A stretch of 64,000 nucleotides of DNA from Pseudonocardia abyssalis (GTDB lineage Bacteria > Actinomycetota > Actinomycetes > Mycobacteriales > Pseudonocardiaceae), in the NCBI RefSeq assembly GCF_019263705.2, contig NZ_JADQDK010000001.1, positions 3,162,001 to 3,226,000 of the forward strand, given 5' to 3'. Below, in pieces: positions 1-64,000 of this stretch. Numbering within the stretch: position 1 is the stretch's first letter; every line of letters starts with the position of its first letter. The position numbers and the translations under genes are program-made. Below the pieces are notes generated by a model. It searched no databases and was not told the origin of the DNA. It saw only the letters and a program-made list of their open reading frames with translations.

Positions 1-1
1 C

Positions 2-1084
2 GCCGGCCGGGGCGCCGTCCGCGACCTGGTCCGGGTGGGCGAGCAGGTGATGGACGCGGGCGCGGCCCGCGACGGCACCGCGATCCTCGCCGGGGCGGTG
101 CGCCGGGCCCGGGCGCTCGGCGACGACGCCGTGCTCGCGCAGGCGCTGGCCCACTACGGCCGCGGCGTCGTGCACGCGGTCGCCAGCACCGACCGCGGCG
201 CGGCCGCCGCCCTGCGCGAGGCCGACCGCCTCGCCACCCGGGAGGGCCTGGCCGACGTCGCCGCGCTCGCCCGTCGCGAGCTGGGGTTCGTGGCCACCGC
301 GACCGGCGACCAGGCGGGGGCGCTGGTGCAGCTCGCCCGGGCCGACGCCGCGGCGGAGGGGCGTCCGGAGCAGGAGGCCGGGGTGGCCTACGGGCGCGGG
401 TTCGCCCTCGTCGACACGCTCGCCTCGGGCGGGGCGGTGCGGGAGCTGGACCGGGCCGTCGCGCTCGGCGAAGCCGCCGACCGGCCCCGCGCCACCGCGG
501 CGGCGCTCGCCATGCGCGGCCGGGCCCGGCTGCAGCGCGACGAGGACGAGCAGGCCGGGTCCGACATCGACCGGGCCCGCGCGCTCGTGGCCGAGCTCGG
601 CTGGACCCCGATGCGCCCGTGGGTGGAGTTCCTGCACGGCGAGGTGCTGCTGCGGGCGGGCCGCGCCGCCGACGCCGCGACGGTGTTCGCCGACGCCCGC
701 ACCCTGGCCGAGGTCCTCGACGACGCCTGCTGGGTCGCGCTCACCGGGCGCGGCCTGGCCTCGGCCCGGGCCCGGCTCGGCGACCCCGCCGGTGCCGCCG
801 CCGCGCTGCGCTCCACCTGCGACACCCTCGTCGCCGACGCCGACGTGTGCTGCTGGATCGAGCTGCACGTGCGCGACACCCTGTGCGCGGTCACGGCGTC
901 GTTCGACGAGCCCGCGGCCGTCGCGGAGTGCCACGTGCTGGCCGACCGCGCCGACCGGGCCGGGCTGGGCGAGTTCGCCGTCCGCGCAGCGCGGCACCGG
1001 GCCCGGCTGGGCGACCCGGACGCCGTCCGTGAGCAGCGGGCGCGGGCCGGGCGCTACGACAACCCGGCGCTGCTGCGGACCTGA
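2..1084 (+). CDS. TPR-rich protein, C-terminal part (gene starts before the window)
   Basis: The reading frame is open to the first base of the window, so the gene begins further left; the GTG at 35 is only an internal codon. The visible 360 residues are almost all alpha-helical, Ala/Arg/Leu-rich segments of about 35-40 residues with small residues at regular spacing, as in tetratricopeptide repeats. This resembles the C-terminal half of large actinobacterial ATPase-type regulators (LuxR/LAL-like or adenylate-cyclase-associated proteins), but there is no LuxR-type helix-turn-helix at the end: the protein stops after an Arg-rich tail. The N-terminal domain that would decide the function is not visible. 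The next gene begins 33 bp downstream on the same strand. Confidence 0.6.
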   Translation, partial: AGRGAVRDLVRVGEQVMDAGAARDGTAILAGAVRRARALGDDAVLAQALAHYGRGVVHAVASTDRGAAAALREADRLATREGLADVAALARRELGFVATATGDQAGALVQLARADAAAEGRPEQEAGVAYGRGFALVDTLASGGAVRELDRAVALGEAADRPRATAAALAMRGRARLQRDEDEQAGSDIDRARALVAELGWTPMRPWVEFLHGEVLLRAGRAADAATVFADARTLAEVLDDACWVALTGRGLASARARLGDPAGAAAALRSTCDTLVADADVCCWIELHVRDTLCAVTASFDEPAAVAECHVLADRADRAGLGEFAVRAARHRARLGDPDAVREQRARAGRYDNPALLRT

Positions 1085-1117
1085 ACCGGCGCGGACCCGG
1101 CGTCGAACGTCCGCGCG

Positions 1118-1996
1118 ATGAACGAGCGATTCGTGCGGGTCGGGGACATCGAGCTCTGCTACGAGTCCCTGGGCGACCCCGAGCACCCCACCGTCCTGCT
1201 GATCATGGGCCTGAACCTGTCGATGGACTGGTGGCGCGACGACTTCTGTTCGGATCTCGCCGCCCGCGGCTTCCACGTCGTCCGCTTCGACAACCGCGAC
1301 GTCGGCCGCTCCACCCACGTCCGCGGCCCCGGCATCACCGCGTGGGAGTTCCTGCGCCGTCGCGCCACGCCCGTCTACACGCTCGGCGACATGGCCGACG
1401 ACGCCGCGGGCCTCATCGCACACCTCGACCCGCGGGGCGCGCACGTCGTCGGGGCGTCGCTGGGGTCGATGGTGGCGCAGGAGGTCGCGATCCGGCACCC
1501 GCACCTCACCCGCTCCCTCGTCTCGATCATGGGGCGGCCCGGTGACGGACGCACCGGCAGAGTCCACTGGACGCGCATCCCCGACTTCCTCCGCCCACCG
1601 TCGGCCGACCCCGTCGAGGCGATGGTGGCGGCGTTCCGCCGGATCGGGTCCGCCGACCGCACCGGGCAGGACGACGAGGACGTGCGCGTGACGATGCGCC
1701 GCTCCATGTCCCGGGAGGTCGGGGACGGCAGCAGCCGCCAGCTCGCGGCGTGCGTCGGCGAGCGCGACCGCACCGCCGACCTCAGCGGGCTGACCATGCC
1801 CGCACTCGTGCTGCACGGCGAGCGCGACAAGGTCATCGTGCCCTCCGGCGGGCGTGCGACCGCCGCGGCGATCCCGGGAGCCGAGCTACTCGAGGTGCCG
1901 GGGATGGGCCACGACCTGGCCCGGTGGGTGTGGCCGACGGTGATCGACGGTATCGCCCGCACCGCGGCGCGCGCTCAGGACCGGACGACGTCGTAG
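1118..1996 (+). CDS. alpha/beta-fold hydrolase
   Basis: This 292-residue protein has the full alpha/beta hydrolase layout. The nucleophile elbow is GASLGSM with Ser114, a probable acid residue lies in HGERDKVI (about residue 240), and a catalytic His lies in GMGHDLA near the C terminus. The segment FDNRDVGRST (57-66) is typical of the esterase/haloalkane-dehalogenase-like branch often annotated as hydrolases of unknown substrate. It is probably cytosolic, as no signal peptide is seen. Its end overlaps the end of the convergent DHFR-like gene by about 20 bp. The substrate cannot be deduced. Confidence 0.85.
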   Translation: MNERFVRVGDIELCYESLGDPEHPTVLLIMGLNLSMDWWRDDFCSDLAARGFHVVRFDNRDVGRSTHVRGPGITAWEFLRRRATPVYTLGDMADDAAGLIAHLDPRGAHVVGASLGSMVAQEVAIRHPHLTRSLVSIMGRPGDGRTGRVHWTRIPDFLRPPSADPVEAMVAAFRRIGSADRTGQDDEDVRVTMRRSMSREVGDGSSRQLAACVGERDRTADLSGLTMPALVLHGERDKVIVPSGGRATAAAIPGAELLEVPGMGHDLARWVWPTVIDGIARTAARAQDRTTS

Positions 1997-2577
1997 GTCA
2001 GGTGCGTCGCGTTCGCGGTCGCGACGACGCTGCGCTGCACCAGCGCGCACGATCCACCGCCGGTGAACAGCGGCGTCCCCGTACCCAGCACGACGGGGGC
2101 GAGGTGCAGGATGAGCTCGTCGACCAGGCCCGCGGCCAGCGCCGACCCGACCACCGCGCCGCCCCCCATGAGGACGACGTCGAGGTCCACCGCCTCGGCG
2201 CGCTCCCGGGCCGCGGCCACGGCGTCGCGCAGGCCGGTGGTGACGAACGTCCAGTCCAGTCCGGTGAGCCGCACCGACTCCGGCGGTGCGCCGGTCACGA
2301 CGACGAAGGCCGGTGCGGCGGCCTCCCGCGCGCCGTATCCGACCTCCTCGCTCCACCCGTGCGGCCCGTCGACGACGTCGAACAACCGGCGGCCGAGGAT
2401 CACGGCACCCGATCGGGAGGTGCCCTCGCGCAGGATCCGGGCGTCGTCGGGGTCGTCGGAGAACGCCCACGTGTGCAGGGCCTCGCCCCCTGCACCCAGC
2501 CCGTCGGCGGGGCCGGGATCGGGCCCGGTCACGAAACCGTCGAGGGAGACCGAGATGTCGGCGACGATGCGAGTCAC
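1975..2577 (-). CDS. dihydrofolate reductase family protein (RibD C-terminal type)
   Basis: The 200-residue product begins at a GTG (MTRIVADISVSLDGFVTGPD); the frame runs further upstream but without protein-like composition, so this start was chosen. ISVSLDGF near the N terminus, GRRLFDVVDG in the middle and MGGGAVV plus LAPVVLGTGTPLF in the C-terminal third are hallmarks of the DHFR-like RibD_C family, stand-alone NAD(P)H-dependent reductases common in actinobacteria. They are not housekeeping FolA enzymes and the substrate is usually unknown. The gene is convergent with, and slightly overlaps, the hydrolase gene on the left. Confidence 0.85.
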   Translation of the reverse strand: MTRIVADISVSLDGFVTGPDPGPADGLGAGGEALHTWAFSDDPDDARILREGTSRSGAVILGRRLFDVVDGPHGWSEEVGYGAREAAAPAFVVVTGAPPESVRLTGLDWTFVTTGLRDAVAAARERAEAVDLDVVLMGGGAVVGSALAAGLVDELILHLAPVVLGTGTPLFTGGGSCALVQRSVVATANATHLTYDVVRS

Positions 2578-2801
2578 GCCCTGAGGACGACCGTCGTGGC
2601 CCGAACTGATCGCCGGTCGGGACGGACGGCCTCCGCGGTGCCCCTCACCGGACACACGTTCGCCGCGGGCCGCGCCGTGCACCACCAACGTCGGCCGAGG
2701 TGCTCGCGGAGATCGACGGGTACCGGACGGGTGCCGTCGACGGCGGGCTGGTGGTCGCCGACCGCGACGGCGGGGTCTTCCGCGTGGAGATCCCGGACCG
2801 A
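2578..2801. other. intergenic stretch with a short coding-like plus-strand segment
   Basis: No complete gene is seen between the DHFR-like gene and dapA. On the plus strand from about 2650 to 2803 one frame reads as a plausible protein tail (for example LAEIDGYRTGAVDGGLVVAD from a GTG at 2700), with the G/C-rich third positions of real genes. It has no stop before it runs antisense into dapA, so it is at best a gene remnant. Confidence 0.25.
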
Positions 2802-3677
2802 CTAGAGCAGCCCCGCCGACCGCAGCGCCGCGCGCACGTCGTCGTGGTGCACCTCGTCGAGCGGCACCAGCGGCAGCCGGATGCCCGGCGGGATGAGCCC
2901 CAGCTCGGCCAGCGCCCACTTGACCGGGATCGGGTTCGGCTCGGAGAACAGGGCGCGGTGCAGCGCGGCCAGGTCGCCGTCGATCAGCGCGGCGAGCTCC
3001 GCGTCACCGGCCAGCGCGGCCGCGCACATCCGCGCCATCATCTCGGGCGCGACGTTGGCCGTGACCGAGATGTCGCCGTGGAAGCCGGCGAGGATGCTGG
3101 CGCGGGCCGTGCCGTCGTCGCCGGAGTAGAGGGCGAAGTCGGGCAGCGCCAGTGCGACGAGGTCGCGGACGCGGTCGAGATCGCCCAGCGCCTCCTTGAG
3201 CCCCACGATGTTGTGCACCGAGGCGAGCCGCTCCACCGTGGACGGCAGCATGTCGACGGCCGTGCGACCGGGCACGTTGTAGAGGTACTGCGGGATGTCG
3301 ACGGCCTCGGCGATCGCCCGGAAGTGCCGGTACAGGCCCTCCTGCGGCGGCTTGTTGTAGTACGGCGTGACGAGCAGTGCCCCGTCGGCCCCCGCCCGCT
3401 TCGCCGCGGCCGTGAGGTGGATCGCCTCCGCGGTGGAGTTGGCGCCGGTGCCGGCGATCACCGGTACGCGGCCCGCCGCCACGTCGATCGTTCGGCGGAT
3501 GACGTCGGTGTGCTCGGCGACGTCGAGCGTGGCCGACTCGCCGGTCGTCCCGACCGACACGATGGCCGCGGTGCCGCCCTCGATCGCGCGGTCGACGACC
3601 TTCGCGAGCGCCTCGTGGTCGACCGCGCCGTCCTCCCGCATCGGGGTGACCAGTGCGACCAGGCTTCCGGTGATCAT
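2802..3677 (-). CDS. dapA: 4-hydroxy-tetrahydrodipicolinate synthase
   Basis: DapA condenses pyruvate with aspartate semialdehyde, the first committed step of the diaminopimelate/lysine pathway. The 291-residue protein fits the family length and needs no gaps to match E. coli numbering at the key sites: Thr44 and Thr45 in VGTTGES, Tyr133 and Arg138 in YNVPGRT, and the Schiff-base Lys161 in VGLKEA. The ATG has a clear ribosome site (GGAGGG, about four bases upstream). No other dap gene is nearby, so it may be one of several DapA paralogues; active-site conservation argues for a true synthase rather than an aldolase-like relative. Confidence 0.93.
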   Translation of the reverse strand: MITGSLVALVTPMREDGAVDHEALAKVVDRAIEGGTAAIVSVGTTGESATLDVAEHTDVIRRTIDVAAGRVPVIAGTGANSTAEAIHLTAAAKRAGADGALLVTPYYNKPPQEGLYRHFRAIAEAVDIPQYLYNVPGRTAVDMLPSTVERLASVHNIVGLKEALGDLDRVRDLVALALPDFALYSGDDGTARASILAGFHGDISVTANVAPEMMARMCAAALAGDAELAALIDGDLAALHRALFSEPNPIPVKWALAELGLIPPGIRLPLVPLDEVHHDDVRAALRSAGLL

Positions 3678-3779
3678 CAGCCCTCCAGGGGATGGATAGG
3701 CCCGGGACGTTACCCGCTCGTGATCGAGCTCCGGTAGGACGGCCGTTGCGTCGCCGTACCGACGCGAGGGGGGTGCCCG

Positions 3780-5900
3780 GTGAGCAACCGCAGGGTGCTC
3801 GTCGCTGCGGCGTTCTCCCTGATCGGCGCCGGCGCGCTCGCCCTGCCGTGGTGGCGCGGGTCCGGGCCGTGGGCGGGCTGGGAGGTCGTCGGCACCCCGG
3901 TGGCAGTCGTGGTCGTGGCGCTCGCCGTCGCCGCGACGGCCGGTCTCCGGTCCACGGCGGGGCGGGCGCTGCTCGCCGCCTCCGGTGCCGCGACGGCGAG
4001 CGCCGTCGCGGTGACGGTGGCCGCGTGGGGCGTCACCGCCGTCCCGGGGCCGGTGGTCGCGGGGATGGCGGCGCTGGGTGTGCTCGCCCTCGCCCTCGCC
4101 GTCCCCGCACCCGGTCGCGGGGTGCTCGCGTGCGCGCTCGTCGCAGCCGTCGGCACCGCGGTGCTCCCGGGAGTGCCGCGGGTCCCGGAGCGCATGGTCG
4201 ACGGGCCGTTCGTGCGCATCGCCGTGCTCGACGCCGACCGTCCGCTGCGCTCCGGCGAACCCGTGCTGCCCGCGTCGGTGTCCGAGCAGGGCTCCGGGCT
4301 GGGAGCGCTCGACGGGGTGCCCGTGGTGTTCGGCGGCGACGGTCTCGTCGTCCCCGACGCGTCCGGACGGGCCCGGGTCGTCGCCCGGACCGACGGGGAC
4401 GCGGTGCTCGGCGTCGCGGGCGGGCGGATCGCGCGCCTGGTCGGCGGCGGCGCACTGCTCGTCACCGGGACGGCGCCCGGCGACCCGACCCGGGTGCGCG
4501 TGGACGACGTCGGATCGGTGAGCCGGGTGGGCACGGACGGGTCGGTGTGGTTGCACGCCGACGCCGACCCGCGTGGCTCCGTGCGTCGATTCGACCTCGC
4601 CGCGTACGGCGGGGTGCAGGAGGTCCCCGCGGTCTACCTGCCGGTCGTCACGATCCGCGACCCCGACGACACCGACGGCATCGACCTCCGCGACGTGCGC
4701 CCGACGGCCGGTGGGACCGCGCTGCGGTTGTCCGACGGCCGCCTGGAGCGCCTCGCACCGACCTCGACCGGGATCGCCGCGCAGGTGCTGGCCGGGGCCG
4801 CCGACCCGGCGTGCGGGCTCACCAGCGACGCCCGTTCCAGCGTCCTGACCTCCACCGGCCCGATCACCGTCGACGCCGACGGCGGGATCTGGCTCGCCGT
4901 CGACGGGTGGCTCGCGCGGATCGACCCGGCCGGGGGCATGAGCGCGGTGCCGTCGCCGCTGCCGGGGATCCCGTACGCGCTGGTGGCGCTGCCCGACGGC
5001 GCGATCGTCCTGGGCACCGCCGACGCGCTGTGGCGACTGCCGGACGCCACCGGTGCGCTCGCCGACCTCCCGCCCGTCCCCACCGGCTGCGTCGCCGACC
5101 CGCCCGCGGTGGGCCCGCCCGTCGCGCTCGTACCGGTCGCGCACACCGGGGGTGACCAGCTCGGCGTCCCCCTCGGCGTCGACGGGCGGTGGGCGGGCGG
5201 GCGGATCGGCGGTGGTGACCTCGCGGTCGTCTCCCCCGACGGCGCGACGACGACGCTCGGACCGCGCCGCGACGGGTACCTCGGTCAGGTCTGGCCGGAC
5301 GGCGGGGGCGGCGCGTGGTGGCTGGAGGTCGCGGGCCCCGACGAGGACCTGCTGACGCTGGTGCACGCGCTCCCCGGCGGGGACCAGGTGCGGTCCGCGC
5401 CGGTGGAGCACCCGGCGGCGCGCGAGGGATCGGCACTGGTCCCCGATCTGGGTGGGCGTCCGCCGCTGCTGGCCACCGCGGTGGGGGCCTTCCGGATCGA
5501 CGGCGGCGCTGCGGTCCGCGTGGTGGACGGCGCGATCGCCGGTGGCGTGGTGCGGGCCGACGGCCGCGGCTGGGTGCTGGCCGACGGGCGGCTGATGGCC
5601 CTCGACGGTGACCGCGTGCTCGGACCCGTGGTCGCCTCCCCGACCCGGACGGACGTCCCGGTCGCGGTGCAGCTCGCGAAGGGCGTGCCACCGGAGCAGC
5701 TCTCCCTGGGCCGGGCCGCGGTCGGTCTGGACGCGGGCGGCCGGGCGGTGGCCGTGAGCGACGGGGTGGTGCTGCGGATCGACGACAGCGGAGCCGTCGC
5801 CGTTGTCGCGCAGGACCCGCGGCTCGACGCACCGTTCACCGCGGAGGGCGGGCTCGTCGAGTCCGTCGACGGGGTGCTGCTGCGGGTCGACCTGCCGTGA
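3780..5900 (+). CDS. membrane-anchored protein with propeller-like extracytoplasmic domain
   Basis: I do not recognise this 706-residue protein. It starts at GTG after a G-rich ribosome site (GAGGGGGG). The first 130 residues contain four or five hydrophobic segments (about 5-22, 36-53, 61-82, 84-105 and 110-128). The rest is soluble and Gly/Asp/Val-rich, with recurring strand patterns such as DGSVWLHAD, DGGIWLAVDGWL and DGGGGAWWLEV, suggesting a beta-propeller with NHL/SMP-30-like repeats outside the membrane. No enzymatic motif is obvious. It stands alone between dapA (divergent) and the TspO-like gene (convergent). Confidence 0.7.
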   Translation: MSNRRVLVAAAFSLIGAGALALPWWRGSGPWAGWEVVGTPVAVVVVALAVAATAGLRSTAGRALLAASGAATASAVAVTVAAWGVTAVPGPVVAGMAALGVLALALAVPAPGRGVLACALVAAVGTAVLPGVPRVPERMVDGPFVRIAVLDADRPLRSGEPVLPASVSEQGSGLGALDGVPVVFGGDGLVVPDASGRARVVARTDGDAVLGVAGGRIARLVGGGALLVTGTAPGDPTRVRVDDVGSVSRVGTDGSVWLHADADPRGSVRRFDLAAYGGVQEVPAVYLPVVTIRDPDDTDGIDLRDVRPTAGGTALRLSDGRLERLAPTSTGIAAQVLAGAADPACGLTSDARSSVLTSTGPITVDADGGIWLAVDGWLARIDPAGGMSAVPSPLPGIPYALVALPDGAIVLGTADALWRLPDATGALADLPPVPTGCVADPPAVGPPVALVPVAHTGGDQLGVPLGVDGRWAGGRIGGGDLAVVSPDGATTTLGPRRDGYLGQVWPDGGGGAWWLEVAGPDEDLLTLVHALPGGDQVRSAPVEHPAAREGSALVPDLGGRPPLLATAVGAFRIDGGAAVRVVDGAIAGGVVRADGRGWVLADGRLMALDGDRVLGPVVASPTRTDVPVAVQLAKGVPPEQLSLGRAAVGLDAGGRAVAVSDGVVLRIDDSGAVAVVAQDPRLDAPFTAEGGLVESVDGVLLRVDLP

Positions 5901-5931
5901 CGCGGGCGGCGCGGACCGATCCCGACGCAGG

Positions 5932-6723
5932 TCAGCCGAACGCTGCGCGCATCGGGTTGCCCGCGGTCGTGATGCGGCGGGCGGTGGCCCCGACCACCGC
6001 GAGGATCGCGATCACCCCGGCCCCCGCGACGGCCACGGGCGCGTCGCCGAGCACGATGCCGACCAGGGCCCACACGGCGGCCACGGCGTACCCGACGACC
6101 GCGGTGCCCGACAGGACCACCCACATCAGGATCCCGGCCGCGGCGAGCAGGACGACGACGGCGGCGATCGCGGGGAGCGCGCCGGTGCCGGGGAGGCCCG
6201 CCCACACGCCGGTGGAGGCGGTGCCGAGCACGGTGGCCAGCGACACCCAGCCGGTGTAGAGGGCGATCGACCCGCGGAACACGATCCGCTCCAGCACGCC
6301 GGTGGCCGGCTCGCGGCTCAGGCGCCCGAACACCGTGGCGAGGCAGACCAGCAGCCCGATGATGAACAGCTCGGCGACGGGCACCCACCGGGCCCCGAAC
6401 GCGAGGATCCAGGCGGGGTTGAGCACCGCCGACGCGACGAGCCACCACCCGGTGCGGCGGTGCACCTCGCGGCCGCGCTGCGACGGGAGCAGCTGGTAGA
6501 CCGCGTAGGCGAGGAACCCGACGTAGATCGGGCCCCAGATCGCGAACGCCCAACCCGCGGCGAGCAGCGGCGTCGCGTAGTCGCGCGCCACCACCCCGAC
6601 CGACTCCCCCACGGCCCCGCTGCCCCCGAGACCGGAGACGACGATCTGGACGACCGCGAGCACCGCGACGGCGGATCCACGGACGAGGTCGGCGGTGGCG
6701 GAGCGTCGGGACGTGACGGTCAT
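5932..6723 (-). CDS. TspO/MBR-like tryptophan-rich membrane protein
   Basis: The 263-residue product starts at ATG (MTVTSRR). It has eight or so hydrophobic segments and, in its first half, the tryptophan-rich pattern of TspO/MBR relatives (WAFAIWGPIYVGFLAY at about 55-70, then a WW pair followed by ASAVLNPAWILAF). TspO proteins bind porphyrins and related ligands. This longer actinobacterial version is commonly annotated as a tryptophan-rich sensory protein and its function is untested. It is convergent with the propeller-like gene and 68 bp downstream of the ABC permease gene on the same strand. Confidence 0.7.
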   Translation of the reverse strand: MTVTSRRSATADLVRGSAVAVLAVVQIVVSGLGGSGAVGESVGVVARDYATPLLAAGWAFAIWGPIYVGFLAYAVYQLLPSQRGREVHRRTGWWLVASAVLNPAWILAFGARWVPVAELFIIGLLVCLATVFGRLSREPATGVLERIVFRGSIALYTGWVSLATVLGTASTGVWAGLPGTGALPAIAAVVVLLAAAGILMWVVLSGTAVVGYAVAAVWALVGIVLGDAPVAVAGAGVIAILAVVGATARRITTAGNPMRAAFG

Positions 6724-6791
6724 GGGCACATCATCTGCCCCGCGACCGACGTGGGCCACCCGAGTCGCCCGACGGTTGCAACCCTGCGACA

Positions 6792-7583
6792 TCAGCGCAA
6801 CAACAGCCTGTCCAACCGCCGCGACGTGACCGCCACCCCCAGCACGATCATCACCGCGAAGTAGGCCAGGTTGCCCAGCATCCCGACGTGCACCGCACCC
6901 GTCGTGAGCCCGCGCATGAGCTCGACGGCGTGGTAGAGCGGCAGGCACTGCACCACCGTCTGCAGCACCGGCGGGTAGACCGAGAGCGGGAAGAACGTGG
7001 TGGAGAACAGGAACATTGGCAGGATCGCGAGCGTGACGAGGTCGAAGTCCTGCCAGGACCGCATGAACGACGTGGCCGCCATCCCCACCGCGGCGAACGC
7101 GAACGCCACGATGAGTGCCGCGGGCAGGGCGAGCAGCGCCCACGGCGACGTGAGCAGGCCGAACCCGGCCATCACCGACAGGAAGCCCAGCGCGTAGAGC
7201 CCGCCGCGGATCAGCGCCCAGCCGATCTCGCCGAGCGCGATGTCGACGGGGCCGAGCGGCGTGGCCAGCATCGCGTCGTAGAGCTTGGCGTACTTGAGCT
7301 TGAAGAAGACGTTGAACGTGGAGTCGAACACCGCCCCGTTCATCGCCGACGCCGCCAGCAGCCCCGGCGCGATGAACGCCGCGTAGCTGATGGGCGCGCC
7401 GTCGGGGCCGGGCAGCGTGCCGACCAGCGAGCCCAGGCCCTGACCCATCGCGATCAGGTAGAACACCGGCTCGAAGAAGCCGGAGACGAACACCAGCCAG
7501 CCGCGGCGCGAGATCAGGGCGGAGCGCTCCAGCAGGACCAGGGACCGGCCGGCGTAGCCGCCGCGTGGGAGGAAGCCGATCAC
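6792..7583 (-). CDS. ABC-2 type transporter permease (second permease of the exporter)
   Basis: The 263-residue integral membrane protein has six predicted helices and the ABC-2 permease features DSTFNVFFKLKYAKLYDAML and FLFSTTFFPLSVYP, as in NodJ/DrrB-type exporters. The GTG start overlaps the stop of the upstream permease gene by four bases (GTGA), so translation is probably coupled. With the ATPase gene and the other permease it forms a three-gene exporter operon read right to left. The substrate is unknown; the family includes drug, polyketide and polysaccharide exporters. Confidence 0.9.
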   Translation of the reverse strand: MIGFLPRGGYAGRSLVLLERSALISRRGWLVFVSGFFEPVFYLIAMGQGLGSLVGTLPGPDGAPISYAAFIAPGLLAASAMNGAVFDSTFNVFFKLKYAKLYDAMLATPLGPVDIALGEIGWALIRGGLYALGFLSVMAGFGLLTSPWALLALPAALIVAFAFAAVGMAATSFMRSWQDFDLVTLAILPMFLFSTTFFPLSVYPPVLQTVVQCLPLYHAVELMRGLTTGAVHVGMLGNLAYFAVMIVLGVAVTSRRLDRLLLR

Positions 7584-8398
7584 AACGCGAGCCTCCGTCG
7601 GAAGAAGCGGACCGACAGCGCGGTGCCCAGGGCGAGCAGCCCGACGAGCACCACGACGTGGCCGAGCGCGGCGAGCGGGCGCCACACCCCGAGCGCGGCG
7701 TCGCGGGCCAGCTCGGTGCCGTGCCACAGCGGCGAGATCCACGCGATCGGCTGGACCCAGCCCGGCAACCGGTCGACCGGGAAGAACGTGCCGGAGAACA
7801 GCGTCATCGGCACGACGACGAAGCGGAACAGCGAGTTGAACGCGGCGCCCTCGCTCTCGACCGTGGCCGCGAACGCCGTGACCAGCGACGCGACCGCCGC
7901 ACCCGTGAGCGCCGCGGCGAGCAGCGACAGCACGATGGTGGGCCGAGCGACGCCGCCGAACAGGGCGATGATCCCGATGTAGACCGCGCCCGACCCGGTG
8001 ATCTTCGCCGTGGTCCACGACAGCTGGCCCAGCGCGACCTGTCCCGGCGTGATCGGCCCGGCCGCCATCGCGTGGTAGACCCGCTGCCATTTGAACCCGG
8101 ACAGCACCGGGTACGTCGACTCGAACGCCGCGCTCTGCACCGCCGACACCGCCAGCAGCGCGGGGGCCAGCCACACGAGGTAGGGCGCGCCGCCCGTGGC
8201 CCCGGAGTCGCCCACCAGCGACCCGAAACCCACGCCGAACGCCAGCAGGAACAGCAGCGGCTGCAGGATCGAGGAGACCGCGGTGGCCCGCCAGTTGCGC
8301 CGGTACCAGATCCAGAAGTGCTCGACGACGAGCAGCACGCCCCCGACGCGGGACGGCGCGCACCCGGTGGACGGCGCGAGGGTGGAGGTGGCGGCCAT
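7580..8398 (-). CDS. ABC-2 type transporter permease (first permease of the exporter)
   Basis: The 272-residue protein has six predicted membrane helices and the paired ABC-2 motifs ESTYPVLSGFKWQRVYHAM and TLFSGTFFPVDRLPGWVQPI. It is a paralogue of the next gene, so the exporter probably works as a heterodimer of permeases with a shared ATPase. Its ATG lies in a TGATG junction with the ATPase stop codon (one-base overlap) and its own end overlaps the next gene by four bases, which indicates a tightly coupled operon. Confidence 0.9.
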   Translation of the reverse strand: MAATSTLAPSTGCAPSRVGGVLLVVEHFWIWYRRNWRATAVSSILQPLLFLLAFGVGFGSLVGDSGATGGAPYLVWLAPALLAVSAVQSAAFESTYPVLSGFKWQRVYHAMAAGPITPGQVALGQLSWTTAKITGSGAVYIGIIALFGGVARPTIVLSLLAAALTGAAVASLVTAFAATVESEGAAFNSLFRFVVVPMTLFSGTFFPVDRLPGWVQPIAWISPLWHGTELARDAALGVWRPLAALGHVVVLVGLLALGTALSVRFFRRRLAL

Positions 8399-9321
8399 CA
8401 GTCGACCAGCGTCCGGCCGGTGAGCCGCAGGAACACGTCCTCCAGCGTGGAGCGCCGCACGAGCGCCGACAGCGGCCGGTGTCCGGCGCGGGCGACCTCG
8501 GTGTGGACGTGCTCGCCGTCGGCCGCGTAGAGCAGGAGCCGGTCGGGCAGCTCCTCGACGCGGTCGGCCAGCCGGGCGAACGCCTCGGCCGGGGGTCGGT
8601 CCTCGGGTGCGAAACGCAGCTCCAGCACATCGCGGGTGGCGTACCGCGCGATCAGCTCCGTGGGCGAGCCCTCCGCGGCGATCACCCCGCCGTCCATGAC
8701 GACGAGCCGGTCACACAGCTGCTCGGCCTCGTCCATGTAGTGAGTGGTGATGATCTGCGTGACGCCCTCGCGCTTGAGCCGGTAGAGCCGCTCCCACAGC
8801 AGGTGCCGGGCCTGCGGATCGAGCCCGGTGGTGGGCTCGTCGAGCAGCAGCAGCTCCGGGTCGTTGACCAGGGCGCGCGCGATGGTGAGCCGGCGCTTCA
8901 TCCCGCCCGACAGCGGCTCGACGGGATCGTCGGCACGGTCGGTGAGCTGCGCGAACTCCATCAGCTCCGTGGCCTTCTCGCGCACGTGCGCCTTCGACAG
9001 CCCGAAGTAGCGGCCGTAGACCTGCAGGTTCTGCCGGACCGTCAGCTCCGCGTCGAGGTTGTCGAGCTGCGGCACGACGCCGATGCGCGCGCGGATCCGC
9101 GGCCCGTCGACGTCGGGGTCCATGCCGAGCACCTGCAGGGTGCCGCCGGTGCGCGGCGACACGCACGCGATCATCCGCATCGTGGACGACTTGCCCGCCC
9201 CGTTGGGGCCGAGGAAGCCGAACACCTCCCCCGGCGCGACGTCGACGTCGACGCCGCGCACCGCCTCGAACTCGCCGAAGCGCTTCCGCAGGCCCCTGGC
9301 CTGCACCAGTCCGTCCCCCAT
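8398..9321 (-). CDS. ABC transporter ATP-binding protein (DrrA/NodI type)
   Basis: The 307-residue ATPase starts at ATG (MGDGLVQARG). It shows Walker A GPNGAGKSS (38-46), the Q-loop in VVPQLDNLD, the signature LSGGMKRRL, Walker B LLLLDEPTTGLD and the switch His in TTHYMDEAE. The C-terminal extension after residue 225 is typical of the daunorubicin-resistance/NodI subfamily. It energises the two permeases encoded downstream. The upstream 50 bp to the hydrolase gene holds no other gene, so the operon promoter probably lies there or further upstream. Confidence 0.92.
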   Translation of the reverse strand: MGDGLVQARGLRKRFGEFEAVRGVDVDVAPGEVFGFLGPNGAGKSSTMRMIACVSPRTGGTLQVLGMDPDVDGPRIRARIGVVPQLDNLDAELTVRQNLQVYGRYFGLSKAHVREKATELMEFAQLTDRADDPVEPLSGGMKRRLTIARALVNDPELLLLDEPTTGLDPQARHLLWERLYRLKREGVTQIITTHYMDEAEQLCDRLVVMDGGVIAAEGSPTELIARYATRDVLELRFAPEDRPPAEAFARLADRVEELPDRLLLYAADGEHVHTEVARAGHRPLSALVRRSTLEDVFLRLTGRTLVD

Positions 9322-9371
9322 GGGAGGGACGGTAACCCGCACCCCCGACAGAACGCTCGGATGTTCCGGCG

Positions 9372-10157
9372 TCACCCGTCGGCGAAGGACAGGATGGCGC
9401 CCGCGACGAGATCCGGTGCCGTGGCGAGGGCCGCGTGCGCCTGCCCCGGCAGCACGGTGACCGTCGCGCGGGGCAGGGCCGCGGCCACCGCGGCCGTCGA
9501 GGCCCGCAGCGACGGGCCGGAGACCGCGCCGTCGAGCAGCAGGACCGGGGCGGTGACCGTGTCCCAGGCGAGGGCGGGGGACATCGCCTGCAGCCCGCGT
9601 ATCTCGCGCGGCCAGGTGTGCACCAGCGAGAGCCACAGCGGCCACGCCGGACCGGCCCGCAGCCCCGCGATCGCCTCCGGCGGCATCTGCACCAGCTCGC
9701 GCAGCGCGAACCTCAGCGCGCCGTCCCGGTCACCGGCGGCGATCAGCGCCTCGATCGCGTCGACCCCGGGATCGGGGACGCCCACGGCCGACCACGGCGG
9801 CTCGTAGAGGACCGTCCGGGTGACCGGCATCCCGCGGGACACCGCGATCAGCAGGCAGACCGCGCCCGACGAGTGGGCCGCGAAACCGACCGGCCCACCG
9901 AAGGACGCGGCGACGGCGGCCAGGTCGTCGGCCTCCCGCCCCAGCGAGTACGGGAGCGTGTCGCCCGAGTCCCCCTTGCCGCGGCGGTCGAGCAGCCAGC
10001 AGGCGAAGCGCCCGTCGAGCCGGGCCGCGACCTCGGCCCACGCCTGCCGGACGTTCACCGCGCCCGGCACCAGCACCAGGTCCTCGGGGCCGCCGGTGAC
10101 CCGCTCGATGGCCAGCTCGGTTCCGTCCCCCGACTCGACGTAGCGCAGTTCCGACAT
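9372..10157 (-). CDS. alpha/beta-fold hydrolase
   Basis: The 261-residue protein begins at ATG (MSELRYVESG) after a clear GGAGGA ribosome site seven bases upstream. The nucleophile elbow reads AAHSSGAV with Ser96, an Asp is present in LLLDGAVSG, and a catalytic His lies in GQAHAAL near the end. LLDRRGKGDSGDT (55-67) is characteristic of small actinobacterial alpha/beta hydrolases. The substrate is unknown. It lies 50 bp upstream of the ABC ATPase gene on the same strand and could be cotranscribed. Confidence 0.85.
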   Translation of the reverse strand: MSELRYVESGDGTELAIERVTGGPEDLVLVPGAVNVRQAWAEVAARLDGRFACWLLDRRGKGDSGDTLPYSLGREADDLAAVAASFGGPVGFAAHSSGAVCLLIAVSRGMPVTRTVLYEPPWSAVGVPDPGVDAIEALIAAGDRDGALRFALRELVQMPPEAIAGLRAGPAWPLWLSLVHTWPREIRGLQAMSPALAWDTVTAPVLLLDGAVSGPSLRASTAAVAAALPRATVTVLPGQAHAALATAPDLVAGAILSFADG

Positions 10158-10213
10158 CGCGCACTCCTCCGTGACGGCTCGTCGGGCAGAGCGGCCCGCC
10201 GGCGGCCCGATAC

Positions 10214-10729
10214 TCACAGGACGAGCTGGAACCAGTGCTCGTCGCGGCGATCGTCCGGGCCCAGGTGCAGGGCGCCCCGCCAGACACCGGCCGCGGTCCA
10301 GCCGCGGGCGGTGTAGAACGCGGGCAGGGGCGTCCCGCCGCGGGCGGAGAGCAGCAGCTGCTCCAGGCCGAGTGCGCGGGCGTGCGCGACGGCGGCGGTC
10401 AGCAGCGCGGAGCCCCAGCCGCGGCCCTGCCGGGACGGGTCGACCATCAGCCGGATCACCTCGGCCCGGTGCGCGACCCGCGGACCCGGTCCGGGTCGCA
10501 GGAACACCGTGCCGACGAGGTCGTCGCCCTCGGTGATCGCGAGCAGGTGCAGGCGCCCGGCGGCGACCTCGTCGACGGCGTCCTGCGCGGCCGCGAGGAT
10601 CTCGCGCTCGGGCGAGTCGGGCAGGAATGCGACGGCGCCGCCGGCCCGGCTGACCGCCAGCCACAGGCGGTGCAGCGCGGCCACCGACGGCGCGGGGGAG
10701 ACGACCTCGATCAGAGGTTCGGGAACCAC
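10214..10729 (-). CDS. GNAT family N-acetyltransferase
   Basis: The 171-residue product shows the GNAT acetyl-CoA binding region [20 protein letters not shown] (R-x2-G-x-G/A type loop RQGRGWG) followed by [12 protein letters not shown] and a C-terminal [11 protein letters not shown], all typical of the fold. The acceptor is unknown. The best start is a GTG that overlaps the end of ndk by 19 bp; longer frames through ndk are shadow sequence. It is probably translated from the ndk transcript. Confidence 0.8.
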
Positions 10730-11121
10730 AGCTTGATCTCGCGGGCCGAGCTCTCCGGCGAGTCGGATCCGTGCACCAGGTTGAACTGGGTCTCCAGGCC
10801 GAAGTCGCCGCGGATGGTGCCGGGCGTGGCCTTCTCGACGGGGTCGGTGCCGCCGGCGAGCTGACGCCACGCCGCGATGGCGCGCGGACCCTCGACCACG
10901 GCGGAGAGCACCGGGCCGGAGGTGATGAACTCCAGGAGCGAGTCGAAGAAGGGCTTGCCGTCGTGCTCGGCGTAGTGCTGGGCGGCCGTCTCGCGGTCGA
11001 CGGTGCGGAGCTCGAGGGCGACGATGTCGAGGCCCTTGCGCTCGATACGGGCGAGGACCTCCCCGATGAGCTTGCGCGAGACGCCGTCGGGCTTGACGAG
11101 GACCAGGGTGCGTTCAGTCAC
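10711..11121 (-). CDS. ndk: nucleoside diphosphate kinase
   Basis: The enzyme transfers phosphate between nucleoside triphosphates and diphosphates through a phospho-histidine. The 136-residue protein has the exact family length, starts at GTG ([14 protein letters not shown]), and contains the substrate Lys10, Arg86 in AWRQLAG and the active-site His117 in FNLVHGSDS. In mycobacteria ndk follows valS, folC and a small membrane protein gene; the same order is found here on the minus strand, with one extra DM13 gene inserted just upstream. Confidence 0.96.
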
Positions 11122-11149
11122 GCGGCCGAGGGTAGCGAGGCCCCCACGG

Positions 11150-11227
11150 CCCCACCGCACCGCCGTCGCCGGGACCGCACCGCCGTCCGGGCGGCGGTGC
11201 GGAGGACACGACGGCGGTGCGGTGGGG
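11150..11227 (-). terminator. nested perfect inverted repeats after the DM13 gene
   Basis: A 19-bp perfect inverted repeat (11150-11168 with 11209-11227) encloses a second perfect 10-bp one (11175-11184 with 11193-11202). It begins at the base next to the DM13 stop codon and lies upstream of ndk. There is no U-tract, as is usual in actinobacteria. It may act as a terminator or attenuator between the two genes. The arm motif resembles the palindromic repeats near 36.2-36.6 kb. Confidence 0.6.
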
Positions 11228-11827
11228 TCAGGTCGCCGGGACCAGCTCGGCCGCGGCGAAGGAGACGTCGAAGCGGTCGCACCAGATGCTGACGCTCGTG
11301 AGGTCGCCCAGGTCCGCCTCGGCGGGGACGGCGTAGTTCGAGCTGCCCCTGTTGCCCTTCAGCTCACCCAGGTCCTCGTACGCGCCGTCGTCGAAGACGT
11401 GCCAGCCGGCCCGTCCCTCGAGCACCGGGGCATCGGTGAGCCACACCTTCAGCAGCGGCCCGTCGCTGGTGTCGAGGTCCTCCAGCCGCAGCACCCGCGA
11501 GCCGTCGGGCAGCTCCAGCACCACCACCGACCCGGAGCTCGCGTGCTCGTGGCTGATCAGTTCCCCGCGGGCCAGCTCGACCGGCCCGGACGCGACCGGC
11601 TCGACGGCGGGGGCCACGCTCGGCGCAGCGGGTCCGGCCGACGCAACGGGCCCGGCCGGGTCGGCGGGCGCCGCGACGGCGACCGGGGCCGCCACCGTGG
11701 GCACCGCCTCGTCCACCGTCCGGTCGACGAACAGCTTCCACGGCTGGAACACCGAGACGGCGACGACGACGAGTACGGCGACGACGCAGAGTCCGATGAG
11801 GACGGTGGGGCGACGCAGGAGGGCCAC
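11228..11827 (-). CDS. membrane-anchored DM13 domain protein
   Basis: The 199-residue protein has one N-terminal transmembrane helix or uncleaved signal (about 8-30), a Pro/Ala-rich linker (35-80) and a C-terminal DM13 domain (about 85-198). The domain shows [46 protein letters not shown] and a single conserved Cys in [15 protein letters not shown]13 domains are thought to serve in extracytoplasmic redox or adhesion roles. The gene interrupts the otherwise conserved valS-folC-DUF4233-ndk order and is followed by a strong nested hairpin. Confidence 0.8.
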
Positions 11828-11862
11828 GCGACGATCCTGCCCGGAAGCGGGCCGGATGTCCC

Positions 11863-12240
11863 TTACGACTCGGGAACCTGCTGGCTCGGCAGCTCGCCGC
11901 GCTCCATCCGCAGCGCGACGTCGCGGCGCAGGAACAACAGCCCCGCCCAGACCAGCACGAACACGATGCCCATGATCGCCAGCGCGGGTACCAGGAAGCC
12001 GCAGAGCAGTACCGCGACCTGCAGCGCGAGGGCGACGGCGAGCCCGAACGGCCGCCGCTGCAGCCCGGACGCGACGATCATCGCGACGGCCACGGCGGCG
12101 ATCAGCGCGACCCCGAGCGGGGTGGCCCCGCCCCCGAACTTGGGCAGGACGAGCAGCGCGAGCAGCACCACGATCGACTCCAGGACCAGGGTGGCCGCGA
12201 ACACCCCCCGGATCCCCTTCATGGGGTCGGGAGCCGTCAC
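11863..12240 (-). CDS. DUF4233 family small membrane protein
   Basis: The 125-residue product has four hydrophobic segments (about 13-31, 37-55, 65-82 and 87-105), followed by a charged tail. It matches in size and position the small membrane protein coded between folC and ndk in mycobacteria and other actinobacteria (DUF4233). The GTG start overlaps the folC stop by four bases (GTGA), showing coupled translation. The function is unknown. Confidence 0.85.
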   Translation of the reverse strand: MTAPDPMKGIRGVFAATLVLESIVVLLALLVLPKFGGGATPLGVALIAAVAVAMIVASGLQRRPFGLAVALALQVAVLLCGFLVPALAIMGIVFVLVWAGLLFLRRDVALRMERGELPSQQVPES

Positions 12241-13697
12241 GACGGCTCCTTCCCGAAGACCGTGCGCGTCTCCCCCGCGGTGACGACCGACCCGGTGACG
12301 ATCACTCCGACCCCGGACTCGCCACCCTCCTCGGCCAGCTCCCCCGCCTGCTCGATCGCGGTGCGCAGCACCGGCTCGACGCTCACGCGCTCGGGCCCGA
12401 ACACCTCGGTGGCGAGTGCTCCGAGCTCGTCGGCGTCCATCGCGCGCGACGAGGAGTTGGCCGTGACGACGACCTCGTGCAGCACCGGTTCGAGCTCGGC
12501 GAGGATGCCGCGCGCGTCCTTGTCGCGCATGACGCCGAGCACGCCGACGAGCCGGGTGAACCGGAACTCGCTCATCAGCGCGGCGGCGAGCGCACGGGCG
12601 CCGTGCGGATTGTGGGCGGCGTCGACGAGCACCGTGGGCACGCCCTGACCGGCCGCGACCCGCTCCAGGCGCCCCGGCGAGGACACCCCGGCGAACGCGG
12701 CCCGCACGGCGTCGGGATCCAGCGGCTGCTTCGGCCCGGCGCCGATCAGCGCCTCGGCGGCGGCGAGGGCGAGCGCGGCGTTGGACGCCTGGTGCTCGCC
12801 GTGCAGCGGCAGGAAGATGTCGTCGTACATGCCGGACAGGCCGCGCAACGCGAGCCGCTGCCCGCCGACCGCGATCTCCCGCTCCGCCACACCGAACTCC
12901 GCGCCCTCGCGGGCCACCTGCGCGTCGACCTCGACGCAGCGCTCCAGCAGCACCGCCGCGACGTCCTTGTCCTGCGTGGCGAGCACCGCGACGGACCCGG
13001 GCTTGATGATCCCGGCCTTCTCGCGGGCGATGCCCAGGACGTCGGTGCCGAGGAACTCGGCGTGGTCGAGCCCGATCGGCGTGATCACGGCGACGGTGGC
13101 GTCGGCGACGTTGGTGGCGTCCCACGTGCCGCCCAGCCCGACCTCGACGATCCCGGCCTCGACGGGCGCATCGGCGAACGCGGCGAACCCCATCGCGGTG
13201 AGCACCTCGAACTTGGAGAGCTTGCCGTACTTCGCGTCGACGATGTCCAGGAACGGCTCGACGTCGCGGTAGACGCTCACGTACCGCTCGGGCGTGACCG
13301 GCCGGTTGTCGATGTTGATGCGCTCGGTGGCCCGCTGCAGGTGCGGGCTGGTGTACCGACCGGTGCGCAGGCCGATCTCGGTGAGCAGCGCGTCGACCAT
13401 CCGGGCCGTCGACGTCTTGCCGTTGGTGCCGGTCAGGTGCACGACCGGGTAGCCCCGGTGCGGCTCCCCCAGCACGTCGACGAGCGCCGCGATCCGCTCC
13501 GTCGACGGCTCCATGACGGTCTCGGGCCAGCGCCGGTCGAGCTCGGCCTCGACGGCGAGGAACTCCGCGAAGCTCGCCACGCTCGACGTGGCCGGGATGA
13601 CGTCCGGGGTGTCGCCGCCGCGGATCGCGTCCAGGACGTGGGAGATGACGGCGTCCTCGGGCTCGGGGATCGCCCCGTCACCCTCGGGCCCCGTCAC
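12237..13697 (-). CDS. folC: bifunctional folylpolyglutamate synthase/dihydrofolate synthase
   Basis: FolC adds glutamate to dihydropteroate and to folates in an ATP-dependent Mur-ligase-type reaction. The 486-residue protein shows the P-loop [16 protein letters not shown], the central-domain motif [23 protein letters not shown] and the C-terminal DAAHNPHG. It starts at GTG in a GTGA overlap with the valS stop. The first 40 residues (acidic, before the conserved part) are an extension typical of actinobacterial FolC. Confidence 0.95.
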
Positions 13698-16309
13698 GAG
13701 GGGAGGGCCGCGAGCCGGGCGGTGACCCGCTCGATGTCGGCGACTGCGGTGGCCCGCCGCGCCCGGATGCCCTCGACGACCTTCTCCGGCGCACCCCCGA
13801 CGAACTTCGGGTTGCCGAGCTTCTTGTCGGCGGCGTCGAGCTCCTTCTGCGCGGCGGCGAGGTCGCGGCCCAGCCGGGCGCGTTCGGCGGCCACGTCGAT
13901 GGCGCCCGAGGTGTCGAGCTCGACGTGGACGGTGCCACCGCTGAGGGCGACCTCCAGCGTCGCGGTGGCCGCGAAGTCGTCGGCGGGGGCGTCGAGGCGG
14001 ACCAGCGAGGAGAGCGCAGCACGGTGCGCGCCGAGCCCGGCCTCGTCGAGCCCGACCAGGCGGGCGGCGACGCGGCGCACGTCGGGCACGCGCTGCTCGG
14101 TGCGGAAACGGCGCACCTCGGTGGCCAGCTTCTGCAGCGCCGCGATCCGGGCGGCCGCACCGGCGTCGACGGGACGGCCGGCGTCGGTCGGCCAGTCGGC
14201 GACGACGACGGACTCGCCGCCCGTGAGCCCCTGCCACAGCGCCTCGGTGATGAACGGGATCACCGGGTGCAGCATGCGCAGCAGGGCGTCGAGGACGTGG
14301 CCGAGGACCGCACGGGTGCCGTCGGCGGTGGCCTCGTCGGCGAGCTGCGGCTTGGCCAGCTCGAGGTACCACGCGCAGAACTCGTCCCACGTGAAGTGGT
14401 AGAGCGCCTCGGTGGCCTTGGCGAACTGGAAGTCCTCCAGCAGGGCGTCGACCTGGTCACGCACCTGCGCCAGGCGCCCGAGGATCCAGGCGTCGGCGTC
14501 GGTGGGCTCCGCGGGCAGCGGCAGCGCGGGCGAGGCGTGGTTGCCGATCGCCAGGCGTGTGGCGTTCCACAGCTTCGTGCCGAAGCTGCGGGCGGCGAGG
14601 ACGGCCTCGTCGCCGATCGGCATGTCGGTGCCCGGGTTGGCCCCGCGGGCCAGTGCGAACCGCACGGCGTCGGTGCCGTAGGCGTCCATCCACGCCACCG
14701 GGTCGACGGTGTTGCCTGCCGACTTCGACATCTTCTTGCCGTGCGCGTCGCGGACCATGCCGTGCAGGGCGATGGTGTCGAAGGGCCGCTCGCCCATCGC
14801 GTAGTGGCCCATCATCATCATCCGGGCGACCCAGAAGAAGAGGATGTCGTAGCCCGTGACCAGCACGGACGTCGGATAGAACTTCTCCAGGTCCGGCGTC
14901 GCGTCGGGCCAGCCCAGCGTGGAGAACGGCCACAGGCCCGACGAGAACCAGGTGTCGAGGACGTCCTCGTCCTGCGTGTAGCCGGCGGGCGGCTGCTCGT
15001 CGGGGCCGACGCAGACGACCTCGCCGTCGGGGCCGTACCAGACCGGGATGCGGTGGCCCCACCACAGCTGCCGGGAGATGCACCAGTCGTGCATGTTGTC
15101 GACCCAGCCGAACCAGCGGGCCTCCATCTCCTTCGGGTGGACCGCGACGGAGCCGTCGCGCACGGCGTCGCCCGCGACCTGCGCGAGCGGCCCGACCTTC
15201 ACCCACCACTGCAGCGACAGGCGCGGCTCGATGGGCTCCTTGTTGCCGCGGCTCGAGTGCCCGACGCTGTGCAGGTAGGGCCGCTTCTCCGCGACGATCC
15301 GGCCCTGCGCGGCCAGCGCCTCGCGGACCTTCACCCTGGCCTCGAACCGGTCCATGCCGTCGAACTCGGTGCCCGTGCCCGCGATCCGCCCGGACTCGTC
15401 CATGATCGTCGGCATCGGCAGGCCGTGGCGGCGGCCGATCTCGAAGTCGTTGGGGTCGTGGGCCGGGGTCACCTTGACCGCACCCGTCCCGAACTCCGGG
15501 TCGACGTGCTCGTCGGCGACGATCCGGATCATGCGCCCGACCAGCGGCAGCTCGATCTCGGTGCCGACGAGGTGGGCGTAGCGCTCGTCGTCGGGGTGCA
15601 CGGCGACGGCCGTGTCGCCCAGCATCGTCTCGACGCGGGTGGTGGCGACGACGATCGCGTCGTCGCCGTCGCCGTAGCGCATGGAGACGAGCTCGCCCTC
15701 GACCTCGCGGTGCTCGACCTCCACGTCGGAGAGCACGCTGCGCATCTCCGGGGACCAGTTGACGAGCCGCTCCGCGCGGTAGATCAGGCCCTCGTCGAAG
15801 AGGCGCTTGAAGATCGTGAGGACCGCGCGGTTGGAGCGCTTGTCCATCGTGAAGCGCTCGCGGCTCCAGTCGACGCTGTCGCCGAGGCGGCGCATCTGGG
15901 CGAGGATCGCGCCGCCGTGCTCGGCCTTCCAGTCCCAGGTGCGCTCGATGAACGCCTCCCGGCCGAGCTCGCGACGGCTCGTGCCCTCGGCGGCGAGCGC
16001 CTTCTCCACCAGCGCGTGCACGGCGATCGAGGCGTGGTCCATGCCGGGCAGCCACAGCGTCTCGTAGCCCTGCATGCGGCGGCGGCGGACCAGGATGTCG
16101 ATCAGCGTGTGCTCGAACGCGTGCCCGATGTGCAGGCTGCCGGTGACGTTGGGCGGCGGGATGACGATGCAGAACGGCGGCTTGTCGCTCTCCGCGTCGG
16201 CGGTGAAGTACCCGGCGTCGACCCAGCCCTGGTACATGCCGCCCTCTACCTCGCCCGGGTTCCACTGGGCGGGGAGGTCGGCCGTGCGCGGGGGGAGGGT
16301 GTCGGTCAC
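13694..16309 (-). CDS. valS: valyl-tRNA synthetase
   Basis: This 871-residue class I enzyme charges tRNA-Val. It has the HIGH signature at 60-63 ([13 protein letters not shown]), the editing domain (about 200-340, [19 protein letters not shown]), the KMSKS loop at 526-530, an anticodon-binding region (about 600-780) and the C-terminal coiled coil of ValS enzymes (about 808-868, Ala/Glu/Lys-rich). Length and motif spacing are normal. It heads the minus-strand operon valS-folC-DUF4233. No T-box-like leader was recognised. Confidence 0.97.
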
Positions 16310-16345
16310 CCCACCAAGTCTACGAGCCGCCGTCGACCGGCTTGT

Positions 16346-17083
16346 TCAGGAGGGCAGGAAGGCGGCGTGCAGGCGGTCGAAGCCGAGGGTGCGGCCCAGG
16401 GTCCGGGCCCCGATGCGGGCCGGGTCCAGCGCGCGGATCTGGCCGCTGGTGGGTTCGTAGACCTTCCAGTCGCCGTCCTGCAGGCCGATGGCCATGACGT
16501 AGTGCCGCGGGATCGCCGGGCCCACCAGCAGCGGCACCGGGCGCCCCGCACGCAGGGCCACACCGACGGCCTCGACGACGTCGGCGACGTCGCGCGCGTC
16601 CCGGTCGTCGACGAGCCGGACGCGGTACGGGCCGGCGGCGGGCACGTTGCGGCGCAGCCAGCGGACGATCCCCCACGGCGGGGTGCCGAACGCCCGCGGC
16701 CACAACCCGGCCGACTCGCGGTGCACCTGCTTCTGCCGTGCGTCGTAGCGCGCGGAGAACCCCGGGCTCACCGCGGGCGCGGGGGCCGTCCCGCGCTCCC
16801 CCACCGCCGCGCGGCCGTCGGGAACACCCGCCGGCCCGTCGAGCCGGCGCATCTCGTCCGGGTCGGCCCACGCCGCGAGCGCGACGAGGACCGCGCTGCC
16901 GCAGGTGGTGCCGTCCATCTGGTCGAGGACGACACCGGCGCGGCGCTGGTCGCCGAGGCGGTCCGACAGCAGCGGGTTGCGGCCCGCCGCGAGCGGTCGC
17001 ACCGCCGCCACGGGCACCACCGCGGGCCGCAACGAGCGCCCCAGCACCTGGATCCGACGGGCGATCCCGCTGACCGTGCGCAT
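16346..17083 (-). CDS. uncharacterised protein with a possible papain/C39-like cysteine peptidase fold
   Basis: The 245-residue protein is not a family I can name. It contains MDGTTCGSAVLVAL with Cys61 at the start of a helix and, near the end, IPRHYVMAIGLQDGDWKVYE with His194 followed by a strand and a possible Asn/Asp-equivalent turn (YEPTSG). Cys-helix followed by His-strand is the arrangement of papain-fold and C39-type peptidases, or of transglutaminase-like proteins; an inactive or non-peptidase role is equally possible. No signal peptide or membrane helix is clear, although the N terminus is basic. It lies 36 bp downstream of valS in coordinates and is divergent from nothing nearby. 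Confidence 0.6.
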   Translation of the reverse strand: MRTVSGIARRIQVLGRSLRPAVVPVAAVRPLAAGRNPLLSDRLGDQRRAGVVLDQMDGTTCGSAVLVALAAWADPDEMRRLDGPAGVPDGRAAVGERGTAPAPAVSPGFSARYDARQKQVHRESAGLWPRAFGTPPWGIVRWLRRNVPAAGPYRVRLVDDRDARDVADVVEAVGVALRAGRPVPLLVGPAIPRHYVMAIGLQDGDWKVYEPTSGQIRALDPARIGARTLGRTLGFDRLHAAFLPS

Positions 17084-17261
17084 GCCCGTCTCCCTCCGAC
17101 ACAGCTACTGCGGTGCAAGCCTAACGACCGAGCGGGCGACGCGCGCGCGTCCCGGATCGGTGCCGCGCCGCCGACCTGACCACCACGGCCCGTACACGGA
17201 CCTTCTGCGCACCGTGACCGCCGCCTCGGCCCGACCGGGAGCGACCCCCGACGGCCCCGTC

Positions 17262-17317
17262 CATGATCACCGGTCGGGCGTGTGTCCGGCCGGGAACGCG
17301 CCGATACGGTGATCATG
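17262..17317 (-). terminator. 11-bp perfect inverted repeat at the end of the efflux gene
   Basis: Arms at 17262-17272 and 17307-17317 are perfect complements separated by 34 bases, with G/C-rich sequence between them. The structure overlaps the MFS stop codon. It may be a terminator or an operator; the long loop weakens the first reading. Confidence 0.4.
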
Positions 17318-18599
17318 GCTCGATCTCGCCGCCGGGCAGCAGCGGCCCCGGTGGCTCCGCCGGCTCGGGTACCGACCCGGCCCGCCACAGCGATCGCCGG
17401 TCCAGCGACCACGACACCGCCCCGAGACCCACGGCGACCGCAGCGAGGCCGACCCCGAGCCACGCGGGCGCGGTGTAGCCGAGCCCGGCCGCGATGAGGA
17501 GGCCGCCGAACAGCGGGCCGAGCGTGTTGCCGACGTTGAACGCCGCCGTGTTCGCCGCGCTCGCCAACGTCGGCGCGCTCCCGGCGAGGGCGAACACGCG
17601 CCCGTTCAGCGGTGCGGCGGCGACGAACGCGACCAGCCCGAGCAGCAGCACCGCCGACACGACGACCACCGGCACGGCGGCGGCCACCGCCACCACGGCG
17701 AGCAGCACACCGGCGGCGGCCAGGGCGCCGAACAGCGTCGACCAGGGGTGCGCGTCGCCGAGCCGCCCGCCGACCAGCACCCCGACGAGCCCGCCGACGC
17801 CGTAGGCGAACAGCACCGCGGGCACCCACCCGGATGCGAGACCGGTGACCTCGGTCAGCAGCGGGGCGATGTAGCCGAACGTCGCGATCACCGAGGTCTG
17901 GTAGAACGCCGTGGTCGTCAGCGCGAGCCACAGCCGGCCGCGCCGGAACGCGACGACCTCGTCCGCCAGGCGCGGCGCGGGCATCCCGACGGGGCGCTCC
18001 CCCACGGTGGCGAGCACGCCGGCGACGCCGAGCAGCGCGAGCCCGGCGACCGACCAGAACGCCGACCGCCAGCCGAACGCCTGCCCGACGAGCGTGCCCA
18101 GCGGAACCCCGGCGACGGCCGCGACGGTGAGCCCGGCGAGCAGCACAGACAGCGCGCGGGTGCGCGCGCCCGCCGGCACCGAGGTGACGGTGACGACGGC
18201 GGCCACCGCCCAGAACGCCCCGGTCGCGACGGCGGTGCCGACCCGGGCGACCAGCATGACTGTGTAGTCCTGCGCGAGCGCCCCGATCACGTGCCCGGCG
18301 ACGAACACCGCCAGCGCCCCGACGAGCGTGACCCGCCAGGGCAGGTGCAGCGTCAGCACCGCCATCACCGGCGCCCCGACGATCATGCCGACCGCGAACG
18401 CCGAGATCAGGTAGCCGGCCTGCGGGATCGTCACCGCCAGGTCCGCGGCCAGCTCCGGCAGCAGCCCGGCGATCATGAACTCGCTGGTGCCGAGCGCGAA
18501 GATCGCCAGTGCGAGTACCGGGACGACGACGGGTATCCGGGACCGGGTGGTCGTCACGTCGGGCACGTAGGGGTGCAGCACCCGGGCCGGCGCGGTCAT
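17313..18599 (-). CDS. MFS drug/arabinose-type efflux transporter (DHA1, Cmx/CmrA-like)
   Basis: The 428-residue permease has 12 predicted helices and begins its membrane part with FALGTSEFMIAGLLPELAAD, the signature of the Cmx/CmrA-like chloramphenicol-efflux branch of DHA1 transporters. Motif A between helices 2 and 3 and motif C (GVPLGTLVGQAFGWR) are present. The ATG follows a GGGGGA ribosome site. It is divergent from the PPOX gene across a 246-bp spacer. The exported compound is unknown; sugar or drug efflux are both possible for this family. Confidence 0.85.
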   Translation of the reverse strand: MTAPARVLHPYVPDVTTTRSRIPVVVPVLALAIFALGTSEFMIAGLLPELAADLAVTIPQAGYLISAFAVGMIVGAPVMAVLTLHLPWRVTLVGALAVFVAGHVIGALAQDYTVMLVARVGTAVATGAFWAVAAVVTVTSVPAGARTRALSVLLAGLTVAAVAGVPLGTLVGQAFGWRSAFWSVAGLALLGVAGVLATVGERPVGMPAPRLADEVVAFRRGRLWLALTTTAFYQTSVIATFGYIAPLLTEVTGLASGWVPAVLFAYGVGGLVGVLVGGRLGDAHPWSTLFGALAAAGVLLAVVAVAAAVPVVVVSAVLLLGLVAFVAAAPLNGRVFALAGSAPTLASAANTAAFNVGNTLGPLFGGLLIAAGLGYTAPAWLGVGLAAVAVGLGAVSWSLDRRSLWRAGSVPEPAEPPGPLLPGGEIEP

Positions 18600-18632
18600 T
18601 CCCCCGGGCCGCCCGCCAGGCCGGGCTGTCAA

Positions 18633-18661
18633 CGTAGGGGTTGTCGGCGTAGGGGTTGTCG
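18633..18661. repeat. two 14-bp direct repeats with 15-bp period
   Basis: The sequence cgtaggggttgtcg occurs at 18633-18646 and again at 18648-18661 in the spacer between the divergent MFS and PPOX genes. In one minus-strand frame the repeats read as DNPYADNPYVD, a protein-like string, so they may be a remnant of an older coding sequence rather than operators. Confidence 0.5.
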
Positions 18662-18845
18662 TAGCGCTCCTGGGCCGGGGCGATCTCGCTGCGCGGTGCG
18701 ACGCTCCGGTCATCGGGAACAGCTCGGTGGTGCTGCGGTGCACGTGCGGCGGTGCGCCGTCGGCCGCGCAGTGGGGGCTCGTGTGGTGGGCGGCGGGCGG
18801 GACGGCCCGGGTCCGGGAGCTGGCGGCGGACCCTAGGCTCGCGAC

Positions 18846-19268
18846 ATGAGCGATTTGACCCCGGAGATCCGCGCGTTCCTCTCGTCCGGCACCCGCACCG
18901 GCAAGCTCGGCTACGTCGCCGCCGACGGCCGCCCGCTGGTCGCCCCGATCTGGTTCCTCGTCGAGGGCGACGACCTGCTGTTCAACACCGGAGCGACGAC
19001 GGCGAAGGGGCGGGCGATCGCGCGCGACCCGCGGCTGGTGATCTGCGTCGACTCCGAGGACCCGCCGTTCGGGTTCGTGCAGGTCCAGGGCGTCGCGCAC
19101 ACCTCGGAGGACCCTGCGGAGCTGCTGCGCTCCGCCACCGCGCTCGGCGCGCGCTACATGGGCGAGGATCGCGCCGAGGAGTTCGGGAGGCGCAACGGCG
19201 TACCCGGCGAGCTCCTCGTGCGCCTGGTCCCGACGAAGGTCATCGCCCAGCTGGACATGACGGCCTGA
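18846..19268 (+). CDS. PPOX-class F420-dependent oxidoreductase
   Basis: The 140-residue split-barrel protein resembles the pyridoxamine-5'-phosphate-oxidase-like, F420-using enzymes of actinobacteria. It shows TGKLGYVAADGRPLVAPIWF, LLFNTGATTAKGRAIARDPR and FVQVQGVAH, all typical of the FDOR-B type fold that binds coenzyme F420 along a Lys/Thr-lined groove. The physiological substrate is unknown. F420 rather than FMN use is inferred from family resemblance. Confidence 0.85.
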   Translation: MSDLTPEIRAFLSSGTRTGKLGYVAADGRPLVAPIWFLVEGDDLLFNTGATTAKGRAIARDPRLVICVDSEDPPFGFVQVQGVAHTSEDPAELLRSATALGARYMGEDRAEEFGRRNGVPGELLVRLVPTKVIAQLDMTA

Positions 19269-19271
19269 CCG

Positions 19272-19544
19272 TCAGGCCTTCCCCCAGCCCGCGGCCAGCT
19301 CGGAGATCCGCGCGGCGTGGTCGCGGGCCGCGGCCGCCGGGTCCTCGGCCCGGCCCGCCGCCACCCCGATCAGGAAGGCGGTGACCGGGGCCCCGGGACG
19401 GCTGACGCCGTGGGCGACGTCGGCCGTCAGGTCGAGAACCATGTCGACGATCCCGACGGAGTCGACCACGCCCTCCAGACCCAGCTCCCGCGACACCGCG
19501 GTGACCCACTCGGACAGGGCGTTCGCATCAGGGCTTCCAGTCAC
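19272..19544 (-). CDS. DUF6457-type small protein
   Basis: The 90-residue, all-helical acidic protein has LSEWVTAVSRELGLEG near its start and VTAFLIGVAAGRA in the middle. This matches small actinobacterial proteins (DUF6457) that are often coded beside, or fused to, molybdenum-cofactor MobA-like proteins. No such neighbour is present here. It is convergent with the PPOX gene with a three-base gap. Confidence 0.75.
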   Translation of the reverse strand: MTGSPDANALSEWVTAVSRELGLEGVVDSVGIVDMVLDLTADVAHGVSRPGAPVTAFLIGVAAGRAEDPAAAARDHAARISELAAGWGKA

Positions 19545-19559
19545 GACGCCGACCGTAGC

Positions 19560-19700
19560 TCACCCGGCGAACAGCGCCGGGATCTTGACGATCAGCTGGA
19601 ACAGGCCGTACGCGAACGGCACCACCACCCACAGCCAGGCCAGGACGATCAGGACGTAGAACAGCGGGCTGCGGCTGCCCGCCCTGCCGAGGGTCGTCAT
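19560..19700 (-). CDS. MFS transporter small subunit
   Basis: This 46-residue protein has one transmembrane helix (about 14-37, FYVLIVLAWLWVVVPFAYGL) and a short polar start. Its ATG overlaps the stop of the OFA-family transporter gene by four bases (ATGA). Such tiny proteins are known as the small subunit next to OFA-type permeases, and the coupling suggests joint assembly in the membrane. Confidence 0.8.
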   Translation of the reverse strand: MTTLGRAGSRSPLFYVLIVLAWLWVVVPFAYGLFQLIVKIPALFAG

Positions 19701-21094
19701 GCCTGCGCTCCTGCCGTGGTGGTGGCCTTGTCGTCGGCTGCGGGTTCGTGGTGCTTCGGGTCGACCGGCTTGATCAGCTCGTTGCAGACGAACGCGATCA
19801 CCAGCAGCCCGATCATGATCGAGAAAGCCAGCGTGTACCGCCCCGGACCCTCGACGCCCGCGGCGATCTGCGCGTCGGCGATCGCGTTGACGATCACCGG
19901 TCCGAGCACGCCCGCCGTGGACCACGCGGTGAGCAGCCGGCCGTGGATCGCACCGACCTGGTAGGTACCGAAGAGGTCGCGCAGGTAGGCGGGCACGGTG
20001 GCGAACCCGGCGCCGTAGAAGGACAGGATGAACAGCGCGCTGATCAGGAAGACGACGCGGTTCGAGTTGGTTGTCAGCGTGATCAGCAGGTACAGGAGCG
20101 CGCCGACGCCCAGGTAGATCCGGTACATGTTCTTGCGGCCCAGCACGTCCGACAGCGAGGACCACAGGATCCGGCCGAGCGCGTTGGCCAGCGACAGGAT
20201 CGCGACGAACCCGGCCGCCGACGCGGCGATCGTCTCGGCCGGGCTGGAGTCGCGGAAGAAGTCCTGGAAGATCGGCGAGGCGCGCTCCAGGATGCCGATG
20301 CCCGCGGTGACGTTGAAGCACAGCACGACCCAGAGCAGCCAGAACTGCGGCGTCTTGATCGCGTTGGCCGCCGACACGTTGGCGGTGCTGATCAGCGAGC
20401 CGGTCTTCTGCTTCGACGGCTCCCAGCCCGCGGGCTTCCAGTCCGGTGCGGGCACGCGGATCAGCAGCCAGCCGACGGACATGAACACCGCGTAGATCAG
20501 GCCCATCACGAGGAACGTCCGGCCGACGCCGCCGGCCTGCGCACCGTCGCCGGAGCCGCCGAACGCGCCGAGCAGCGAGGTCGTCAGCGGGGTCGCGATG
20601 AGCGCGCCGCCACCGAAGCCCATGATCGCGATACCGGTGGACAGGCCCGGCCGGTCCGGGAACCACTTGATCAGCGTGGACACGGGCGAGATGTAGCCGA
20701 CGCCCAGGCCGATGCCGCCGACGAACCCGTACCCGACGACGACCAGCCAGAACTGGCCGAGGTACATGCCGAGCGCGGAGATCAGGAACCCGGCGACGAA
20801 GCACGAGGAGGCGACGACCATCGCCCAGCGCGGCCCGTTCGCATCGACCTTGGTGCCGAACAGCGCGGCCGAGAGCCCCAGCATGATGATGCCGAGGGTG
20901 AACGGCAACGCGCTGAGCACGCCCGCGCTCGGGTTGCCGGCCAGGATCGTGTCGGCCAGCGGCGTCTTGAACACGCTCCAGGCGTAGGCCTGGCCGATCG
21001 CCAGGTGGATCGACAGCGCGGCCGGCGGGACGAGCCAGCGGCTCCATCCCGGCGGAGCGACGATCCGTTCGCGTTGCAGGAACCCCGCTGCCAT
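19697..21094 (-). CDS. OFA (oxalate/formate antiporter-like) family MFS transporter
   Basis: The permease of about 465 residues has 12 predicted helices and the OFA-type N terminus LSIHLAIGQAYAWSVFKTPL. I chose the second ATG (MAAGFLQRER) because AAGGGG lies seven bases upstream; an ATG at 21112 would add six residues. The OFA family exchanges oxalate, formate, lactate or pyruvate. No oxalate-degrading genes are nearby, so a general monocarboxylate role is equally likely. It is coupled to the small-subunit gene. Confidence 0.88.
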   Translation of the reverse strand: MAAGFLQRERIVAPPGWSRWLVPPAALSIHLAIGQAYAWSVFKTPLADTILAGNPSAGVLSALPFTLGIIMLGLSAALFGTKVDANGPRWAMVVASSCFVAGFLISALGMYLGQFWLVVVGYGFVGGIGLGVGYISPVSTLIKWFPDRPGLSTGIAIMGFGGGALIATPLTTSLLGAFGGSGDGAQAGGVGRTFLVMGLIYAVFMSVGWLLIRVPAPDWKPAGWEPSKQKTGSLISTANVSAANAIKTPQFWLLWVVLCFNVTAGIGILERASPIFQDFFRDSSPAETIAASAAGFVAILSLANALGRILWSSLSDVLGRKNMYRIYLGVGALLYLLITLTTNSNRVVFLISALFILSFYGAGFATVPAYLRDLFGTYQVGAIHGRLLTAWSTAGVLGPVIVNAIADAQIAAGVEGPGRYTLAFSIMIGLLVIAFVCNELIKPVDPKHHEPAADDKATTTAGAQA

Positions 21095-21171
21095 CGTCTG
21101 CCCCTTAGTCATGCGTCACCGCTGAACCGGGGGTGAACGTAAGTCGGGGCACCGGGCGCCGCAACCGCAGA

Positions 21172-21202
21172 ACGCCGGCCCCGATTGATCCGGGACCGGC
21201 GT
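21172..21202 (-). terminator. clpX terminator hairpin
   Basis: A 12-bp stem with one mismatch (21172-21183 with 21191-21202) closes a 7-base loop, 22 bp past the clpX stop codon. It lies between clpX and the OFA transporter gene and probably ends clpX transcription. Confidence 0.7.
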
Positions 21203-21224
21203 GTCGCGCGGTGCAGTCGGGCGG

Positions 21225-22508
21225 TTACGCCGAGCGGTCGCGGCGGGGCTCGCGACGGGCCGGGGTACGCGGCACGATCGTCGGGTTGACGTTGCTGCGT
21301 ACCGTCTGCTCGGTGACGACGACCTTGGCGACGTCGTCGCGGCTCGGGATGTCGTACATCACGGGGAGGAGGACCTCCTCCATGATCGCGCGCAGCCCGC
21401 GGGCCCCGGTGCCGCGCAGGATGGCCTGGTCGGCCACCGCCTCCAGCGCGTCGTCGGTGAACTCGAGCTCCACGCCGTCCATCTCGAACAGCTTGTAGTA
21501 CTGCTTCACGAGCGCGTTGCGGGGCTCGGTCAGGATCTTGACCAGGGCCTCCTTGTCGAGCGACGTCACCGAGGCGACGACCGGCAGGCGGCCGATGAAC
21601 TCGGGGATGAGGCCGAACTTGATGAGGTCCTCGGGCATGGTGTCGCCGAAGCTCTCGGCCGACTCCAGGTCGTTCTTCGAGCGGATCTCCGCACCGAAGC
21701 CCAGACCGCGACGCCCGACCCGGTCACCGATGATCTTCTCCAGGCCCGCGAAGGCACCGGCCACGATGAACAGCACGTTCGTCGTGTCGATCTGGATGAA
21801 CTCCTGGTGCGGGTGCTTGCGGCCGCCCTGCGGCGGGACGCTCGCGGTGGTTCCCTCGAGGATCTTCAGCAGCGCCTGCTGCACACCCTCGCCGGACACG
21901 TCGCGCGTGATCGACGGGTTCTCGCTCTTGCGGGCGATCTTGTCGACCTCGTCGATGTAGATGATGCCGGTCTCGGCGCGCTTGACGTCGTAGTCGGCCG
22001 CCTGGATCAGCTTCAGGAGGATGTTCTCGACGTCCTCGCCGACGTACCCGGCCTCGGTGAGGGCGGTGGCGTCGGCGATGGCGAACGGGACGTTCAGCAG
22101 CTTCGCGAGCGTCTGCGCGAGGTAGGTCTTGCCGCAGCCCGTGGGGCCGAGCATGAGGATGTTGGACTTCGACAGCTCGACGCCGTCGCCGTCGGGACCG
22201 CGACCCTTGTCGCCGGCCTGGATGCGCTTGTAGTGGTTGTAGACCGCCACCGAGAGCGTGCGCTTCGTGCGGCTCTGACCCACCACGTACTGGTCGAGGA
22301 ACTCGTGGATCTCGGCGGGCTTCGGCAGCTCGTCGAGCTTCACCTCACCGGCCTCGGCCAGCTCTTCCTCGATGATCTCGTTGCAGAGATCGATGCACTC
22401 GTCGCAGATGTAGACGCCAGGTCCGGCGATCAGTTTCTTGACCTGCTTCTGGCTCTTGCCGCAGAACGAGCACTTGAGCAGGTCACCGCCATCACCGATG
22501 CGTGCCAT
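21225..22508 (-). CDS. clpX: ATP-dependent Clp protease ATP-binding subunit ClpX
   Basis: ClpX is the AAA+ unfoldase that feeds substrates into ClpP. The 427-residue protein starts at ATG ([11 protein letters not shown]) and has the N-terminal zinc-binding domain with Cys13, Cys16, Cys35 and Cys38, Walker A GPTGCGKT (121-128), pore loop GYVG (154-157), Walker [11 protein letters not shown] (181-190) and sensor-2 region [10 protein letters not shown]. Longer upstream frames lack conserved sequence. It sits just downstream of clpP1-clpP2 but is separated from them by 177 bp and a hairpin, so it has its own promoter. Confidence 0.97.
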
Positions 22509-22628
22509 GAGTGCAGACCCCAGTCCCATCTGGCGCGTCCTGGGTCGGACACGCCCTCGTGACGGTACCCGCCCGACCCGTCCCCGGGGGAGCACCACGG
22601 TGCTCCGATTCGGCGACGTGTCGGCGGA

Positions 22629-22664
22629 CGGTCGGTACCGGGCGTAGGAACCCGGTACCGACCG
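22629..22664 (-). terminator. terminator of the clpP1-clpP2 operon
   Basis: A perfect 14-bp stem (22629-22642 with 22651-22664) closes an 8-base loop, 21 bp after the clpP2 stop codon. It is the strongest hairpin in the clp region and separates the protease operon from clpX. Confidence 0.8.
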
Positions 22665-22685
22665 GGTGGTGCAGCCGACCCGGTT

Positions 22686-23327
22686 CTAGGCGGCGGAGAG
22701 CTTGCGGCTCTGGATGATCTCGTCGACGATCCCGTACTCCTTGGCCTCGACGGCCGTGAGGATCTTGTCCCGCTCGACGTCGAGGCGGACCTGCTCCTCG
22801 CTCTTGCCGGTGTGCTTGGCGAGCGTGGCCTCCATCAGCTTGCGCACCCGCGAGATCTCCGCGGCCTGGATCTCGAGGTCCGAGACCTGGCCGTAGGTGC
22901 CCTCGGTGGCGGGCTGGTGGATCAGGACCCGTGCGTTCTGCACCGCGAGGCGACGCCCCGGGGTGCCGGCGGCGAGCAGGACGGCCGCGGCCGACGCGGC
23001 CTGCCCCAGGCAGACCGTCTGGATGTCGGGGCGGATGAACTGCATGGTGTCGTAGATCGCCATCAACGACGTGAAAGACCCGCCGGGCGAGTTGATGTAC
23101 ATGCTGATCTCACGGTCCGGGTCGGCCGACTCGAGGCACAGCAGCTGCGCCATCACGTCGTTGGCCGACGCGTCGTCGATCTGCACGCCGAGGAAGATGA
23201 TGCGCTCCTCGAACAGCTTGTTGTACGGGTTCGACTCCTTGACCCCGTAGCTGGTGCGCTCGACGAACGAGGGCAGGACGTACCTGCTCTGCGGAGAGTG
23301 GAACTGGCTCCCGCTGTTGATCGTCAC
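22686..23327 (-). CDS. clpP2: ATP-dependent Clp protease proteolytic subunit ClpP2
   Basis: The 213-residue serine peptidase has the catalytic triad Ser112 (GQAASAAAV), His137 (VLIHQPA) and Asp187 (ERDKIL), plus the handle helix expected of ClpP. The N-terminal part ([20 protein letters not shown]) is typical of actinobacterial ClpP2, which forms a mixed tetradecamer with ClpP1. The GTG start overlaps the clpP1 stop by four bases (GTGA), supporting balanced coupled synthesis. Confidence 0.96.
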
Positions 23328-23962
23328 TTCGTGCTCCCGTTGCCGTTGCTCTCGGCCTCGACGCCGATGCTCTCGTTGCCGTCGGGCAACTGCCCGGCGC
23401 GCGCGATGACGTGGTCGACGAAGCCGTACTCCTTGGCCTCGGGGGCCCGGAACCACCGGTCGCGCTCGGAGTCGGCCGTGACCTTCTCGACCGTCTGACC
23501 CGTGTGCTCGGCGATCAGCTCGGCGAGCTCGCGCTTGAGCAGCCGCGACTGCTCCGCCTGGATCACGATGTCGGACTCCTGACCACCCACGCCGGACGAC
23601 GGCTGGTGCATCATGATCCGCGCGTGCGGCAGGGCGTAGCGCTTGCCCCGCGCACCCGCCGAGAGCAGGAACTGCCCCATCGAGGCCGCCAGCCCCATCG
23701 CGAACGTCGCGACGTCGCAGGGCACGAACTCCATGGTGTCGAAGATGGCCATCCCGGCCGACACCGAGCCGCCGGGCGAGTTGATGTAGAGCTGGATGTC
23801 GGCGTTGGGGTCCTCCGCCGAGAGCAGCAACATCTGCGCAGCGATGCGGTTGGCGATGTCGTCGTCGACCTGCTGGCCGAGCACGATGATCCGCTGCTGC
23901 AGCAACCGCTCGTAGACCGAGTCCGACAGCGTCAGCGACGCCGGCGCTCCGCCGCGTCGCAT
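23324..23962 (-). CDS. clpP1: ATP-dependent Clp protease proteolytic subunit ClpP1
   Basis: The first subunit of the hetero-oligomeric Clp protease is 212 residues long from the chosen ATG ([20 protein letters not shown]), which has CGGAG five bases upstream and fits the length of mycobacterial ClpP1. A GTG at 24016 would add 18 residues. The catalytic Ser94 (GLAASMGQ) and His119 (IMMHQP) are present. It is the first gene of the clpP1-clpP2 operon and lies 168 bp downstream of tig in the same orientation. Confidence 0.95.
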
Positions 23963-24067
23963 GTCGGCTCCGAGGAGACGGTCCGCGGTACGCGAACCGG
24001 TTTCGTGGGTCCTCACTTCACCCTGCCTTCTGCTGTTCAGCTCGCGTGTTCGTCCTGGCCGACCCTA

Positions 24068-24093
24068 CGCGGACGGGCGTCGTGCCCGCCGCG
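24068..24093 (-). terminator. hairpin between tig and clpP1
   Basis: Sequences at 24068-24078 and 24084-24093 form a G/C-rich stem with a bulge. It sits about 40 bp after the tig stop codon and could end tig transcription; the imperfect stem makes this uncertain. Confidence 0.35.
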
Positions 24094-24130
24094 TTCGGAC
24101 CGGTTGTTCGCTCTGGGCGTGTTGCCCGGC

Positions 24131-25612
24131 TCAGGAGCTGCCGGATGCCTTGTCCTCGGTGGACTCCGCGGCGTCCGCCTCGGGGGCCTCGACCTCGGCG
24201 GCGTCGGCCTCGGCGGCGTCGGCCTCGGCGGCGTCCTCGGTCTCGACGACCTCGCCGGGCACCTCGGTGACCTCGATGCCGTCGTCCTCGTCGCCGAGGA
24301 GGTCGGACAGGTCGATCGTGGCGCCGGACGCGTCGGTGACGGTGGCCGCGCGGACCGCGGCGATCAGGGCCTTGGTGCGGCGCACGTCGGCGTAGATCGC
24401 GCCGAGCTGACCGGCCTCCTGGATGCGGCGCACGAACTCCTCGGGCGGCATCCGGTACTGCTGGGCCTGGTAGACGATGCGCTCGGTGAGCTCCTGGTCG
24501 TTGACACTGACCTGCTCGGCGTCGGCGAGCGCGTCGAGGACGAGGCGGGTGCGGACCGACTTCTCGGCCTCCTCGCGGGTCTCCGCGTCGAACTGCTCGC
24601 GGCTGCTGCCGTCGCTCTCGAGCTGCGCGGCGAACTTCTCCTCGTCGTGCTCGAAGCCGTGGATCGCGTCGTGCGTGGTGGACTCGACCTCGGCGGCGAC
24701 GATGCTCTCCGGCAGCGGCACCTCGGTGCCGTCGACCAGCGCGTCGAGCACCTTGTCGCGGGCCTGGGAGACCTGCTCCATGCGCTTGACGCGGGCCATG
24801 CGCTCGCGCAGGTCGGCGGTGAGCTCGTCGAGCGAGTCGAACTCGCTGGCCAGCTGCGCGAACTCGTCGTCGGCGTCGGGGAGCGTGCGCTCCTTGACCG
24901 CGGTGACCTTGACGGTGACCTCGGCGTCCTTGTCGGCGTACTCGCCGGCCACGAGCTTCGTGGTGAAGGTCTTCTCGTCGTCGGCCGACATGCCCTGCAC
25001 GGCCTCGTCGAGGCCGTCGATCAGGCCGCCCTGGCCCACCTGGTAGGAGAACCCGCTGGTGGTGGCCTCCTCGACGGCGACGCCGTCGACGGTGGCGGAC
25101 AGGTCGATCAGCACGAAGTCGTCGGTGGCCGCGGCCCGGTCGACGCCCGCGAGCGTGCCGAAGCGCGCGCGCAGGTTCTCCAGCTGCTCGTCGACGTCGG
25201 CGTCGGTGACCTCGACGTCGTCGACGGTGACGGTGAGGGTGTCGAGCTCGGGCAGCGTCAGCTCGGGGCGGACGTCGACCTCGGCGGTGAACGAGAGGTG
25301 CTCGCCGTCGGCGATCTCGGTGACCTCGATGTCCGGGCGCCCGATGGGCGTGACCTTCTCCTCGGCCGCGGAGACGGCCTCGGAGTACTTGGTCGGGACG
25401 GCGGCGTTGACGACCTCGTCGAGGACGACACCCCGGCCGAGGCGCGCCTCGATGATCCGCGCGGGGACCTTGCCCTTGCGGAACCCGGGTACGGAGACCT
25501 GCTGCGCGATCTTCTTGTACGCACGGTCGAAGTCCGGCTTGAGCTCGTCGAAGGGCACCTCGACGGCGATCCGGACCCGCGTCGGGCTCAGGCGCTCAAC
25601 GGTGCTCTTCAC
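24131..25612 (-). CDS. tig: trigger factor (ribosome-associated chaperone and prolyl isomerase)
   Basis: Trigger factor binds ribosomal protein L23 at the tunnel exit and helps nascent chains fold. The 493-residue product starts at GTG (MKSTVERLSPTRVRI). Its N-terminal ribosome-binding domain holds the signature VPGFRKGKVPARII, followed by the FKBP-type isomerase domain (about 150-245) and the helical C-terminal arms. The last 45 residues are an acidic Ala/Glu/Asp repeat tail (units of EADAA), longer than in E. coli. Its position next to clpP1 is the classical tig-clpP-clpX arrangement. Confidence 0.96.
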   Translation of the reverse strand: MKSTVERLSPTRVRIAVEVPFDELKPDFDRAYKKIAQQVSVPGFRKGKVPARIIEARLGRGVVLDEVVNAAVPTKYSEAVSAAEEKVTPIGRPDIEVTEIADGEHLSFTAEVDVRPELTLPELDTLTVTVDDVEVTDADVDEQLENLRARFGTLAGVDRAAATDDFVLIDLSATVDGVAVEEATTSGFSYQVGQGGLIDGLDEAVQGMSADDEKTFTTKLVAGEYADKDAEVTVKVTAVKERTLPDADDEFAQLASEFDSLDELTADLRERMARVKRMEQVSQARDKVLDALVDGTEVPLPESIVAAEVESTTHDAIHGFEHDEEKFAAQLESDGSSREQFDAETREEAEKSVRTRLVLDALADAEQVSVNDQELTERIVYQAQQYRMPPEEFVRRIQEAGQLGAIYADVRRTKALIAAVRAATVTDASGATIDLSDLLGDEDDGIEVTEVPGEVVETEDAAEADAAEADAAEVEAPEADAAESTEDKASGSS

Positions 25613-25742
25613 GATCGGCTCTTCACGGTGGGGATACTCCTCATTCTGCGGAACACAGACGCGATTGCGGCACGTACGACGCCGTGCCGACGGCATTCCG
25701 AGCGAGTCTAGGTGAGAGGGCCTCCGGCCGTTCGCCCGGCCG

Positions 25743-26066
25743 CTACAGGGCGGGGGCGGCGGCGAGTGCGGGCACGACGTCGGAGAACGTGACGTCGACC
25801 GGCACCGGGCCCAGCACCCCGCGCACGGCGGCGGCCAGCTCGTCGGCCAACTGCGGCAGCGGGACGCCCAGGCGGGCGACGACGGCGATCTCGACGGACT
25901 CGGCGCCGACGCCGAGCCGGACGCCGTCGACGCGCGCGCGTCCGGGGAGGTGCGAGGTGACAGTGCCCCAGGGGCCGCCGTCGAGGCGGGCGACACCGGG
26001 GTGGGCGGCCACGGCCGCGGCCACGGCGCGGGCCGTCGCGGCGACGGGATCGGGCGGGCGGGTCAC
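25743..26066 (-). CDS. small Asp23/Gls24-like protein
   Basis: The 107-residue product from a GTG (MTRPPDPVAATARAVAAAV) has the shape of an Asp23 (alkaline-shock, DUF322) domain: an N-terminal helix, GVARLDGGPWGTV, a central strand VEIAVVARLGVPL and helix QLADELAAAVRGVLG ending in VPVDVTFSDVV. Two more genes with Asp23-like domains lie 1-2 kb to the right on the other strand, so this is probably part of the same envelope-stress group. It is not close enough to a characterised protein to give a function. Confidence 0.65.
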   Translation of the reverse strand: MTRPPDPVAATARAVAAAVAAHPGVARLDGGPWGTVTSHLPGRARVDGVRLGVGAESVEIAVVARLGVPLPQLADELAAAVRGVLGPVPVDVTFSDVVPALAAAPAL

Positions 26067-26106
26067 GTCGTCACGATAGTCCGGACCGGACCCTTCCGGG
26101 CATGTC

Positions 26107-26145
26107 GGAGGACGGCCCACCGCGTACAGCGGCGGGCCGTCCTCC
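26107..26145 (-). terminator. terminator after the CsbD-like gene
   Basis: A 17-bp stem with one mismatch (26107-26123 with 26129-26145) closes a 5-base loop, starting 13 bp after the stop codon of the CsbD-like gene. This is a strong intrinsic-type hairpin without a U-run. Confidence 0.75.
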
Positions 26146-26158
26146 GTACCGTCGCGGC

Positions 26159-26362
26159 TCAGCTCTTGTCGCCCCTGAGCGTGTCGCCCAGGTTCGACGC
26201 GGCGTCCTTGACGGAGTCACCGGTCTGCTTCACGTTGCCGCTGAGCTGGTCCTTCCGGCCCTCGGCCTGGAGCTTCTCGTTGCCGGTCAGCTCGCCGACC
26301 TTCTCCTTGACCTCGCCGACGACCTCTTCGGCCTTGTGCTTGGCCTTGTCGATGAAGCTCAT
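26159..26362 (-). CDS. CsbD family stress-response protein
   Basis: The 67-residue hydrophilic protein (MSFIDKAKHKAEEVVGEVKE...) has the Lys/Glu-rich amphipathic pattern KEKVGELTGNEKLQAEGRKD typical of CsbD proteins, which in Bacillus belong to the sigma-B general stress regulon. It starts at ATG and is divergently arranged with the sigma factor gene across 139 bp, so it may be a target of that sigma factor; this is inference. Confidence 0.85.
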   Translation of the reverse strand: MSFIDKAKHKAEEVVGEVKEKVGELTGNEKLQAEGRKDQLSGNVKQTGDSVKDAASNLGDTLRGDKS

Positions 26363-26501
26363 CGCGTTTCCCTCTTCCGTCGGGGGACGTCGCGCGCCGA
26401 CCGGGTCGGGGGCGGCTACCGTGTCCCACTGGTGGTGAGACACCGCGCCGGCCACCGTCCTCACGGTGAGGCGCGTCACATGTCCACGGGATCGGAGTGC
26501 G

Positions 26502-27107
26502 GTGCAGGTGACCCGGGCCGACCTCGCCGTCGCCGCTCCCCCGGTCAGGGAGGCGCCGGTGCTCGACGAGCTCGACGTGCTCGACGAGCAGACGCTCGTC
26601 GTGCGTGCCCAGGAGGGCGACGCGCGGGCGTTCGAGACGCTGGCCCGTCGCCACCAGGACGCGCTCTACCGGCTCGCGGTGCGCGTGATGGGCGACCCGG
26701 CCGAGGCCGAGGACGCGCTGCAGGAGGCGCTGCTCGACGCGTGGCGGCGGATCGGCCGGTTCCGCGGCGAGTCGGCGTTCTCGACGTGGATGTACCGCAT
26801 CGTCACCAACCGCTGCCTGGGCATGCTGCGCAAGCGCCGCCCGATCCCGGTCGAGGAGGTCGAGGCGCCGGCCCCGGCGCACGACTCGCCCGAACGCGCC
26901 GCCGAGCGCGACGCCGGGATGGCCGCGCTGCACCGGGCCATCGCCGCCCTCCCCGACGACCTGCGCGTCTGCTGGGTGCTGCGGGAGATGGAGGGCCAGG
27001 GCTACACCGAGATCGCCGAGATCACCGGGGCCACCGAGGACGCCGTGCGCGGCCGGATCCACCGGGCCCGCACGAAGCTGGCGGGGGCGATGCGGTCATG
27101 GCGCTGA
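26502..27107 (+). CDS. ECF-type RNA polymerase sigma factor
   Basis: The protein of about 201 residues has sigma region 2 (FETLARRHQDALYRLAVRVM, then FSTWMYRIVTNRCLGMLRKR with the NRCL -10 recognition helix) and region 4 (ALPDDLRVCWVLREMEGQGY and a final helix-turn-helix), joined by a short linker. I chose a GTG at 26502 with GGAG five bases upstream; a GTG at 26466 is possible. The next gene overlaps by 10 bp and encodes an HxxxCxxC zinc anti-sigma-like region, the usual partner of such factors. Confidence 0.9.
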   Translation: MQVTRADLAVAAPPVREAPVLDELDVLDEQTLVVRAQEGDARAFETLARRHQDALYRLAVRVMGDPAEAEDALQEALLDAWRRIGRFRGESAFSTWMYRIVTNRCLGMLRKRRPIPVEEVEAPAPAHDSPERAAERDAGMAALHRAIAALPDDLRVCWVLREMEGQGYTEIAEITGATEDAVRGRIHRARTKLAGAMRSWR

Positions 27108-27676
27108 CCCCCGCACCCGATCCCGACGGGCGCCTGGCCTGCGGACGCGACGCCTCGGCGGTCTGGGACCGCGCCGCCGCGGGCGAGCCCGCAGACGCCC
27201 ACGAGCGCGACTGCCCGCACTGCACCGCGGCCGCCGCCGACGCCCGCGGCCTCGGCGCGCTGGTGCACCGCATGGCGCAGGAGCAGCCGGAGCCGCCGCC
27301 GTCGGTGCTGGACCGGGTGATGGTCGCCGTCCGCACCGAACTGCGCCCGCACGACGTCCTCACCCTGCCCTCCCCCCACGGCCCGGCACGGCTCTCGCGC
27401 GCCGCCGCGGCGTCGGTGCTGCGGCACACCGTCGACGCCATGTCGGGGGTGCGGGCGCGCAGCTGCCGGATCGAGCAGGTCACCGACACGTTCTCGGGCG
27501 AGCCGGGGCACGCCGCCGACGTGCGGATCACCGTCACCGCCCGGTTCGGCGTCGACCTCGCGTCGGTGACCGCCCGCGTGCGGCAGATGGTCGCCGCGGC
27601 GGGCGAGCAGGCGCTGGGCGTGCCGGTGCGGCGCGTCGACATCGAGGTCGTGGACGTGTTCGGGGGCGAATGGTGA
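27098..27676 (+). CDS. zinc anti-sigma-like protein fused to an Asp23 domain
   Basis: The 192-residue product begins with MALTPAPDPDGRLACGRDAS. The motif His35-x3-Cys39-x2-Cys42 (HERDCPHC) within a helical N-terminal part is the signature of ZAS zinc anti-sigma domains. The C-terminal half (about 75-190) carries an Asp23/DUF322-like domain: LRHTVDAMSGVRARS, ADVRITVTARFGVDL and VRRVDIEVVDVF. The gene overlaps the sigma gene by 10 bp. I infer that it holds the sigma factor and reports envelope state through the Asp23 part; no transmembrane helix is visible, unlike many anti-sigma factors. Confidence 0.75.
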   Translation: MALTPAPDPDGRLACGRDASAVWDRAAAGEPADAHERDCPHCTAAAADARGLGALVHRMAQEQPEPPPSVLDRVMVAVRTELRPHDVLTLPSPHGPARLSRAAAASVLRHTVDAMSGVRARSCRIEQVTDTFSGEPGHAADVRITVTARFGVDLASVTARVRQMVAAAGEQALGVPVRRVDIEVVDVFGGEW

Positions 27677-28038
27677 CCGGGACCCCGAAGGTCCGGGTGC
27701 GGGTGGGCGACGCGGTCGTCGCGCGGGTGGCGGCGCACCGCGCCCGCCGGGTCCCCGGCGTCGTCGCCCTGCGCGCCGATCTCACCCAGGCCCTGCTCGG
27801 CCTCGCCGACTCCGTCCTGCACCCCGACCGGGACACCGGGGCACTACCCGCCGACGGCGTGCACGCCGCGGTGCAGGACCACACCGCCGAGATCACGATC
27901 ACCCTCGCCACCCGGCTCGGCCACAACTGCCGCGACGTGGCGCAGGCCGTGCAGCGCGAGGTGGCCGCCGAGGTGGCCGCGTACACCGGCCTCGACGCGG
28001 TGGTGCGCGTCGTCGTCGCCGAGGTGCTGCTCGACTAG
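27670..28038 (+). CDS. Asp23/Gls24 family envelope stress protein
   Basis: The 122-residue protein starts at ATG (or the adjacent GTG) overlapping the stop of the upstream gene. It has the Asp23 layout with ARRVPGVVALRADLTQAL, a central strand AEITITLATRLGHNCRDVAQ, a helix VQREVAAEVAAYTGL and a final strand AVVRVVVAEVLL. In Gram-positive bacteria Asp23 proteins gather at the membrane through AmaP. It is the third gene of the sigma/anti-sigma operon and converges with the FhuF-like gene (overlap of four bases). Confidence 0.8.
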   Translation: MVTGTPKVRVRVGDAVVARVAAHRARRVPGVVALRADLTQALLGLADSVLHPDRDTGALPADGVHAAVQDHTAEITITLATRLGHNCRDVAQAVQREVAAEVAAYTGLDAVVRVVVAEVLLD

Positions 28039-28748
28039 CGGTCCCTGTTCAGCACGCAGTCGCCGCACAGCCCCCCGTCGCGTACGCGGTAGAACAGGCA
28101 GCAGGACCGGCGGCGGAACGACCATCCGTGGTCGGGCCCGGTCGGGGCGCGCCGCTCACCGGTGCCGGCCAGCGGCCCGGTGTCCAGCAGGCGTTCGGCG
28201 ATCCGGGCCGCCCGGTCGGCGATCTCCGGCCGTTCCACCCCGATCAGCCGCTTCCCCGCGGCCACCGACGACGCGACGCTCCCCCACAGCAGCCGCTCCG
28301 AGATCGGCACCTGCGCCCGCACCGCCGCGATCAGCGGCCCGAGGTGCCCGTCGAACAGGGCCCCGGCCAACGCGTCGGCGCCGTCCGCCACGACCTCGCC
28401 CGAGGGGTCCGGGCACCACAGGGCCCACGGCCCGGCCTCCGCCGGCCTCCAGTGCAGGACGTCGGGACCCAGGTGGGGGAGCACGCCATGCACCGCCACG
28501 GCGGCCAGCGACGGCGACAGGACCAGCGCGGCGAGCCCCTGGAACGTGATCGACGCCGCGACCCGGTCGTCGCTGTCGAGAGCGCGCCGGACGTGCGCGA
28601 TCCGGTCACGCAGGGGCCGCGGGTCGGTGTAGAGATCGCGCAGCGGCCGCCACCCGGGTTCCGCAGCGGCGGCCGGGTCGGTCCCGACGAGGAAGAACGG
28701 GCTCAGCCGTCCCACGTCCGCCAGCACGGCCCGCACGTCGGTCACCAC
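28035..28748 (-). CDS. FhuF-like (2Fe-2S)-binding protein
   Basis: The 237-residue protein ends with [20 protein letters not shown], the Cys-Cys-x10-Cys-x2-Cys motif that ligates the unusual 2Fe-2S cluster of FhuF-type siderophore-iron reductases. The middle part contains [20 protein letters not shown], also seen in this family. It probably releases iron from imported ferric siderophores in the cytosol. No siderophore uptake genes are adjacent. The start is one of two consecutive GTG codons and is uncertain. Confidence 0.85.
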
Positions 28749-29173
28749 CAGGCCAGTGTCCCCCGGACGGGTGTCGCCGTGCACCCGGAGCAGGCCCTGC
28801 GCCGGGGACCGACACGGTACCGCCCCGGACCCGCCGTCGGCGGTCCCGGCGCTGGTCACCGTGCTCACGTCCGCAGCACTGGCGAACTGTCGGCATGGCG
28901 TGCGACGCTGTTCGGCGCGCAAGCGCACCCATCGCCGCGTGCCTGCGCGCAACGAGACGTCCCGGCCGACTCCCCCACAGGTGTCCGGTCGTCGTGCCGG
29001 CACCGGGTACCACCACGACCCACTTTCGGCGCACCCAGAAACACCCGTTCGGACCAGAACCCGCGTCCCGACGGGGGTGTCGTTTATTCTCTAACCCCAC
29101 CATCACGTCGTCCCGATCGCCCACAGATCCTGGGTGTCAGTGTCGGGGTGCACCGAGACGACAGGAGGCACTG
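28749..29173. other. intergenic region upstream of gltB
   Basis: No gene is seen in these 425 bp. A short A/T-rich island (tttattctctaac, 29082-29094) about 80 bp upstream of the gltB start stands out against the high-GC background and may mark the gltBD promoter. I see no clear -35 element. Confidence 0.4.
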
Positions 29174-32100
29174 TTGGCTGCCATCACGAAGCGAACCGGC
29201 ACAGCGGTTACCTCGGAGGGGCTCTACGCCCCGGACTTCGAGCACGACGCCTGCGGTGTCGCCATGGTCGCCGACCTGGCCGGCCGCCGCGACCACTCCA
29301 TCGTCCGCAAGGCCCTCACGGCCCTGCTGCGCCTGGAGCACCGGGGCGCGCGCGGCGCCGAGGCCAACACCGGTGACGGTGCGGGCATCCTGATCCAGCT
29401 GCCGGACGCCTTCTTCCGCGACGTCGTCGACTTCGCGCTCCCAGCCGAGGGCGCCTACGCCGTCGGCACCGCGTTCCTGCCCGCCGACGCGGCGGAGGCC
29501 GACGCAGCCGTCGCGGAGATCGACCGCCTCACCACCGAGGAGGGCCTCACCGTCCTCGGCTGGCGAGAGCTCCCCGTCGACCCGGACGGCGCCGACATCG
29601 GTCCCACCGCGCGTGCCGCGATGCCGAGCTTCCGCCAGCTGTTCGTGGCCGGTGCGCACGACGAGTCCGGCATCGAGCTGGAGCGCCTCACGTTCTGCCT
29701 GCGCAAGCGCGCCGAGCACGGCACCGGCACCTACTTCCCGTCGCTGTCGCCGCGCACCATCGTCTACAAGGGGATGCTGGCCGAGCCGCAGGTCGAGGCG
29801 TTCTACCCCGACCTGTCCGACGAGCGCGTCACGAGCGCGCTGGCCGTGGTGCACTCCCGCTTCTCGACGAACACGTTCCCGGCCTGGCCGCTCGCGCACC
29901 CCTACCGCTACGTCGCGCACAACGGGGAGATCAACACCCTGCGCGGCAACCGCAACTGGATGGCCTCGCGCGAGGCGCTGCTGAAGTCGGACCTGATCCC
30001 GGGCGACCTCGCGCGCCTGTCCCCCGTCGTCACCCCGGACGCGAGCGACTCCGCCACGTTCGACGAGGTGCTCGAGCTCCTGCACCTGGGCGGGCGCAGC
30101 CTGCCGCACGCGGTGCTGATGATGATCCCGGAGGCGTGGGAGAACCACGACGAGATGGACCCGGCCCGCCGGGCCTTCTACGAGTTCCACTCCACGCTGA
30201 TGGAGCCGTGGGACGGTCCCGCGCTCGTCGCGTTCACCGACGGCACGCTGATCGGCGCGGTCCTCGACCGCAACGGCCTGCGCCCCGCGCGCTACTGGGT
30301 CACCGACGACGGCACCGTCGTGCTGGCGTCGGAGGTGGGCGTGCTCGACGTCGCCCCCGCCAACGTCGTGCGCAAGGGCCGCCTCGAGCCGGGCCGGATG
30401 TTCCTCGTCGACACCGCGGCCGGGAAGCTCGTCGACGACGCCGAGATCAAGGGCGCACTGTCCGCCGAGCACCCCTACGCCGACTGGCTGCACGCCGGCC
30501 TGATCCACCTGGGCGACCTGCCCGCCCGCGACCGCGAGGTCCCGAGCCACGCGGCGCTCACCCACCGCCAGCAGTCCTTCGGCTACACCGAGGAGGAGCT
30601 CAACCTCCTGCTCAAGCCGATGGCATCGGTCGGCGCGGAGCCGATCGGCTCGATGGGCAACGACGCGCCGATCGCGGCGATGTCGGAGCGCCCGCGGCTG
30701 CTGTTCGACTACTTCATCCAGCTGTTCGCGCAGGTCACCAACCCGCCGCTGGACGCGATCCGCGAGGAGCTCGTCACCTCGCTGCAGAGCCAGCTCGGGC
30801 CGGAGCAGAACCTGCTCGACGCCACCCCGGCCAACTGCCGCACGATCGTGCTGCCGTTCCCGGTGCTCGGCAACGACGACCTCGCGAAGATCGTCCACAT
30901 CAACGACGACGGTGAGCTGCCCGGTTTCGCGTGCGTCACCGCCAAGGGTGTGTTCAAGGCCGCCGAGGGCGGCGAGGGGCTGCGCAGGCGGCTCAACGAG
31001 ATCTGCCGCGAGGTGTCCGAGGCCATCGAGGACGGCGCACGGCTGATCGTGCTGTCCAACCGCGGCGTCGACGCCAAGCACGCGCCCATCCCGTCGCTGC
31101 TGCTCACCGGCGCGGTGCACCACCACCTGGTGCGCGAGAAGTCCCGCAGCCGGGTCGGGCTCGTCGTCGAGTCCGGCGACGCCCGCGAGGTGCACCACAT
31201 CGCGCTGCTCATCGGCTACGGGGCGGCCGCGGTCAACCCGTACCTGGCGATGGCCACCGTCGAGGACCTCGCCGAGCGCGGTGACATCCCCGGCATCGAC
31301 CCGGCCACGGCCGCGAAGAATCTCGTCAAGGCGCTCGGCAAGGGCGTCCGCAAGACGATGTCGAAGATCGGTGTCTCCACCGTGGCGTCCTACACCGGCG
31401 CGCAGATCTTCGAGGCGATCGGGCTGGGCAAGGAGGTCGTCGACGAGTGCTTCTGCGGCACCACGTCCCGTCTGGGCGGCGTCGGCTACGACGTGCTCGC
31501 CGAGGAGGTGCTGCGCCACCACCGGCACGCCTTCCCCTCCGACGAGGTGCGCGCGTCGCACCGCGCGCTGGAGGTCGGCGGCGAGTACCAGTGGCGCCGC
31601 GAGGGCGAGCTGCACCTGTTCAACCCGCAGACCGTCTTCAAGCTGCAGCACTCCACGCGGGCCGGGAAGTACGAGGTCTTCAAGGACTACACCCGCGCCG
31701 TCGACGAGCAGGCCGGCCGGCTCAACACCCTGCGCGGGCTGTTCGCGTTCCGGGAGGGCGTCGAGAACGGTGGCCGTCCGCCCGTGCCGATCGACGAGGT
31801 CGAGTCCGTCGAGTCCATCGTGACGCGCTTCGCCACCGGCGCCATCTCCTACGGCTCGATCAGCCAGGAGATGCACGAGACGCTCGCCATCGCGATGAAC
31901 CGCCTCGGCGGCAAGTCCAACACCGGTGAGGGCGGCGAGGACGCCGACCGCTGGACGCCCGACGCCAACGGCGACTCGCGGCGCTCGGCGATCAAGCAGG
32001 TCGCGTCCGGGCGCTTCGGGGTCACCAGCGAGTACCTGGTCAACTCCGACGACATCCAGATCAAGATCGCGCAGGGCGCGAAGCCCGGCGAGGGCGGTCA

Positions 32101-33736
32101 GCTGCCCGGCGGCAAGGTCTACCCCTGGATCGCGAAGACCCGGTACTCCACGCCGGGCGTCGGGCTGATCTCGCCGCCGCCGCACCACGACATCTACTCC
32201 ATCGAGGACATCAAGCAGCTCATCCACGACCTGAAGAACGCCAACCCGAGGGCCCGCATCCACGTGAAGCTGGTCAGCCAGGTCGGCGTCGGCACGGTCG
32301 CGGCGGGCGTGGCGAAGGCCTACTCCGACGTCGTGCTCATCTCGGGCCACGACGGCGGCACGGGAGCGTCACCGCTGAGCTCGATCAAGCACGCGGGCGG
32401 CCCGTGGGAGCTCGGCCTGGCCGAGACCCAGCAGACGCTGCTGCGCAACAACCTGCGCGACCGCATCGTCGTGCAGGCCGACGGGCAGCTCAAGACCGGT
32501 CGCGACGTCATGATCGCGGCTCTGCTGGGGGCGGAGGAGTTCGGTTTCGCCACCGCCCCGCTCGTCGTCAGCGGCTGCATCATGATGCGCGTCTGCCACC
32601 TCGACACCTGCCCGGTCGGCGTCGCCACCCAGAACCCCGTGCTGCGCAAGCGCTTCGACGGGCGACCGGAGTACGTCGTCAACTTCATGCGGTTCGTCGC
32701 GCAGGAGGTGCGCGAGTACCTCGCGGCGCTGGGCTTCCGCACACTGCAGGAGGCCGTGGGCCACGCGGAGCTGCTCGACACCGACGACGCGGTGCGGCAC
32801 TGGAAGACCGAGGGCATCGACCTGACCCCGATCTTCACCGTGCCGGAGCTGCCCGCGGGCGCACCGCGGCACAACACGACCACGCAGGACCACGGCCTGG
32901 ACAAGGCGCTCGACAACACCCTGATCCAGCTGTGCGAGGGCGCGCTGCGCTCCGGCGACAAGGTCCGTCTCGACCTGCCGGTGCGCAACGTCAACCGCAC
33001 CGTCGGCACCATGCTCGGCCACCACCTCACGACGCAGTGGGGCGGCGAGGGCCTGCCCGACGACACGATCGACGTCACGCTCACCGGCTCGGCGGGCCAG
33101 AGCTTCGGCGCGTTCGTGCCCAAGGGCATCACGCTGCGGCTGGTCGGCGACACCAACGACTTCTTCGGCAAGGGCCTGTCCGGCGGTCGCCTGACGCTGC
33201 GCCCCGACCCGACGGCGCCGTTCGTCGCCGAGGACAACATCATCGCCGGCAACGTGATCCTCTACGGGGCCACGTCGGGCGAGATCTTCGTCCGCGGCAT
33301 CGTCGGCGAGCGGTTCTGCGTCCGGAACTCCGGTGCGCTGGCCGTCGTCGAGGGCGTGGGCGACCACGCCTGCGAGTACATGACCGGCGGGCGCGTGGTC
33401 GTGCTCGGGCGGATCGGGCGCAACTTCGCCGCGGGCATGTCCGGCGGGGTCGCCTACGTGCTCGACCTGCCGACCCACCGCGTCAACCCCGAGATGGTCG
33501 ACATCGACCCCCTCGACGACGAGGATCGCGCGTTCCTGCGCGAGACCGTGGAGCGGCACTACGCCGAGACCGACTCCGCGGTGGCGAAGAACCTGCTCAC
33601 CGACTGGGACGAGAGCGTGGCCCGCTTCGGCAAGGTCATGCCGCGCGACTTCAAGCGCGTGCTGCAGGCCCGCGAGGCCGCCGAGCGCGACGGCCGCAAC
33701 GTCGACGAAGCGATCATGGAGGCCGCACATGGGTGA
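29174..33736 (+). CDS. gltB: glutamate synthase large subunit (NADPH-GOGAT alpha)
   Basis: GltB converts glutamine and 2-oxoglutarate to two glutamates together with GltD. The 1520-residue product starts at a TTG preceded by AGGAGG at the correct spacing. Cys27 ([10 protein letters not shown]) becomes the N-terminal nucleophile of the glutaminase domain after removal of a 26-residue propeptide. The FMN/synthase domain and Cys1135, Cys1141 and Cys1146 ([12 protein letters not shown]) for the 3Fe-4S cluster are present, followed by the C-terminal beta-helix (about 1260-1470). It overlaps gltD by eight bases. Confidence 0.96.
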
Positions 33737-35180
33737 CCCGAAGGGATTCCTCACCACCAAGCGGGAGGGGCCCACGCGCCGCCCGGTCGACCTGCGCCTG
33801 AGCGACTGGCGCGAGGTCTACGAGGACTTCGAGCGCGGCACGCTGGAGAAGCAGGCCGGGCGCTGCATGAACTGCGGCATCCCGTTCTGCCACCAGGGCT
33901 GCCCGCTGGGCAACCTCATCCCGGAGTGGAACGACCTCGTCTACCGCAAGGACTGGCGCGAGGCCACCGAGCGGCTGCACGCCACGAACAACTTCCCGGA
34001 GTTCACCGGCACGCTCTGCCCCGCCCCGTGCGAGGCGGCCTGCGTGCTGGCGATCAACGACGACGCGGTCACGATCAAGCAGGTCGAGATCGAGATCGTC
34101 GACCGGGCGTGGGACGAGGGCTGGGTACCGCCGCAGCCGGCGCAGACGAAGACGGGCAAGAAGGTCGCCGTCGTCGGGTCCGGGCCGGCCGGGCTGGCCG
34201 CCGCACAGCAGCTCACCCGCGTCGGTCACGACGTCGTGGTGTTCGAGCGGTCCGACCGCATCGGCGGGCTGCTGCGCTACGGCATCCCCGAGTTCAAGAT
34301 GGAGAAGTCCCGGCTCGACCGGCGCCTGGAGCAGATGAAGGCCGAGGGCACGCTGTTCCGCGCCTCGGTCGACGTGGGCGTCGACGTCACGGTGGAGCAG
34401 CTGCGCGCGGACTTCGACGCGGTCGTGCTCGCCGGCGGGGCCACCGCGTGGCGCGACCTGCCCGCCAAGGGCCGCGAGGTCGAGGGCGTCTACCAGGCGA
34501 TGGAGTTCCTGCCGTGGGCCAACCACGTGCAGCAGGGCGACATCGACGCGCCGGAGATCACCGCCGAGGGCAAGCACGTCGTGATCATCGGCGGCGGTGA
34601 CACCGGGGCCGACTGCCTCGGCACCAGCCACCGCCAGGGCGCGCTGTCGGTCACCCAGCTGGAGATCATGCCGACGCCGCCGGAGAAGCGCGACGAGGGC
34701 ATGCCCTGGCCGACCTACCCGATGGTCTACCGGGTCACCTCGGCGCACGAGGAGGGCGGCGACCGCCTGTTCTCGGTCAACACCACCGAGTTCGTCGGCG
34801 ACGCGGACGGCAAGCTCCAGGCCATCCGCATCGTCGAGGTGCGGCGCGGCGAGAAGGGCTTCGACGAGGTGCCCGGCACCGAGCGGGAGCTCCCGGCCCA
34901 GCTGGTGCTGCTCGCGATGGGCTTCGTCGGCCCGGAGAAGGGCAAGCTGCTCTCCGAGCTGGGCGTGGAGCTCGACGAGCGCGGCAACGTCGCGCGCGAC
35001 CGCAGCTTCATGACCAGCGTCGACGGCGTGTTCTCGGCCGGCGACATGGGCCGCGGCCAGTCGCTGATCGTGTGGGCCATCGCGGAGGGTCGTTCCGCGG
35101 CCGCCGGGGTGGACGCCTACCTCACCGGGCGCGACGTCCTGCCCCGCCCGATCGACCCCACCGACCGCCCGCTGGTCTGA
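33729..35180 (+). CDS. gltD: glutamate synthase small subunit (NADPH-GOGAT beta)
   Basis: GltD passes electrons from NADPH through FAD and 4Fe-4S clusters to GltB. The 483-residue protein has N-terminal cluster cysteines at 46, 49, 54 and 58 ([13 protein letters not shown]) and a second group at 97, 101 and 105 (CPAPCEAAC), an FAD-binding [16 protein letters not shown], an NADPH-binding [13 protein letters not shown] and a closing FAD motif [14 protein letters not shown]. The ATG overlaps the gltB stop, so the two subunits are translated in step. Confidence 0.96.
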
Positions 35181-35182
35181 GT

Positions 35183-35218
35183 CACCGGCCGCACTTCCCC
35201 GGGGGGGTGCGGCTGGTG
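35183..35218 (+). terminator. gltBD terminator hairpin
   Basis: A 12-bp stem with one mismatch (35183-35194 with 35207-35218) begins three bases after the gltD stop codon. It is followed at once by a copy of the palindromic repeat family, giving two hairpins in a row. Confidence 0.65.
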
Positions 35219-35282
35219 ATCGGTTCCGGCCGCACCCCGGCGCCCTCGTCGGGGCGCTGCCGTGCGGGCCGCAGCGATCACC
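35216..35282. repeat. palindromic repeat, first copy
   Basis: This 67-bp unit has imperfectly complementary ends (gatcggttccggccgcac against gtgcgggccgcagcgatc) and a small inner stem (gcgccctcgtcggggcgc). Four similar units lie at 36195-36561, and all share a GATC-containing outer end and a GTGCGG right arm. It sits between gltD and the DUF559 gene, whose convergent end it slightly overlaps. Confidence 0.6.
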
Positions 35283-36150
35283 GGGGCATCGCGGTGCGGG
35301 CGGCGGCGGTCACACCGCGGGCGGCCAGGGCCCGCCGCACCGCGGCGGCCACCGTCCGCGGCCGGTGGAGCACGTCGGCGGCTCCGAAGCGGAGCACCGT
35401 CCAGCCGGCCGACGACAGGTACGCCTGGCGGGCGAGGTCCCGTCGCGCGCGCTCGGGCGTGCGGTGCTCCCGTCCGTCGTACTCCACCGCGAGCAGCACG
35501 TCGGGGTAGGCCATGTCGAGGTCGTAGGCGCCCACGGGGTGTTGCAGGACCGGCGGCGGAAGCCCGTCGAACGCGATGGCCAGCCGGATCCGCGTCTCCA
35601 TCGGGGACTCCGCGAGCGGGTGGGCGAGCCGGGCGACGTCGGGGAGCCGCGCGCTCCCGGGCGCGCCGAGGTGGCGGTAGCCGAAGCGGACCACGTCCCA
35701 CGGGTCCAGCGAGAACCGGTGCGCCAGCGCGTCGACCGCCACCACCGCCTCGACGAGCGGGAGCCGGCAGGCCAGGCGGAAGGCGGTGTGCAGCGGCGAC
35801 GTCACCCGCACCTCCCCCACCCGCCACCGCTCGCCGGGCGGGACCGCCTCCTCCCGCACCAGCAGGCCGGGCCGCGACCGCATCCGCGTCGGGCTGACGA
35901 CCTCGGCGGGGGCGTCCTCAGGTCCGCAGGAGGCACCCAGCAGCTCGGCCGCGGAGTACCCGCCGAGCACCCCGGTGCCCTCGACGAGCAGGTACGCGGC
36001 CTCCGAGCGCAGCGCGAGATCGACCTCGACGTCGGCGCAGACGTAGACGTCGCGGAACAGGCGACGCAAGCGCGGGCCGCGCAGCATCTTCGGGGTGAGG
36101 ATCCCGGAGGCGACGGCCCGGGTTCCGCGGAACGGTCGGCACAGGTTCAC
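35278..36150 (-). CDS. DUF559 nuclease-like protein with AbiEi-type N terminus
   Basis: The 290-residue protein starts at GTG (MNLCRPFRGTRAVASG). Its N-terminal part (about 15-130) resembles the winged-helix/AbiEi antitoxin-like region seen in actinobacterial DUF559 proteins. The C-terminal part (180-270) has the Vsr/DUF559 endonuclease-like pattern Glu185, Asp217, Glu223 and Asp225 (DVLLAVEYDG) with His229. These proteins are abundant and near-clonal in Pseudonocardiales, but their role is unknown. The gene lies between copies of an intergenic palindrome family, which is suggestive but not proof of a link. Confidence 0.75.
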   Translation of the reverse strand: MNLCRPFRGTRAVASGILTPKMLRGPRLRRLFRDVYVCADVEVDLALRSEAAYLLVEGTGVLGGYSAAELLGASCGPEDAPAEVVSPTRMRSRPGLLVREEAVPPGERWRVGEVRVTSPLHTAFRLACRLPLVEAVVAVDALAHRFSLDPWDVVRFGYRHLGAPGSARLPDVARLAHPLAESPMETRIRLAIAFDGLPPPVLQHPVGAYDLDMAYPDVLLAVEYDGREHRTPERARRDLARQAYLSSAGWTVLRFGAADVLHRPRTVAAAVRRALAARGVTAAARTAMPR

Positions 36151-36194
36151 GGCGGGTTGGACGGAACGAGACCGCCCGCGGTTCCCTCCCGCCC

Positions 36195-36561
36195 ACGATC
36201 CTTTCCTCCCGCACACAGTGGGCCCGCGGGACGCACGGTGCGGTGGGCGACGATCACCGCCGAACCGGCCACATGACCGGCTCCACCCGCACCGGCGCAC
36301 CCTTCCCGGACCGTCCCCGTGCGGCGCACCGGTCGCCGGCGGGCGGCCCACCCGATGATCGGTGCCGGCCGTACCGCAGCGCCCTCCCGAGGGCCGCTCC
36401 GTGCGGCGCGCGCCGATCACCGGCCGCCGGACCCGCGGCCGGGCACCGTCCGCCCCGACCCCTTCCGCCCGTGCCGCCGAGCAACACCCCGACCAGAGCG
36501 CGATCGTCGCCGCCCGCACCCCAGCGCCCGCCCGAGGGCCATCGTGCGGTGGGCGGCGACC
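36195..36561. repeat. cluster of four palindromic repeats of 62-67 bp
   Basis: Copies are at 36195-36258, 36273-36337, 36355-36421 and 36500-36561. Each reads GATC or GACC, a C/G-rich left arm ending in CCGCAC, a G/C core (often gcgccctc... or gcgcccg...), then GTGCGG and a right arm ending in GATCACC or its variants, so that each unit can fold on itself. They fill the 423-bp gap between the DUF559 gene and the CDF transporter gene; no coding sequence is seen there. Confidence 0.65.
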
Positions 36562-36573
36562 AGCTGACCGGAG

Positions 36574-37572
36574 TCAGGTCGGTGGGGGTGTGATGCCCGC
36601 GCCGTAGCGGTCCAGGACCCTCGCCCGCAACCGCTCGTCGGTGCGGGGCACCGGTTCGAGGAAGATCTCGTCGAGCTGCGGGAACCGCTCGCGCAGGGAG
36701 TCGTCGATCTCCACGCACGCGCGCTCGAGGTCGGCCGCGCCCAGCGCGTCGTCGAAGTCGACGCGGGCGCAGACCAGCACGCGGTCGGTGCCGAGCGTCA
36801 TCGTGAGCAGGTCGACGACCTTCTCGACCTCCGGGCGGGCCGCGAGGTGGTCGCGCACCGCGTACACGAGCCGCGGGTCGGCCTGCCGGCCGATCAGCAG
36901 GCCCTTGTTCGTGGCCCCCAGGACGTACGCGACGCCGGAGAGCAGCACCCCGATCAGCAGCGACGCGAGCCCGTCCCAGAAGCTCGACCCGGTGATCTGG
37001 TGCAACCCGATCCCGCCCAGGGCCAGCAGCAGGCCGATCAGGGCGGCGCTGTCCTCGAAGAACACCGACTTGACGGTGGGGTCGTCGGTCTCGCGCAGGA
37101 ACTGCACGAAGCCCTGGTCGTGGGCGCGCGACCCGTTCCGCACCTGCCTCACCGCCTGCAGCCACGAGACGCCCTCCAGCAGGAAGGACCCGCCGAGGAC
37201 GGCGTAGGCGACCCAGATGAGGGTCTGCTCCTCGCCCTCGCCGAGCATCGTCGAGAGGCCCTCGTAGATCGCGAACACCGCGCCGGAGACGAAGATGCCG
37301 ACGGCGGCGATGAGCGCCCAGAAGAATCGCTCCTTGCCGTAGCCGAAGGGATGACGGCGGTCGGCGGGCTTCTCCGAGCGGCGCAGCGCGGTGAGCAGCA
37401 GCCCCTCGGTCGCGGTGTCGGCGACGGAGTGCGCCGCCTCGGCGAGCATCGCCGCCGACCCGGTGAGCACGCCGGCCACCAGCTTGAGCACGCCGATCAG
37501 CGCGTTGGCCCCCAGCGCGACGAGCACCGTGAGCGTGCTCTCCCCACCCCCGGTCGTCTCCTGCTCCGGCAC
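36574..37572 (-). CDS. cation diffusion facilitator (CDF) family transporter
   Basis: The 332-residue membrane protein has six predicted helices and a soluble C-terminal domain (about 230-332), the CDF layout. Helix 2 carries the metal-site pattern HSVAD (His48, Asp52) and helix 5 carries FFEDSAALIG. CDF proteins export Zn(II), Mn(II), Co(II) or Fe(II) in exchange for protons. The HxxxD first half-site suggests zinc or a similar ion, but specificity cannot be settled from sequence alone. Confidence 0.88.
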   Translation of the reverse strand: MPEQETTGGGESTLTVLVALGANALIGVLKLVAGVLTGSAAMLAEAAHSVADTATEGLLLTALRRSEKPADRRHPFGYGKERFFWALIAAVGIFVSGAVFAIYEGLSTMLGEGEEQTLIWVAYAVLGGSFLLEGVSWLQAVRQVRNGSRAHDQGFVQFLRETDDPTVKSVFFEDSAALIGLLLALGGIGLHQITGSSFWDGLASLLIGVLLSGVAYVLGATNKGLLIGRQADPRLVYAVRDHLAARPEVEKVVDLLTMTLGTDRVLVCARVDFDDALGAADLERACVEIDDSLRERFPQLDEIFLEPVPRTDERLRARVLDRYGAGITPPPT

Positions 37573-37693
37573 GGCGGCAACGCTACGCCCCCGCCCGGGA
37601 CGGGGTGGGGGTCATCGTGCGCCTTCCGTGAGCCATCGATTGATTCGATGCCTCACGTATCACGCGCACGACGACCACCCGGGCCGCGAAGCG

Positions 37694-37951
37694 TCAGTCC
37701 TCCGTGAGCTCCAGCTCGAACGCGTCGTCCCCGATCCAGACGCGCAGACCCTCGGCGTCGTCGGTGAGGTAGCCGTCCTCCTCCTCGCCCAGCTCACGGG
37801 CGGCCCCGAGCGCGAGGTAGTTGTAGCGGATCCGCCCCTCCCCGATGTCGATCGGCCGGTACTCCCGGGCCAGACCCGCGGTGCGGCTCTCCGTGGCGAG
37901 CCACGCGGCGTGGTCCGTCCCGACCTCGGCCTCCCACACATCGCTCTTCAT
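37694..37951 (-). CDS. small acidic conserved hypothetical protein
   Basis: The 85-residue protein (MKSDVWEAEVGTDHAAWLAT...) contains YRPIDIGEGRIRYNYLALGA and a Glu/Asp-rich C terminus (EEEDGYLTDD, FELELTED). I do not recognise the family. A GTG at 37966 would add five residues. It is single-copy between the CDF gene and the dehydrogenase gene, and no ribosome site is obvious. Confidence 0.6.
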   Translation of the reverse strand: MKSDVWEAEVGTDHAAWLATESRTAGLAREYRPIDIGEGRIRYNYLALGAARELGEEEDGYLTDDAEGLRVWIGDDAFELELTED

Positions 37952-38098
37952 GGGCGGAAGTATCACGGGCCGTGATCACCGGCACGTTCTCATCCTGAGA
38001 CGGTGCCCGCCGGTGGCGTCACCGCACACGCGAGAGCACACGGATGTAGGTCGAGGCCCCACGGCGATGCGCCTCACACTCCCCTAACGTCTCGGCCC

Positions 38099-38836
38099 AT
38101 GACGATTCTGGCGGGTCGGACGGCGTTGGTCACGGGTGCGGCGTCCGGGATCGGGGCGGCCATCACGCGCCGCCTGGTCGACGACGGGGCGCACGTGATC
38201 GCCGTCGACCGCGACGAGGCGGGCCTCAAGGAGCTGGACGGGGTCGAGCAGATCGTGTGCGACCTGTCCGACCTCGACGCCGTCGACGCCCTGCCCTCGG
38301 CGGTCGACGTGCTCGTCAACAACGCCGGCATCCAGCACGTGGCGCCGGTGCACGAGTTCGATCCCGAGCGGTTCGGGTTCATCCTGCGCGTGATGCTGGA
38401 GGCGCCGTTCCGGCTCTCCCGGCTGGTGCTTCCGCACATGTACGAGCGCGGCTGGGGCCGGATCGTCAACGTCTCCAGCGTGCACGGGGTGCGCGCGAGC
38501 CCGTTCAAGTCCGCCTACGTCAGCGCCAAGCACGGGCTGGAGGGCCTGTCGAAGGTGATCGCGCTGGAGGGCGCCGCGCGCGGCGTCACCAGCAACTGCC
38601 TCAACCCCGCCTACGTGCGCACACCGCTGGTCGAGAAGCAGATCGCGGACCAGGCGCGCACGCACGGCATCGACGAGTCCGAGGTCCTGGAACGGATCAT
38701 GCTCACCCCCGTCGCGGTGAAGCGGCTCGTCGAACCCGCGGAGGTCGCCGAGCTCGCCGCCCTGCTCTACGGCCCGGCGTCCGGCTCGATCTCCGGTACC
38801 TCCCTGCTCATGGACGGCGGCTGGACCGCCCACTAG
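38099..38836 (+). CDS. 3-hydroxybutyrate dehydrogenase (SDR family)
   Basis: The 245-residue short-chain dehydrogenase has the NAD site TGAASGIG (12-19), NNAG (74-77) and the catalytic Ser127, Tyr140 and Lys144. The segments VHEFDPERFGFILRVMLEAP and NCLNPAYVRTPLVEKQIADQ match D-3-hydroxybutyrate dehydrogenases, whose substrate loop includes this LNPAYVRTPLVEKQI stretch. It oxidises 3-hydroxybutyrate to acetoacetate. The next two genes (an MHS permease and a PucR-like regulator) fit a small uptake-and-use operon. Confidence 0.88.
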   Translation: MTILAGRTALVTGAASGIGAAITRRLVDDGAHVIAVDRDEAGLKELDGVEQIVCDLSDLDAVDALPSAVDVLVNNAGIQHVAPVHEFDPERFGFILRVMLEAPFRLSRLVLPHMYERGWGRIVNVSSVHGVRASPFKSAYVSAKHGLEGLSKVIALEGAARGVTSNCLNPAYVRTPLVEKQIADQARTHGIDESEVLERIMLTPVAVKRLVEPAEVAELAALLYGPASGSISGTSLLMDGGWTAH

Positions 38837-38853
38837 TCAGAAAGGGTTGCCCC

Positions 38854-40191
38854 ATGGCTGAGACCCAGCCACGCAGCTCCATCGTCAAGGTCGTCGGCGC
38901 TTCCATGGCCGGCACCACGGTCGAGTGGTACGACTTCTTCCTCTACGGCGTCGCCGCGGCGCTCGTGTTCCCCCAGGTCTTCTTCCCCGGCAACGACCCG
39001 GCGACGGGCGTGCTGCTCTCGCTCGGCACGTTCGCCGTCGGCTTCATCGCCCGCCCGGTCGGCGGGCTGGTGTTCGGTCACTACGGCGACAAGATCGGCC
39101 GCAAGACGCTGCTGGTCGTCAGCCTGCTGATGATGGGCGTCGCGACGTTCCTCATCGGACTGCTGCCGGGATACGCGACCATCGGGATCGCCGCGCCGGT
39201 CATCCTGGTGCTGCTGCGGCTCGTGCAGGGCTTCGCACTCGGCGGCGAGTGGGGTGGGGCGGTGCTGATCGTCTCCGAGCACGGCGACCCGGAGCGCCGC
39301 GGCTACTGGGCGAGCTGGCCGCAGGCCGGTGCGCCGGGCGGCCAGCTGCTCGCCAACGGCATCCTGGCGCTCCTCGCGGCGTTCCAGACCGAGGCCGACT
39401 TCCTGGCCTGGGGCTGGCGCATCCCGTTCCTGCTCTCCGCCGTACTGGTGCTGATCGGGCTCTACATCCGCCTGTCCGTCGAGGAGTCCCCGGTGTTCCG
39501 CGAGGCGCAGGCCCTGGCGAAACAGCGGGCCGACGAGGGCGCGGCCGACGCCATGCCGATCCTGGAGGTCCTGCGCAGCTACCCGCGCGAGGTGCTGACG
39601 GCGATGGGCGCGCGGTTCGCCGAGAACGTCTCGTACTACATCTTCACGATCGTCGTCACGACGTACGCGACGACGCAGCTGGACCTGTCGAGCTCGTTCG
39701 TGCTCGGCGCGGTACTGATCGGTGCGGCGGTGCACTTCGTGACGATCCCGATCTGGGGCGCGCTGAGCGACCGGTTCGGGCGCAAGCCGATCTACCTGCT
39801 CGGGGCCGTCGGGGTCGGGGTGTGGGCGTTCGCCTTCATCGCGCTGCTCGACACCCGCAGCTTCGGCGCGGCCGTGCTCGCCGTCGTCGGCGGGCTGATC
39901 TTCCACGGCGCCATGTACGGGCCGCAGGCGGCGTTCCTGTCCGAGCTGTTCGGCACGAAGGTGCGCTACTCGGGCGTCTCGATCGGCTACCAGCTCGCGT
40001 CGATCCTCGCCGGTGGGCTCGCCCCGCTGATCGCGGTCGCGCTGATCACGGCGTACGGCAGCGGCTACCCGGTCGCGGTGTACGTGGCGGCGTCCGCGGT
40101 GCTGACGATCATCGCGGTGGCCAGCTACTCCGAGACCCGCCACCGCGACCTGGCCGAGGACCCGGCGCTGCCGAAGGCCGTGTCCCGCTAG
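38854..40191 (+). CDS. MHS family MFS transporter (metabolite:H+ symporter)
   Basis: The 445-residue permease has 12 predicted helices, the MHS hallmark VEWYDFFLYG near the N terminus, motif A GHYGDKIGRKTLL and the ALGGEWGGAVLIVSEHG stretch. It starts 17 bp after the dehydrogenase stop with AAAGGG as ribosome site. Related proteins carry citrate, dicarboxylates or hydroxy acids, so 3-hydroxybutyrate or a related acid is a reasonable inference from its neighbour. Confidence 0.88.
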   Translation: MAETQPRSSIVKVVGASMAGTTVEWYDFFLYGVAAALVFPQVFFPGNDPATGVLLSLGTFAVGFIARPVGGLVFGHYGDKIGRKTLLVVSLLMMGVATFLIGLLPGYATIGIAAPVILVLLRLVQGFALGGEWGGAVLIVSEHGDPERRGYWASWPQAGAPGGQLLANGILALLAAFQTEADFLAWGWRIPFLLSAVLVLIGLYIRLSVEESPVFREAQALAKQRADEGAADAMPILEVLRSYPREVLTAMGARFAENVSYYIFTIVVTTYATTQLDLSSSFVLGAVLIGAAVHFVTIPIWGALSDRFGRKPIYLLGAVGVGVWAFAFIALLDTRSFGAAVLAVVGGLIFHGAMYGPQAAFLSELFGTKVRYSGVSIGYQLASILAGGLAPLIAVALITAYGSGYPVAVYVAASAVLTIIAVASYSETRHRDLAEDPALPKAVSR

Positions 40192-40200
40192 GTTCTCCCC

Positions 40201-41964
40201 GTGCCGCAGACCGCGCTCGACCTGCTGCGCCTGCTCGCCGAGGATGCGTCCGCCGACCGCATCGCCGAGCAGGCGCAGCAGCATCCCGAGGCCCGCGGTC
40301 TCGCCCTGCGGATCCGGGCCGGGATCGACGAGCACCGCCGCCGGGAGGCGGAGCTGTCCGCGCTCGTCGAGACGGCCAGGGACCTCGCGTCGGTCGCCGA
40401 CCCGCGCGGGGTCCTCGACGCGATCGTGCGCCGGGCGCGGAGCCTGCTCGGCACCGACGTCGCCTACCTGACGCTGTTCGACCCCGACCTCGGCGACACG
40501 TTCATGCGGGCCACCGCGGGATCGGTGTCGGCGCGGTTCCAGGCGCTGCGGCTCCCGCTCGGGGCCGGGCTCGGCGGGCTCGTCGCGCAGACCCGCCGCC
40601 CCTACTGGACGCCCGACTACCCCGCCGACGAGCGCTACGACCACACCGACGAGATCGACGGGGCGGTCGGCGAGGAGGGGCTCGTCGCGATCTGCGGCAC
40701 GCCGCTGCTGGTCGACGGGGACTTCGTCGGGGTGCTGTTCGCCTCGCACCGCACCCGGCGCGAGTTCCGGCGCGACGAGGTGGCGCTGCTGGGTTCGCTC
40801 GCGGCGCTGGCCGCGGTGTCGCTCGTGCAGGCGCGTCGCGTCACCGAGACCGCCGACGCGCTCGCCGCGCTCTCCGCCGCCCACGCCGGGATCGAGCAGG
40901 CGGCCACCGCACACGACCGGTTCTCGCAGGTGGTGCTGTCCGGCGGCGGGGTCGACGACATCGCGGCGACCCTCGGCGAGCTGCTGGGCTGCTGGGTCGG
41001 CGTGTTCGACGTCGACGACCACTGCCTCGCCACCTACGGCGAGGTCCCCGTCCCGCGGTCCGTCGCGGCCGAGGGGTCGGGGCGCCTGACGCGCGCCGGC
41101 GACGGGTGGGCGGTGGCCGTCAGCGCGGCGGGGCAGCGGCTGGGCACGCTCGTGCTGGGCGGGGTCGACGAACTCGACCGCGGGCAGGGCCGGACCGTGG
41201 AGCGCGCCGCGATGGTCACCGCGCTGGTGCTGCTGTTCCGGCTGCGCGCGGCCGAGGCCGACCAGCGGGTGCGCACGGACCTGCTCACCGAACTGCTGGC
41301 CCGCGACGGCGGCGAGCCCGACCCCGCGCTGATCGAGCGCGGCCGGTTGCTGGGGCTGCGACTGGGCGTCCCGCACGTGGTGGCGGTGTGCCGCGGGCCG
41401 GTGCGCGGTCTCGCGGTGGCCGCGGGCGACGGCGGCGGGCTGGCCGGGCCGCACGGCGACGACCTCGTCGCGGTCGTGCCGGGCACCGACCCGTCGGCCG
41501 TCGCCGCGGCCCTCGCGCGGCGCCTCGGCGACGGCCCGACGATCGGCACGGCGGGGCCGGTGGTGCCCGGTGGGGGGCTGCGCGAGGTGCACGACCGGGC
41601 CCAGCGCACCGCGGGTGCGCTCGTCGCGCTCGGGCGGCGGGCGGGGTCGGCCCGCGAGATCGGGTTCGCCGGGCTCGTCGGGGGGCCGGGGGACGTCGGG
41701 ACGTACCTGCACGACGTGCTCGGACCCGTCCTCGACTACGACGCGCGGCGCGGCAGCGACCTGCTCGGCACGCTGGAGGCGTACTTCGCCGCGGGGGCCA
41801 GCCCGAGCCGCGCGGCGGGTGAGCTCCACGTGCACGTCAACACCGTCACCCAGCGGCTCGACCGTGTCGCCACCCTGCTCGGCGAGGACTGGTCGACCCC
41901 CACCCGCGCCCTGGAACTCCAGCTGGCCCTGCACCTGCGCCGCCTGCGGCGGCCCACCCCCTGA
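40201..41964 (+). CDS. PucR/CdaR-type transcriptional regulator with GAF domain
   Basis: The 587-residue protein has a GAF domain (about 55-215; LVETARDLASVADPRGVLDA through GTPLLVDGDFVGVLFASH) and a C-terminal PucR-type helix-turn-helix (about 515-580; LLGTLEAYFAAGASPSRAAG and VNTVTQRLDRVATLLGEDW). The central region resembles the regulatory part of purine-catabolism and sugar-diacid regulators. It begins nine bases after the MHS permease stop and probably controls the 3-hydroxybutyrate operon from within it. Confidence 0.85.
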   Translation: MPQTALDLLRLLAEDASADRIAEQAQQHPEARGLALRIRAGIDEHRRREAELSALVETARDLASVADPRGVLDAIVRRARSLLGTDVAYLTLFDPDLGDTFMRATAGSVSARFQALRLPLGAGLGGLVAQTRRPYWTPDYPADERYDHTDEIDGAVGEEGLVAICGTPLLVDGDFVGVLFASHRTRREFRRDEVALLGSLAALAAVSLVQARRVTETADALAALSAAHAGIEQAATAHDRFSQVVLSGGGVDDIAATLGELLGCWVGVFDVDDHCLATYGEVPVPRSVAAEGSGRLTRAGDGWAVAVSAAGQRLGTLVLGGVDELDRGQGRTVERAAMVTALVLLFRLRAAEADQRVRTDLLTELLARDGGEPDPALIERGRLLGLRLGVPHVVAVCRGPVRGLAVAAGDGGGLAGPHGDDLVAVVPGTDPSAVAAALARRLGDGPTIGTAGPVVPGGGLREVHDRAQRTAGALVALGRRAGSAREIGFAGLVGGPGDVGTYLHDVLGPVLDYDARRGSDLLGTLEAYFAAGASPSRAAGELHVHVNTVTQRLDRVATLLGEDWSTPTRALELQLALHLRRLRRPTP

Positions 41965-41988
41965 CCCGCGGGCCCCGTTCCCCACCCG

Positions 41989-42040
41989 CGAGTCGCTGAA
42001 TCCCCGCCCCCGAGTCGCTGAATCCCCGCCCCCGAGTCGC
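41989..42040. repeat. 22-bp tandem repeat, 2.4 copies
   Basis: Identical 22-bp units (starting cgagtcgctgaatccccg) occupy 41989-42010 and 42011-42032, with a partial third to 42040. The array ends 17 bp upstream of the GTG start of the epoxide hydrolase gene, so it lies in its leader or promoter. Confidence 0.7.
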
Positions 42041-42057
42041 GGGGGTAGCGTGCCGCC

Positions 42058-43065
42058 GTGAACACCCCCGGCGCCGACTCCTCGAGCACGGTTCCCCCGA
42101 GCACCGTCACCCACCGCACCGTGGACGTCAACGGGATCGAACTGCACCTCGCCGAGTCCGGCCCCGCCGACGGGCCGGTCGTGCTGCTGCTGCACGGGTT
42201 CCCGGAGTGCTGGTACTCCTGGCGCCACCAGCTCGACGCGCTGGGCGCGGCCGGGTTCCACGTCGTGGCGCCGGACCAGCGCGGCTACGGACGCAGCGAC
42301 GCCCCGGCCGCCGTCGAGGACTACTCGGTCCTGCACCTCGTCGGCGACGCCGTGGGCGTCCTGGACGCCGTCGGGGCGCAGCGGGCGGTGGTCGTCGGGC
42401 ACGACTGGGGCGCGCCCGTCGCCTGGCACACCGCACTGCTGCGACCGGACCGCGTCCGCGGGGTCGCCGCCCTGTCGGTGCCCCACCTCCCCCGCACCGC
42501 CGGGCCGCCGACGCCGCTGATGGCCCGCCGCTTCGGCGAGCGGTTCTACCAGTTGTGGTTCCAGGAGCCGGGCCCGGCCGACGCCGAGTTGGCCGCCGAC
42601 CCGCGCCGCTCGTTCCGGCGGATCCTCACCGGCATCGGCGGGGCGGGCCCGCTCGTCGTGCCGCCCGACGGCGGGTTCCTCGACTCCCTCGGGGACCGCC
42701 CGGACCTGCCCGGCTGGCTCACCGAGGACGACCTCGACGTCTACGTCGCCGAGTTCGCGCGCAACGGCTTCACCGGCGGGCTGAACTGGTACCGCAACCT
42801 CGACCGCAACCACGCGCTGACGGCCGCCTGGCACGGCGCGCCGATCACCCCGCCCGCGCTGTACCTCGCGGGCGACCGCGACACCGTCATCGCCGGGATC
42901 GGCGCCGACCCGCTCGCCGCAACCCTGCGGCGCACCTGCACCGACCTGCGCGAGGCCCGGCTGCTGCCCGGCTGCGGGCACTGGACCCAGCAGGAACGGG
43001 CCGCGGAGGTGAACTCCGCACTCGCGGCCTTCGCCACGGATCCGGACGGCTATTCCCCCACGTGA
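42058..43065 (+). CDS. alpha/beta hydrolase, epoxide hydrolase type
   Basis: The 335-residue protein has the epoxide-hydrolase pattern LLLHGFPECWYSWRHQL, oxyanion-hole HGFP (46-49), DQRGYGRSD and the nucleophile elbow GHDWGA with Asp116 in place of the usual Ser. A lid region (about 140-250) with WYRNLDRN and the C-terminal GCGHW fit the family. It hydrolyses an unknown epoxide or halide. The GTG start is preceded by the 22-bp tandem repeats, and the gene overlaps the convergent DedA gene by 16 bp. Confidence 0.88.
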   Translation: MNTPGADSSSTVPPSTVTHRTVDVNGIELHLAESGPADGPVVLLLHGFPECWYSWRHQLDALGAAGFHVVAPDQRGYGRSDAPAAVEDYSVLHLVGDAVGVLDAVGAQRAVVVGHDWGAPVAWHTALLRPDRVRGVAALSVPHLPRTAGPPTPLMARRFGERFYQLWFQEPGPADAELAADPRRSFRRILTGIGGAGPLVVPPDGGFLDSLGDRPDLPGWLTEDDLDVYVAEFARNGFTGGLNWYRNLDRNHALTAAWHGAPITPPALYLAGDRDTVIAGIGADPLAATLRRTCTDLREARLLPGCGHWTQQERAAEVNSALAAFATDPDGYSPT

Positions 43066-43871
43066 GGGAGCGGCGCGCGGGCCGCGCGCCCGTCGGCAGC
43101 CGCCCGGCGCTCGACGGAGACCGTTGACCGGACAACTGCCGCTCGACCGGTCACCGATCGTGATGCCCCGCTCGACGGAGAGCGAGAAAGGGCCGAATCC
43201 CCACGCTCCGGGAGCCGTTGAGCGTCATGACCGGTGTCGGCGGAACGGGGAGCCTCTGCCGACACCGGTCGATCCACGTCAGCAGGCAGCACCCGCCCGC
43301 GGGTGACCCGCCGCGCCAGTGCGAACACCCCGGCGGTCAGCACCGCGAGCACGCCGGCACCGAGGACGCAGAGCAGCGGGTTGCCACCGGTGAGCGGGTC
43401 GAGCACCCGCCCGACGACCAGCATGTAGGCGGCCCACGCCGCGGAGCTGGCCAGCGACCACGGCACGAACCGGCGCAGCGGCAGCCCGAACCGGCCCGCC
43501 GCGGCGGTGCTCACGAGCCGCCCGCCGGGCACGAACCGGGCGCCGACGAGCACCACCCCCGGCCGTTTGAGCAGGTGCCGCCGCACCCAGGCCGAGCAAC
43601 TGCCCTCCGACGAGCCGGCGATCAGCTTGTTCGATGTGCGACCCAGCCCGTAGACGAGCAGGTCGCCCATCGCCGACCCGAGCACCGCGGCGACGAACAA
43701 CCCGACCAGCAGCGCCGCGTCGCCCTCGCGGAAGGCGACGGCCGCGGCCGTCATCAGCAGGGTCTCGCTCGGCAGCATCGGCAGGGGGCCGTCGACGCCG
43801 ATCGTCAGGACGAGCACGGGCAGCAGCCACGCGCTGTGCACGATGGAGTGCAGGACAGCCACGACGTCCAC
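43050..43871 (-). CDS. DedA family membrane protein with long low-complexity tail
   Basis: The 273-residue protein has the DedA (VTT/SNARE-associated) features PSETLLMTAAAVAF, GSAMGDLLVYGLGR and FVPGGRLVSTAAAGRFGLP, with about five membrane segments in the first 195 residues. DedA proteins act in lipid-carrier recycling and membrane homeostasis. The last 75 residues are Arg/Ser/Ala-rich without recognisable structure and run to the end of the hydrolase gene, which suggests an extended or shifted C terminus. Confidence 0.8.
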   Translation of the reverse strand: MDVVAVLHSIVHSAWLLPVLVLTIGVDGPLPMLPSETLLMTAAAVAFREGDAALLVGLFVAAVLGSAMGDLLVYGLGRTSNKLIAGSSEGSCSAWVRRHLLKRPGVVLVGARFVPGGRLVSTAAAGRFGLPLRRFVPWSLASSAAWAAYMLVVGRVLDPLTGGNPLLCVLGAGVLAVLTAGVFALARRVTRGRVLPADVDRPVSAEAPRSADTGHDAQRLPERGDSALSRSPSSGASRSVTGRAAVVRSTVSVERRAAADGRAARAPLPHVGE

Positions 43872-44016
43872 TCCGGCCGTCCTTCCGGTTCGAGCACCCG
43901 CACCCGTTCGGGTCCCAGCCTGACAGACGTCGGCGACGCCCCACCACTGGCGTCACCGGCCGCCTCCCCCGGGTCAGCCCTCCGGGGGAGGTAGCGTCGG
44001 CTGCGTGGAGGAGCTG

Positions 44017-44352
44017 ATGACGATCGACCGGGCGGAGGTCCGGGGGTTCGTCGTGGTGCACGTCCGCGGCGAGGTCGACGCGCTGACCGTCGACCGGCTC
44101 GGCGACGCCGTCACCACGGCTCTGGGCGGCGGACGCCCGGTCGTCATCGACCTCACCGACGTCCGGTTCCTCGACTCGGCGGGGCTCGCGACGCTGGTCC
44201 GCGTCACGCAGGAGAGCGAGGACCGCGGCGAACCACTGCGCATCGCGGTCGACGAGAACCGCCCGGTCGTCCGGCCGATCGAGATCACGGGGCTGGAGGG
44301 CGTGCTCGCCCTGTACGACTCGGTCGACGATGCCACCGCGGCACCGGCCTGA
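44017..44352 (+). CDS. STAS domain anti-sigma factor antagonist
   Basis: The 111-residue STAS protein has Ser54 in RFLDSAGLATLVR, the phosphorylatable residue of SpoIIAA/RsbV-type antagonists, and the usual strand-helix layout. It starts at an ATG preceded by GGAGGAG (a GTG at 44005 would add four residues). The kinase-like gene next door is the natural partner: phosphorylation of Ser54 would stop it binding its anti-sigma kinase. Confidence 0.88.
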   Translation: MTIDRAEVRGFVVVHVRGEVDALTVDRLGDAVTTALGGGRPVVIDLTDVRFLDSAGLATLVRVTQESEDRGEPLRIAVDENRPVVRPIEITGLEGVLALYDSVDDATAAPA

Positions 44353-44398
44353 TCGCCCATCCGGCGCAGTCCGGCGATCCTTGGCACACTCCGCGTCG

Positions 44399-44875
44399 AT
44401 GGGATCCGGAGACCTCGACACGACTGCCCTGCAGGTTCGCCTGCTCGGGGTACCAGCCGCGGCCTCGATCGTGCGCGAACGGATCCGGGCCTGGCTCGAC
44501 GGGTTCGGCTGGCCCGAGGACGAGGCCGACGACGTGGTGCTCGCGGTGCACGAGGCCGTCTGCAACTCGATCGAGCACGGCTACGACGGGCACCCGGCCG
44601 GGGACGTCGAGGTCGTCGGCGAACGCAGCGTCGACGGTGACCGGCAGCGCGTCCGGATCGTCGTCCGCGACGAGGGCCGGTGGCGCCGGCCCCGCTCCCC
44701 GGGCTACCGCGGCCGCGGGATCGTCGTGATGCGCGGGTGCATGGCCGGGGTGGACGTGCGACCCGGCGACACGGGCACCGAGGTCGTCCTGGTCAGCAGG
44801 CCGGTGCCGACGGTCCGGGCCCGGACGCTCCCGCCGGCCGTCACGACGACCGAGGTGCGCACCCGGCTCACCTGA
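44399..44875 (+). CDS. anti-sigma-type serine kinase (GHKL ATPase)
   Basis: The 158-residue protein has a single HATPase_c_2 domain with N-box HEAVCNSIEHGY (51-62) and G-box-type PGYRGRGIVVMRG (101-113), as in RsbW/SpoIIAB-like kinases. It begins 46 bp after the STAS gene stop. The two likely form a partner-switching pair, but no sigma-B-type gene is in view. The Arg/Thr-rich C terminus is unusual. Confidence 0.85.
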   Translation: MGSGDLDTTALQVRLLGVPAAASIVRERIRAWLDGFGWPEDEADDVVLAVHEAVCNSIEHGYDGHPAGDVEVVGERSVDGDRQRVRIVVRDEGRWRRPRSPGYRGRGIVVMRGCMAGVDVRPGDTGTEVVLVSRPVPTVRARTLPPAVTTTEVRTRLT

Positions 44876-45095
44876 GCCGGATCCGGGACAGCAGCACCGC
44901 GAACGCCGGCTCCTCGTCCGGGGTGAACAGGGCGGGCACGGGGGGTGCCACGCGGGATCCCCGGGTCGGTGGCCCCAGCGGCGACGCGACCGAGGTCTGT
45001 CCCCCGCCACGGACGCGACCGCACGACGTGTCGACCAGCCCGGGGTCCGGGTTATCCGGTCGTCGGCGCACGCCCGCGAACCTATCCTCGGGGGC

Positions 45096-45590
45096 ATGAA
45101 GGTCACCTTCACGCGCACCGGTGAGCGCGGCTACGCGGTCACCGCGGTCCGGCCGGTCGGCGACCGCGTCCGCATGGACCCCGCCCCGGGCTTCCACACC
45201 CACGTCCCGCACGACCTGGTGCACTTCGTCGTCGAGCGGCACTTCGGGCTGCGCGACGGGATCTTCGGCTCGCTCGTCGCGGGCGGTGACGCGGGCACGT
45301 TCCGGCCCGTCGACGAGCCGTACACGAAGAAGTGGGGACGCCGGAACGCCCGGCGCACAGACGGTGTCGACATGCAGCGGTCGGAGAAGCTGGCCAGGGT
45401 GGCGCAGGCGGCGTGGGAGATCCGGCACGCCGCCGGGCCCGTCCCGCCCGGCGTCCGGGCGTGGACGGACCAGGCCGGTGCCGACGTCGACCCGGCGGCG
45501 CTGGCCGCCGTCGTCGATCTGCTCGACGAGGTGGCCGTCGACTGGCACGCACTGCCCGTCGGCGGGTCGCTCGTCCTCGAATGGCCCTGA
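45096..45590 (+). CDS. conserved actinobacterial hypothetical protein
   Basis: The 164-residue soluble protein (MKVTFTRTGERGYAVTAVR...) contains HVPHDLVHFVVERHFGLRDG and IFGSLVAGGDAGTF, a pattern I recall from uncharacterised actinobacterial proteins. No catalytic motif is clear. The spacer of 220 bp before it, after the kinase gene, shows no gene that I can support; a minus-strand frame there lacks a convincing start. It is convergent with the dodecin gene. Confidence 0.65.
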   Translation: MKVTFTRTGERGYAVTAVRPVGDRVRMDPAPGFHTHVPHDLVHFVVERHFGLRDGIFGSLVAGGDAGTFRPVDEPYTKKWGRRNARRTDGVDMQRSEKLARVAQAAWEIRHAAGPVPPGVRAWTDQAGADVDPAALAAVVDLLDEVAVDWHALPVGGSLVLEWP

Positions 45591-45605
45591 CCGGTCGTCG
45601 AGGGA

Positions 45606-45815
45606 TCAGTCCTCGAGCTTGAAACCGACCTTCAGGCCGACCTGGAAGTACTCCACCTCACCGTCGACGATGTGGCCCCGCACCTCGGTCACCTCGAACC
45701 AGTCCAGACCGCGCAGGGTCGTGGCTGCTCGCTTGACGCCGTTGCGGATCGCGGTGTCGACGCCCTCGGGGGACGTTCCGACGATCTCGGTCACTCGGTA
45801 CACGTGATCAGACAT
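45606..45815 (-). CDS. dodecin
   Basis: The 69-residue protein starts at ATG (MSDHVYRVTEIVGTSPEG) and matches dodecins throughout: AIRNGVKRAATTLRGLDWFE with the flavin-stacking Trp, then EVRGHIVDGEVEYFQVGLKV. Dodecins form 12-subunit shells that store and buffer FMN, riboflavin or coenzyme A. A longer upstream frame (to 45848) is not needed. Confidence 0.93.
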   Translation of the reverse strand: MSDHVYRVTEIVGTSPEGVDTAIRNGVKRAATTLRGLDWFEVTEVRGHIVDGEVEYFQVGLKVGFKLED

Positions 45816-45851
45816 GACATCGCGTTCCCGGACGGACGCATCCGCCAAACC

Positions 45852-47096
45852 TCAGGATCCGACCACGCGCCACGAGTGCGGAGGGAGCTCGTCGTCCACG
45901 CCGGGGAACCGCTGCGCCGCGTCGTCGACGGACAGCAGAGTCAGCAGCTCCTCCCCCGGCCCGCCGGAGGACCGGAACGCGATCGTGGTGTTCGTCAGGT
46001 GCTCGACGGTGGTGCGCGCCCGCACCAGCCAGGGGTGGCGGCGGCGCAGCCCGATCAGGCGCTGGTGCAGCTCCTGGATCGGGGCGCCGAACGGCGCGAG
46101 GTCGGCGGGGCCGTCCGGGAACGGCGGACGTACCGCGTCGTCGCCGAACTCCCGGTCCTCCTTGACGCCGGTGAACCCCTGTTCGTCGCCCGCGTAGATG
46201 CTCGGCACGCCCCCGACGGTCATCAGCACGGCGACCGCGAGCCCGATGTGCTCCGGCGTGTCGAGGCGGCTGGCCAGGCGGGTGACGTCGTGGTTGCCCA
46301 GGAACGTCAGCGGCGCGAACGACTCCACCGCCGTCGAGTGCCGCTCGAGCGCGTGGGCGAGCTCGAAGAGGTTGCGGTCGTTCAGGGCACTCCAGGTCGC
46401 CTTCCACAGCTCGTACTGCGTGACGGAGTCGAGCCCCGACTCCGCGACGATCGCCGGGTAGTCGCCGTGGATCACCTCGCCGACGAACCACGCCTCGGGG
46501 AACCGCTCGCGCACCCCGGGCAGCACCGCCCGCCAGAACGACGGCGGCACGCGGTAGGCCGCGTCGAGCCGCCAGCCGTCGGCGCCGCGGCCGAGCCAGT
46601 GCTCCATCACTGCGGCGACGTGCTGCTGCACCGCGGGCTCGTCGTGGTTCAGCTCGACGAGCCGGCTGTGGCCCTCGAAGTCGGCCGGCCGGTCGCCGTC
46701 CCAACGGAACCAGCGCCGGGCGTCCGCGTCGCCGTCCTGCGCCGCACGGAACCGCTCGAACCCGCGACCGACATGGTTGAACACGCCGTCGAGCAGGATC
46801 CGGATCCCCCGCTCCCGCGCGGCGGCGACGAGCACGTCGAAGTCGCCGTCGTCGCCGAGGCGGGGGTCGATGCGGAAGAAGTCGACGGTGTCGTAGCCGT
46901 GGGTCTCCGAGGCGAACACCGGACCCAGTGCCAGCCCGGAGCAGCCCAGCCCGACGAGGTGGTCCAGCCACGGCTCGAAACGGCCGAGCCGGTGCACGGG
47001 CGCGGTGCCGTCGGGCAGCGCGTCGCGCTCGGCGCCGACGAAGCCGAGCGGGTAGGCGTGCCACCAGATCGCGTGGTCGATCCATCTGTCGTGCAT
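45852..47096 (-). CDS. alpha-amylase family (GH13) glycoside hydrolase
   Basis: The 414-residue enzyme starts at ATG (MHDRWIDHAIWWHAYPLG). It shows the GH13 conserved regions DGVFNHVG, DGWRLDAAYR with the nucleophile Asp178, WFVGEVIHGDY with the acid/base Glu207 and FLGNHDVTR with Asp270. No signal peptide is seen, so it acts inside the cell on alpha-1,4 or alpha-1,6 glucans or a disaccharide. It is divergent from an IclR-type regulator gene with only 40 bp between start codons, so control by that regulator is likely. Confidence 0.9.
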   Translation of the reverse strand: MHDRWIDHAIWWHAYPLGFVGAERDALPDGTAPVHRLGRFEPWLDHLVGLGCSGLALGPVFASETHGYDTVDFFRIDPRLGDDGDFDVLVAAARERGIRILLDGVFNHVGRGFERFRAAQDGDADARRWFRWDGDRPADFEGHSRLVELNHDEPAVQQHVAAVMEHWLGRGADGWRLDAAYRVPPSFWRAVLPGVRERFPEAWFVGEVIHGDYPAIVAESGLDSVTQYELWKATWSALNDRNLFELAHALERHSTAVESFAPLTFLGNHDVTRLASRLDTPEHIGLAVAVLMTVGGVPSIYAGDEQGFTGVKEDREFGDDAVRPPFPDGPADLAPFGAPIQELHQRLIGLRRRHPWLVRARTTVEHLTNTTIAFRSSGGPGEELLTLLSVDDAAQRFPGVDDELPPHSWRVVGS

Positions 47097-47136
47097 GTCG
47101 CGAGCCTGCCACCGGTCCGGATGCGACACTCGGGCC

Positions 47137-47877
47137 GTGCCCCCCGGCGAGCCGAACTCCGTCATCGGCCGAGCGATGACGCTGCTCGCCGCGTTCGGCG
47201 CGGGCGACACCGAGCTGACACTCGCCGAGCTCACCCGGCGCACCGGGATCCCCAAGCCCACCGCGCACCGGCTGATCGCCGAGCTGGCCGACTGGGACGT
47301 CGTCGAGCGGACGGGCACGGGCATCCGGCTCGGCATGCGCCTGTTCGAGCTCGGCGCGCTCGCCCCGCGCCAGCGTGGGCTGCGCGAGACCGCCGCCCCG
47401 TTCCTCGCCGACCTGTTCGAGGCCACGCACGAGACCATCCACCTCGCCGTCCCCGACGGCGTCGAGGTCGTCTACGTCCAGAAGATCGACAGCCGGCAGG
47501 GCCCGGTCGTGCCGTCGCGGGTGGGCGGTCGGATGCCGGCCTACTGCACGGGCGTCGGGAAGGCGCTGCTGGCGTTCGCCCCGCCGGGGCGGCTCGCCGA
47601 CGTCGTCGACGCCGGGCTGGTGCGGCGCACCCCGCGCACCGTCGTCGCGCCCGGGCACCTCGCCCGCGACCTCGCGCGCATCGTCGAGCGGGGCATCGCC
47701 GAGGAGCACGAGGAGTCGGCGGTGGGGATCGCGTGCGTCGCCGCCCCCGTCCTCGACGCCGACGGGATCGCCGTCGCCGCGGTGTCGATCACCGGCTGGG
47801 CCCACCGTCTCGACACCACACGCCTGGCCCCGGCCGTCCGCACCGCCGCGCTGGGCATCACGCGCATGCTCCGCTGA
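47137..47877 (+). CDS. IclR family transcriptional regulator
   Basis: The 246-residue protein has an N-terminal winged helix (MTLLAAFGAGDTELTLAELT, IPKPTAHRLIAELADW) and the C-terminal IclR effector domain (about 70-240; AVPDGVEVVYVQKIDSRQGP, YCTGVGKALLAFAP, EEHEESAVGIACVAAPV). It starts at GTG. The start is 40 bp from the start of the divergent GH13 gene, so the two probably share a regulatory region and transcripts with little or no leader. Confidence 0.9.
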   Translation: MPPGEPNSVIGRAMTLLAAFGAGDTELTLAELTRRTGIPKPTAHRLIAELADWDVVERTGTGIRLGMRLFELGALAPRQRGLRETAAPFLADLFEATHETIHLAVPDGVEVVYVQKIDSRQGPVVPSRVGGRMPAYCTGVGKALLAFAPPGRLADVVDAGLVRRTPRTVVAPGHLARDLARIVERGIAEEHEESAVGIACVAAPVLDADGIAVAAVSITGWAHRLDTTRLAPAVRTAALGITRMLR

Positions 47878-47880
47878 CCG

Positions 47881-49146
47881 TCACGGCAGGTCCCCCGTGG
47901 TCACCAGGTGCTGCCCGGGTTCGGTCGCGTCGAGCGACCGGAACGCCGGGGCGACGAGTGCCGCGATCGCCGTGGCCGCGGCGAGGACGGCGAGGACGAC
48001 CCCCGCCGCGGGCAGCCCGGCGGTGGCGGCGACGGCCGCGAGCGGGGCGGCGGTGACCGCGGGTGCGGCGAGCATCAGCGTGTTCTGCGCGCCGAGCACG
48101 CGACCGCGCATCCCGTCCGGGGTGGCCTCCACGGTCAGGACGCCGAGCACCGCCGACGCCGGGGCGTTGGTGAGCCCGACCAGTCCGGCACCCCCGAGCA
48201 CCACCCACGGCGACGCGAGGCTGCCGACGGCGGCGAACCCGCCCAGCGTGCCGATCATCCCGGTCACGAACCAGGTGCGGCGGCCGATCCGCCCGATGGT
48301 GGCGACGTAGAGCGCGGATCCGGCGATGCCGCCCGCGGCGAGCGCGCTGAGCGTGAGACCCGTGAGGGCCGGCAGGTCCTCGCCGAGGAAGTAGGCGGGC
48401 ATGAGCGTGGTCTGCAACGAGCTCAGGACGGCGACGAGCACCGCGGAGACGAGGGTCGCGCCCAGGAGCAACGGGGTGCGGAACAGGAACCGCCACCCCA
48501 CCGTCAGGTCCGCGACGGCCCGCCGCACCGCGCCACCGGCCGGGCCGGGCCTGCGTCGCGGGACGTGTCCGGCACGCGGGTCGAGCACGAGCGTGGTGCC
48601 CGCGGCGAGCAGGCTCGTCGTGACCGTCGCGAGCAGCAGGGCGGGCGAGAGCCCGAGCAGCCCGATGAGCAGCCCGCCCAGCCCTGGCCCGGCCAGCAGC
48701 AGCACGTTGCCGACCGTCTCCCGCAGCGAGATCAGCCGGTCCAGCCGGCCCGGGGTGCTGCGCCCGAGCCGGGCCAGCGCGGGCAGCAGCGTCTCCTGAG
48801 CGGTCATCCCCGGCACCCGGATCACCGCGCCGACGACGGCCAGAGCCAGGAACCAGGCCATGTCCAGGCCCCACAGGGCGTCGACGACGGGCAGGGCGGC
48901 CATCGACGCCGCCGCGAGCAGGTCGGAGACGACCGACACCGCCCGGCGGTCGATCCGGTCGACGAGCAGCCCCGACACGAGACCGGTCAGGGCGGATGCG
49001 GCCATCGACGCGGTCGCCAGCAGTCCGGCGGCGAGCACGTCCCCGGTGCGGTCGAGTACGAGCAGCGGCAGCACGACCGAGGCGATGCCCTTGCCGAGCA
49101 GCGACAGCCCGTACGAGGTGAAGTAGACCCCGGCGCTGCGTCGCAT
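47881..49146 (-). CDS. MFS transporter (MefA/EntS-type exporter)
   Basis: The 421-residue permease has 12 predicted helices and the pattern SYGLSLLGKGIASVVLPLLV, DRIDRRAVSVVSDLL and GMTAQETLLPALARL of MefA/NRE-type and enterobactin-exporter-like transporters. The ATG has GGAGCG ahead of it. A 17-codon leader ORF ends 8 bases upstream of its start, and a MerR gene lies further up on the other strand with matching operator palindromes, so drug-inducible export is likely by inference. Confidence 0.85.
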   Translation of the reverse strand: MRRSAGVYFTSYGLSLLGKGIASVVLPLLVLDRTGDVLAAGLLATASMAASALTGLVSGLLVDRIDRRAVSVVSDLLAAASMAALPVVDALWGLDMAWFLALAVVGAVIRVPGMTAQETLLPALARLGRSTPGRLDRLISLRETVGNVLLLAGPGLGGLLIGLLGLSPALLLATVTTSLLAAGTTLVLDPRAGHVPRRRPGPAGGAVRRAVADLTVGWRFLFRTPLLLGATLVSAVLVAVLSSLQTTLMPAYFLGEDLPALTGLTLSALAAGGIAGSALYVATIGRIGRRTWFVTGMIGTLGGFAAVGSLASPWVVLGGAGLVGLTNAPASAVLGVLTVEATPDGMRGRVLGAQNTLMLAAPAVTAAPLAAVAATAGLPAAGVVLAVLAAATAIAALVAPAFRSLDATEPGQHLVTTGDLP

Positions 49147-49154
49147 GTCGCTCC

Positions 49155-49208
49155 TCAGGCCGGGGTGACGCGCCGCGCGGTGCTCGGCGCCGGGGCGGTC
49201 ACGGTCAT
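49155..49208 (-). CDS. 17-residue leader peptide upstream of the MFS exporter
   Basis: A tiny ORF (MTVTAPAPSTARRVTPA) has its own strong ribosome site (AGGAGG, six bases before ATG). Its TGA stop runs into the ribosome site of the exporter gene (TGAGGAGCGACATG). This is the arrangement of translational attenuators or coupled leader peptides of resistance genes. No homologue is known to me, and it may simply be a coupled leader. Confidence 0.5.
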   Translation of the reverse strand: MTVTAPAPSTARRVTPA

Positions 49209-49257
49209 GAGGTCCTCCTGGTTCGTGGTTCGTCCTGTTCGGGCCCCAGGCAAGCGC

Positions 49258-49272
49258 GTGCCGCTGCGGCAC
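49258..49272 (-). promoter_or_regulatory. operator palindrome, exporter side
   Basis: GTGCCGCTGCGGCAC is a perfect 15-bp dyad, about 50 bp upstream of the leader ORF. On the minus strand it is flanked by TTGCGT on one side. An identical sequence occurs in front of the MerR gene, as expected for a MerR-type regulator that controls itself and the exporter. Confidence 0.6.
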
Positions 49273-49289
49273 ACGCAAGCCGGTTGTGA

Positions 49290-49600
49290 CACCGACCACT
49301 CATCCCGGCGGAACGGCGCGAGGCGGTGCGCGGGCGGCTCGGTGCCCTGCCGGTGGCGCACGACGTGGTCCCGGGTCCGGCGGGTGACGTGGTGCGTGCG
49401 CAGGATCGGCGCGTGCTCACCACCGGGGACGATCAGCACGTCGACGTCGGCGTCCTCGCTGATCAGGGCATCGACCAGGCGCAGGGTGTGCGACCGCAGG
49501 TCCGCGGCCTCGACCGCGCGCCCGCGAGCCGGTCGTGGTCCTGATCGACGGGTCGAACGCGTCGGCGCGGGTGCCCCCGGGCAGCCACTCCGGAGCGACC
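49290..49600 (-). pseudogene. remnant of an S9 (prolyl-oligopeptidase-like) peptidase gene
   Basis: On the minus strand the segment TLRLVDALISEDADVDVLIV with PGGEHAPILRTHHVTRR and RDHVVRHRQGTEPPAHRLAP matches the C-terminal end of dipeptidyl-peptidase/prolyl-oligopeptidase proteins, including the region of the catalytic His (PGGEHAP). Upstream, DAFDPSIRTTTGS is in another frame. No start, no nucleophile Ser region and no clean frame exist, so this is a decayed fragment of a gene between the MerR and exporter genes. Its limits are approximate. Confidence 0.45.
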
Positions 49601-49762
49601 CGGGCGGCGGGGAGCCGGCAGGCGCGGTGGGGGGCGGGCAGCTGCTCGGCGCGGGCGGGTCGGCGTGGCCGAGTCGGGTCATGACCGGAGGGGACGCCCG
49701 GCCGCCGCGGCACACTCGACCCCGGCACCGGGTGACCTGAGCCACTCCCGCCCCGACCCCCT

Positions 49763-49792
49763 TGACCGTGCCGCTGCGGCACACCGTTCACT
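49763..49792 (+). promoter_or_regulatory. MerR-gene promoter with operator palindrome
   Basis: TTGACC (49763-49768) is followed by the same palindrome GTGCCGCTGCGGCAC (49768-49782) and a possible -10 TTCACT (49787-49792), giving a spacer of 18 bp. Operators inside long spacers are the mark of MerR-family promoters. Confidence 0.55.
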
Positions 49793-49819
49793 GGGACCCG
49801 TCGAGACGAGGTGATGATC

Positions 49820-50566
49820 GTGTCCTGGAGCACCCGCGAGATCGCGGAGCTCGCCGGAACCAGCCTGCGCGCGGTCCGGCACTACCACGACGTCGGGCTG
49901 CTCGAGGAACCCGAGCGCCGGTCCAACGGCTACAAACAGTACGGGGTGGCCCACCTCGTCCGGGTGCTGCAGATCAAGCGCCTCACCGACCTCGGGTTCT
50001 CGCTGCCCCAGATCGCCGGCATGGGCGACGCCGCGGACCACCCCGCCGAGGCCCTGCGCACCCTCGACGCCGAGCTCTCCGCCACCATCGAGCGACTCCA
50101 GCGCGCCCGCGTCGAGCTCGGCCTCATCCTGCAGCGTTCCGTGCCGACCGACCTGCCTCCCGAGTTCGCCCCGGCCACCGGCGGGGGCGGGATGTCCGAG
50201 GCCGACCGCTCCTTCGTCATCGTCCTGAGCCGCGTCCTCGGGCCGGAGCGGCTGCAGGTGTGGGCCGACCTGCTGCAGAACCTCCCCGCCGATGCCGCGG
50301 CGGACGAGTTCGACGACCTGCCCGCCGACGCCGACGAGGAGACCCGCCAGGCCGTGGCCGGGCGCCTGGTCCCCTACATCCACGCGCTCTTCGCCGAGCA
50401 CCCCGGCCTCGCCGCCCCGCACACCGACGCCCCGCGCGGCGCCCGCTTCGTCGCCGAGACGGCGGGCAAGGCCCTGCAGGACCTCTACAACCCCGCCCAG
50501 CTCGACGTCCTGCGCCGGACGAAGGGCCTGGTGGGCGATTCGCCGGGCGGCGGAGTGCAACCCTGA
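49820..50566 (+). CDS. MerR family transcriptional regulator
   Basis: The protein of about 248 residues starts (at GTG) with MSWSTREIAELAGTSLRAVR and HYHDVGLLEEPERRSNGYKQ, the MerR winged helix, followed by a helical dimerisation arm. The C-terminal region (about 115-245) lacks metal-binding cysteines and probably binds an organic ligand. I chose the GTG at 49820 because GACGAGG lies eight bases upstream; 49811 and 49814 are in-frame alternatives. It probably controls its own gene and the divergent exporter through the shared palindrome. Confidence 0.85.
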   Translation: MSWSTREIAELAGTSLRAVRHYHDVGLLEEPERRSNGYKQYGVAHLVRVLQIKRLTDLGFSLPQIAGMGDAADHPAEALRTLDAELSATIERLQRARVELGLILQRSVPTDLPPEFAPATGGGGMSEADRSFVIVLSRVLGPERLQVWADLLQNLPADAAADEFDDLPADADEETRQAVAGRLVPYIHALFAEHPGLAAPHTDAPRGARFVAETAGKALQDLYNPAQLDVLRRTKGLVGDSPGGGVQP

Positions 50567-50592
50567 CCCGGTTCAGGACCCTGATCGGGATG

Positions 50593-50636
50593 GGAGCGGG
50601 CGACGGGAATCGAACCCGCGTAGCCAGTCGGGAAGG
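50593..50636. other. partial duplicate of the tRNA-Gly 3' half (attachment-site-like)
   Basis: Bases 50593-50623 are identical to 51831-51861, the 3' part of the tRNA-Gly(TCC) gene on the minus strand. The similarity continues through cagtcgggaagg with a few changes. It lacks the 5' half of the tRNA, so it is not a gene. This is the expected far end of an element inserted at the 3' end of that tRNA. Confidence 0.7.
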
Positions 50637-50824
50637 TGTCCGATCGGCGCGCACCAGCGCCTCCACCTGCGACGACAGCCGCGCGCGACCCGCCTCCCCG
50701 GCTGCCGAGGTTTCGCACCACGTTCGATCCCATGACCATGACGCGCAGCCCCGACCACCACTACGATCAGACACGTGCTCGCGCCCCAGGAGCACGCACC
50801 CGCGACCGTCGGGAGACGCACACC

Positions 50825-51013
50825 GTGTCGACGACCGATCCTCACCCGCCGGCCGCCAGGCAACCGCTCGTCCCGTCCATCGAGGACATCGTCGGCGACT
50901 CCGCACCACTGCGATCGGCCGACGACCTCGCCCAAGCCGGCTTGGTCGACGACGGCGGGGCCGAGGAGTTCATCGCCGATCTCTACGCCATGCGCCGCTC
51001 GGACGTCGCCTGA
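50825..51013 (+). CDS. VapB-like antitoxin
   Basis: The 62-residue acidic protein from a GTG (MSTTDPHPPAARQPLVPSIE) ends with DDLAQAGLVDDGGAEEFIAD and LYAMRRSDVA, a short helical region typical of antitoxins that wrap a PIN toxin. A longer upstream frame (to 50636) has no protein-like sequence. The toxin-like frame follows without a gap (CTGA junction). DNA-binding ability is not obvious, so the assignment rests mainly on position. Confidence 0.55.
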   Translation: MSTTDPHPPAARQPLVPSIEDIVGDSAPLRSADDLAQAGLVDDGGAEEFIADLYAMRRSDVA

Positions 51014-51431
51014 GCACGCGGCGGGTCGTCCTCGACACCGACGCCGCGTCACTGATCATCAAGCAGCGCCTGCCCGGCGCGCTGCTGCGCGAGATCGTCG
51101 GCGCCCGGGCCGGCACCACCTTCGTGACTCTCGGAGAGCTGACCCGCTGGGCCACGCTGCGCCGGTGGGGCGGCCCGCGACGCGCCGAGCTCAGCACCTG
51201 GCTGGCAGCACGCCCCACGCTGCCCTACACCGACGACATCGCCCGCATCTGGGGCGAGATCTCCGCCCACGCGACCCGCCGCGGCCGCCCACGCCCCCAG
51301 AACGACACCTGCATCGCCGCCTGCTGCCTGGCCCACGACCTGCCCCCTTGTCGACGACCCTCGCCGCACTGAACGTCAAGGCCTTCCGGGACTTCGTCGA
51401 GCACGAAGGCCTGGTCCTGCTCGGCGCCTGA
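51010..51431 (+). pseudogene. VapC-like PIN toxin, frameshifted
   Basis: The frame starts with RRVVLDTDAASLIIKQRLPG and continues to NDTCIAACCLAHDLPP, matching PIN-domain toxins with the acidic residues Asp (DTDAAS), Glu (LGELTRW) and Asp (NDTCIA). After a run of five C bases (51343-51347) the frame must shift to read STTLAALNVKAFRDFVEHEG and reach a stop at 51431. There is also no normal start codon: CTG overlapping the antitoxin TGA is the only possibility. The gene is therefore probably inactive unless a shift or sequence error restores it. Confidence 0.6.
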
Positions 51432-51829
51432 AGGTCAGGCCGCCCGATCAGGAGCACGCGTACAGGCGACGACCATCGTCGGACCGAGCTCGATCATCGC
51501 GACACCAGGACACCCGAGTCCGCAGGTGACCGTAGGAAGCAAGCGCGTACCTGTTCACCGCGTCGACACCGGCCAGTCCGCCGCTTCGGGTCTCCACCGG
51601 CAGTGGTAGCAGCCGTGCCCACACCGGCGATGCCTTCCGAGAGGCATCCACCGACCCGACACCGTGCCGACCTTCATCAGGCTCAACCGCCCGACAAGAC
51701 TGCTGACGCGGGGTACAACGACCTCATGGGTCGACCCGAGTTCGCATCACCGGTTGACTCGAGCGACATCTCGCACCACGCCGGGTGGTTGATGATCCCA
51801 ACTACACTGCAAAAACTGCTGGTCAGACG
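51432..51829. other. region without recognised genes beside tRNA-Gly
   Basis: No frame in these 398 bp is protein-like and no tRNA or strong hairpin is seen. The GC content is lower than that of the flanking genes, especially near 51780-51830 (a run of aaaaa), fitting acquired or decayed DNA inside the islet. Confidence 0.4.
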
Positions 51830-51903
51830 TGGAGCGGGCGACGGGAATCGAACCCGCGTAGCTAGTTTGGAAGACTAGGGCTCTACCATTGAGCTACGCC
51901 CGC
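51830..51903 (-). tRNA. tRNA-Gly(TCC)
   Basis: The minus strand folds into a full cloverleaf: acceptor GCGGGCG pairs with CGCCCGC, the D arm is GCTC/GAGC, the anticodon arm CTAGT/ACTAG has loop CTTCCAA giving anticodon TCC, and the T arm contains GGTTCGATTCC. The CCA end is encoded. It is the attachment point of the adjacent islet. Confidence 0.95.
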
Positions 51904-51977
51904 GGCGCCCGGCGGGAGGGCCGAGCACGGTCCACTCTAGCGGACGCCCCCGATGCCCCGGAGCACGGCAGCACCCG

Positions 51978-52595
51978 TCAGATCCGGGTCGCGTGCACGA
52001 CCAGGTTGTCGGTGTAGCTGCGCTCGCCGCGGTCGAAGTCACCGGCACAGGTGACGAGCCGCAGGACGTCGTCGGCGGTCGCACCGAACACGGCGAACGT
52101 CGGGAACGCGTCCTTGGGCACCTGCTCGGTACGGTCGACGGCGTAGCGGGCCACCGTGCCGTCACCGGTCGTGACCTCCACGACCTCGCCCGGGCCGAGG
52201 TCGCGCAGCCGGTAGAAGACTGCGGGGCCGTCGCGGGAGTCGACGTGGCCGAGCAGCACCGTCGGCCCACGCCCGCCCGGACGTCCCCCCTCCCGGAACC
52301 AACCGGCCAGCGCGTAGTCCTCCGGCACCTCGGCCGAGCCGTCGGCCGCGAGGCCGAGGTGCAGCAGGTCCGAGCCCACCCCGATCGACGGGATCGCGAC
52401 GCTCGCCGGCTCGGCCGGGGCGACGGCGGACGGCGGGGCGACGGCGGACGGCGGGGCGACGGCGGACGGCGGGGCGACGGCGGACGGCGGCGACGTGTCG
52501 GCCGTGCCGGCAGGGGCCGCGACCGGCGCCGCCCCGCACCCCGTGACGAGCACGAGGGCGGCGGCGCCGCCGATCAGCAGGTCAGTCCTGCGCAC
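51978..52595 (-). CDS. class F sortase, predicted lipoprotein
   Basis: The 205-residue protein starts at GTG and has a lipobox ending LVTGC (Cys20), a Pro/Ser/Ala-rich linker with four PPSAVA repeats (36-60), and a sortase domain. The catalytic His117 (LLGHVDS), Cys183 (LVTCAGDFD) and Arg192 (RSYTDN) match class F sortases, which join surface proteins to peptidoglycan or each other. A lipoprotein anchor for a sortase is unusual. The start overlaps the CHRD gene by 14 bp, so the two are cotranscribed. Confidence 0.85.
   Translation of the reverse strand: MRRTDLLIGGAAALVLVTGCGAAPVAAPAGTADTSPPSAVAPPSAVAPPSAVAPPSAVAPAEPASVAIPSIGVGSDLLHLGLAADGSAEVPEDYALAGWFREGGRPGGRGPTVLLGHVDSRDGPAVFYRLRDLGPGEVVEVTTGDGTVARYAVDRTEQVPKDAFPTFAVFGATADDVLRLVTCAGDFDRGERSYTDNLVVHATRI
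52421..52492. repeat. 18-bp tandem repeat in the sortase linker
   Basis: Four copies of an 18-bp unit (cgacggcggacggcgggg, the last imperfect) encode the repeated PPSAVA residues of the sortase linker. Such arrays change length by slippage and may vary among strains. Confidence 0.7.
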
Positions 52596-53280
52596 GCCGC
52601 CGGGCCACGACGGTGCCCACTCCCGCGATGCCGACCAGTGCAGCGGCACCGAGCGCGACGGGCGCCCGGTTCTCGCCCGCCGTGCCACCGGCGCCGGTGG
52701 CGACGCCTCCCATCGGCACGCTGGTGAGCTGGCCGCGGACGGCCCCGGCGGTGAAGTTCGCGGTGTGGGTGTCGGTGAAGAACGCCGACGGGTCTGCCTC
52801 GATCTGGTCGAGGGTGAAGCCCTCACCGGTGTCGGTACCCTCGGGCGCGACACCGGTGGTGAACGGGCCCTGCAGGCAACCCTCGCTGCGCAGGGTGCCG
52901 CTGCCGTCGTCCTCGGGGTTCGGGAACGCGATCCGCGGCGGGCCTGCGGCACCGGCCTCGGCCTCGTGGATGTGCGTGGCGGTGCGCGCCGGGCTCATGT
53001 ACGGCGGAGTCACCCCGTTGAGGGTGATGTCGTAGCAGATGATCTCGTCGTCACTGTTGATCCGGTAGTTGAAGGTGCCGGTGGCACCCTCCTCACCCGG
53101 GGTCGCGACGCCGTCGTTGTTGATGACCATGTCGGGCGTGGCCATCGCGGTGAACATGCTCGTGAAGGTGCTCGGCTCCGGCACCTCGGCGTCCTGGGCG
53201 GAGGCCACCCCAGCGGACAGGGCGACGGAGGCGGTGGTGATCGCGCTGAGGATCGCGATCCGGCGGACGGTGGGACGCAT
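52582..53280 (-). CDS. secreted CHRD domain protein, probable sortase substrate
   Basis: The 232-residue protein has a signal peptide (about 1-28, cleaved after ASA), a CHRD domain (about 35-185; TGTFNYRINSDDEIICYDIT, HIHEAEAGAAGPPRIAF), and a C terminus with a hydrophobic helix (about 208-227) and an RRR tail. The stretch PMGGVATGAGGTAG before that helix resembles a cell-wall sorting region, although no LPxTG motif is present. The overlapping class F sortase gene downstream makes a substrate/enzyme pair likely. Confidence 0.75.
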   Translation of the reverse strand: MRPTVRRIAILSAITTASVALSAGVASAQDAEVPEPSTFTSMFTAMATPDMVINNDGVATPGEEGATGTFNYRINSDDEIICYDITLNGVTPPYMSPARTATHIHEAEAGAAGPPRIAFPNPEDDGSGTLRSEGCLQGPFTTGVAPEGTDTGEGFTLDQIEADPSAFFTDTHTANFTAGAVRGQLTSVPMGGVATGAGGTAGENRAPVALGAAALVGIAGVGTVVARRRAQD

Positions 53281-53406
53281 GGGTTCCTCCCGGAGACAGG
53301 CCCGGCGACTGTTTCGTACCGGTTCGTCCCTTGCTACGCAGCGGGGTCGGTGGGTGTTCAGGCCGGCGGAGAACTTCCTCGAAGCACGCGCCTACACTCG
53401 ACCCGA

Positions 53407-53483
53407 CGGGGTGTGGCGCAGCTTGGTAGCGCACTCGCTTTGGGAGCGAGGGGCCGTGGGTTCAAATCCCGCCACCCCGACCA
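53407..53483 (+). tRNA. tRNA-Pro(TGG)
   Basis: The gene folds with acceptor CGGGGTG/CACCCCG, the D arm GCGC/GCGC, an anticodon stem CTCGC/GCGAG with loop TTTGGGA (anticodon TGG), a T arm with GGTTCAAATCC and encoded CCA. Its 3' 43 bp is repeated exactly at 60576-60618 and with changes at 61400 and 62499, which marks it as the integration site of the downstream elements. Confidence 0.95.
53439..53481. other. attachment site attL (3' end of tRNA-Pro)
   Basis: This 43-bp sequence from the anticodon loop to the CCA end is identical to 60576-60618. The integrase gene begins 65 bp to its right in the coordinates, in the usual arrangement. Confidence 0.85.
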
Positions 53484-53546
53484 GGTCAGAGGCATGATCG
53501 ACGATCTTGCCGACCGGTCGACAGCGGTCGGTGACAGCAACGCGGG

Positions 53547-54689
53547 TCATCGGAGTCCGTCCGTGAGCTGGTCGTCGAGCAGGGCGAGCGCGGCGCGCTG
53601 GTTGTCCAGCGAGACGTGCGCGTAGACGTTCATCGTCATCTCGATGGCGGAGTGGCCGACGATCTCCATCACCACCCGCGGACTGACGCCGAGCGCCAGC
53701 AGCAGGCTCACGCACGTGTGCCGCAGGTCGTGCAGCCGGACGCGACGCAGGCCGTGCCCCACGCACAGCGCGTGGAAGGTGCGGGTGAGCGTGCGCGGTT
53801 CGAGCGGCGTGCCCACGGTCGAGGTGAACACGTAGGGCGTGCCCTGCCAGTGCCGGGCGTCTGCCCGCTCTTTGCCCTGGCGCTCCCGGTGGTCGTCGAG
53901 GACCTGGACCAGGAAGGGCAGCAGCGGGACGGTCCGGCGGGACCGCTTGGTCTTGGTCGGCAGCTCCTGCAGCGCTCCGCCGGTGCGTTGCAGCCCGCGG
54001 GTGATCCGCACCGTGCCCTTGACCAGATCGACGTCCGACCAGTGAAGGCCGCACACCTCCGATCGCCGCAGGCCGAGCAGGAGGACGGTCGCCCACAGCG
54101 CGTACAGGCGATGGTCACGGGCCTTGCGCAGGAACTCCCGCGCCTCGTCGACGGTGAACGGCTCGATGGCGGTCACCTTCTCGGGCGTCTCGATGCGCAC
54201 GCCGCGAGCGACGTTGCGCGTCACGAGGTCCTCGGCGAAGGCGTGTTGCAGCGCGACCCGCAGCGTGGAGTGCACCCACTGCACCATCCGCGGGCTCATC
54301 TCCGACCCGCGCATGTCGTCGACCATGATCCGGACGTCCCGGACGGTCAGCCGGCTCAGCTTCTTTGACCCGATGCGGGGCACGAGGTGCAGCCGGACGT
54401 TGTTCTCGTAGCCGGCCACGGTCTGCGGGCGGACGCGGTGCGCCATGTGGACCAGCCACTCGGCGAGGAACTGCTCGACCGTCAGCGTCGTCGAGCCGGC
54501 CGCCATGCCGTCGTTGTGGCGCTTCTGCAGCTCGGCCAGCTTCGCCATGGCCTCCTTGCGGGTCCGCCCGTAGACGTAGCGCCGCTGCACCTTGTTGCCG
54601 ACGGTCCGGACGTAGGCGCCGGCGCACCAGCGGCCGTCCTTGCGCAGCCACACGCTGCCCTCGCCGTTGGCGTTCGCCTTCCTCGTCAC
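53547..54689 (-). CDS. int: tyrosine site-specific integrase
   Basis: The 380-residue recombinase starts at GTG (MTRKANANGEGSVW). It shows an N-terminal AP2-like arm-binding domain (about 8-60), a SAM-like core-binding domain (70-170) and the catalytic domain with Arg208 (LGLRRSEVC), His320-x2-Arg323 (HDLRHTC), His346 (VGHSAIE) and the nucleophile Tyr356 (MNVYAH). The GTG overlaps the excisionase stop by four bases. It would insert the element at tRNA-Pro. Confidence 0.95.
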   Translation of the reverse strand: MTRKANANGEGSVWLRKDGRWCAGAYVRTVGNKVQRRYVYGRTRKEAMAKLAELQKRHNDGMAAGSTTLTVEQFLAEWLVHMAHRVRPQTVAGYENNVRLHLVPRIGSKKLSRLTVRDVRIMVDDMRGSEMSPRMVQWVHSTLRVALQHAFAEDLVTRNVARGVRIETPEKVTAIEPFTVDEAREFLRKARDHRLYALWATVLLLGLRRSEVCGLHWSDVDLVKGTVRITRGLQRTGGALQELPTKTKRSRRTVPLLPFLVQVLDDHRERQGKERADARHWQGTPYVFTSTVGTPLEPRTLTRTFHALCVGHGLRRVRLHDLRHTCVSLLLALGVSPRVVMEIVGHSAIEMTMNVYAHVSLDNQRAALALLDDQLTDGLR

Positions 54690-54895
54690 GCGCTCCTCCG
54701 CTCGTCGAGCAGCCGGCGCATGAACGCGTGCACGGCATCCTCGGGCACGCGGCGGAGACGGCCGATCTTGACGGAGTCCAGCTCCCCGCACCGGATGAGG
54801 TCGAAGACCTTGCTCCGCCCGATGCGCAGCGCGTCGGCCGCTTCCTCGACGGTGAGGAGCAGGCGCAGCGGCGTGGTCGTGCGCGGTTCGGGCAT
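54686..54895 (-). CDS. xis: excisionase-like helix-turn-helix protein
   Basis: The 69-residue protein (MPEPRTTTPLRLLLTVEEAA) has an AlpA/MerR-type winged helix: LTVEEAADALRIGRSKVFDL and GELDSVKIGRLRRVPEDAVH. Such proteins direct the integrase to excise AICEs. Its ATG overlaps the FtsK-like gene stop (TGATG) and its end overlaps int (GTGA). Confidence 0.9.
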   Translation of the reverse strand: MPEPRTTTPLRLLLTVEEAADALRIGRSKVFDLIRCGELDSVKIGRLRRVPEDAVHAFMRRLLDERRSA

Positions 54896-56103
54896 CAGCT
54901 CTCCTTGGTGGCGGTGACGATCGCGTCCCAGTACTCGGAGTAGTCCGGCATCCACGGCGTGCGCAGGCGCCCCGCCTGGCCGGGCGCGTCGTAGAGCGCG
55001 ACGCCGGGCCGGCCGTTGCGCACGTGGTCCTCGGCGGCCGGGACGGACACGGCCGGGTGCAGCAACCGGACCGCGTCGACGTTGTCGACCGGCAGTGAGA
55101 CCCGGTAGGCGAACTGGCCGCGCAGCAGGCCGCCGCCGACCTCGTTGGCCTCGGCCCGCTGCGGCAGCATGATCACGCGGATGCCGACCTTGCCCCCCTC
55201 GGCCGCGAGCCGGCGCGCGGCGACGGCCAGGCGCTCGCGGAGCTTGCGGTCCGCGCCGGCCATGCCGAGCAGGGCGAGCCATTCCTCGAGGACGACGAAC
55301 AGCAGGGGCGTACCGGCGTCGAGCGGGAGCACGTCGGCGCGCTGCGGGATGCGGGCCAGCCGGCCGTCCAGTTCGACCACCAGGGCGTCGAGCATCCGGG
55401 CGTGTGCGTCGACGTCGGCGCCGAGCGACTGCCACCGGGCGTGCCGCGAGCCGGCGAACGGACGGAGCAGCACCGACGACGGGTCGCAGCCGGCGATGAG
55501 CGCGTCCGGCGCGGCCGCGAGCTGCTGCAGGACCGCGTACGACAGCCGCGACTTCCCCGAACCGGTGCGGCCCTGAACGATCAGGTGCACGCGGTCGGCA
55601 AAGGAGATCGTCACCGGCTTGCCGAACTCGTCGGCGCCGAGCAGCACGGGCGCGGTCGCCGACGTCCCCGGCGGCCGGTACGGCAGCGGCATCGGGGTCG
55701 TCAGCGGGTCGCGGACGAGCAGCGCGACCCGGACCCAGCCGTGCCGGAACGGGGTCACGCGGACCATTGGCACGCCCATGCCCTCGGCGAGGCGGTGAGC
55801 CTGGGCGCGGTAGTCGTCGACGACCTGGCCCGGCAGCATCCGGACGACGAGCGTCAGCGGCGGGCCGGCCTCGACCGCGACGAGCTGCGGGACCGACGTG
55901 TGCGGGATACGCGCGGCCGTCACGGTGTGGTGGACGAGGTGGGCGCCGTCGACGGTGTCGGTCCACTGCCACCCGAGGTAGCGCGCGTACTCGTCGAGCT
56001 CGCGAGCCTCCCGGCGCCGGCGCCACCAGGCGACCGGACCTCGTCCCTGCTCGGGGACCGCGGATCGAGCGACGACGGCGGTCGTGTGCGGTTCCAGGGT
56101 CAT
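54895..56103 (-). CDS. FtsK/SpoIIIE-type DNA-translocation ATPase (TraB-like)
   Basis: The 402-residue ATPase starts at ATG with GGAG upstream. Walker A is GRTGSGKS (178-185), Walker B is LLFVVLEEWLAL, and the downstream LPQRAEANEVGGGLL region fits the FtsK/SpoIIIE domain. In AICEs this protein moves double-stranded DNA between mycelial cells. It is shorter than FtsK, without N-terminal membrane helices, so it is a reduced TraB-like form. Confidence 0.88.
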   Translation of the reverse strand: MTLEPHTTAVVARSAVPEQGRGPVAWWRRRREARELDEYARYLGWQWTDTVDGAHLVHHTVTAARIPHTSVPQLVAVEAGPPLTLVVRMLPGQVVDDYRAQAHRLAEGMGVPMVRVTPFRHGWVRVALLVRDPLTTPMPLPYRPPGTSATAPVLLGADEFGKPVTISFADRVHLIVQGRTGSGKSRLSYAVLQQLAAAPDALIAGCDPSSVLLRPFAGSRHARWQSLGADVDAHARMLDALVVELDGRLARIPQRADVLPLDAGTPLLFVVLEEWLALLGMAGADRKLRERLAVAARRLAAEGGKVGIRVIMLPQRAEANEVGGGLLRGQFAYRVSLPVDNVDAVRLLHPAVSVPAAEDHVRNGRPGVALYDAPGQAGRLRTPWMPDYSEYWDAIVTATKES

Positions 56104-56264
56104 CGCTCCGCCCCGCTCTCGACCAGCTCCCCGAGCCACACCCAGCCGCCGCAGTCGGGACAGCCGGCCCGCACGAGCGCGGCGAACTCCGTCGCGGTCG
56201 TGCGGGCCGGCTCCCACACGTGAGGACAGTCCTGACACACGAGAACGGCCGCGCGCTCAGGCAT
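56100..56264 (-). CDS. 54-residue zinc-ribbon protein
   Basis: This short gene (MPERAAVLVCQDCPHVWEPA...) has two CxxC pairs, Cys10-x2-Cys13 and Cys34-x2-Cys37, and a Trp-rich segment GGWVWLGELV. It overlaps the FtsK-like start (ATGA) and the end of the next gene upstream. Its position in a coupled operon and its Cys pattern support a real zinc-binding protein, perhaps a nucleic-acid or partner-binding subunit of the transfer machinery. Confidence 0.75.
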   Translation of the reverse strand: MPERAAVLVCQDCPHVWEPARTTATEFAALVRAGCPDCGGWVWLGELVESGAER

Positions 56265-56688
56265 CGACTCGCTCCGCCCGGTGCCGGGCCAGCGCCCGGA
56301 GCCGGGCGAGGGAGAGGCGGTGCGTCTCGCCGTCGAGCGGGAGACTCAGGAAGCACGCCGTGTCGTTGAGGTCCGGGCCGCGCAAGTGCCCCCACACCGT
56401 GACGCGCACGCCGCCGACGAGGCCGCTCACCTCCAACCGGATGTAGTCCTGGTGCTCGAAGCCGGCGGCCGACGGTTCGGGGAGGGCTTCCCCCCAGGCA
56501 ATGAGTGCGTCGACCTGGTCGGCAACGTCGTGCATCGACAGCTGCAACCGCACGGCCACTCCCGTCGGCCCGCGATGCAGCATCTGCACGGCCGCGATGT
56601 CGGGCAGGTCGTCCAGCGGCAGCGTCAGCAGCCCGGCGCCGACGTCGGCCATGTTCCGGGCCAGGCCCGGGATGCGGTGCTCCATCAC
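56257..56688 (-). CDS. element-encoded hypothetical protein
   Basis: I do not recognise this 143-residue protein (MMEHRIPGLARNMADVGAGL...). It has LPDIAAVQMLHRGPTGVAVR, a central YIRLEVSGLVGGVRVTVWG strand pair and a basic C terminus. It overlaps its neighbours on both sides by a few bases, so it is cotranslated. It is one of the small variable genes often present between rep and tra in AICEs. Confidence 0.65.
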   Translation of the reverse strand: MMEHRIPGLARNMADVGAGLLTLPLDDLPDIAAVQMLHRGPTGVAVRLQLSMHDVADQVDALIAWGEALPEPSAAGFEHQDYIRLEVSGLVGGVRVTVWGHLRGPDLNDTACFLSLPLDGETHRLSLARLRALARHRAERVDA

Positions 56689-57083
56689 GCCGCCCCCTCG
56701 GTCGCGCGCGGCTTGGGCGCCTGGCCGGTCGCCGCGGTGGAACGAAGCGCGCCGGCCCGGTACCAGACCTGGACGCCGGTCACCTGGCCCTCGCGGTTCT
56801 TGCGCTCCATCACGCCGACCTCGAAGTCCAGCAGCTCGACCGGCGTGCCGGGGGCGAGCCCCTCCCCCGGGTCCTTCTCGCTCGTGACGCCGACGTTGAT
56901 CAGCTCACGCTGCGGGCGCCCGAACGCGCGGAACTCCGCCGCGAGCTGGGCGACCCACTTGGGCGTGCCGTCCTTGGCCGTCTCCTGTCGGTAGGGGTCC
57001 CCGAACGCCGTCTTCGGCTCGACGCCGAGCAGCAGGACGGAGCTGAACGTGCGGGTCTGGTCGACCTTGAAGTTCTGGATCAC
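56685..57083 (-). CDS. element-encoded hypothetical protein, first gene of the operon
   Basis: The 132-residue protein starts at GTG (MIQNFKVDQTRTFSSVLLLG) with AAGGAG ten bases upstream. It has alternating strands, GDPYRQETAKDGTPKWVAQL and VELLDFEVGVMERKNREGQV, and a basic tail. This type is common in actinobacterial AICE operons as a protein of unknown role. The next 164 bp upstream form the divergent control region with the XRE gene. Confidence 0.65.
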   Translation of the reverse strand: MIQNFKVDQTRTFSSVLLLGVEPKTAFGDPYRQETAKDGTPKWVAQLAAEFRAFGRPQRELINVGVTSEKDPGEGLAPGTPVELLDFEVGVMERKNREGQVTGVQVWYRAGALRSTAATGQAPKPRATEGAA

Positions 57084-57247
57084 GGTTACTGCACTCCTTG
57101 ACGAGTGAGACGTTCGCGTCCTCGACTGAGGACATCTACGTCCGTAGCGTGGAGGACGTACACGTCCCCTGTCAAGGACAAGTCAGACCTCTAGCTGCGG
57201 ACGGTAGCGTCCGGCTCGCAGGACACGACCGTCCCCCTGCTCAATGG
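57084..57247. promoter_or_regulatory. divergent control region of the element
   Basis: The spacer between the minus-strand transfer operon and the plus-strand XRE gene contains a perfect stem-loop palindrome GTCCTC-gact-GAGGAC (57118-57133), a TTGACA on the minus strand (57170-57175) and several related GTCC/GGAC half-sites. These are probable operators of the XRE regulator and the promoters of both transcripts; exact -10 elements are not clear. Confidence 0.5.
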
Positions 57248-57871
57248 ATGAACAACATGGAGATGAACGAAGTCATCCGGCACCGTCGCAGCGAACTGGG
57301 CATGTCCCAGGGCGACCTGGCCGCCAAGGTCGGCGTTGATCGTCGACAGATCCGCCGCTACGAAGCCGGCGAGACGCAGCCGACGCTGTCGGTCGCGAAG
57401 ACCATCGCCCGCGCTCTCGGCATCACGATCGACGAGCTTGCCGGCGACGAGACCCACCGCATCGACCTCACCGGCGACTGGTGGGCGTGCTGGCAGTCCT
57501 GGAAGGACGGCGTGGAGGTGATCAACCCCCACGAGGTCCGGATGAGCCAGCGCGGCGACAATGTCGAGATCGTGGCCGTCACCCGCGGCACCCCGCTCGA
57601 AGGCGGGGGCTACACGTGGCAGGGCGAAATGCGCGTGTGGGACAACGAGGTCCTCATGGGCTGGTACGTCGCCAACGAAGCCGCCGTTCGGTCCAAAGGA
57701 ACGCTGTACTTCAAGCTCCACCAGCACGGCATCAACGCCGTGGGCCGCTGGGTTGGACTCAGCTATGACGGTCCGATCATCAGCGGGTGGAGCGCACTCG
57801 CGCAGACCAAGGACGAGGTCGTGGCGCTAATGGACAAGTTGAAGGCGGACGAGAAGGTGAGCGCGTCATGA
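57248..57871 (+). CDS. XRE family regulator with C-terminal sensor domain
   Basis: The 207-residue protein has an XRE helix-turn-helix (IRHRRSELGMSQGDLAAKVG, RRQIRRYEAGETQPTLSVAK) and a C-terminal domain of about 130 residues with DLTGDWWACWQSWKDGVEVI, MRVWDNEVLMGWYVANEA and YFKLHQHGINAVGRWVGLSY. This domain is known to me only from AICE regulators and probably senses a ligand or partner. ATG at 57248 is taken as start; 57257 and 57263 are possible. Its stop overlaps the next gene (ATGA). Confidence 0.8.
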   Translation: MNNMEMNEVIRHRRSELGMSQGDLAAKVGVDRRQIRRYEAGETQPTLSVAKTIARALGITIDELAGDETHRIDLTGDWWACWQSWKDGVEVINPHEVRMSQRGDNVEIVAVTRGTPLEGGGYTWQGEMRVWDNEVLMGWYVANEAAVRSKGTLYFKLHQHGINAVGRWVGLSYDGPIISGWSALAQTKDEVVALMDKLKADEKVSAS

Positions 57872-58218
57872 CCGAGCCAGCCCCCGAGCAGCTGGAGTGC
57901 GTCGAGGTCGTCATCACGGCCGAGAGCGCCGAGTGGCTTGCCGACTTCACACGTTCGCTCGTCGAGGGTCGACTAGCGGCCTGCGGCCACCACATCGCGC
58001 CGATCAGGGCCATCTACCGTTGGCAAGGGGACATGTTCGACGAGAGGCAGGCGCGAGTGGGCCTTCACACCCGCGCCACGCTCGTGCCAGAGATCATTGC
58101 TCGTGCTGATCGCGATCACGCAGACGATGTGCCGTGCGTGATCGCGATGCCGATCGTGGGTGGGCACCCGAGATACCTTCAATGGATCTTCGAGGAAACT
58201 CGGTCTCCCGGCGATTAG
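57868..58218 (+). CDS. CutA1-like protein
   Basis: The 116-residue product (MTEPAPEQLECVEVVITAES) resembles CutA1 proteins: SLVEGRLAACGHHIAPIRAI followed by YRWQGDMFDERQARVGLHTR and DVPCVIAMPIVGGHPRYLQW with a C-terminal FEET. CutA1 is a trimer of ferredoxin-like subunits linked to metal tolerance and signalling. On a mobile element next to an XRE regulator it may serve as its partner; this is inference. Confidence 0.8.
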   Translation: MTEPAPEQLECVEVVITAESAEWLADFTRSLVEGRLAACGHHIAPIRAIYRWQGDMFDERQARVGLHTRATLVPEIIARADRDHADDVPCVIAMPIVGGHPRYLQWIFEETRSPGD

Positions 58219-58236
58219 CCGCGGAAGTCCGCTCCC

Positions 58237-58581
58237 TTACTCGCAGACGAGCTGCCGAATCTGCTTGAGCACATCCTGCGCTTCCGACCCGGCACTCTGC
58301 CGAAGTACCTGGTCTCCACCCTCGCTCGGATGGAGCACCGCGTTGATCGTGTCGGCGATCGGAGTCCCCAGCCGGAACAGCCGAACCTCCTCATACTGAT
58401 AAGTCGGCATCTCCTGTGGAAGGTGCCCCAACCCGTTAGCAGCCAACGCGTCGTGGATGGCCTTACGAACATGCACACCGAGCTTTCCATAGCCGTGCGC
58501 ATCCCGCAGGACCTCCATCGTCGTGAGGAGAAGCCCTCCGCCCTGCTCAACCTGCTGACGGAGAACGTCGTACCCTGTCAT
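58237..58581 (-). CDS. element hypothetical protein with own promoter
   Basis: The 114-residue protein (MTGYDVLRQQVEQGGGLLLT) has a perfect ribosome site (AGGAGG). It contains TMEVLRDAHGYGKLGVHVRK and IHDALAANGLGHLPQEMPTY, a helical pattern reminiscent of small winged-helix proteins, and a C-terminal helix. I do not recognise it. It is convergent with the CutA1-like gene and has a strong A/T-rich promoter with an operator-like dyad upstream, so it may be a regulator or maintenance protein. Confidence 0.7.
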   Translation of the reverse strand: MTGYDVLRQQVEQGGGLLLTTMEVLRDAHGYGKLGVHVRKAIHDALAANGLGHLPQEMPTYQYEEVRLFRLGTPIADTINAVLHPSEGGDQVLRQSAGSEAQDVLKQIRQLVCE

Positions 58582-58606
58582 ACCTACCTCCTGATCTAGG
58601 GCTGAT

Positions 58607-58649
58607 TTAGAACGTGATCTAAGTTATATCTCGCCTTAAATTTCGTCAA
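58607..58649 (-). promoter_or_regulatory. promoter and operator-like dyad of the 58237-58581 gene
   Basis: On the minus strand TTGACG (58644-58649) and TATAAC (58623-58628) form -35 and -10 elements with a 15-bp spacer. Just downstream lies TTAGA-x6-TCTAA (58607-58622), a perfect dyad, and repeated TGATCTA units. This A/T-rich patch is exceptional in the window. Confidence 0.6.
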
Positions 58650-58697
58650 GAGCCCGCAGGGCCCTGCCCTGCACCCGGCACCGCTCAGGAGAGGCCG

Positions 58698-58831
58698 GGC
58701 TCTCCCTCACGGCGCACCTGTGGCTATCAGGACCGGTGCCGGGCGCATCGGTCGTTCGTCCAGCGGGGCGCTCCACCGATGCGCCCGACCCCGCTCCTGA
58801 TCGGGCGTTGCCTGCGCCGCGAGGGAGAGCC
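58698..58831. other. nested palindrome beside rep, possible replication origin structure
   Basis: Three pairs of complementary arms are nested: outer 58698-58716 with 58813-58831 (18 of 19 match), middle 58726-58732 with 58795-58801, and inner 58741-58752 with 58775-58786 (12 of 12). They lie in the 265-bp gap between the promoter above and the end of rep. A long foldable structure of this sort next to a rolling-circle initiator could be a single-strand origin or a terminator. Confidence 0.6.
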
Positions 58832-58846
58832 AGCTCGGGCACATGG

Positions 58847-60388
58847 TCATGAAGAACCCGTGGCGAGGTCGGCGAGGTAGCGCGCGAGCTGGGAGGCGAA
58901 CTCGGAGCCGTCGTTGACGCAGACGAACCCGCGCCCGTGCTTGAACAGCTCCTTCCGCACCGTCGAGCGCCGGTAGGTCACGCGGCCTGTCGTCTGCTCG
59001 ACTCGCTGCACGCTGATCGTCTTGGTCAGGCCCTTGGCCCGGTACCAGCGCCGCGCGATGCGGCCGGCCGCGATCCCGACCGCCGGTGTCACCTGCCGGA
59101 TCGCCAGCTCACGGCGCAGGCCGCGGTAGCCCCAGAACCGGCCCACGCTTCCCTCCTCGGTGACGTCGGCGTCGGGGCAGCCGCAGTCCGGGCACTCGTC
59201 GCGGTCGGAGTCGTAGCCAGCCCCGCACTCGGTGCACACGCAGACCGTCGTGAGCCACTCGCGCGGCACCTGATGCTGGTACTCCTTGTCCCCGCCGGTG
59301 CCGTACTTGGCGAAGTACATCGCCATCCGGCGCGGGTCGGTGAGCTTGATGCCCTGCGCGTAGTCCACCCCGGTACCCGCGAGGAGGTGGCGGCGGCGCT
59401 GCTCGGGGTCGGGGTGGCCGACGATGTCGGCCCAGGTGATCGAGAGCCAGCGCCTGAAGTCGACCCGGATCGGCTGGCCGGTGGCCGGGTCGTCGACCAG
59501 CGTCGTGCCCATCGGCGGAGTGGTGGACAGGTGGAAGTGCGGGGCGCCCCGGCGCTGGAACTCCTTCTTCCACGGCCCGCGCAACGGCTCACCCCAGGTC
59601 CGGGCGTACCGCTTGCACAGCGCCTGGAAGTGCTTGGTGGCCGCGTCTGCGGTCGGGGCGACGGTGAGCCAGTCGCCGGGGTAGGTGAGCGTGAGCATGG
59701 CCGGGAGACGGCCGCGCCTGTCCTCGGTGGTGCGGCCGGTGTGGTGGCAGCGGGGGCAGCGGTCGAGCTGCTCGTCGTACTCGTGGCGGCAGCCGGCGCA
59801 GACGTGGAAGCGGCCGTAGAGGTAGGTGTAGTCCAGGTCCGAGAGCCGCTCGACCAGGCGGGCGCGGGAACGCCTCGTCCAGGCGGTGATCGTGCCGCGT
59901 GTGGGCAGGGGCTCGGGCATGTCGCCCTCCCAGGTGGCCGCGATGTCGACGTGCTTGCGGCGCCGCTCGAGGCCGCGCTCGTGGGTGCGTTCCGCCCGGG
60001 CGTAGTCGCGGGTGCGGACGCGGAACACGCCGGGGCTGACGACGATCTCCCAGCGCGGTCCCTCGGTGAGCACGCTCGACTCGCCGACGGCGCCGGCCGC
60101 GATGTGCGGGATCAGGTCGGCCGCGTGCTGCACGAGCTCGGCGCTCGGGAACGAGGGGCACCAGAGCGGAGCCGGCTCGACGTCGAGGGCGTTGTCGTCC
60201 TCAGAGCGGACAGATATGGCACATGTGACAAGCCCTTGCCGGGCCGCCAGGCTCGGCCTGGCACCGGCCGCGCCCCGGGCGTCGCCCGGCCTGCCCGCCG
60301 CTCCTGCCTCCGGCCCGCGGCGGGCGGCCGGCGCCGCCCGGCGCGGCCCGTCGCAGTCGGGCACGGCGGCCCGGAGAGACGTCGTCAT
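58847..60388 (-). CDS. RepSA-like replication initiator
   Basis: The 513-residue protein (MTTSLRAAVPDCD...) matches pSAM2-type initiators: motif MLTLTYPGDW (231-240), HUH motif PHFHLSTTPP (His284, His286) and the catalytic-tyrosine region MAMYFAKY (Tyr358). Two zinc-finger-like Cys sets (CAGCRHEYDEQLDRCPRC and CTECGAGYDSDRDECPDC) flank the core. It nicks the element origin for rolling-circle-type replication. The first 50 residues are Ala/Arg/Gly-rich and the start is uncertain. Confidence 0.9.
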   Translation of the reverse strand: MTTSLRAAVPDCDGPRRAAPAARRGPEAGAAGRPGDARGAAGARPSLAARQGLVTCAISVRSEDDNALDVEPAPLWCPSFPSAELVQHAADLIPHIAAGAVGESSVLTEGPRWEIVVSPGVFRVRTRDYARAERTHERGLERRRKHVDIAATWEGDMPEPLPTRGTITAWTRRSRARLVERLSDLDYTYLYGRFHVCAGCRHEYDEQLDRCPRCHHTGRTTEDRRGRLPAMLTLTYPGDWLTVAPTADAATKHFQALCKRYARTWGEPLRGPWKKEFQRRGAPHFHLSTTPPMGTTLVDDPATGQPIRVDFRRWLSITWADIVGHPDPEQRRRHLLAGTGVDYAQGIKLTDPRRMAMYFAKYGTGGDKEYQHQVPREWLTTVCVCTECGAGYDSDRDECPDCGCPDADVTEEGSVGRFWGYRGLRRELAIRQVTPAVGIAAGRIARRWYRAKGLTKTISVQRVEQTTGRVTYRRSTVRKELFKHGRGFVCVNDGSEFASQLARYLADLATGSS

Positions 60389-60575
60389 GCGCTCTGTCCG
60401 AACAGGACGGGCGCAGCGTCGTCGAGGTGCTCCGCGGTGTTCTCGTCCGCCGCCGGGTGCTGACGGGCTGACAGCGATCTGTGACAGCAACGGTCGCGCA
60501 CGGAGCCGTATCCGGGGCCACTCCCCCGCACATCTTCCGGCTGGTGGCGGACGGTGCCGGACCCCGTGGTCTCGG

Positions 60576-60618
60576 TTTGGGAGCGAGGGGCCGTGGGTTC
60601 AAATCCCGCCACCCCGAC
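60576..60618. other. attachment site attR (copy of tRNA-Pro 3' end)
   Basis: This 43-bp sequence equals 53439-53481 exactly but has no 5' half of a tRNA. It closes the 7.2-kb element and is followed by the remains of others. The surrounding 60389-60741 region has no gene. Confidence 0.85.
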
Positions 60619-60669
60619 GACATCCGACCTGCGGAAACGGGTCGGTGCTACGTCGCCCGATGATCGAGA

Positions 60670-60690
60670 TGTAGCAGTTGCTGTAGCAGT
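60670..60690. repeat. direct repeats of tgtagcagt near attR
   Basis: The 9-mer tgtagcagt occurs at 60670-60678 and 60682-60690, and again at 61285-61293 near the next attachment copy. Spacing of 12 bp and closeness to att sites suggest integrase or excisionase arm-binding sites. Confidence 0.45.
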
Positions 60691-60741
60691 AGCTCCCGCA
60701 ACCGCGTGGACCGTGGCGGCCTGACCTGCTCTGATCGACGT

Positions 60742-60960
60742 ATGGCAACCGGGGTCGTGAGGTTCTACAAGGCCGAGAAGGGCTGGGGCGCGATCAGCAG
60801 CCCGGAGCTGCCCGACGGCCTCGACGCCTTCGTCCACTTCAGCGCCATCGAAGCCGAGGGCTACAGGGCGTTCGAGCAGGGCGACCAGGTCGAGTTCGAC
60901 TACGAGCCGGCCCAGCAGGACAGCTTCCGGTTCCGCGCGACGCGCGCACGACGCCTCTGA
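60742..60960 (+). CDS. cold-shock domain protein
   Basis: The 72-residue protein (MATGVVRFYKAEKGWGAISS) has the OB-fold layout with RNP1-like KGWGAI (usually KGFGFI) and RNP2-like AFVHFS, ending in FRATRARRL. It binds single-stranded nucleic acid. The two changes in RNP1 (Trp and Ala in place of Phe) are unusual for housekeeping Csp proteins. It lies among integrative-element remnants, so it may be cargo. Confidence 0.85.
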   Translation: MATGVVRFYKAEKGWGAISSPELPDGLDAFVHFSAIEAEGYRAFEQGDQVEFDYEPAQQDSFRFRATRARRL

Positions 60961-60968
60961 CACCTGGC

Positions 60969-61285
60969 TCATCCCGCCTCCCACTCGATCGCATCGAGCG
61001 CCTGGCACATCTCGTCCATGTTGGTGTGTGCGTAGATCGTCATGGTCACGTCGATGTCGGCGTGCCGGGCGATGGCCTGCACGACGTGCGGCGGCGTCCC
61101 GAGCGACAGCAACGAGCTGACGACGGTGTGCCGCAGGTCGTGCAGCCGAACGCCAGGAAGGCCGGCGCGGAGACGGAGCTTGTCGAAGTCGCGGTTCAGC
61201 GCGCGCGGTTCGAGCGGGTGCCGACCTGCGTGCAGAACACAAGGTCGTGGTCCTGCCAACACTCCCCCGCGGCGGCGGTCGGCAT
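60969..61285 (-). pseudogene. integrase C-terminal fragment, frameshifted
   Basis: On the minus strand LNRDFDKLRLRAGLPGVRLH then DLRHTVVSSLLSLGTPPHVV and HADIDVTMTIYAHTNMDEMC carry the His-x2-Arg, His and Tyr of a tyrosine recombinase catalytic domain. The stretch before it (WQDHDLVFCTQVGT) is in another frame, and the N-terminal two-thirds are missing. It resembles the intact integrase at 53547-54689 and is the remnant of an older element's int. Confidence 0.75.
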
Positions 61286-61399
61286 GTAGCAGTTCTGTAG
61301 CAACGGGGCGTTGTACGCCACCGTCGGGAGCCGTCTCGCGAGAGTGTCTCCGCAGCTCAGACGACCAGGAGAGCCGGAGCGAGACCGTTCCGGCGTGAT

Positions 61400-61446
61400 T
61401 CGGGAGCGAGGGGCCGTGGGTTCGAATCCCGCCACCCCGACCAGGT
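61400..61446. other. third attachment-site copy
   Basis: The tRNA-Pro 3' end recurs with a single base change inside the T arm (ttcgaat for ttcaaat). The following bases (ccaggt, then gatcggcgatcttgc) also resemble the sequence to the right of tRNA-Pro, so the match extends beyond the tRNA. It marks the end of an older element. Confidence 0.75.
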
Positions 61447-61549
61447 GAACGGCACGATCGGCGATCTTGCTGGGCGCGGGATCGGCCGGCACGGAGCAAC
61501 GGGCCTCAACTCTGTTGCCGGGCCGGTACCCCCGCCCGACGATCGACCG

Positions 61550-61912
61550 ATGACCGACGACCCCGACCTCCAGGACGTCATCGACCGCGAGCTGAGGCTG
61601 CAGGACCCCGTCGTGCGGCAGGCGCCCGAGTTGGGCGGCCGGCTGCTGGACCCGGATTTCCATGAGTTCGGCGCATCCGGCCGCGTGTGGGACCGCGCAT
61701 CGATCCTCGCCATGATGGCCGACGACGAGGCTCCCCCACCCGTCACGGACGAGTTGGCCGCGACCCGCCTCGCCGACGACGTCGTCCTCCTCACCTACCG
61801 CACCCGACGCCCCGGCCAGACCGCGCTTCGAAGCTCGGTCTGGCGCCGCCACGGCGACGGCCCCTGGCGGGTCTACTTCCACCAGGCCACCGTCCTGCCC
61901 CCGGCCGGGTGA
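61550..61912 (+). CDS. DUF4440/SnoaL-like protein
   Basis: The 120-residue protein (MTDDPDLQDVIDRELRLQDP) shows DPDFHEFGASGRVWDRASIL, ADDVVLLTYRTRRPGQTALR and a closing WRVYFHQATVL, the NTF2-like fold pattern of DUF4440. Such proteins are enzymes or binding modules of unknown substrate. It is cargo inside the remnant region. Confidence 0.8.
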   Translation: MTDDPDLQDVIDRELRLQDPVVRQAPELGGRLLDPDFHEFGASGRVWDRASILAMMADDEAPPPVTDELAATRLADDVVLLTYRTRRPGQTALRSSVWRRHGDGPWRVYFHQATVLPPAG

Positions 61913-61956
61913 CATCAGATATCCCGATCGATCCTGTCCAGCGCTTCGCGCATGGT

Positions 61957-62254
61957 GCCGGATCTCCCCCGCGTCGACGCGCTCCTTGCCCTGCCGGTCC
62001 AGATGCTCGACCAGCACCCGCCGCGTGATCTTCGGGAGCAGTACGGTCAGGCGCTTCACCTCCGGGAGCTGCACGCCCTTGCCGACCTCGTAGCGCGGAG
62101 TCGGGATCTGCACGAGATCGGCGACGTTGCGCGGCACCAGCTCGTCACGCTCGGCGCTGCTCGGCGCGTTCCGCGGAACGGCGTGGATGAACTGCATCTG
62201 ACTCCCGGACGGGGCGACGGTGAGCTGGTCGCCGGGGCAGGTCGGCGTGAGCAT
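61957..62254 (-). pseudogene. fused remnants of a rep and an integrase gene
   Basis: The minus strand starts like the initiator core (MLTPTCPGDQLTVAPSGSQ, compare MLTLTYPGDWLTVAPTADA of the intact rep). It then passes into integrase-like VPRNVADLVQIPTPRYEVGK and, out of its usual order, VLVEHLDRQGKERVDAGE, which equals an internal part of the intact int. Large deletions have joined the pieces. The frame is open here but the product cannot be functional. Confidence 0.65.
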
Positions 62255-62733
62255 GGCCGGGATCCGGGGGCAGCCGGCCGCCCGGCCCGGCGGTCCGAAG
62301 AGGCGGCCCGGAAGAGCAGTCCCCTGTTCGACGGTGCCCCGTGATCACGAGGTCGACCCGCGTCGAGCTTGACGGGGCGGCAAGGGCCGGCGTCGTGTAG
62401 CAGCCGGACCCGCGGTCGATCCCATCCGGCGACGGCCGGAAGTACCGACGCTGCTCATGGACCCCTGCGGACCTCCGCAGACACGTTGCCCTGGATGCGG
62501 GAGCCGGGGGCCGTGGGTTCTCCTCCCGCCACCCCGACCAGGTCGCGGGACGGTGCACACGTGTCCCTCGGCATCGGCCCGCACGAGATGACGCGACCCT
62601 CGAAATCTCCGGGAAAGTCCACATCGCGATCGGTCTTGACATCGCGTGGACAATGAAAAATCGGCGTGTCCACCATTAACTGGAATGGGAGACCCGCCGA
62701 ACCTGGATTGAGTTAAACACCGTGGGGGGCTTC
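62255..62733. other. non-coding region holding the last attachment copy and the HelD leader
   Basis: No gene is supported in these 479 bp. They hold short rep-like fragments in other frames, the fourth att copy (62499-62543) and an A/T-richer patch (62640-62720) before the helicase gene, with TTGACA at 62636-62641 as a possible -35 element. Confidence 0.5.
62499..62543. other. fourth attachment-site copy, degenerate
   Basis: The sequence gggagccgggggccgtgggt and then cctcccgccaccccgaccaggt follow the tRNA-Pro end with several base changes. It is the outermost edge of the element stack and lies 190 bp before the helicase gene. Confidence 0.65.
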
Positions 62734-64000
62734 GTGTCAACTCTGGGATACGACGAGGAACTGCGCTCCGAGCGAGGCTACGTGGCCGGGCTCTACGCGC
62801 GGCTCGACGCCGAGCGTGCGCGGGTGACCGGCATGTACGACGCGGCGCTGCGGGGCCACGAGGGCACGGCGGTCGAGCGGGACGTGGAGGTCCGGGCCGC
62901 GGCGAAACAGGTGAAGCGGCTGCGGATCGCGGACAACGGGCTGTGCTTCGGGAGGCTGGACTCCCTGTCCGGCGACCGTTCCTACATCGGCCGGATCGGG
63001 CTGTTCGACGCCGACGAGGACTACGAGCCGGTGCTGCTGGACTGGCGGGCACCGGCGGCGCGCGCGTTCTACGTCGCCACCGCCGCGACCCCGGAGGACG
63101 TGCGCCGGCGACGGCAGTTCCACTCGCGGGGGCGCACCCTGGTCGAGTTCACCGACGAGGTGCTCGGCCGCCCGGACGGTGCGGCGCGGGGCGACGCCGC
63201 GCTGCTCGCGGCGGTCGACGCGCCGCGGGGCGAGGGGATGCGCGACATCGTCGCGACGATCCAGGCCGAGCAGGACGAGATCATCCGGCTCGACCACCCC
63301 GGGGTGGTGGTGATCGAGGGTGGACCGGGCACCGGGAAGACGGTGGTGGCGCTGCACCGCGTCGCCTACCTGCTCTACACGCAGCGCGAGCGGATCGAGC
63401 GCAACGGCGTGCTCGTCGTCGGGCCCAACCCGGCGTTCCTGACCCACATCAGCCGCGTGCTGCCGTCGCTGGGCGAGTCCGACGTCGTGTTCATGACCAC
63501 CGGCGACCTCGTGCCCGGTCTGCACGTCACCGCGGAGGACACCCCGGACGCCGCACGGGTCAAGGGATCGCTGCACATGCTCGACGTGCTCGCGGCCGCG
63601 GTCGCCGACCGGCAGCGCCGACCGGAGCAGCCGATACCGATCGCCCTGGCCGATGCCGAGGTGCGGATCGACGCCGAGACCGCGGAGTGGGCGATCCAGG
63701 AGGCGCGCGCGAGCGGGCTGCCGCACAACGAGGCGCGCACGGTGTTCACCGAGATCGTCACCTACGTGCTCACCGAACGGGCGATCGCCCGGATCGGGCG
63801 CGGCTGGCTGACGCGCCGGGACCGCGACGGGTGGGAGCAGCTCCGGAAGGACCTGATCGCCGAGCTCGCCGAGCACGCGGCGTTCCGCACCGCCCTCGAC
63901 GACCTCTGGCCGATCCTGACGCCGCAGGCCCTGCTCGCGTCGCTGTACACCTCCGGCGAGCACCCGGCGTTGACGCGTGCCGACGGCGACGCCTGGACGG
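62734..64000 (+). CDS. HelD-like UvrD/Rep family helicase, N-terminal part (runs off the window)
   Basis: The 422 visible residues start at GTG (MSTLGYDEELRSERGYVAGL) after a GGGGGG ribosome site. They show an N-terminal coiled arm (about 1-70), YIGRIGLFDADEDYEPVLLD with WRAPAARAFYVATAATPEDV, Walker A VIEGGPGTGKTVVALHRVAY (about 185-205) and PNPAFLTHISRVLPSLGE. This matches HelD-type RNA polymerase recycling factors; the actinobacterial HelR branch also gives rifamycin tolerance. The rest of the helicase domain is beyond the window. Confidence 0.88.
   Translation, partial: MSTLGYDEELRSERGYVAGLYARLDAERARVTGMYDAALRGHEGTAVERDVEVRAAAKQVKRLRIADNGLCFGRLDSLSGDRSYIGRIGLFDADEDYEPVLLDWRAPAARAFYVATAATPEDVRRRRQFHSRGRTLVEFTDEVLGRPDGAARGDAALLAAVDAPRGEGMRDIVATIQAEQDEIIRLDHPGVVVIEGGPGTGKTVVALHRVAYLLYTQRERIERNGVLVVGPNPAFLTHISRVLPSLGESDVVFMTTGDLVPGLHVTAEDTPDAARVKGSLHMLDVLAAAVADRQRRPEQPIPIALADAEVRIDAETAEWAIQEARASGLPHNEARTVFTEIVTYVLTERAIARIGRGWLTRRDRDGWEQLRKDLIAELAEHAAFRTALDDLWPILTPQALLASLYTSGEHPALTRADGDAWT

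Follow-up and report, generated by a model that had tools for sequence, protein, structure and literature searches.

We consider it likely that the gene set at a tRNA-Pro gene of Pseudonocardia abyssalis is a compact AICE, probably still mobile, in which an operon of an XRE regulator and a CutA1-like protein acts as the switch. The element class is already known. Of interest is the likely switch, an XRE regulator that faces a candidate operator array and is paired with an altered CutA1; the pairing recurs in otherwise different elements. Readings of the operon as metal cargo, as a toxin-antitoxin pair or as a defence module were all weighed, and we rank them below the switch. Features of the window, that is, the whole stretch of 64,000 nucleotides that was analysed, are listed in Table 1.

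Table 1. Features of the element and of the degraded units beside it (positions in the window)
Feature	Position	Strand	Basis or remark
tRNA-Pro (TGG), integration target	53407..53483	+	ARAGORN
attL core, 43 bp, tRNA-Pro 3' part	53439..53481	+	exact repeat
int, tyrosine integrase, 380 aa	53547..54689	-	PF00589
xis, excisionase-like HTH, 69 aa	54686..54895	-	HTH_17 and TIGR01764
tra, FtsK/SpoIIIE (TraB-like) DNA translocase, 402 aa	54895..56103	-	PF01580
zn, small Cys-rich protein, 54 aa	56100..56264	-	kept in relatives
orf143	56257..56688	-	kept in some relatives
Pra/SCO3933-like activator, 132 aa	56685..57083	-	NF051478, below cut-off
six 14-bp palindromes between pra and XRE	57108..57234	.	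GGAC-N6-GTCC
XRE regulator, HTH and 8-stranded beta-barrel, 207 aa	57248..57871	+	PF01381, AlphaFold2 models
CutA1, element-type group, 116 aa	57868..58218	+	PF03091; 4-bp overlap with XRE
orf114, variable cargo slot	58237..58581	-	orphan family
rep, HUH-type initiator	58847..60490	-	PF23343; PHFHL and YFAKY motifs; start codon unsure
attR core, 43 bp	60576..60618	+	exact repeat
degraded second unit	60619..61398	.	cold-shock gene and integrase C-terminal fragment
cold-shock gene of second unit	60742-60960	+	
integrase C-terminal fragment of second unit	60984-61279	-	
third att-like copy, 2 mismatches	61399..61441	+	repeat search
degraded third unit	61442..62495	.	integrase and rep fragments
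integrase fragments of third unit	61970-62212	-	
rep fragment of third unit	62192-62266	-	
fourth att-like copy, 7 mismatches	62496..62538	+	repeat search

Insertion site, gene content and near-copy

The earlier note had placed perfect 43-bp att repeats in tRNA-Pro around 53439..60618, and this is confirmed by the identity of positions 53439-53481 and 60576-60618 and by the ARAGORN tRNA prediction. Within 64 kb, an exact match of this length has a negligible probability of arising at random. The two copies are spaced 7137 bp apart, which gives an element of about 7.1 kb, and the end of the tyrosine integrase gene (PF00589) lies 65 bp from attL. Flanking repeats that copy the 3' end of a tRNA gene are the integration pattern of AICEs, and in a close relative (G026) the tRNA-Pro gene is empty and followed, about 50 bp later, by sequence that matches the window from 62715 onward.

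Profile matches above cut-off bear out the int, xis, FtsK-like, XRE and CutA1 genes named previously: PF00589 on int (96.4 bits, cut-off 27.1), HTH_17 on xis (45.3, cut-off 27), which excisionase TIGR01764 matches too, FtsK_SpoIIIE PF01580 on tra (31.7 bits, cut-off 24), HTH_3 PF01381 on XRE (60.7, cut-off 23) and PF03091 on CutA1 (84.2 bits, cut-off 22.4). The FtsK-like gene, which the TraB profile NF041214 matches weakly, is likely the Tra of the element, an FtsK-type Tra as in AICEs; that clear spread genes are lacking holds as far as profile searches reach. Zinc-ribbon profiles match zn, every one below cut-off. Rep has the initiator match expected of an AICE, PF23343 (REP_ORF2-G2P) at 31.6 bits against a cut-off of 27.8, in searches with the part beginning at 60268, and its PHFHL and YFAKY are presumably the HUH and Y..K motifs. 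Its description as RepSA-like survives as a weak match, since the RepSA profile PF20199 gives 24.2 bits, under the cut-off of 34 that is reached in the XRE-CutA1 elements L095, L101, L193 and L194. With the start codons chosen here, int, xis, tra, zn, orf143 and pra are joined by overlaps, as are XRE and CutA1; orf114 and rep are not, so that the claim of nearly universal coupling stands for the former genes only. At E <= 1e-3 the orf114 family numbers 24 proteins, counting orf114 itself, and no member has a named function.

The only near-copy is that of P. hydrocarbonoxydans NBRC 14498 (L021/L087); it lies in the same tRNA-Pro, with 54-bp att repeats there versus 43 bp here. Its int, tra and pra are 98-99% identical to those described here, and the XRE-CutA1 slot and the six-operator array are held in common; at 8.6 kb, it carries an AAA_15 ATPase as cargo in place of orf114, which was not found in it, and its CutA1 is just 77% identical. 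The synonymous divergence (dS) of int, xis, tra and pra between the two copies is 0.04-0.13, compared with 0.39 for the single chromosomal flank gene that serves as host baseline, while xre (0.35), orf143 (0.33) and cutA1 (1.30) fall outside the low core range. Gene order kept without repeats in close relatives, which was to have spoken against an AICE, was not seen, the sole near-copy having its own repeats. The identification as an AICE is supported by the presence of int, tra and rep within the tRNA-derived att repeats, by the relative's empty site and by a near-copy in the same tRNA of another species.

Two further att-like copies, at 61399 and 62496, fall outside the interval covered by the earlier note and bound two degraded units. 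These copies show that insertion and decay have occurred repeatedly at this tRNA site. The element could be a dead or dying relic like these adjoining fragments, which we think decidedly unlikely: its core reading frames are all open, its att cores are identical, and against the P. hydrocarbonoxydans copy int and tra have dN/dS values of 0.08 and 0.04, both genes being closer than the hosts' flank gene.

The earlier description of the element as unusually reduced is appropriate in comparison with published AICEs (AICEs and defective AICEs of one Streptomyces population span 11.9-36.3 kb; PMC9513070, in excerpt), but its Int-Tra-Rep set is complete and smaller att-bounded XRE-CutA1 elements of 5.2 and 6.2 kb exist (L101, L193). 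Small size, the want of spread genes among our matches, the weak TraB match and these sister elements, in which similarity searches with two Tra queries found no tra, would fit a mobilizable element whose transfer relies on a second element. We give this reading just as little credence as the relic, as the Tra is a full-length FtsK-type protein that shares 41% identity with one encoded on the 8-kb plasmid pPA43082 (GntR, pra-like, zn, tra, rep).

The XRE regulator, its candidate operator array and CutA1

In the 164-bp region between XRE and pra, the palindromes GGAC-N6-GTCC start at 57108, 57130, 57154, 57176, 57199 and 57221, a spacing of 22-24 bp; this array at 57108-57234 is absent from the earlier note. 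The remaining exact site in the element is a single one inside xre. Over the whole window the motif at <=1 mismatch occurs 92 times versus 85.7 expected, and 25 of 100 shuffles reach 92; the overall count is ordinary, and what stands out is the clustering and its phase alone, for which one control used mononucleotide shuffles. Arrays were present in 14 of 15 XRE-CutA1 regions versus none of 12 control regions, where the former are not all independent, being chained by DNA similarity into about 5 groups, 4 with an array, and the latter come from 8 loci and tend to be shorter (75-292 bp versus 146-355 bp). The exception, L099, has the pair and no operator at <=1 mismatch. The array lies upstream of pra, whose product matches the SCO3933 profile NF051478 below its cut-off of 80 (21.5 bits, E 2e-4); SCO3933 is given as a Pra homologue in PMC8584621, in excerpt. 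We infer from this layout that XRE may repress through these candidate operators.

In fold comparisons of the XRE barrel, designed barrels, a quinohemoprotein amine dehydrogenase domain and Cap15 score within about 1 Z, with avidins next, at about 10. We claim no specific ligand, as these matches score so close together. The barrel differs from Cap15 (a CBASS receptor) and avidin-like small barrels in being fused to a repressor HTH, and a shared fold shows no function.

CutA1 follows XRE in 14/14 Pseudonocardia cases, with a candidate start that overlaps XRE by 4 bp in 10 of the 13 pairs examined, and the pair recurs beside tra, rep and int genes from other lineages and at several target sites. 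The CutA1 partner reported earlier is thus present, not as a stray gene but as half of a recurrent pair. The element-type CutA1s form one group, in which 0/22 carry either Glu 90 or Lys 67, while all 10 ordinary CutA1s compared carry both; the protein here is accordingly a member of the family without the constant Lys and Glu columns of the canonical type. Four of the 22 genes have no detected XRE and 2 stand beside short XRE remnants only, which suggests that CutA1 can be retained alone.

These unaccompanied genes would suit ordinary metal-tolerance cargo that adjoins the repressor by chance, as would a second CutA1 match in the host genome (besides the element's own) about 2 kb from another integrase, and the CutA1-like gene of the Frankia AICE FeuI6863, interpreted as possible heavy-metal resistance (PMC3218068, in excerpt). 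The missing residues and the recurrent overlap make this unlikely, and so does the variation of the genes beyond CutA1 (orf114 here, the AAA_15 ATPase in L021, a methyltransferase in L107). An addiction or anti-phage module in place of a master switch seems very unlikely: no PADLOC model matches CutA1 at E 0.01, the 17 that match XRE all fall on its HTH part, and the operators, like those of KorSA, are turned towards the Pra-like gene, with just one further exact site in the element, within xre. Most likely CutA1 belongs to the regulation and immunity of the element and does not serve metal tolerance, its putative role being conjugal immunity or co-regulation.

Under the switch reading, Int would insert the element into tRNA-Pro and, with Xis, excise it; the HUH-type Rep would copy the circular form and the FtsK-type Tra would transfer the element as double-stranded DNA. 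XRE bound to the six operators would silence xre and the pra-like gene, as KorSA does pra in pSAM2, and its release would turn on the pra-tra-xis-int operon. CutA1 would be produced with XRE by translational coupling, from the position that Pif-like Nudix genes take in sister elements.

A variable slot and a proposed regulatory module

The XRE-CutA1 slot is occupied by GntR (KorSA-like) and Nudix (Pif-like) genes in 5 Pseudonocardia AICEs (L022/L102, L105, L111, L112, L113; profiles were run for 3 of these slot proteins). There are exceptions: GntR without a Nudix match (L110), a short GntR-like match with a long HTH regulator (L104, L107) and a distant Nudix only (L114). The GntR and Nudix families, typical of pSAM2-type regulation, had no match among the 10 proteins scanned here, and one query of each kind found neither in XRE-CutA1 elements.

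In a family sample of 100 genomes the XRE matches were mostly plain HTH; of the 4 best beyond its own genome, 2 are full-length with CutA1 and 2 are damaged or partial (L166, L167) without it. In a class sample of 296 genomes, with no more than 10 candidates scored per genome, matches came from 10 genomes other than the host's, one at full length with CutA1 (L197) and 9 in the barrel region only, which were left out of the pair counts (4/9 opened). Homologues on mycobacterial plasmids are 32-37% identical; no CutA1 is annotated beside them in two records with an incomplete gene table, and tblastn found none in one.

We tentatively propose, as a real possibility short of a probable one, that XRE-CutA1 is an undescribed AICE regulatory and immunity module, swapped against GntR-Nudix as a cassette. 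It would comprise a barrel-sensor repressor, a phased operator array and a repurposed CutA1, which would either sense a small molecule on behalf of the repressor or keep a second copy from entering, as Pif, a Nudix protein of no relation to it, does in pSAM2. If true, a second, unrelated protein family would occupy the Pif slot, giving a simple soil-bacterial system for the study of immunity and switch release, with a sharply defined candidate operator and a repressor with a ligand-type barrel. The pair with its GGAC-N6-GTCC array could also serve as a search mark for such elements.

Comparison with known elements

The AICE of P. oceani KRD185 (L022) has a rep 90% identical and an identical gene order, but its int and tra are from another lineage and GntR and Nudix fill the slot. 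In the 8-kb P. autotrophica plasmid pPA43082, pra-like, zn and tra are 38-45% identical and identically ordered; it has a GntR regulator and ParA, no int match, and a Rep without a match to rep here. XRE regulators are common in AICEs, being found in 11/16 Frankia AICEs, some adjoining a Nudix gene. The excerpted descriptions in PMC3218068 mention neither a CutA1 partner nor an operator array for these XRE-bearing AICEs, including the mdp-nud-xre cluster, nor an XRE-CutA1 operon for FeuI6863, which was compared by description alone. The same source, as excerpted, names Pif a conjugal immunity factor and stated in 2011 that the mechanism of Pif-type immunity was unknown. The pSAM2 and SCO3937-type AICEs share with the element an integrase (or int-xis), Rep and FtsK-type Tra; their Pra-like activator, and the repressor that acts upstream of pra in them, would correspond to the putative Pra-like gene and the candidate layout here (PMC8584621 and PMC3218068, in excerpt); KorSA and SCO3932 are precedents for such repression (PMC8584621, in excerpt). 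The element differs from them in its size of 7.1 kb, in a Rep below the RepSA cut-off and in having XRE and CutA1 instead of KorSA (GntR) and Pif (Nudix).

The element and its integration site

The element at tRNA-Pro is a new compact AICE. Between the repeat copies the minus strand carries int, xis, an FtsK/SpoIIIE-type tra, a gene for a 54-aa Cys-rich protein, orf143 and an SCO3933-like gene, and every neighbouring pair in this run overlaps. On the plus strand an XRE regulator gene is followed by CutA1 with a 4-bp overlap, and beyond CutA1 lie orf114 and rep, both on the minus strand. The profile matches of int, tra, XRE and CutA1 are above the curated cut-offs; rep reaches that of PF23343 and misses that of RepSA PF20199, and it carries a PHFHL and a YFAKY motif.

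Positions of features in the window and in other loci (plain coordinates refer to the window)
Feature	Position	Remark
Window	G000:C1:3162001-3226000	
Direct repeat, exact, 43 bp	53439-53481 and 60576-60618	3' part of tRNA-Pro(TGG)
tRNA-Pro(TGG)	53407-53483	
Further att-like copies	61399; 62496	2 mismatches; 7 mismatches
Two degraded AICE units	60619-62538	Downstream of attR
Cold-shock gene	60742-60960	Trapped in the first degraded unit
tRNA-like gene with two-base anticodon (cc)	50593-50670	Minus strand; ARAGORN; possibly spurious
Region of the second CutA1 match in the host genome	L159:7973-18580 (G000:C1 ~5313973-5324580)	Near tRNA-Thr and an integrase
P. hydrocarbonoxydans cargo slot (AAA_15 ATPase and 203-aa protein)	L021:11643-13485	Best PADLOC match of the ATPase PD-T4-4_A, E 3e-35
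Truncated XRE, CutA1 and Nudix match side by side	L088:9532-10541 (genome G017)	Nudix match in two overlapping pieces

By sequence comparison the unit at tRNA-Pro is an inserted element. The chromosomal flank gene has a match in 26 other genomes, and in two of the seven such regions opened, those of G026 and G052, the tRNA core is present. In G052 integrase-like sequence lies 3' of the tRNA. The site is empty in G026, a close relative (its neighbouring chromosomal gene and that of the window share 97% identity): tRNA-Pro is followed by about 50 bp and then by sequence matching the window from 62715 on, and window 53484-62714 is missing. Pseudonocardia hydrocarbonoxydans carries this element too, in the same tRNA; there the repeat measures 54 bp and the spacing is 8.6 kb. 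The extra att-like copies in the window bound two decayed units that contain integrase and rep fragments. The tRNA-Pro site has been used at least three times.

Between the window and the P. hydrocarbonoxydans copy, dS is 0.110 for int, 0.037 for xis, 0.127 for tra and 0.130 for the pra-like gene, against 0.393 for the single chromosomal flank gene; it is higher in the remaining element genes (zn 0.228, rep 0.259, orf143 0.332, xre 0.354, cutA1 1.302). With one chromosomal gene as the yardstick, the low core values and the higher values of the switch genes together suggest that the element core is younger than the host split, and that the switch genes, CutA1 most of all, have had a more mixed history. 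The ATPase in the cargo slot of the P. hydrocarbonoxydans element lies with a 203-aa protein that has no PADLOC match, and the two are possibly defence cargo.

Recurrence of the proposed XRE-CutA1 switch and its candidate operator array

The compact AICE by itself is of modest interest; the noteworthy part is the proposed XRE-CutA1 switch, which recurs together with its phased array of candidate operators. At E <= 1e-20, 14 of the 62 Pseudonocardia genomes have the XRE, each time followed by CutA1; two of these XREs are truncated, and one of the two has a partial CutA1. The genus, family and class samples yielded 22 CutA1 genes of the element type, which is without two residues constant in 10 ordinary CutA1s; 16 stand beside a substantial XRE, two beside short XRE remnants and four beside none. 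The 4-bp overlap, from a candidate CutA1 start, recurs in 10/13 pairs. Pair-bearing elements have diverged int and tra, and RepSA is clear in four (L095, L101, L193, L194). Long flanking repeats, spaced 5.2 to 12.3 kb apart, occur in seven of the 11 loci tested (the window, L087, L096, L099, L101, L193, L194), their targets being tRNA-Pro, tRNA-Lys or, judging by the flanking frame, the end of a putative ligase-like gene; in L093 and L095 the only repeat matches were 14-15 bp long, and L094 and L100 had none. Around the second CutA1 match of the host genome there are also a long HTH regulator on the opposite strand and a TraG/TraD-type coupling protein (PF12696, PF02534). In two loci from another family (L198, L200) the barrel domain is joined to a different HTH-like N-terminus, beside a gene that we take to be a radical-SAM hopanoid gene, hpnH.

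The 164 bp separating the SCO3933-like gene from the XRE hold six GGAC-N6-GTCC palindromes, four exact and two with one mismatch, at spacings of 22, 24, 22, 23 and 22 bp. Mononucleotide shuffles of this region gave 0.10 at no more than one mismatch, against the six present; across the window, with one mismatch allowed, the motif shows no enrichment (92 observed, 85.7 expected). Upstream of CutA1-linked XREs, 14 of 15 regions have at least two sites, in steps of 21-24 bp or about double (L101 has one additional step of 30 bp), and only L099 has none. No site was found in any of 12 regulator regions from eight GntR-type or other elements. The 15 regions are not mutually independent: DNA similarity pairs the window with L021, chains L093-L098, L100, L101, L193 and L194, and leaves L089, L197 and L099 each alone; by this grouping the array is present in about four of five groups, including L197, whose genome belongs to another family. 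This good comparative evidence points to the palindromes as candidate sites of this XRE, which would sit on one face of the helix.

The regulator slot and known AICEs

A search with rep, matching in 18 of 62 genomes, supplied the related elements of the genus. The slot lying between the cargo and the SCO3933-like gene, with XRE and CutA1 in both the window element and its P. hydrocarbonoxydans copy, is filled by a GntR regulator and a divergent Nudix gene in L022/L102 (P. oceani), L105, L111, L112 and L113, profiles having been run on the L022 GntR and the L022 and L105 Nudix proteins. L110 has GntR without a Nudix match, L104 and L107 a short GntR-like match plus a long regulator (with a weak HTH match in L104), and L114 only a distant Nudix. 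Among the loci examined, with one query per kind, none holds both pairs intact. The 8-kb P. autotrophica plasmid pPA43082 has the order GntR, pra-like, zn, tra, rep, without an integrase match.

A CutA1-like gene is reported in the Frankia AICE FeuI6863; of 16 Frankia AICEs, 11 have XRE regulators, and some AICEs have an mdp-nud-xre cluster (PMC3218068). XRE, GntR and Nudix genes are also counted among AICE components (PMC11706625). The open-licence literature searched, as far as its texts were available, yielded no description of the XRE-CutA1 module or of the GGAC-N6-GTCC operator, and nothing on a Pseudonocardia AICE; as far as searched, the switch with its phased array is undescribed. It offers a testable link to conjugal immunity. 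SCO3932 binds a region common to itself and SCO3933, a Pra homologue (PMC8584621), and in pSAM2 pra is repressed by KorSA, a GntR regulator, while redundant transfer is blocked by the Nudix protein Pif (PMC8584621, PMC3218068). Compared with pSAM2 by position, the XRE would take the place of KorSA and CutA1 that of Pif.
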